20,420 nt of DNA, taken from positions 1 to 20,420 of IMG/VR virus record IMGVR_UViG_3300030329_005489; one strand, written 5' to 3'. Source of the DNA: a virus. Below the pieces are notes generated by a model. That model saw only the letters and a program-made list of their open reading frames with translations, made no database searches and had not been told where the DNA came from. Shown one piece after another: positions 1 to 20,420 of the stretch; the first letter of the stretch is position 1, and each line of letters begins with the position of its first letter. Both the position numbers and the translations under genes were made by a program.

Positions 1-1986
1 ATCGGTTATGGTCGTTTGACCTTCTTTACGCTTAGCGCTTGAAATTTCTCCGGCACCTTTGGCGAATACTTTGGTTACCGCTTCATAGGTGCTGTAGCTA
101 TGATCCCTAGTTGATATTTCAACGTAATCCGCAGGGTTGTTAGCAGCATCCCACGTACCTATCTGGGTTATGGTTTTTATATTAAGAGCACCATTGTTCT
201 TGGTGTCTTCCTTTTGATCGACTATACCGCTCTCGCCGGATGTTGAAGACAGGTGTACGATCTTGTAGCCGTCCTTCTCTTCAATCCTTTTACTGAGTTC
301 ATCCGAACCTAAAGTCGAACTTATTACGGCGGAATCATCATAAAGAGTTACTGTTTCCGTTACCGTAGTGAGACCTACTTTCTTAGTGGTTCTGGAAATC
401 TCGCCGGCACCTTCCGCAAATACTTTGGTGATCGCGGGGTATATGTCGTAATTGTGATTACGTTCCGAAATTTCAGCGTAACCCCCAGGAGTGTTGGCGG
501 CGTCCCAAACGGAACCTAGTTGGGTTTTATTTACTATAGTGAGGGCGCCGTTCAGTTTTGTCTCGGTGCGCTCGTCGACAATACCGCTGAGAGCGGTAGT
601 GCTGGTAACGGTTAGAATTTCGTAACCGTCCTTTTGATCGACTTTTCGGGTAAGTTCGCTAGCCCCGAGAGCTGTCCCCGAAGCGGTTCCCGCAGCTTGT
701 ATGCTGACGGTTTCCGTGACTTCGGTGAGCCCCACCTTACGGGTCGACTCAGCTATGGTTCCGGCACCTCGGGCGAAGGTGTTAGTGTATACGTCAAAAT
801 CGCCTTTGGTGTCCTCTTTTTCGGAGATTAAAACGAAATCGCCTAATCCGGCATGGGGATCTCCGGATGGGTATAGATAAGTTTCTACATCCCCTGCGGT
901 GGGAGCGACACCGTAAGAAACGGCACGAACCATTTCCAGTTTGTGGTCAGGAGCTTCACCGTGTTTGTGATCTACGCTGATGTCGACAATACCGACGGCG
1001 TTGTCTAGAACTACGCCACGGATAGTGTGCAGTTCGTATCCCGACTGCTCCTCTACACCTGTAAAAGTTTGCCTTGTGAAAGACGGTATTGCAGAAGCCG
1101 GCACAGTACCGCCCTCCCCCGTCAAATACTTGATAGTAGTGAGAGTTACGGTATTCGGCGCTCGACCTTTGACCTCTGAACTTTCACTGATGAGCCCTTT
1201 ACCCTTGGCAAAGATAACGGTATAGACGGTCTTGCCGATCTGACCGTAATCCGCATTACCGGGGCCTTCTCTACTCTCGACTTCGAACCAAGGCTCACCG
1301 CTGCCGTCTGCAGGGCCTTCTGAACTGGGTGGGAGGCTCGGTTTGGCGATGCCTCGGACAGTGCGTATTTCGAGTTTGTGATTCGGTTTTTGCCCGTATT
1401 TGTAGTCTATGCTCTCCGAAAGAACACCGTCTTCATACCAACCCTCTACGAATTCCGTATAGACTTCAGTAGCTTTCGATTGTACCGAGCCTAGCGTGCA
1501 TGTTGTAGTTGCGGCGGGGTCTAAGGTCGTAGGATTTGGGAAGTCTATCGTCTCCACGCCCACTCTGCCCTTGGCGTAGTGCTCGGCATAGGGATTTTTA
1601 ACGATGAAAGTGCGCTTGACTTGAAGTCGATCGGCACCCGTAAGGGACACTTCATCCTTGCCCACCTGTACGGGTTCGTTACTGGCGTCCAGTTCTTGGT
1701 AAACTCGGGTGAGAATTGCTTCGTTTATATTCTGTCCCGGCGTAATTCCCTGTTGAACTAGGTAAGCACCAGTTACTTCGTTGTTGGTCAGTCCACCGTT
1801 TTGCAGATCTTGAGTGATGGTATCGTGGTATTCCACGTCCATTGTCCCAAACGGTAGAAATACTTCCGCCTCCACGGTTCCTTCCGTTACGGCATCTCCC
1901 TGCACCACGTAAGTGCGGGTTATTTTTCTTAGACCATTGGTGTCGCGCTCGATCTTCGGGCGACCTGTAATTCTAATGTAGCTCAT
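1..1986 (-). CDS. Tandem-domain structural (tail-associated) protein, C-terminus cut by window edge
   Basis: The frame opens with ATG at 1986 and stays open to base 1 (662 codons), so the C-terminus lies outside the window. The ATG follows the adaptor stop by one base and has a clear GGAGG ribosome binding site about 8 bases upstream, inside the end of the adaptor gene. I do not recognise a named family. The chain is Thr/Gly/Glu-rich and looks all-beta. A segment of the type F-A-x-G-x-G-x-I-x-x-S/T recurs near residues 254, 404, 523 and 641, followed each time by the start of a new unit. The units at 419-537 and 538-655 are clear tandem copies, with looser copies before them and a further one starting at 656. 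No transmembrane segment or signal peptide is visible. Lying directly after the adaptor, it is probably a tail, baseplate or fibre-shaft component; that role is inferred from position and repeat layout only. Confidence 0.75.
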   Translation of the reverse strand, partial: MSYIRITGRPKIERDTNGLRKITRTYVVQGDAVTEGTVEAEVFLPFGTMDVEYHDTITQDLQNGGLTNNEVTGAYLVQQGITPGQNINEAILTRVYQELDASNEPVQVGKDEVSLTGADRLQVKRTFIVKNPYAEHYAKGRVGVETIDFPNPTTLDPAATTTCTLGSVQSKATEVYTEFVEGWYEDGVLSESIDYKYGQKPNHKLEIRTVRGIAKPSLPPSSEGPADGSGEPWFEVESREGPGNADYGQIGKTVYTVIFAKGKGLISESSEVKGRAPNTVTLTTIKYLTGEGGTVPASAIPSFTRQTFTGVEEQSGYELHTIRGVVLDNAVGIVDISVDHKHGEAPDHKLEMVRAVSYGVAPTAGDVETYLYPSGDPHAGLGDFVLISEKEDTKGDFDVYTNTFARGAGTIAESTRKVGLTEVTETVSIQAAGTASGTALGASELTRKVDQKDGYEILTVTSTTALSGIVDERTETKLNGALTIVNKTQLGSVWDAANTPGGYAEISERNHNYDIYPAITKVFAEGAGEISRTTKKVGLTTVTETVTLYDDSAVISSTLGSDELSKRIEEKDGYKIVHLSSTSGESGIVDQKEDTKNNGALNIKTITQIGTWDAANNPADYVEISTRDHSYSTYEAVTKVFAKGAGEISSAKRKEGQTTITD
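22..732 (-). repeat. Two tandem ~119-residue protein repeats
   Basis: Two consecutive units of 119 and 118 codons (732-376 and 375-22) encode clearly similar sequence. Both start G-L-T-x-V-T-E-T-V. Both carry an E/D-K-D-G-Y-x-I segment, then S-G-I-V-D, N-G-A-L, W-D-A-A-N and E-I-S, and end F-A-x-G-A-G-E-I-S. A third unit starts at 21 and leaves the window. The DNA has diverged, so these are old protein-level duplications rather than recent DNA repeats. Confidence 0.85.
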
Positions 1987-1987
1987 A

Positions 1988-2740
1988 TTACCAACCTCCG
2001 CGTTTCACCAAGCGCATGGAGCCCTTGTGCTTCTGAGCGGATGCCAGTGTGGAAAGTCTTTTTCTGGCGGCGTCCGCAGCCTTGATTAAAACGTCTTTGT
2101 TTGCTCCGTTGTAACGGGGGTCCGACAACATCTTTTCTTGAGCCAGAGGGTACATTATGTCCCAAACTACATCGGCGGGCAGTCTAGGCTCGTCATCGTC
2201 GGCAGATAATTCGGCAGGCATGACGTTGGCTCGGAGAGTTACCGTATATGCCTTGTCGGGTAGCGGGTATAAAAACAGTCGGGGAACGACCTTGGTGTCT
2301 GCCCCTTGGTCGGTGGTGTCGACGTAGTACCAGATCGGTCGGCTGACCTCGGGCTCTATTCCTTGGAAATTCGGGAAGCCCAAGCCTCTTAGGCCGGGGG
2401 CCTTGAAGTCGGAACTGTAATGTGAGCGTATGCGGATTTCGTCCTCAGGCCCCGACATCGGGCTCAATGGTCCGAGGCCGTCCAGTTCAGGTATTTTGTC
2501 AACGTCTATGACATCCGTACCAAGCTCTGCGGATTCTTGTTCCTTGGCGAAGCTAAGCGTGAGCTTTCGAGAAGCCCATTGGGGCCTCCTCCCGTCTATA
2601 GGAGCGTAACACTCTCTATACGCTTGGTTTACGAATACGCCGATTCTGGTCTGATCTACAGGCGGCAAATCGCTCGCCCCGCTTGCGCCCAGCATGGACG
2701 ACAGCTGATCCTTTAATGATATGTAGGTTATAGCGGCCAT
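1988..2740 (-). CDS. Head-tail adaptor / tail tubular protein-like
   Basis: A 250-residue protein with the general pattern of podoviral adaptor proteins (P22 gp4 / T7 gp11-like groups). It has an N-terminal helical stretch with V-N-Q-A-Y-R-E-C-Y near residues 37-45. A central beta-rich part contains L-F-L-Y-P-L-P-D-K-A-Y-T-V (about 162-174). A long C-terminal helical part is rich in Ala, Lys and Arg. Such proteins form a ring under the portal and receive the tail. Its place two genes after the capsid gene supports this. ATG at 2740 is the first start after the previous stop at 2773; a weak AGG lies about 15 bases upstream. The assignment rests on pattern and context and could be a neighbouring connector type instead. 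Confidence 0.6.
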   Translation of the reverse strand: MAAITYISLKDQLSSMLGASGASDLPPVDQTRIGVFVNQAYRECYAPIDGRRPQWASRKLTLSFAKEQESAELGTDVIDVDKIPELDGLGPLSPMSGPEDEIRIRSHYSSDFKAPGLRGLGFPNFQGIEPEVSRPIWYYVDTTDQGADTKVVPRLFLYPLPDKAYTVTLRANVMPAELSADDDEPRLPADVVWDIMYPLAQEKMLSDPRYNGANKDVLIKAADAARKRLSTLASAQKHKGSMRLVKRGGW

Positions 2741-2772
2741 ACAGGTACGCTAACCTACCCCAAGGCGTTAGC

Positions 2773-3102
2773 CTATCGGTTGTCTGACACAACCGCTTTT
2801 TTGGCTTTCTTCTTAGGTGCCTTCTTTTCGACCTTTGGCTCTTCAGCCTCGGCCTTTGGCTCTTCAGCCTCGGCCTTGGGCTCGCAGCACTCTCCCAGCC
2901 ACACCGAGAAGAACATGTGACGGTACACCTTCCCCTGTGTGCGGAATATGTCGTCTATCTGTTTCTGGCTGTCAGGCTCGAAGGCGTAGTGCCGTATTTC
3001 TGGATCCCACAAAAAATTGTAGGATATGCGTGAAATACCTTTGACGCGAATGTTGGGCGTAGTGCCCATTTGGTCTCTCTTACCTAATATTATGATTTTC
3101 AT
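2773..3102 (-). CDS. Small protein with Lys/Ala/Pro-rich tail, downstream of capsid
   Basis: I chose ATG at 3102 (109 residues) over the in-frame GTG at 3117, because the ATG begins a regular beta-like start, M-K-I-I-I-L-G-K-R. Neither start has a good ribosome binding site. Residues 1-75 are mixed and end at a Cys-Cys pair. The rest is low complexity: E-P-K-A-E-A-E repeated twice, then K-K-A-P-K-K-K-A-K-K and a short end. The strongly basic tail resembles histone H1-like or DNA-binding tails. The gene sits between capsid and adaptor, where other phages often encode head-completion or decoration proteins. I do not recognise a family; a head protein role is inferred from position. Confidence 0.65.
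   Translation of the reverse strand: MKIIILGKRDQMGTTPNIRVKGISRISYNFLWDPEIRHYAFEPDSQKQIDDIFRTQGKVYRHMFFSVWLGECCEPKAEAEEPKAEAEEPKVEKKAPKKKAKKAVVSDNR
2777..2795 (-). promoter_or_regulatory. ACAACCG inverted repeat upstream of adaptor gene
   Basis: The heptamers CGGTTGT (2777-2783) and ACAACCG (2789-2795) form a perfect inverted repeat with a 5-base spacer. On the minus strand ACAACCG ends exactly 36 bases before the adaptor ATG at 2740. The same heptamer at the same distance precedes the scaffold ATG. It lies across the last codons of the upstream gene. It may be a phage promoter or operator element; no function is shown. Confidence 0.4.
2832..2873. repeat. 21-bp tandem repeat inside the Lys-rich gene
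   Basis: Two adjacent 21-base copies (2832-2852 and 2853-2873) are followed by the first bases of a third. Each copy encodes seven residues of the acidic/basic E-P-K-A-E-A-E tail. The unit is a multiple of three, so copy-number change would keep the frame. Confidence 0.85.
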
Positions 3103-3121
3103 AGAATCTAAAAACACCGAA

Positions 3122-3147
3122 GCTCTCCCCCCGAATGGGAGGAGAGC
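3122..3147 (-). terminator. Hairpin after capsid gene, possible weak terminator
   Basis: GCTCTCC (3122-3128) pairs with GGAGAGC (3141-3147), extended by CCC/GGG with one bulged A. In the minus-strand transcript this GC-rich hairpin is followed, after a short spacer, by a run of five U. The spacer makes it a poor intrinsic terminator. It may attenuate transcription or protect the 3' end of the capsid message. Confidence 0.5.
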
Positions 3148-3155
3148 CGGCGGAT

Positions 3156-3174
3156 AGCGGCTGTTTTAGCCGCT
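3156..3174 (-). other. Hairpin just after capsid stop codon
   Basis: A perfect 7-bp stem, AGCGGCT (3156-3162) with AGCCGCT (3168-3174), and a 5-base loop. It lies 15 bases past the capsid stop codon and next to the hairpin at 3122-3147. No U-tract follows directly, so an mRNA-stability role is likelier than termination. Confidence 0.5.
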
Positions 3175-3189
3175 GGTGTGGATGGGAAG

Positions 3190-4671
3190 TTAGTTAGCAA
3201 ACGTGAATCCTGGTACTTGGCGCACCACTTCAACAAGCTGAACTGCAGGAATCCTACCACGAGTGTCTTTGCGAGCGGCCATTCCGTAAACGGACTGAAC
3301 ACCTACAGCCGACAAGTGGGCTTGGTTTCCTGAGTTGGCGAAGTCGTCGTAGTGGAAGATTTGTTCCCCGAATACGCCACCTTTAGCGTAGTAGAGAGCA
3401 TTTCTTCCGGCGGCCAATGCGTAACCGATCGGAGTTCCGATCTCGTTAGCTTGAACGAATGTAGATCCAGCTGGGAACGCGTCGTCAGCGGACTGAGTAC
3501 CTGCGGAGATAGCACCGGAGATGTCGACGTGAGAAGCACCTTCGATTGCACTCATGTCAGCGTTGAAGTCGCCGCTATCGTAGCTGTACAAGCGGAACTC
3601 GCCGTTTGGCTTGATGCCGAGGATGTGCTTGGTTCCGGATTCTTGGACGGCGTTTTCGCCCCCACCACCTGGAATCTTGACTCCTGCGCCAACGAAGTTA
3701 GCCATGTAATCTCCACCAGCTTCACCGATTGATACCGTAGCGTCAGCTATGTCTGTGAAGTTCGAGAACGAAGGAAGAAGCGGGCTGCCTTGACGACCGC
3801 GAGCTGAATCCATGATCACGTTGTGGTTAGCGATTACGTTGTTGTCCCACTTGGCGTATGAGCCTGTGTACAACTTGTTGTTCTCACCGCGAGAGTCGGC
3901 TTGCGTGATGGCTTCCAAGTAATCGGGATCACTGCGAAGTGGACGAAGGCAGGCATCGGAGGCAAAGAATAAATAGCCTGGGATTTCCTGATTTACGTCT
4001 CCTCCGGTGTTCATGGGCTCACCACCGCCAGCAATAAGAGCTTGCTTGGCTTCTTGAATGATGTCCGTGCTGAGACCTTCGGAGTACTTGAGTGCTCCAC
4101 TGGCTCCGTAAGCGGAAATCAAGTTGCTTCCGACATTAGCGGAATTCAAGCAGGTTTGGCGAAGTGCAAGCATGATGTGGTCTTGCTCGGTACGAGCCAT
4201 CCACTCAGTCATGACTTCAGCCGAAAGCTGATCGATGGTTTTGCCTGTGAAGCGCATCAATTTGAGAACTTGCGTCCATGCGACTGCATGACGAACGAGA
4301 TCGATTTCGAGATGAAAGGTATCGAAATCGAGGCTATCCGTAGAGTTCTTCAGAACCTCTTCCCCACGGACACCTTGTCCGCGAATCGGAGCTACAGTAG
4401 TGAAGACCACGCGGTCGGAACCGCCTGCAGATAGGTCGCGCTTTTCAGTTATCGGTTTGTCACTTCCTTCGCCGCCGATGAACTTTGCGAACACGTTTTT
4501 TTCCCTGGCGTCCCTCGTTACGAGTTCGGACCAGATTTTAGTGCGCAATTCATCGGAACCGCTTCCTTTGAGAAGGTCGGCGTATGAAGAGATGTTGCCT
4601 TGGATTAGATCAACGTTGGCACCGGAAAGACCGGCAGCAGCGTTGTCTGCTGGGAATGTTTTATCAGCCAT
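3190..4671 (-). CDS. Major capsid protein, N4-gp56/DUF4043-like
   Basis: A 493-residue protein with the features of the N4-gp56 / DUF4043 capsid family. An N-terminal segment of A-R-E-K-N-V-F type is followed by the family-like stretch G-Q-G-V-R-G-E-E-V-L-K-N (about 98-109). Then comes the helical V-R-H-A-V-A-W segment (about 125-131) and a long helix ending W-M-A-R-T-E-Q-D. These proteins form the icosahedral shell. It directly follows the scaffold gene, the usual order. ATG at 4671 is the only sensible start, yet no Shine-Dalgarno sequence precedes it; the leader is AT-rich. The gene is bracketed by hairpins on both sides (4688-4728 and 3122-3174), perhaps to stabilise a highly used message. 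Confidence 0.88.
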   Translation of the reverse strand: MADKTFPADNAAAGLSGANVDLIQGNISSYADLLKGSGSDELRTKIWSELVTRDAREKNVFAKFIGGEGSDKPITEKRDLSAGGSDRVVFTTVAPIRGQGVRGEEVLKNSTDSLDFDTFHLEIDLVRHAVAWTQVLKLMRFTGKTIDQLSAEVMTEWMARTEQDHIMLALRQTCLNSANVGSNLISAYGASGALKYSEGLSTDIIQEAKQALIAGGGEPMNTGGDVNQEIPGYLFFASDACLRPLRSDPDYLEAITQADSRGENNKLYTGSYAKWDNNVIANHNVIMDSARGRQGSPLLPSFSNFTDIADATVSIGEAGGDYMANFVGAGVKIPGGGGENAVQESGTKHILGIKPNGEFRLYSYDSGDFNADMSAIEGASHVDISGAISAGTQSADDAFPAGSTFVQANEIGTPIGYALAAGRNALYYAKGGVFGEQIFHYDDFANSGNQAHLSAVGVQSVYGMAARKDTRGRIPAVQLVEVVRQVPGFTFAN

Positions 4672-4687
4672 TGTATTATATAGTTAT

Positions 4688-4728
4688 GCGTATGTATTAC
4701 GCTATGAGTACTGTTAGTGTTGGTACTC
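4688..4728 (-). other. Two small hairpins in capsid gene leader
   Basis: GCGTA/TACGC (4688-4692 with 4698-4702) and GAGTAC/GTACTC (4706-4711 with 4723-4728) can each form a stem in the 67-base gap between scaffold stop and capsid start. Stems of 5 and 6 bp are modest and could arise by chance. The gap shows no ACAACCG motif and no ribosome binding site. Confidence 0.35.
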
Positions 4729-4738
4729 CATTAACTAC

Positions 4739-5734
4739 TTATCGAAGTGGCTGGGCTCCCCCGGCTGATCCTAGAAGTTTGTAAAGATCCTCAGAAGACA
4801 GATTCGGAAGTTCCGCAGTCACGCCGTTGGTAGTCAACGGAGAGTTAGCAGGTTGTGCCGCCGTGCCGGTGGTTAGAACCTTGGCTTGAGTTCCCATCTG
4901 CGGAGCTTGCTGCTGCGGGACTTGCGGTGTTTCCACCTGCTGAGTCGGCTGCTGCGGAGCAAACTGAGATGCGAATTCGTTAGCCAATAGTTCAGGCCAC
5001 TTAGGTGACTCGAACACGGATGCGTAGTCGGGATCTGAATGAGCTACCCGGACGTATTCATCGAACTGCTTGCGGGCAATGTGATTCTTGTCCTGCAGTT
5101 CGGGAAAGCGTTCGTAAACTCTGTCTCGACTCTCCACCGTCTTTTCCTGGTGGGTATTGTAGGCGTACTGCTGCTTAGCTTCTTCTTCTCGCTCTCTCCG
5201 AGCGGTGAGAGATTGCATCTCGAGTTCCTTGCGCATGATCTCGCGCTGAAGTCTCAGCGCTTCGGTCGTCTCAAGTTCCTCGGCTGCTTTCGCTACCTTT
5301 TCTTCGAGTTCGGTGATTTGGCCTTGCAGTTCACTTACCTGTCCGTCGTATGGGTCGGGCTTCGGAGCCTCGGCTTCCTGCGGTGGTAAATTGTTAGGAG
5401 CAGCTTGTTCCTGTTGGTTATAGATGATTCGGGAGGCGTCTGCGAAAGTTCCGTTGAAGGCTTCCGATCTGTATAGATCGATAACCTGCTGATCTAACTC
5501 AGTCCTCGGTCGAATTCGTCTTTTAGCCAGACGTTCGGCCTCACTTTCACCTTCGACCTCAGGCTGTTGACCTTCGGGCTCGGGCTCTGGCTCGGCAGCT
5601 TGTTCGGGGGAGACCTCTTGCGAGACCTCCTCGGTTACTCCTAGTGCTTCGCGGAGGTCGTTTGTGGACGCTTCCTCGATGCTGTCGGTTACTGTTTCTT
5701 GCGGGGATTCAACCACCGCGTTTTCGGTTTCCAT
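4739..5734 (-). CDS. Capsid scaffold protein
   Basis: A 331-residue protein with typical scaffold composition and position. The N-terminal ~75 residues are very acidic, with Glu/Pro runs. Residues about 130-200 form a charged coiled coil (Q-x-x-E-L-E-E-K-V-A-K type heptads). Residues about 255-285 are rich in Gln and Pro, and a short C-terminal helical end, L-S-S-E-D-L-Y-K-L-L, could contact the shell. Scaffolds guide procapsid assembly and then leave or are degraded. It lies immediately before the capsid gene. ATG at 5734 has no clear ribosome binding site, but an ACAACCG motif lies 36 bases upstream. No protease domain is visible, so any maturation protease is elsewhere. Confidence 0.8.
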   Translation of the reverse strand: METENAVVESPQETVTDSIEEASTNDLREALGVTEEVSQEVSPEQAAEPEPEPEGQQPEVEGESEAERLAKRRIRPRTELDQQVIDLYRSEAFNGTFADASRIIYNQQEQAAPNNLPPQEAEAPKPDPYDGQVSELQGQITELEEKVAKAAEELETTEALRLQREIMRKELEMQSLTARREREEEAKQQYAYNTHQEKTVESRDRVYERFPELQDKNHIARKQFDEYVRVAHSDPDYASVFESPKWPELLANEFASQFAPQQPTQQVETPQVPQQQAPQMGTQAKVLTTGTAAQPANSPLTTNGVTAELPNLSSEDLYKLLGSAGGAQPLR

Positions 5735-5770
5735 GACCGCACATTAGCGGCTCAAAGCGAACAATGTAAC

Positions 5771-5777
5771 CGGTTGT
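5771..5777 (-). promoter_or_regulatory. ACAACCG motif upstream of scaffold gene
   Basis: On the minus strand ACAACCGGTTAC reads toward the scaffold gene and the heptamer ends exactly 36 bases before its ATG. The centre AACCGGTT (5768-5775) is a palindrome, as at 7294-7305. The spacing equals that at the adaptor gene. It is a candidate start or control site for the scaffold-capsid unit; no convincing sigma70 -35/-10 pair was found with it. Confidence 0.4.
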
Positions 5778-5782
5778 GAAAT

Positions 5783-5932
5783 TTATTTTTTTCGTTCTCT
5801 CCACATCTTGTGAAGAGATAGTGATATGTGTACCAGAGTTAGAATCCCGCAGGCGAAGGCCAAATACGGGTTCATGTCGGTCAGGACGAAGGTTCCGCCT
5901 GTTCCGGTTACTGCGAGAAATCCATCTTTCAT
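5783..5932 (-). CDS. Small one-helix membrane protein, holin candidate
   Basis: The ATG at 5932 overlaps the stop of the spanin-like gene (ATGA), giving 49 residues; a longer in-frame start exists at 6010 but would run through that gene. A short N-terminal Gly/Thr-rich part is followed by one hydrophobic helix (about residues 21-40, N-P-Y-L-A-F-A-C-G-I-L). A basic tail, H-K-M-W-R-E-R-K-K, would stay in the cytoplasm. Small size, single helix, basic tail and coupling to a spanin-like lipoprotein fit a holin or pinholin that opens the inner membrane at lysis. No endolysin lies beside it, so this remains an inference. Confidence 0.6.
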   Translation of the reverse strand: MKDGFLAVTGTGGTFVLTDMNPYLAFACGILTLVHISLSLHKMWRERKK

Positions 5933-6321
5933 TGTTTTAGGTGTTTGCGGACGTGATATTTGGTCCAGATTATTGGGATGAAAATATATAGAGCCGCCCC
6001 GATGCAGCATAGGATGATAGTATGGTAGATGCCCTCCACTACTTTATCGAAAGTGCTCTTCTGTTCTGCCAGTTGTTGTTTGACTAACCCGTTCACACCG
6101 TCCTCCGTGAGAGCCTGTACGGCTTTCTTCACGTTGGTATTCTGTTTCGATTCCTTGTATATCTGGCCCAAGGCCGCTCCCGCTAGTCCACCACCGACGG
6201 CTCCCGCAGGACCGCCAAGGCTTCCGGCTCCGGCCCCTAGTCCACCGCCCAAGGTTGGGGCGAAGGTGGAAATGCCGCAGGAGCTGAGGCCCAGTAGAAG
6301 AGCTATAAAAAGAAATTTCAC
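5929..6321 (-). CDS. Lipoprotein with C-terminal membrane helix, unimolecular spanin candidate
   Basis: A 130-residue protein with a lipoprotein signal M-K-F-L-F-I-A-L-L-L-G-L-S-S-C; the lipobox is L12-S13-S14-C15. Next comes a glycine-zipper-like stretch (about 25-52), a charged helical part (53-96), and one membrane helix (about 98-119). A basic tail, K-Y-H-V-R-K-H-L-K-Q, ends it. Lipid anchor at one end and a membrane helix with a cytoplasmic basic tail at the other is the layout of u-spanins such as phage T1 gp11, which is of similar length and fuses inner and outer membrane at lysis. The start must be GTG at 6321, since any later start loses the signal. No ribosome binding site is visible. 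A strong terminator ends only about 8 bases upstream. A glycine-zipper outer membrane lipoprotein is the alternative. Confidence 0.65.
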   Translation of the reverse strand: MKFLFIALLLGLSSCGISTFAPTLGGGLGAGAGSLGGPAGAVGGGLAGAALGQIYKESKQNTNVKKAVQALTEDGVNGLVKQQLAEQKSTFDKVVEGIYHTIILCCIGAALYIFIPIIWTKYHVRKHLKQ

Positions 6322-6360
6322 AGAAAAAAGGGGGCCGAGGGAATAAACCCAAGGCCCCCT
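6321..6360 (-). terminator. Rho-independent terminator after tail fibre gene
   Basis: AGGGGGCC (6329-6336) pairs perfectly with GGCCCCCT (6353-6360), with an inner GGG/CCC stem. On the minus strand the hairpin is followed directly by six T (complement of 6324-6329). It lies 34 bases past the fibre stop at 6394. A smaller hairpin, GAGTT/AACTC at 6377-6391, precedes it. The T-tract runs to within 3 bases of the GTG start of the next gene. Confidence 0.85.
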
Positions 6361-6393
6361 AAGATATGAATGAATTGAGTTAACCTAACTCGA

Positions 6394-7224
6394 TCAACCG
6401 AGGGCTGATGAGAAATCGCTATACTCGCCTAAGACGTTGTCGCCTATGTAGAGAGCTCCAACTTCAACGTCGGCTCCCGAGTTGGTGCCTCCGTCAACGT
6501 CGGAGTCAGTAGCGGTAGCGTCGGTTTCAATGAACTCGAACTTCGAAGTTCCGGCATTCCAGCCCATGAACTTGTTAGTTCCGCCACAGTCGACGAGAAG
6601 CCCGGCGTCAGAACTTCCGTTGCCACCTTTAGAGACGGCTACGATAGCGTCATCAACGTTCAAGTTAGTCGTTTCGACGGCGGTTGTCGCGCCTTGAACA
6701 GTCAACGAACCGGTGATCGTCATGTCGCCGCTAACGGTTCCACCTGTTTTGTCGTACTTGTCGCTGTCCAAAGAATCGATGTTGCTTTGGAGAGTGCTGT
6801 CAGCAGCTTCACGAGCGGACTCTTCCGAGTCGATGTTGCTTTGAAGCGTAGAGTCAGCGGCTTGGCGAGCGGATTCTTCCGAATCAATGTTGCTTTGAAG
6901 CGTGGAGTCGGCGGATTCACGAGTTGAAGCTTCCGTGTCGATGTTCGACTGAAGCGTAGAATCAGCGCTTTCGCGAGTTGAAGCTTCGCTGTCGATGTTC
7001 GACTGAAGTGTGGAGTCAGCGCTTTCACGAGCGGATTCTTCGGAATCAATGTTGTTTTGCAACGAAGTGTCGGCAGATGCACGAGTTGAAGCTTCGCTGT
7101 CGATGTTGGATTGGAGGGTGCTGTCGGCCGCTTCGCGAGCTGTTTCTTCAGCGTCAATGTTAGACTGAAGCGTATCAACCTTGCTTTTTACTGCGGTACC
7201 GATTTGTGAGAGAATATTAGCCAT
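6394..7224 (-). CDS. Tail fibre protein with 18-residue repeats
   Basis: A 276-residue protein in three parts. Residues 1-16 (M-A-N-I-L-S-Q-I-G-T...) look like an attachment peptide and are shared with the 68-aa protein at 7537-7743. Residues 17-150 hold eight 18-residue units, each with L-Q-S/N-N-I-D, probably a trimeric coiled-coil shaft. Residues about 156-276 start with Y-D-K-T-G-G-T-V-S-G-D-M, a common tail-fibre phrase, and continue as a Gly/Thr/Asp-rich beta part. No intramolecular chaperone or enzymatic domain is seen, and the receptor tip is short. ATG at 7224 has an AGGA site 8 bases upstream. A palindrome 70 bases upstream and the terminator after its stop suggest a single-gene unit. 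Host-surface binding is inferred. Confidence 0.82.
   Translation of the reverse strand: MANILSQIGTAVKSKVDTLQSNIDAEETAREAADSTLQSNIDSEASTRASADTSLQNNIDSEESARESADSTLQSNIDSEASTRESADSTLQSNIDTEASTRESADSTLQSNIDSEESARQAADSTLQSNIDSEESAREAADSTLQSNIDSLDSDKYDKTGGTVSGDMTITGSLTVQGATTAVETTNLNVDDAIVAVSKGGNGSSDAGLLVDCGGTNKFMGWNAGTSKFEFIETDATATDSDVDGGTNSGADVEVGALYIGDNVLGEYSDFSSALG
6775..7176 (-). repeat. 54-bp tandem repeats coding the fibre shaft
   Basis: Eight units of 18 codons. L-Q-S-N-I-D or L-Q-N-N-I-D starts at residues 19, 37, 55, 73, 91, 109, 127 and 145 without a single break in the period. Variable positions alternate S-E-A-S-T-R-E and S-E-E-S-A-R-E types. In-frame gain or loss of units would change shaft length. 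Confidence 0.9.
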
Positions 7225-7293
7225 TATGTTTTCCTATATGTTGGTTATTGTTGAACGAGAACGTACACAGAATCGCATGTTGCGCGCATTTTA

Positions 7294-7305
7294 ACAACCG
7301 GTTGT
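7294..7305. promoter_or_regulatory. 12-bp palindrome in divergent intergenic region
   Basis: ACAACCGGTTGT is a perfect 12-base palindrome. It lies between the divergent fibre (minus, from 7224) and HTH (plus, from 7358) genes, in a 133-base gap with no gene. It contains the ACAACCG heptamer found before the adaptor and scaffold genes. It is a plausible operator for the small HTH protein encoded beside it, or part of a phage promoter. Confidence 0.5.
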
Positions 7306-7322
7306 CAGAATAACTAAATGTG

Positions 7323-7352
7323 TTGACAAAACCGCTTCTAACCGCTTATATC
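7323..7352 (+). promoter_or_regulatory. Sigma70-like promoter giving a leaderless message
   Basis: A perfect -35 TTGACA (7323-7328) and a -10 TATATC (7347-7352, four of six matches) are 18 bases apart. The HTH ATG begins at 7358, so transcription should start at or within a base or two of the start codon. No ribosome binding site exists there, which fits a leaderless message such as that of lambda cI. The spacer carries two direct repeats (7330-7347). Confidence 0.6.
7330..7347 (+). repeat. Two AACCGCTT direct repeats in promoter spacer
   Basis: AACCGCTT occurs at 7330-7337 and 7340-7347, a period of 10 bases, about one helical turn. Both copies lie between the -35 and -10 boxes, with the second touching the -10. 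They share AACCG with the nearby palindrome. Binding here would block the promoter, so they look like operator half-sites. Confidence 0.5.
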
Positions 7353-7357
7353 CCAGT

Positions 7358-7540
7358 ATGGGAAAGCCTCCTATTCGCTATCTATCTCCTCGTGCCATTC
7401 GAGAGCGAATGGACGTAAGTGCCGGGACAGTAAGAAGATGGGCCGCTAAATACGGTTGGGCTCGTAAACAAATCAACGCTCGCGTCATAAGATACTCCGC
7501 AGCAGACGTTGAAAAAAGCTTGGGGGTACTCTTCCGATGA
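7358..7540 (+). CDS. Small MerR/excisionase-like helix-turn-helix protein
   Basis: A 60-residue basic protein. The pattern Y-L-S-P-R-A-I-R-E-R-M-D-V-S-A-G-T-V-R-R-W (about residues 8-28) is a typical helix-turn-helix of the MerR/excisionase/HTH_17 type. It is followed by a short wing and R-Y-S-A-A-D-V-E-K-S-L, a phrase common at the end of such domains. It probably binds DNA as a regulator of the plus-strand cassette, perhaps also of the divergent fibre gene; the nearby palindrome and direct repeats are candidate targets. The start sits directly at the predicted transcription start. Its stop overlaps the next ATG by ATGA. A DNA-packaging or excision role cannot be excluded, but no terminase or integrase lies near. 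Confidence 0.75.
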   Translation: MGKPPIRYLSPRAIRERMDVSAGTVRRWAAKYGWARKQINARVIRYSAADVEKSLGVLFR

Positions 7541-7743
7541 ACATATTAAGCCAGATCGGGACGGATGTTAAAAACCATGTGCAAGACCATAAGGGAAAAC
7601 TGAAAATCGTAGACACTGAGACTAACATTCTAGACCGATCCGACGACGACATAGGCACTATGGCATTAGGTACCGACACCGACGACGTGTATATCCATAT
7701 CGGATCAGGAACTTGGGTGAAGTTGGTTACCGAATCGACATGA
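7537..7743 (+). CDS. 68-aa fibre-like protein sharing the fibre's N-terminus
   Basis: Residues 2-14 (N-I-L-S-Q-I-G-T-D-V-K-N-H) closely match residues 3-15 of the tail fibre encoded on the other strand. The rest holds a small module, I-G-T-M-A-L-G-T-D-T-D-D-V-Y (about 40-53) and G-T-W-V-K-L, also seen in the 111-aa protein at 10650-10985. It thus looks like a miniature adhesin or fibre tip with an attachment peptide. Both ends overlap neighbours by ATGA, so it is probably co-translated with the HTH and the sulfotransferase-like genes. It may be a substrate or partner of the two transferases; that is speculation from gene order. Confidence 0.7.
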   Translation: MNILSQIGTDVKNHVQDHKGKLKIVDTETNILDRSDDDIGTMALGTDTDDVYIHIGSGTWVKLVTEST

Positions 7744-8375
7744 ACACTTTCGTATTCGGGCTTCAACGTACCGCGACCAACTACGTTCATCAGCTGCTCT
7801 GGAAAAACTTCAACTGTTTCGCCAGGCAACCGAGTTCCAGTAAGGAACCCTTGTGGAAACATACCCCGACTCCTTCCACGGCCTTCGACCAAGGACCAAT
7901 TCCCGACGACTCGATGATAATCGTCGTGAGCAAAGACCCCGTGATGTGGGTCGACTCCCTCATACGGAAGCCGATGGACGCCGACAAATGTTTCGAAAGC
8001 GGTGATGAGGAGCCTACGGTTTCCTTGCGTAATAAGAAAATACCCTTACGCAAAATCGTAGAGTATTGGAACGACTACAACACGGCGTGGGCTCCGTATA
8101 TAGACAACGACCATAGGATCTCCACCGTAAGTCAAAACGTTTTAGTGGGGGAAGGTTGGCGAGATAGATGGCTAAACGAAGTGGCCGAAAAGTATGGGTT
8201 GAAATTCGAAAAAGGGGAACCCATAGACATAGAGAGTACTCCCCTATCTCGAACTTTCGATGAAAAGGTAAAACAGGCTTACCACGACAAAAAGACTGAA
8301 TTCCTTTCGAATGCTCAGCGTGACTTCATAATGGAACACGCCGACATGGAACTTTTTGAAAGACTATATGAGTAA
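7740..8375 (+). CDS. Sulfotransferase-like P-loop protein
   Basis: A 211-residue protein. G-L-Q-R-T-A-T-N (residues 7-14) after a hydrophobic strand is the 5'-phosphosulfate loop pattern of PAPS-dependent sulfotransferases. V-V-S-K-D-P-V-M-W-V-D-S (62-73) matches the 3'-phosphate motif, with Lys in place of the usual Arg before Asp-Pro and the expected Ser73. W-K-H at 39-41 could provide acid/base residues. Known enzymes move sulfate from PAPS to a sugar or protein; the acceptor here is unknown. I chose ATG at 7740, which overlaps the preceding stop (ATGA) and starts the P-loop strand; a longer in-frame start at 7713 would read into the previous gene. It precedes a glycosyltransferase by an 8-base overlap, suggesting joint glycan modification. 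A kinase-like P-loop role is the alternative. Confidence 0.7.
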   Translation: MNTFVFGLQRTATNYVHQLLWKNFNCFARQPSSSKEPLWKHTPTPSTAFDQGPIPDDSMIIVVSKDPVMWVDSLIRKPMDADKCFESGDEEPTVSLRNKKIPLRKIVEYWNDYNTAWAPYIDNDHRISTVSQNVLVGEGWRDRWLNEVAEKYGLKFEKGEPIDIESTPLSRTFDEKVKQAYHDKKTEFLSNAQRDFIMEHADMELFERLYE

Positions 8376-9123
8376 AGACATATTTTTAGCTACTCCCTGC
8401 ATGGGGGACGTCGATTACAAGTACCACATGAGTTGCTTGAGGCTTAACTCCCACTGCCTGAAAGAGGGATACCGAATAAATCATCACGTGATCGTCAGCA
8501 GCTTGTTGACGAGAGCTCGCAATAACTGCGTATCCGCATTTTTGAACAGCGACTTCGACAACTTCCTGTTCGTCGATTCAGACATACAATTCGACGCATC
8601 GTCGGTATTCAAATTGTTGAACAGTCCTTATGACGTGGCGTCCATTCCTTATCCCTTGAAATGGGTGAAGTGGGATAAGGCAAAACGCGGTTTGCTGAAC
8701 CGTCCCGAAGGTAAGCTCGGCAACATGGCAAACACTTACACGATCAAGAAAACGAATCCAAGGGATGTTCCGACAAAGGACGGGTGGCTGCAAGTCGACC
8801 ACGCCACCACGGGATTCCTCCTCATCCGTAGGAAGGTGTTCGAGAAAATGATCGAGGCATATCCCGATCTAAAGATCAACAACCCGTCCCAAACCACCCA
8901 AGGTCTGACGGGTGACGACCAATGCTACAATTTCTTCGACTGCATATTCGATAAGAAGACCGGGTATTATTACGGTGAAGACTTTTCTTTCTGTAAACTC
9001 TGGCGAGAAATCGGCGGTCAAATATTCGCCAACGTGAATGATTATATGGCCCACTGCGGTAGGCACGAGTTCATAGGCAGGTACCGAGACGAATTCGTTT
9101 ACGACTTCAGCGAGAACAACTGA
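8368..9123 (+). CDS. GT-A fold glycosyltransferase (GT2/Anp1-like)
   Basis: A 251-residue protein. An N-terminal beta strand (I-F-L-A-T-P) and T-R-A-R-N-N-C (48-54) are followed by F-L-F-V-D-S-D-I (66-73), whose D-S-D is the metal- and nucleotide-sugar-binding DXD motif. Further on, G-E-D-F-S-F-C (about 203-209) and A-H-C-G (228-231) match the late acidic and His motifs of this superfamily. It probably transfers a sugar to a glycan or protein. I chose ATG at 8368, overlapping the sulfotransferase-like stop by 8 bases, over a TTG at 8356. Its 3' end overlaps the convergent gene at 9099 by 25 bases. Targets may be host envelope glycan (receptor change) or the phage's own adhesins. No membrane helix is seen, so it is likely cytoplasmic. 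Confidence 0.82.
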   Translation: MSKDIFLATPCMGDVDYKYHMSCLRLNSHCLKEGYRINHHVIVSSLLTRARNNCVSAFLNSDFDNFLFVDSDIQFDASSVFKLLNSPYDVASIPYPLKWVKWDKAKRGLLNRPEGKLGNMANTYTIKKTNPRDVPTKDGWLQVDHATTGFLLIRRKVFEKMIEAYPDLKINNPSQTTQGLTGDDQCYNFFDCIFDKKTGYYYGEDFSFCKLWREIGGQIFANVNDYMAHCGRHEFIGRYRDEFVYDFSENN

Positions 9124-9416
9124 AGCCTTCCCGTCACGAAGTTCAAATTTTCAGGGGTAAGCCTGTCTACGTTAATAGAGCTTCGGTTATATCCGATGCT
9201 CAAGCCGCCCTTCTCCTCCCCTTTTAGGATAAGCTGCTCGACGTAGTCGTGAGCACCGTAATGTTTCAGCCACTTCCAATACATTGACCTAGTTCCTTTG
9301 ACGCACTCCACGAGTACGTCGAGTCTACAAAAAACAACGGCGTAGAGCGTTGTGTCACGGAATACTGCCGGTGTGGACGGAGGCTCGGATAACGGAGCCT
9401 CTATCCGGAGGATCAT
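9099..9416 (-). CDS. Hypothetical protein, end of adhesin gene run
   Basis: A 105-residue protein I do not recognise. ATG at 9416 overlaps the preceding stop (ATGA). The second half has S-M-Y-W-K-W-L-K-H-Y-G, then N-V-D-R-L-T-P-E-N-L-N-F-V-T. The last phrase faintly recalls the P-E-N-x-x-x-V-T segment at the end of some small HNH nucleases, but no His-Asn-His set is visible and I do not call it one. It is the last gene of the minus-strand run from the right and ends 25 bases inside the convergent glycosyltransferase gene. No terminator hairpin was seen there. Confidence 0.55.
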   Translation of the reverse strand: MILRIEAPLSEPPSTPAVFRDTTLYAVVFCRLDVLVECVKGTRSMYWKWLKHYGAHDYVEQLILKGEEKGGLSIGYNRSSINVDRLTPENLNFVTGRLQLFSLKS

Positions 9417-9691
9417 GTCCCATCCAAGGCATCCAGAAAATCCTGAAAGGCATCCGGGCCTAGTTCATCGTGAACTTCCTTGAAGCTGTCCATTTCTTCG
9501 GGCGCGCCAGCTATTACGTTTTGTAGAGCCGCCGCATTTATGGATATTTGTGAAGAGTTCAAAGCTATCCCCGAGATGGAGACTTTAGTGGCAAACAAAT
9601 CTATCGCCCGTCCCGTAGTCGGTCCGGAGGATGTCATAGTTTCGCCGGGGTCGTTTTCTCCCGCCGAATTGAATACCTTAAGATTACCCAT
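9413..9691 (-). CDS. Small acidic protein, probable adhesin accessory
   Basis: A 92-residue protein of unknown family. It begins M-G-N-L-K-V-F-N and ends with a helical acidic part (E-E-M-D-S-F-K-E-V-H-D-E-L). A central S-I-S-G-I-A-L-N-S-S-Q-I-S-I-N-A stretch looks like a short coiled or beta-helical fibre segment. It starts 11 bases after the stop of the LamG-like protein, without a clear ribosome binding site, and its stop overlaps the next start by ATGA. Position suggests a small fibre or tip accessory protein. Confidence 0.6.
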   Translation of the reverse strand: MGNLKVFNSAGENDPGETMTSSGPTTGRAIDLFATKVSISGIALNSSQISINAAALQNVIAGAPEEMDSFKEVHDELGPDAFQDFLDALDGT

Positions 9692-9702
9692 CTGAGCTTT
9701 GC

Positions 9703-10644
9703 TTAACTTACGTCAGTCACTTCAATACCGTGCTTGGCGCCGAGATACGAATTGACCTTGTTGACGTCGGAATCACTCAAGCTGGATTCAAAAACGAGAA
9801 ATTCAAATAGCCAATTAGGGGCGTACGCACCGCTAGAACTCTGGAAGACTTTGAATGTTTCGGCGTCTTCCAGAAATACGCCGGTGGGCGCGGCCGCCGA
9901 GCCAGCTATGTCAGATCCCCCATTATGGTAAGTATACGTCCTGTTGGCGGAAGAGTTCGTTTTTAGGCAGTAAATATGGCGACCGTGGAAGCTATCAGCA
10001 TCCATCACAGTGGTTGAAAACAGCACCCCACCTGTCCCGGAGGTTTCTTCAGAACCAAAGGGCCACCATTGATATACGTAACCCCCGCCGCTATTGTTGA
10101 TTCGCATTCTTGGCTCGTTGAAGTTTGACGTCCCCTGCAACGACCACTGGCCCCCTTCTGTAGAAGTTCGCCAAACGAAGAAGAGCGTCAGATTAGCAGC
10201 AGAGATTTCTGAGTTGGTGTCACCTACGAACTCGAGTTGGTCCGTAGAGGAATAAACTAAACTTGGAACTGCACCGATGCCGGACTCCGTACATAGCGTC
10301 GGCTTGTTCGCTTCCACGGATTGTACGAAATCAAAGCCGTTGCCTGAACGGTCGGCAAAGCAACCCACACGCTTACCGTCTGCGGTGACGGGCGTTCCTT
10401 TGCCAGAATCTGCGAAGAACGCTGAGGAATATCTAGGGTCGAGCCATAGGTGTGGACTAAGCCCCGTTATGTCAGTGTCGTTTACCGCGACCCCGTCGGA
10501 GTCGTAGCTGTGCCAGACCACCGGATCAACCGATGCGCAAACGTTGATCTTTTTATTATCTATCTGGTAAACGGTGTCGCCCGCCGCTGGAGACAAAGCG
10601 TCTCTTTCCGTTGTGTCTGCTACTGTGATAAGTGTACTTGCCAT
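9703..10644 (-). CDS. LamG/concanavalin-like adhesin, single domain
   Basis: A 313-residue protein. Residues about 8-50 form a short module (E-R-D-A-L-S-P-A-A-G-D-T-V-Y ... V-W-H-S-Y) like those found in tail fibres. The main domain starts H-L-W-L-D-P (66-70), has D-R-S-G-N-G (98-103) and A-V-P-S-L-V, and ends F-E-F-L-V-F-E-S-S-L-S-D-S-D (about 280-293) plus a helix Y-L-G-A-K-H-G-I. This set is characteristic of LamG-like jelly-roll domains that bind carbohydrates. It probably forms a receptor-binding part of the virion. The start follows the preceding stop by 5 bases and has no strong ribosome binding site. Confidence 0.75.
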   Translation of the reverse strand: MASTLITVADTTERDALSPAAGDTVYQIDNKKINVCASVDPVVWHSYDSDGVAVNDTDITGLSPHLWLDPRYSSAFFADSGKGTPVTADGKRVGCFADRSGNGFDFVQSVEANKPTLCTESGIGAVPSLVYSSTDQLEFVGDTNSEISAANLTLFFVWRTSTEGGQWSLQGTSNFNEPRMRINNSGGGYVYQWWPFGSEETSGTGGVLFSTTVMDADSFHGRHIYCLKTNSSANRTYTYHNGGSDIAGSAAAPTGVFLEDAETFKVFQSSSGAYAPNWLFEFLVFESSLSDSDVNKVNSYLGAKHGIEVTDVS

Positions 10645-10649
10645 GATTT

Positions 10650-10985
10650 TTAAGAGTTTTCGTAAGTTTGCCAGTGCGTGCCGTCGAAGACATAAATGTC
10701 TTCCGTATCCGTCCCGTAGGCTATAACGCCCACCGCGTCTCCTGTTCTCGACAGGATGTCGAGATGGGGGGCTCGGATATCGATGTTGAAGTTACCTCCG
10801 GCTGCGGGAGCTGCGGGAGCTGTTTGGCGATTCGCCATGAAGACTGATGCATCGGACGTATGTCGGTAGACAGGCTCAACAATGCTCGCCTTGTAGCTCG
10901 ACACTTGGGAGTTGGACAAATTCCGAGGGACGTTGCCCAAGGACACGTGGCCTATGTCGTTGTCTATATGCCCTGCGGTAATCAT
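10650..10985 (-). CDS. Small adhesin-module protein
   Basis: A 111-residue protein. The N-terminal half is unrecognised. An Ala/Pro linker (A-P-A-A-P-A-A-G-G, about 56-64) leads to a C-terminal module with L-S-R-T-G-D-A-V-G-V-I-A-Y-G-T-D-T-E-D-I-Y and H-W-Q-T-Y. The module matches the one in the 68-aa plus-strand protein at 7537-7743, and more loosely the N-terminus of the LamG-like protein just downstream. ATG at 10985 overlaps the previous stop (ATGA). It may link or cap an adhesin; that is inferred from the shared module and location. Confidence 0.65.
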   Translation of the reverse strand: MITAGHIDNDIGHVSLGNVPRNLSNSQVSSYKASIVEPVYRHTSDASVFMANRQTAPAAPAAGGNFNIDIRAPHLDILSRTGDAVGVIAYGTDTEDIYVFDGTHWQTYENS

Positions 10986-11269
10986 CCGTTTGCTCGTTTC
11001 GTTTTGAACATGTCGGGGTTGCTTATTTTACGGTTCTTGACTTCGATCTTGAGGACTGTTTCCGCAAGAGCCATCGGCGATAAGCCTTCCAATGCGTTAA
11101 CGACGGCCTTAAGAGCAATTGTCTCCTCGGGCGTCGTCGAACGGTCGAGCATCTTGGTAAGGAACCTGCCTCTTTCCGTCTGAAAACGTTTTTCAAGATG
11201 GATAAAAGCTTCATCTACCGTGAGACGCTTTATGTCGGAAAGCTGGTCGAATATTATTATGTCGGTCAT
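10982..11269 (-). CDS. Small helical hypothetical protein
   Basis: I chose ATG at 11269 (95 residues), which overlaps the preceding stop (ATGA), over a GTG at 11290. The protein is mostly helical and charged: I-I-I-F-D-Q-L-S-D-I-K-R-L-T-V-D-E-A-F at the start, a middle of Arg/Glu-rich helices, and a lysine-rich end. No known motif was seen. It stands between two small proteins in the adhesin run, so an assembly or chaperone-like role is possible but unproven. Confidence 0.6.
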   Translation of the reverse strand: MTDIIIFDQLSDIKRLTVDEAFIHLEKRFQTERGRFLTKMLDRSTTPEETIALKAVVNALEGLSPMALAETVLKIEVKNRKISNPDMFKTKRANG

Positions 11270-11496
11270 TCGTCGATGGGAGGGTTCCACTTGTCTGTAC
11301 TTAGTTTCGATAGCATTTGATCATAAGTAAGTGCCGGCTTACCTTCCAAACACGGAGGTTTAGACCCTTCGTATTTTACGAAAGTCTTAGACCCGTCCGT
11401 AGAAAACCTCAATGTCTCAGCGGAGGTGTCAACCACTTGACTGAAGTCTATGTCCTCAACCTCTTCTCGTTTTATTATTACGTATTTTCTATTCAT
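11266..11496 (-). CDS. Small hypothetical protein after LamG adhesin
   Basis: A 76-residue protein of unknown family. It starts M-N-R-K-Y-V-I-I-K-R-E-E-V and contains the pattern D-I-D-F-S-Q-V-V-D-T-S-A-E-T-L-R-F-S, then F-V-K-Y-E-G. This strand-rich plan looks like a small single domain. It is joined by ATGA overlaps to both the LamG protein before and the helical protein after it, so it is probably made together with the adhesin. Confidence 0.65.
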   Translation of the reverse strand: MNRKYVIIKREEVEDIDFSQVVDTSAETLRFSTDGSKTFVKYEGSKPPCLEGKPALTYDQMLSKLSTDKWNPPIDE

Positions 11497-12818
11497 GGTG
11501 CCTCGGTTACTACATTTGCTGCTGACATATTTACGGACACGGCGTGGTTGTTACTGGGGTTTGTTGTTCCGGCAATCTTGCCTAGGTCGGGGATAGTCCA
11601 CGCCCCTGCAACACCGTCCCAGGTCGCTCCCTCGCCCATTCGCCACCAACCGGTGGGGGCAAAACTTTCCAGATCGCCGGGTCCGTTCGCGTGCATGGCG
11701 GCCACGTCTGCTTCGCTTATGGTGGAGCTGAAGATTGCAACTTCGTCTATCTTCCCTGCGAAGGGGTAGGATATATTTTGCCGAATCCCGATCGTAAACT
11801 GTTGACCGCTAGTCAAAGTATCCAGAGATGGCGTAGGCACCTCTGCCTCTGGCCTATTGTCAAACATGTTTCCGACCTTATTCCCGTCCAAATAAATATC
11901 GTATCCAGGGTTGCCGGAGTTAGTTGCGGAAGTATTTGACCAAGCGGCAGCGATGTGATGCCAATCACCCGCAGATATAGTAGTAGCAGGGGTTCCGGAA
12001 CCGTCGTCATAGCTGTCGCAACCGTAACGCTCCCCTTTGGCTATTGATATTATTTCATTATCCAACGCACTCGTGTAGTTTCCGCCCAAGGCCAAAAACC
12101 AATCTAACCAACCCGGACCGAAAAGAACTCCGGCGTGGGGGGTGGTACCAAAGGTTTGGTTGCTGTTGAACCACATCGAAAGACCATAGAGATCGATGTC
12201 TTGGTTCACGGTTACTTCGAGGTGTTCATTCGAACCGTCAAAGGAAAACGACTGGGTACTAAAGCTCGGTGTGGTGAACGGAGTGGAAGTTACGGCCGTA
12301 TTACCGTTGTCGGTTCTGGTAGTTGTGACCTCAAACACGTAGTCCGTGCTGCCCACTAAAACTCCGGCTGGGGGCTGAAAAATGTTTACCTGGGACAGGC
12401 CCGAGCCGCCACCGCCACCGGGATCAAGCAGCGTTACACCGTCTGCGGCATATAAATCCCAATCATACGTGTGGCCAGCAGCCACGTCTAAATTAACAAT
12501 AATCTTGTCATCGGATGCCCAGTAAGAGTAGTTCGGAGTTGCTGTAGCGGCTATCGCCTCTGCGGGCGTGGGATCCGGAACAGTCCAACCAGTGGGTTGG
12601 GTTTTACTGGTCAACACTCGTCCGACAACCCCACGCAAACGCTCCACGGGACGGAAGGCTCGGGGCTTCTTCCCGATAAAACCCTGTGCATCTATAGTGG
12701 CACCCCCGGAGGCAACGCCACCGTTGTGCCCGAAGCACTGCTCGCTGCCGCCAAACTTCGTAAGATCGCGCCAGCGGGTGCGCAATCTTTCCGTGAATCG
12801 TTTCTTAGTTTTGCTCAT
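11493..12818 (-). CDS. LamG-domain adhesin with basic N-terminus
   Basis: A 441-residue protein. Residues 1-70 are basic (K-T-K-K-R-F-T-E-R-L-R-T-R-W) and may attach it to the particle. Residues about 75-190 look like a fibronectin-III-like or other beta domain with a glycine linker (133-140). Residues about 190-400 are a LamG/concanavalin-like domain: S-F-D-G-S-N-E-H-L (192-200), A-G-D-W-H-H-I-A-A-A-W (283-293), Y-D-I-Y-L-D-G-N-K-V (306-315), and F-A-G-K-I-D-E-V-A-I-F (353-363). Such domains bind glycans, so host recognition is likely. There is no signal peptide, as expected for a virion protein. ATG at 12818 overlaps the stop of the 33-aa peptide (ATGA); its stop overlaps the next start likewise. 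Confidence 0.8.
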   Translation of the reverse strand: MSKTKKRFTERLRTRWRDLTKFGGSEQCFGHNGGVASGGATIDAQGFIGKKPRAFRPVERLRGVVGRVLTSKTQPTGWTVPDPTPAEAIAATATPNYSYWASDDKIIVNLDVAAGHTYDWDLYAADGVTLLDPGGGGGSGLSQVNIFQPPAGVLVGSTDYVFEVTTTRTDNGNTAVTSTPFTTPSFSTQSFSFDGSNEHLEVTVNQDIDLYGLSMWFNSNQTFGTTPHAGVLFGPGWLDWFLALGGNYTSALDNEIISIAKGERYGCDSYDDGSGTPATTISAGDWHHIAAAWSNTSATNSGNPGYDIYLDGNKVGNMFDNRPEAEVPTPSLDTLTSGQQFTIGIRQNISYPFAGKIDEVAIFSSTISEADVAAMHANGPGDLESFAPTGWWRMGEGATWDGVAGAWTIPDLGKIAGTTNPSNNHAVSVNMSAANVVTEAP

Positions 12819-12916
12819 TTTCTTTTGCGGTAGAACGCCATGACGAAAACCGAACCCGCGATAACGAGAAGAGCCGCCATTTCAATCCAGTTAGTGGGTA
12901 TCACATCAACAGTCAT
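12815..12916 (-). CDS. 33-aa single-helix membrane peptide
   Basis: A 33-residue frame from ATG at 12916. After ten polar residues (M-T-V-D-V-I-P-T-N-W) comes one hydrophobic helix (about 11-28, I-E-M-A-A-L-L-V-I-A-G-S-V-F) and a basic end Y-R-K-R-K. It starts 4 bases after the previous stop and its own stop overlaps the LamG start by ATGA, which argues that it is real despite its size. Topology would be N-out, C-in. It could be a holin-like or membrane-anchoring peptide; there is no direct evidence for either. Confidence 0.6.
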   Translation of the reverse strand: MTVDVIPTNWIEMAALLVIAGSVFVMAFYRKRK

Positions 12917-12920
12917 CGGA

Positions 12921-13220
12921 TTAGCGGGAGTTAGGTTTTTGATCTGTACCTATAGCTTGGTTGCCAGGTCGATTAACCTTACCGACGGTAAATAAAGTGC
13001 CCCCTGCCGAATTATGAGAAGAGCCCAATGAACCACCCATGGGAAGGTTGTTGTCGGCGCCTGAGTCGATGAGAGGCCACATCCGCTTAATAACTTTACT
13101 TTTGGAAGCGTCCCGAAGTCGGGTGCGGAGATTGGGGTGCTTGTACTGAAAAGTACCGCCCGTCCTCCGGTTAGTGTTGATGTATTTGGCTGGTGTCCAG
13201 TCGTGAGTGTATACGGCCAT
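12921..13220 (-). CDS. Small basic hypothetical protein after portal
   Basis: A 99-residue basic protein I do not recognise. It starts M-A-V-Y-T-H-D-W-T-P-A-K-Y-I-N-T, with an Arg/Lys-rich middle (L-R-T-R-L-R-D-A-S-K-S-K) and a Gly/Ser/Asn-rich, probably disordered end. ATG at 13220 has a clear AGGA site 8 bases upstream, in the last codons of the portal gene, whose stop is 5 bases away. Adjacent to the portal, it may be a minor virion or connector protein. Confidence 0.7.
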   Translation of the reverse strand: MAVYTHDWTPAKYINTNRRTGGTFQYKHPNLRTRLRDASKSKVIKRMWPLIDSGADNNLPMGGSLGSSHNSAGGTLFTVGKVNRPGNQAIGTDQKPNSR

Positions 13221-13225
13221 GATAG

Positions 13226-15265
13226 TTATCCTTGTTGAGTTTGAACTTGTTGTTGATATTGATTTTCTCCCTGAGGGTTGGAATTGCCCATGCCTTCTAC
13301 GGCTCCGGAAATCCCGTCACCTGGTTGCGGTGACTCACCCTGTGCGGCGTTGTCGCCCATCATCTTCATTATTTCAGCTTCCGTCTTGGGATCGGGGGGA
13401 GCTTCAGGCGGCAATAGCTCGTCCGTATTCTCGTAGCCCATGGCATCCAAGATACGCTTGAGCATGGGTCGTATGAACGGACGCATTTCGGGAGGAGATT
13501 GGAAAAATCTTTCTTGTGTTTGTAGAGCGAGGTTCGCCTTTTCTATCGCCCTTTGACCTTGGTCCTGAGACAGGATGACCCTCACGTTGACCGACAAGTT
13601 TTCGATCATCTCCGGAGTCATCATAGCGAAGGCTGAGGTGTCCCCCTCCATGTATTCGTAGACCTCGGCCTCGTCCATGGTGGCCATTGCGATTTGTACG
13701 AGCTTCGTGATGTGACCCTCGAAGCCTTTTACGATTCTACGCATCCACCGACGACCTATTTTCGAGGCTTCGCTGAGAGTGGCTTCCACACCTGTTGCGG
13801 TGTTGGCGGGAGCTAACGCTTGGTAGTCGCCCTGAGCCATGTTGCTGACTCCCAACCACAACTGAACGATACCGAATACGAAATCGATCAGCTCTTGCGT
13901 CTTTATGTCGACGCTAGGTACTGCTGCGAAGTTTATGAAATCATCGATCGTGTACTGATCCTTGAGCTCGAATATCTTACCCGCATGCAGTTCGACATCC
14001 TCGGGCTCGTCTTCGACGGCTTGGGGATTCACGCCGATTATCGGATTGGCTGCGAGCTCGTTGCGGTAGCTTTGAGCGTTGAACTGCTTGTCCACGTATT
14101 CTTGGAAAGTGCCTATACGCTCAGGTAAGCTGTACCCGCACCACTTGTTCCGCTCCTTGCCGATGGAAACCACGGTGTAGGGGAGCTTGTTGTCCGGAGT
14201 GAGCTTGGCTACGTATTCGTAATATAAAATCTTTTTGGTCTCGGAGTCGTAGAACACACAGAAATCTTGAGGTTTCCCCGTGCCTAAAACGTCTCGCTTC
14301 ACCCAACATTCCACTATGGGTATGCTCGGGTTCTTCTCGGAATCGAAGGTGAGGTCTTCCACGCGGTTTTCGTTCTTTTCTATTTCGGAACGGGGGTTGG
14401 CGTCCTTCTTCACCAGATTCAGGTAATCTCCGAAACTGCACCACTCACGCTCCAAGAACATGTCCTTAACCCAGCGCAAATCCTTGTCGTACAACTCTAC
14501 GACCATGTCGGCTTTGTCTACGGATTCCACAGTTGTCGGACATAGGAAACGATCGCTGTCCACGACCTCTGACCTTGGACCCTTGTACTTCACCTGTTGG
14601 GTTGGGACACCTTCAGGAAAGGGTTGGAACTGATGCACCCCTGGCACCATCTGAAACGTGGGATCCGTCGCTAGACGCATCTCAGTCTCACCGGTCATCG
14701 GGTTCGGCTCGGGGATGAATTGCGCTTCGCCCTCGAGGATTGGTCCTTGGCCGGGTATCTGTTCGAATTCTTGAGACTCGTTGTTGAAAAGAGCACTGCG
14801 TTCGCGGTCGTACCATACGGAAACGTCCTCCTCGTAAACAGCCTTCATGATGACGGCTCTTTGGACGAATATGTGAAGGTAAGACTCCTCCAAACGTTCG
14901 CGGGTCTCAGCTCTGTCCTCTATCTTCCAGTTGAAGTATTTGTCGTATGCTTCTGCGGCATCTATGTCGGAGGCTCCTTGAGCGTCGAATTTAAAATATG
15001 GGGATGTGCCGGTGATCTCGTCTTCGGCACGAGCCATGAAATGGTCGACTACTAAGGACGTAAGAGGTACGGCGAGGTTGGATTTGTCGAATATGGAGTC
15101 GTGAGCCAGGCGGTCGTCACGTAAATTGTTGTATCTCTTCCAGGATATGCGATCTGCCTCTATACGTTCCTTGTTGTCTTCCTGCAGCTGTTCTACGCGT
15201 TTGGTGAGATATTCGAGGAGATCCTTCTCCTGTTTGTAGTTTAACTGTAAATTAGATTGCTTCAT
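13226..15265 (-). CDS. Portal protein
   Basis: A 679-residue protein with the size and pattern of podoviral portal proteins (P22/N4-like groups). The N-terminal coiled region (E-Y-L-T-K-R-V-E-Q-L-Q) is followed by W-K-R-Y-N-N-L-R-D-D-R (about 44-54). Further on is the family-typical helix L-T-S-L-V-V-D-H-F-M-A-R-A-E-D-E-I-T-G (about 68-86). The later helical stem-like part contains N-M-A-Q-G-D-Y-Q and A-N-T-A-T-G-V-E-A-T-L-S-E-A. The last ~60 residues are Gln/Asn/Gly-rich. Twelve copies would form the DNA entry ring of the head. ATG at 15265 overlaps the stop of the giant protein (ATGA). Identification is by overall pattern, without a profile search. Confidence 0.82.
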   Translation of the reverse strand: MKQSNLQLNYKQEKDLLEYLTKRVEQLQEDNKERIEADRISWKRYNNLRDDRLAHDSIFDKSNLAVPLTSLVVDHFMARAEDEITGTSPYFKFDAQGASDIDAAEAYDKYFNWKIEDRAETRERLEESYLHIFVQRAVIMKAVYEEDVSVWYDRERSALFNNESQEFEQIPGQGPILEGEAQFIPEPNPMTGETEMRLATDPTFQMVPGVHQFQPFPEGVPTQQVKYKGPRSEVVDSDRFLCPTTVESVDKADMVVELYDKDLRWVKDMFLEREWCSFGDYLNLVKKDANPRSEIEKNENRVEDLTFDSEKNPSIPIVECWVKRDVLGTGKPQDFCVFYDSETKKILYYEYVAKLTPDNKLPYTVVSIGKERNKWCGYSLPERIGTFQEYVDKQFNAQSYRNELAANPIIGVNPQAVEDEPEDVELHAGKIFELKDQYTIDDFINFAAVPSVDIKTQELIDFVFGIVQLWLGVSNMAQGDYQALAPANTATGVEATLSEASKIGRRWMRRIVKGFEGHITKLVQIAMATMDEAEVYEYMEGDTSAFAMMTPEMIENLSVNVRVILSQDQGQRAIEKANLALQTQERFFQSPPEMRPFIRPMLKRILDAMGYENTDELLPPEAPPDPKTEAEIMKMMGDNAAQGESPQPGDGISGAVEGMGNSNPQGENQYQQQVQTQQG

Positions 15266-18200
15266 AATTCGAAACCGAGCTCTCTAGCCTTTCGTATAGC
15301 ATGGATCTGTGACTTTAACTGTTTAGCCTCTAGCTTGTCTACCTGTTGTGTGATCTCGAAGTCGGTGAGCTTCTTGTTGTTCTCTGCCTTTTTAATCTGC
15401 CTACGTATGGCGTTTTTGTTCTTTTCCACGTTCTTGACCAGCTTTAGAAACGGCAGCACCTCCTTGTACTTTTGTCGGATTGCGGTCGCTGACTTAGGCC
15501 CCGCTTTTTCCGCTTCCTCTATTTCGTCGCCGATGGCCTCCGTGAGATTGTGGAGAGATTTGAAGTCGGATCTGATGTTTACTCCATGAGTAGATCCGCG
15601 AACGAATCTACTGGCTATCGGGATGGCGCCCCAGTCGAACTCGACTTTCTTCCCGATAACCGTGTTGTAAAGCAGTCCGACACCCGCATCGCCTATCTGC
15701 CCCATTCCTCCCAAATAGTTGTAAAGCAAGTGTTGGAATTGGCTTCCCGAAATGTCGAATTGTACGGATTGCTCAGCGGATGCTAGCGAGGGATCGCCGA
15801 TCAAAGTCCCCTTGGTATCGTCGGAACCGCCGAAGAAGCTGTTCAGCCCTTTGGACAAGTCCTTCCAGTGCTGGGACGTGCTAGCAGGGTCTTGCATGTG
15901 ACCAGGCTGTGGCGGGTTCCAGCGAGAGTCTTCGTAGCGTATTGGGCTGCCCATGAAATTTTCATTCGTTTTCAACTCAATAAGAGGCTTGAAAGCCGAA
16001 GGTACGCCCATCGTGAGCATGCTGTCACTATTCACCGGGTTTACTGCGTTAGTGACTGCCCGAGTGATACGGCTGGTTCCATCCAAAATACTAGATCCGG
16101 CGTTGGCTCCCATACCGACTCTGGCCAAAACATCGCCAACAACTTGGCCGATTGCCCATAAGGCGTTGTACCCTAGAGGTAATGGGAGAGAGAAAAACCC
16201 GGTGTCTTTTTTAGCATACCCCTCTTCATTACCGAAGAACCACGAGGGCATGGGCACTATGAGATTGGTGTCCCGCTTGTAAGAATTGATGGTGTCGTAG
16301 TCGGGTTGTTCCTCCTCGTCGTCCTGAGGATCCAGCATGCGATTAAAAAGTGATACGGTGATCGCGGATCCTATGATACCTCCAAACAACACGGACAATT
16401 CCTTTGGGCTCCTCGAGTTCAGCGATCGAATCATTCGATCAATCGAATTCATACCTGCTCCGAAGAATACGTATAGAGCCCCTAAGGTCTGGGTGTAATT
16501 CCCTTTTTGGTTGAAATCTACCGTTACGTTTCTTGCGATGTGGGTGGCTTTCTCCACGGAGTCGCCTCGTTTGATCGCAGCCCAGAACGAGGACATGCGG
16601 ATAGAGTTTTCAACGGCGGTGTTCATGTGATCGATCGTCTTGCCCACTGCGGTCGCCGTCTTCCTTGTCAGACCCTTGTGCTTGGCTATATCCTTGTTGA
16701 TCTGCTCGACCTGTTCGAGCATGGAAGAATGCCTGAAGTAACCTACTTTGGCTCCCGCAGCTTGGGCGAATTCATACATCTTCGCATGATCTCCCTCAGC
16801 GAGAAGATCCGCTGCGGTCTTGGCCATAGCCTTGGCGTTCGTCGTGTCCAAGTCCATGGCTAGCAAATCCTCACCCCGGGCCTTCGCCCGCTCCGCTCTG
16901 TGAATACCCCGAGCGAATTTGGCGATGTTGCCCATGTTTAAGGCGTCCTTGACCAGACCACGCTTTTCATCCTCCGTGAGGTGTATGAATGCGGTCCCGT
17001 AATCTCGAAAGAAGTTGGGGATTATGAATGCGGGGTTTGCCGAGGTGTACATCTTGGCCAAAAACCGAGTGGCCGTGTTGAAAGGCTTAAGAACGCTCGG
17101 CAATGCCTGATAACGTAAATTCTTCATGGTGTCCGCCATTGCGGAACCTTCCTGGCTAACCTTGAATTTTACGAACAGCGGAACCCCATCCTTGCGGTAA
17201 ACGAACACGTGAGGGTCGTTTCGAAATTCCAAATTCAACTTACGGCGTCGAGTCCTCAAACGAGGTATCGCCTTACCGTTTTCATCCAAGACATCCTCTG
17301 CCTCGAGCTTGTATTCCTTACCCTCTTCGGTGGGCTTGAACTCCGTCTCGAAGGTTTTGTGGAAGTCCTCTGCGATCGCAGCTTTGGAGTCATCCGTCAT
17401 CTCGTCGATGAGCTTTGCATACTCGGGGTTGGATGTTCGAAGCTGCTCCAAATACTTGGGATTAGCTACTGCTCGCATCATCTCAAACAGCTCTCCGAAC
17501 GATTGACTGACCTCGTTTTTCTGAGATCTTATGGAGTCATTGAAATACTGCTCTACGGCGGTAGCTAAAGTTATCGCAGGATCGGGAGCGTAGGAACCTT
17601 TGACGCCGTCCTTGACGAACGACCCTCGACCGAAGGCCCCTTTCGATATGAACTTCTGCTTGGGTTGATCCCAGCCCTTACCCGTCGTGCTGGCGGCCTT
17701 GCCCAACCTCTCATACGCCTCTTCGCGATTTTGCAGTTTGTCAGTCTCGCCCGCAAAACCCTGCATAGGTGCGTACGAGTATTTATCATTCAATTTTATG
17801 TTGGAGATTTTGTTCCAGTCGTAATGCGACATCGCCGCCACCATGCGCTCGTTTTCGGCGAGCGATCCCGGATTGCTCGATCCCTGAATAAGACCCGCTG
17901 CCGTCTTTTGATCCAAAGCGTCCCGATTCATGGCATAGAACTTTTGGAGAGGTTGTGACGAGTCGTTGAGAAAATCCATGAAATCCTTTTCGGCTTCCAT
18001 GGTTCGTACAACATCTTCGGCCACGTGAGTTTCAATCCCTGATGTCGGGATCTCCGCTGTTTTATGCTTCTCCTTTAAGTCCTTGTACCTCTGGCTCTGG
18101 TTCTCCATGGAGCGATTCTTGTTATATAAGCTGGCAAGCTCCTCTTTCTGTTGATCCAGTTCCCGCAAGCGCAAATGCTCGTTACGAGAAGGAGCCGCCC

Positions 18201-20420
18201 GAGCCAACAGATATTCGCCGAATCTCTCCTGCGTTATCTTGTGCTTCCGCAAGGCAGCCTTTATGGGCTCTATGTATTTTCGCTCGGCGCGTTCTACCGT
18301 GTAGTATCCTTTACCGAAGTAAGCGTGCCATTTTCGGTGAACCTGCAAGGTATCCCATATCGGGCTGTCTTCAGGTATTCCCATCTCCTTCAGGAGTTTG
18401 TCGTGTAAATGTTTTACTGGGCGTGCCTGATCCACGAAATTGGTCATGGCCGTACCCTTGATCATCCTTGCCAGCATCCCGTCTCTGTCGGGGTCGCCTT
18501 GGTTATTCGCCAAGAAGCGGGACATCCCAAAGAGGTTTGCGAAGTTGTCAGGCAGAGAACTGGTGAGAACCATGCCTGCGCCCAACGACCCTAGACCCTC
18601 GTCCTTAGACTCTTTTGTTTTCACGGGGACCTTTTCCTTCTCGGGCATGATGTTTATCTCTTCGCCCTTGGTCTCCGTGTTTTCCAGTGCCTGTATTGCC
18701 TTGTCGAACTCGGTCAACTTGCCTTCCACGAACTCCGTTAAACTGAAGGCCGAATCCACAGCACCCTTGCCTTGAGCCAGCACCTTGTTCAGCCCGGCCA
18801 AAGCTGCCTGGGCGAGGGCCACGGTTCTCTGCGTGGAATCAATTGCCTTGGCCCTTTCTCCCGGGACTTTGCTGGAACTGGTGCGCAGGTGGGACACGTA
18901 ATTCCTCAGCAACTTTATGCTCTCTTTTAACTCTACCGACTGTTCTTGCTCAAAGTTCACGAGACTAATTCTACTATAGGCTTTTTTTACATCAGCGGGG
19001 GTCCACGGACGCTCGGCCATAGCTTTTTTGCCCGATATTCTTCTTCCAGATCCCTCCAGGAATTTGTCAAAAGCCTCCAACTCTTCCCTAAAAATCATGT
19101 CCTCTATCCGCCAAGCTTCCAAAAGCCCGATATCGTTTTCCAAAGCGTGACGTCTAGCTTCTTCAGCCCCCTCAAAATACGCGTCCTGCGCATCTACTTC
19201 GATTAAGGTGTCTGTTAAATCATCTAGATTGGTAAACTTGCGTCTCGCGGCACGCTCTTGCTCTTTGTTTAAGTCTACGTGGTCTGCCGACAGCAAGTTG
19301 TAATCTAGGGACGCCTTTTCTATTTCCGCACTTAACCTAACCTTCTCTAGAGAGTCGACCCCCTGAGATACGGTCTCCTCCAAAAAGGTGGTTACCAAAT
19401 CCCCTAGGGTTCCGTCTGGGTAGGGGGCTTTGGTTCTTATTCCGGGGCTTAGGTCGGCGCTTGACGGAGAAAAACTGTAGCGGTATTTCGAATTCGAGTA
19501 GTGGAGCCCTACCTTAGCTAACATGTCCTTTTCGAACTGCGCCATCGCACCCTCAAACTCTAGGTCATAATACCCCATGTCGACTTTCTTGTCGTGCTTT
19601 TGAAACTCTTCTCGCAGTTTATCGTACCGAGGGCCCGTATCACCCTCACCCCACTCACGTATGTCCTCAGGACTCCAATTAGGAGGGTACTTAAAATCAT
19701 CTGATGATGGAGGATCTATTCCAAGTTCGTCGGCTATCGCCCTAACTAGATTGTCCTGCGCCTTCCACCTTGGTGTGTCTATTACACGATTGAAGCTTTG
19801 TAGCTTTTTCTCGCGCATCTGTAGATTACTTATCTTCCACAGAGCATTCCAACGTTTGTCTTGTACGGACAGTGCCGCCCCCTTGGACGCCGTTTTGACG
19901 GCAGCCCCCGCTGTCTTTGGTAAACCCGTAACTGCTGTGGTGGCTCCTAATCCAAGGGTCTTCAAAAAGCCCCTACGAGAAGAGCCTGCGTCTACCTCTT
20001 CCTCAGGCACTGATGTCTTAGTCCTGCGGACAGTGCCAAATAGGAATTTCGACAACATCTCGCGGAAAGTTAATCGGTCTTCGTCGGGCAGCCCGGAGCC
20101 GAGTAGCTCGGAGGGGTGGTAAATCAATTCTAAGAAAGCCTTGTATAGAGGCTTGCTTTTCAGCTCCTCCACAAAAGTTCTTACGGCCTTCCTCTGGACT
20201 TCGAAATCTTTTACTTGATCCAACTTAGGTGCCGGAGCGCCCTGTTGTCGTCTGTCATCGGCGGCGTCGATAAGGCTCTGTCCATACAGCTTCTGCTGTA
20301 TCGGCGCTAGCTGTCTATTCAACTCGTTTATCCGTTTGGTGATCTGCGGATGTTTTGCCTCGGCGACAGTGGTGTAAAGAGCTTCTTGGGTCTTTATTTG
20401 GCTTTTGAGGGCCGCTTCCT
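15262..20420 (-). CDS. Giant LPD38-like polyvalent virion protein, N-terminus beyond window
   Basis: The frame is open from 20420 to the stop at 15262, giving 1718 visible residues. A TTG at 20322 is not a convincing start, because 32 more sense codons precede it and continue the same charged helical sequence. In numbering from that TTG: S-R-R-G-F-L-K at 115-121, a full Tat motif, is followed by a Gly/Ala-rich hydrophobic stretch. Long charged helical segments occupy about 150-1050. Near 1095 is N-P-A-F-I-I-P-N-F-F-R-D, then a region ending E-N-S-I-R-M-S-S-F-W and H-I-A-R-N-V-T-V-D-F-N (about 1230-1275), and a membrane-like helix at about 1306-1325. The latter block matches my memory of the LPD38 domain of phage polyvalent proteins, which are packaged and delivered into the host. 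No catalytic motif was recognised. The gene precedes the portal by ATGA overlap. Confidence 0.75.
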   Translation of the reverse strand, partial: EAALKSQIKTQEALYTTVAEAKHPQITKRINELNRQLAPIQQKLYGQSLIDAADDRRQQGAPAPKLDQVKDFEVQRKAVRTFVEELKSKPLYKAFLELIYHPSELLGSGLPDEDRLTFREMLSKFLFGTVRRTKTSVPEEEVDAGSSRRGFLKTLGLGATTAVTGLPKTAGAAVKTASKGAALSVQDKRWNALWKISNLQMREKKLQSFNRVIDTPRWKAQDNLVRAIADELGIDPPSSDDFKYPPNWSPEDIREWGEGDTGPRYDKLREEFQKHDKKVDMGYYDLEFEGAMAQFEKDMLAKVGLHYSNSKYRYSFSPSSADLSPGIRTKAPYPDGTLGDLVTTFLEETVSQGVDSLEKVRLSAEIEKASLDYNLLSADHVDLNKEQERAARRKFTNLDDLTDTLIEVDAQDAYFEGAEEARRHALENDIGLLEAWRIEDMIFREELEAFDKFLEGSGRRISGKKAMAERPWTPADVKKAYSRISLVNFEQEQSVELKESIKLLRNYVSHLRTSSSKVPGERAKAIDSTQRTVALAQAALAGLNKVLAQGKGAVDSAFSLTEFVEGKLTEFDKAIQALENTETKGEEINIMPEKEKVPVKTKESKDEGLGSLGAGMVLTSSLPDNFANLFGMSRFLANNQGDPDRDGMLARMIKGTAMTNFVDQARPVKHLHDKLLKEMGIPEDSPIWDTLQVHRKWHAYFGKGYYTVERAERKYIEPIKAALRKHKITQERFGEYLLARAAPSRNEHLRLRELDQQKEELASLYNKNRSMENQSQRYKDLKEKHKTAEIPTSGIETHVAEDVVRTMEAEKDFMDFLNDSSQPLQKFYAMNRDALDQKTAAGLIQGSSNPGSLAENERMVAAMSHYDWNKISNIKLNDKYSYAPMQGFAGETDKLQNREEAYERLGKAASTTGKGWDQPKQKFISKGAFGRGSFVKDGVKGSYAPDPAITLATAVEQYFNDSIRSQKNEVSQSFGELFEMMRAVANPKYLEQLRTSNPEYAKLIDEMTDDSKAAIAEDFHKTFETEFKPTEEGKEYKLEAEDVLDENGKAIPRLRTRRRKLNLEFRNDPHVFVYRKDGVPLFVKFKVSQEGSAMADTMKNLRYQALPSVLKPFNTATRFLAKMYTSANPAFIIPNFFRDYGTAFIHLTEDEKRGLVKDALNMGNIAKFARGIHRAERAKARGEDLLAMDLDTTNAKAMAKTAADLLAEGDHAKMYEFAQAAGAKVGYFRHSSMLEQVEQINKDIAKHKGLTRKTATAVGKTIDHMNTAVENSIRMSSFWAAIKRGDSVEKATHIARNVTVDFNQKGNYTQTLGALYVFFGAGMNSIDRMIRSLNSRSPKELSVLFGGIIGSAITVSLFNRMLDPQDDEEEQPDYDTINSYKRDTNLIVPMPSWFFGNEEGYAKKDTGFFSLPLPLGYNALWAIGQVVGDVLARVGMGANAGSSILDGTSRITRAVTNAVNPVNSDSMLTMGVPSAFKPLIELKTNENFMGSPIRYEDSRWNPPQPGHMQDPASTSQHWKDLSKGLNSFFGGSDDTKGTLIGDPSLASAEQSVQFDISGSQFQHLLYNYLGGMGQIGDAGVGLLYNTVIGKKVEFDWGAIPIASRFVRGSTHGVNIRSDFKSLHNLTEAIGDEIEEAEKAGPKSATAIRQKYKEVLPFLKLVKNVEKNKNAIRRQIKKAENNKKLTDFEITQQVDKLEAKQLKSQIHAIRKARELGFEL

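Follow-up and report, generated by a model that had tools for sequence, protein, structure and literature searches.

A giant protein encoded in the DNA of a marine bacterial virus analysed here (hereafter the window, i.e. the whole stretch of 20,420 bases) carries a twin-arginine (Tat)-type motif far inside its chain, where a discrete module of about 450 residues begins. Two observations are new: the Tat-headed module is all-or-none among related giants and occurs in three branches of their tree, and an internal motif of the same type is present in an unrelated phage protein encoded in the same genomic slot. The boundaries of the module, the conservation of its motif, its patchy distribution, the genomic slot and the parallel in another phage protein are all apparent from the sequences compared. 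As judged from these comparisons, the motif in the giant is selectively kept and not an accident. We tentatively propose that it is a Tat-type signal at the head of an exchangeable module, which may target the injected or processed giant to the Tat system or the inner membrane.

The giant LPD38 protein and its genomic slot

The window is a complete virus record and probably represents a fragment of a virus genome. It contains the following genes and domain:

15262..20418, minus strand: 3' part of the gene for the giant LPD38 protein (open frame, 1718 codons)
15619..16305, minus strand: LPD38 domain (Pfam PF18857; residues 1372-1600)
13226..15265, minus strand: portal protein gene, directly downstream of the giant (phrog_1216; E = 5.3e-28)
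3190..4671, minus strand: major head protein gene, farther downstream (phrog_334; E = 1.2e-20)

The frame of the giant (20418..15262) has no 5' stop inside the window, and the 5' end of the gene lies beyond it. The LPD38 domain, located near the C-terminus (E = 2.8e-28; 99.7 bits vs a gathering score of 27), confirms an earlier preliminary description of this DNA in placing the Tat-like motif inside a giant phage protein of polyvalent type. The giant also matches phrog_14770 (E = 1.8e-75). Scanning IMG/VR with the portal as bait yielded approximately 90 related loci, in which the same giant was found upstream of the portal wherever the loci were long enough. The gene order in two of these contigs, L009 and L012, is TerL, one protein, the giant and the portal. 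A search of viral contigs with the giant itself gave no match; genome contigs yielded a single 3-kb fragment and PDB sequences no useful match. The giant is probably a protein of internal-virion type; the TerL-to-portal slot is the one indication that it may be a virion component that is delivered into the host. Elsewhere in the window, a region at 6394-7224 (minus strand) encodes repeated DSTLQSNIDSE units with a weak likeness to phage adhesin and structural-protein families.

The giants have a mosaic multi-domain architecture, comprising the all-or-none module, variable inserts and HExxH motifs. These metallopeptidase-like (zincin-like) motifs occur one to three times per giant (L009, L012, L020, L025, L039 and others), and a HESGHFAR-like version recurs in most giants; Pfam did not recognize the HExxH motifs in the two giants scanned. 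Because many giants carry such motifs, their processing is possible. Polyvalent proteins are mosaic, and metallopeptidase domains have been suggested to process some of them (PMC5512222). The giants resemble the LPD38 polyvalent proteins of that study (DarB-like proteins of Burkholderia and other phages) in their C-terminal LPD38, great length, shuffling and metallopeptidase-like motifs, whereas the Tat model TIGR01409 had no matches in the six distant phage records tested as whole records. In size, they also recall ejected giant proteins such as the N4-type virion RNA polymerase, a protein of ~3,500 residues that travels inside the virion and is expelled into the host cell (PMC12633501). This likeness is an analogy only, and no polymerase domain was found in the window giant.

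A Tat-type motif at the head of an all-or-none module

The features of the giant that are related to the motif are as follows:

20056..20058, minus strand: in-frame ATG, earlier proposed as an internal start (no Shine-Dalgarno; matched only in L009)
19960..19980, minus strand: Tat-type motif SRRGFLK (residues 147-153 of the 5'-open giant)
19900..19959, minus strand: weakly hydrophobic Gly/Ala/Thr stretch TLGLGATTAVTGLPKTAGAA, ending in A-G-A-A and resembling h- and c-regions by sequence
18640..19986, minus strand: Tat-headed exchangeable module (residues 145-593), all-or-none across giants
18640..18660, minus strand: closing anchor EINIMPE, preceded by LE at fixed spacing (sequence pattern LEx7EINIxPE)

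SRRGFLK conforms to the twin-arginine consensus S/T-R-R-x-F-L-K, as the preliminary description had noted for positions 19980-19960. The window protein scores 17.9 bits with NCBIfam TIGR01409 (TAT_signal_seq; curated cut-off, 16.7), and a six-frame search of the record gave 19.9 bits, with the match spanning 19980-19909. The cut-off is also exceeded in the L009 and L012 contigs; with isolated 200-residue pieces, both fall under it, and L046 (another homologue that bears the motif) was unreported. SRRxFLK is the consensus of the Tat signal peptides described by TIGR01409 and PF10518, and the weakly hydrophobic stretch and the A-x-A farther on may correspond to their h-region and cleavage site. 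AGAA is encoded at 19911-19900 (minus strand), in Ala-rich surroundings that make A-x-A weak evidence of a cleavage site. Unlike those signal peptides, the motif of the giant lies thousands of residues inside the protein, and the Pfam TAT_signal model (PF10518) scores 11.9 on the window protein, under its cut-off of 22.7.

The depth of the motif was determined from the two carriers with long 5' sequence: it starts at residue 2,791 of a 4,390-residue frame in L009 and at residue 3,671 of a 5,834-residue frame in L012. The earlier minimum of 147 residues from the true N-terminus is thus correct as a bound but far too low. The N-termini of these two giants are unlike signal peptides, and the N-terminal location expected of a Tat signal peptide is found in none of the window, L009 and L012. 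No strong hydrophobic segment was found just upstream of the motif in the window or its relatives, indicating that there are no Sec-inserted helices at this position.

Besides the window, three homologues bear the motif, namely L009 (PSRRNFLKSLGLGA), L012 (PTRRGFLKSLALAV) and L046 (FNRRGFLKSLVMGA); the four carriers are all metagenomic. The residues R, R, F, L, K and L are invariant in their alignment, at overall identities to the window of 42, 23 and 20%, respectively, and L046 has N in place of S/T. Among 23 non-redundant giants (each with at least 1,600 residues visible; 75,619 residues in total), RR.FLK was observed four times vs 0.064 expected and RR.FLK.L four times vs 0.005 expected. 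Shuffling of the window protein produced [ST]RR.FLK in 6 of 20,000 trials. The window and L009 encode many of their shared residues with synonymous differences, and selection therefore acts on the protein. A tblastn search of phages with the Tat segment (44 residues) and the N-terminal 306 residues gave no matches, a plasmid search gave no match, and a profile of the Tat segment alone recovered only L009.

Homologues lacking RR had been named in advance as evidence against the signal. Such homologues exist (19 of the 23 giants, some of which end at a contig or locus edge, so that a motif farther upstream is possible in some), but they lack the whole module, and RR is kept in all four carriers. 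There is one weak alignable remnant without RR: in the L039 giant (residues ~2205-2620), one joint is followed by STLMGFAAANIKTGAKVAG, which is like the Tat stretch of L046. If L039 does keep the Tat stretch without RR, the twin arginines can be lost. The joint, KSKNRTLNSDxG, recurs between swapped blocks of the giant in L039 and also in L070 and L031.

The module is 410-470 residues long, with the Tat motif first and LEx7EINIxPE last. The latter pattern lies 400-460 residues after the motif in all four carriers and is absent from the other giants examined; an independent scan for EINIxPE led back to the same three carriers, its other matches being short and located in unrelated proteins. Profiles support the all-or-none character of the block. 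A profile of the window and L009 lacking the Tat start still found L046 (2.7e-8) and L012 (0.006), with non-members at 0.06 or worse, and L012 was no longer found when both ends were removed. L012 is therefore assigned to the module chiefly by the two anchors and the final ~140 residues. The 200-300 residues that follow the motif have diverged past reliable alignment. Upstream of the motif, profiles detected no homology of L012 with the window or L009; some sequence farther upstream is common to L009 and L046. In L012, ~650 residues including an HELIH motif are located between the module and the LPD38-containing core. AlphaFold2 modelling of the module from four sequences gave a mean pLDDT of 37.9 and was unusable. 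In a maximum-likelihood tree of the core, the carriers fall into three separate branches with relatives lacking the block between them, a distribution that fits either a block that has passed from giant to giant or an ancient one that was lost several times.

A parallel in an unrelated phage protein family

Viral contigs were also scanned with the pattern RRxFLKxLxxGA, and most matches were located just after a possible start codon. In one family unrelated to the giant (L108, L124, L125 and L130, plus the fragment L128), however, the motif is internal (RRxFLKMLGxGAG), with RR at residues 555-765 of proteins of 752-963 residues, and the four long members reach the TIGR01409 cut-off. Here the motif is the head of a conserved C-terminal block and directly follows a GGRIGYKVGG joint, before which the protein varies by insertions. 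The gene order in L130 is TerL, the L108-family protein, a 934-residue protein and a phrog_1216 portal, placing the family in the same TerL-to-portal slot as the giant. Neither the L108-family protein nor its neighbour has sequence similarity to the LPD38 core. Because the family was found via the motif, motif conservation within it is not independent evidence, but the internal position and the slot are.

The five sequences of this family contain repeated GGR(I/V/A)G(Y/F/L)KxG units, two of which carry RRxF(L/M)K; the last of these is the full internal Tat-like motif. The GG joints could be cleavage sites. A further viral contig (L091:3-1616, minus strand) contains a 538-residue frame with a strong Tat match (21.9 bits) at residue 174 and an in-frame Met ~22 residues before it.

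Possible roles of the internal motif

Tat signals ordinarily require a free N-terminus, and to our knowledge those described from within a chain are found in multi-spanning membrane proteins. Internal Tat signals work in dual Sec-Tat membrane proteins such as the Rieske protein Sco2149, in which Sec-inserted helices precede the signal (PMC5449189). The giant is similar in having a twin-arginine motif inside the chain, which in those proteins is recognized while tethered at both ends. Their signals, in contrast, come after an even number of Sec-inserted helices and are followed by a cofactor domain and a true transmembrane helix; the giant shows no such features.

Under the tentatively preferred reading, the giant (4,000-6,000 residues in the long relatives) would be packaged and injected with the DNA, or made in the cell and cut. 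RRxFLKxL and the weakly hydrophobic segment would then be recognized by the Tat receptor and draw the module to the inner membrane of the host, perhaps together with the C-terminal LPD38 part behind it. The signal might act as a tethered internal element or at a free N-terminus after cleavage just upstream. Because the Sec helices that precede the internal signals of proteins such as Sco2149 are not seen here, and HExxH-mediated processing is possible, we favour a signal that becomes active once the module has been released or is exposed at the inner membrane. That the giant is located in the virion, is processed, binds TatC and is exported or anchored is inferred. Consistent with such targeting are the TIGR01409 score above its cut-off, the invariance of RRFLKL at 20-42% identity (four occurrences vs 0.064), the bounding of the module by the motif and the end anchor in three branches, and the parallel family in the same slot. 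The usual requirement for a free N-terminus, the lack of preceding Sec helices, the number of carriers (four), the sub-threshold TIGR01409 results with isolated pieces, the dependence of L012 on its anchors and the possible loss of RR in L039 argue against it.

It is also possible, albeit unlikely, that the motif is not a Tat signal but a basic patch with a membrane-active or packing helix, belonging to a structural or ejection module and Tat-like by convergence, which serves membrane insertion at injection or contacts in the virion. The TerL-to-portal slot suggests internal-virion or ejection proteins, and in the L108 family only two of several GGRxG-headed repeat units contain RR.FLK, the others carrying basic helices; yet invariant twin arginines together with F, L and K correspond to the requirement of Tat and exceed the needs of a generic basic helix.

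Somewhat doubtful, too, is a relic, i.e. a module descended from a once independent protein that was exported by Tat and became part of the giant together with its signal, which is now idle or partly idle. Domain shuffling builds polyvalent proteins (PMC5512222), the shared block begins precisely with the motif, L012 lacks detectable homology to the window and L009 upstream, and L039 may be an eroded copy. Against a relic speak the retention of RRxFLKxL next to 200-300 residues that have diverged beyond reliable alignment and the failure of searches in phages, plasmids and viral contigs to find a free-standing relative.

It is highly improbable that an in-frame start, as proposed earlier for the ATG at 20058, yields a short form whose Tat signal is at the N-terminus as usual. 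This ATG precedes the first R by 27 residues in the window and L009 alike (making the R residue 28), and in L012 there are ATGs at distances of 4, 9 and 22 residues, the last with a purine-rich upstream sequence (-7.7 kcal/mol). Shine-Dalgarno pairing is, however, lacking at the ATGs of the window (+0.3 kcal/mol) and L009 (+0.4; background mean, -3.1), a weak test because several real genes of the same phage also lack one. Moreover, the ATG is common to L009 only, no start position is common to all four carriers, and the nearest ATG in L046 is 39 residues before the motif. Chance occurrence of a short motif in a very long protein was rejected as having next to no likelihood, being contradicted by the conservation of the motif (four vs 0.064 expected), its same place in the same module and the parallel in another family.

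More broadly, and this is an unlikely though conceivable extension suggested by the sequences, marine tailed phages may repeatedly have equipped injected or processed virion proteins of the TerL-to-portal slot with internal Tat signals, so that the Tat receptor of the host, engaged from the cytoplasmic side, places or exports part of the injected giant. A literature search of incomplete coverage found no report of an internal Tat-type signal in a phage giant. The Tat-headed segment offers a small, testable piece of proteins whose function is otherwise opaque. If targeting by the motif is true, a conserved internal Tat-type signal on a swappable block would mean that phages also exploit an export receptor of the host when they take over the cell.
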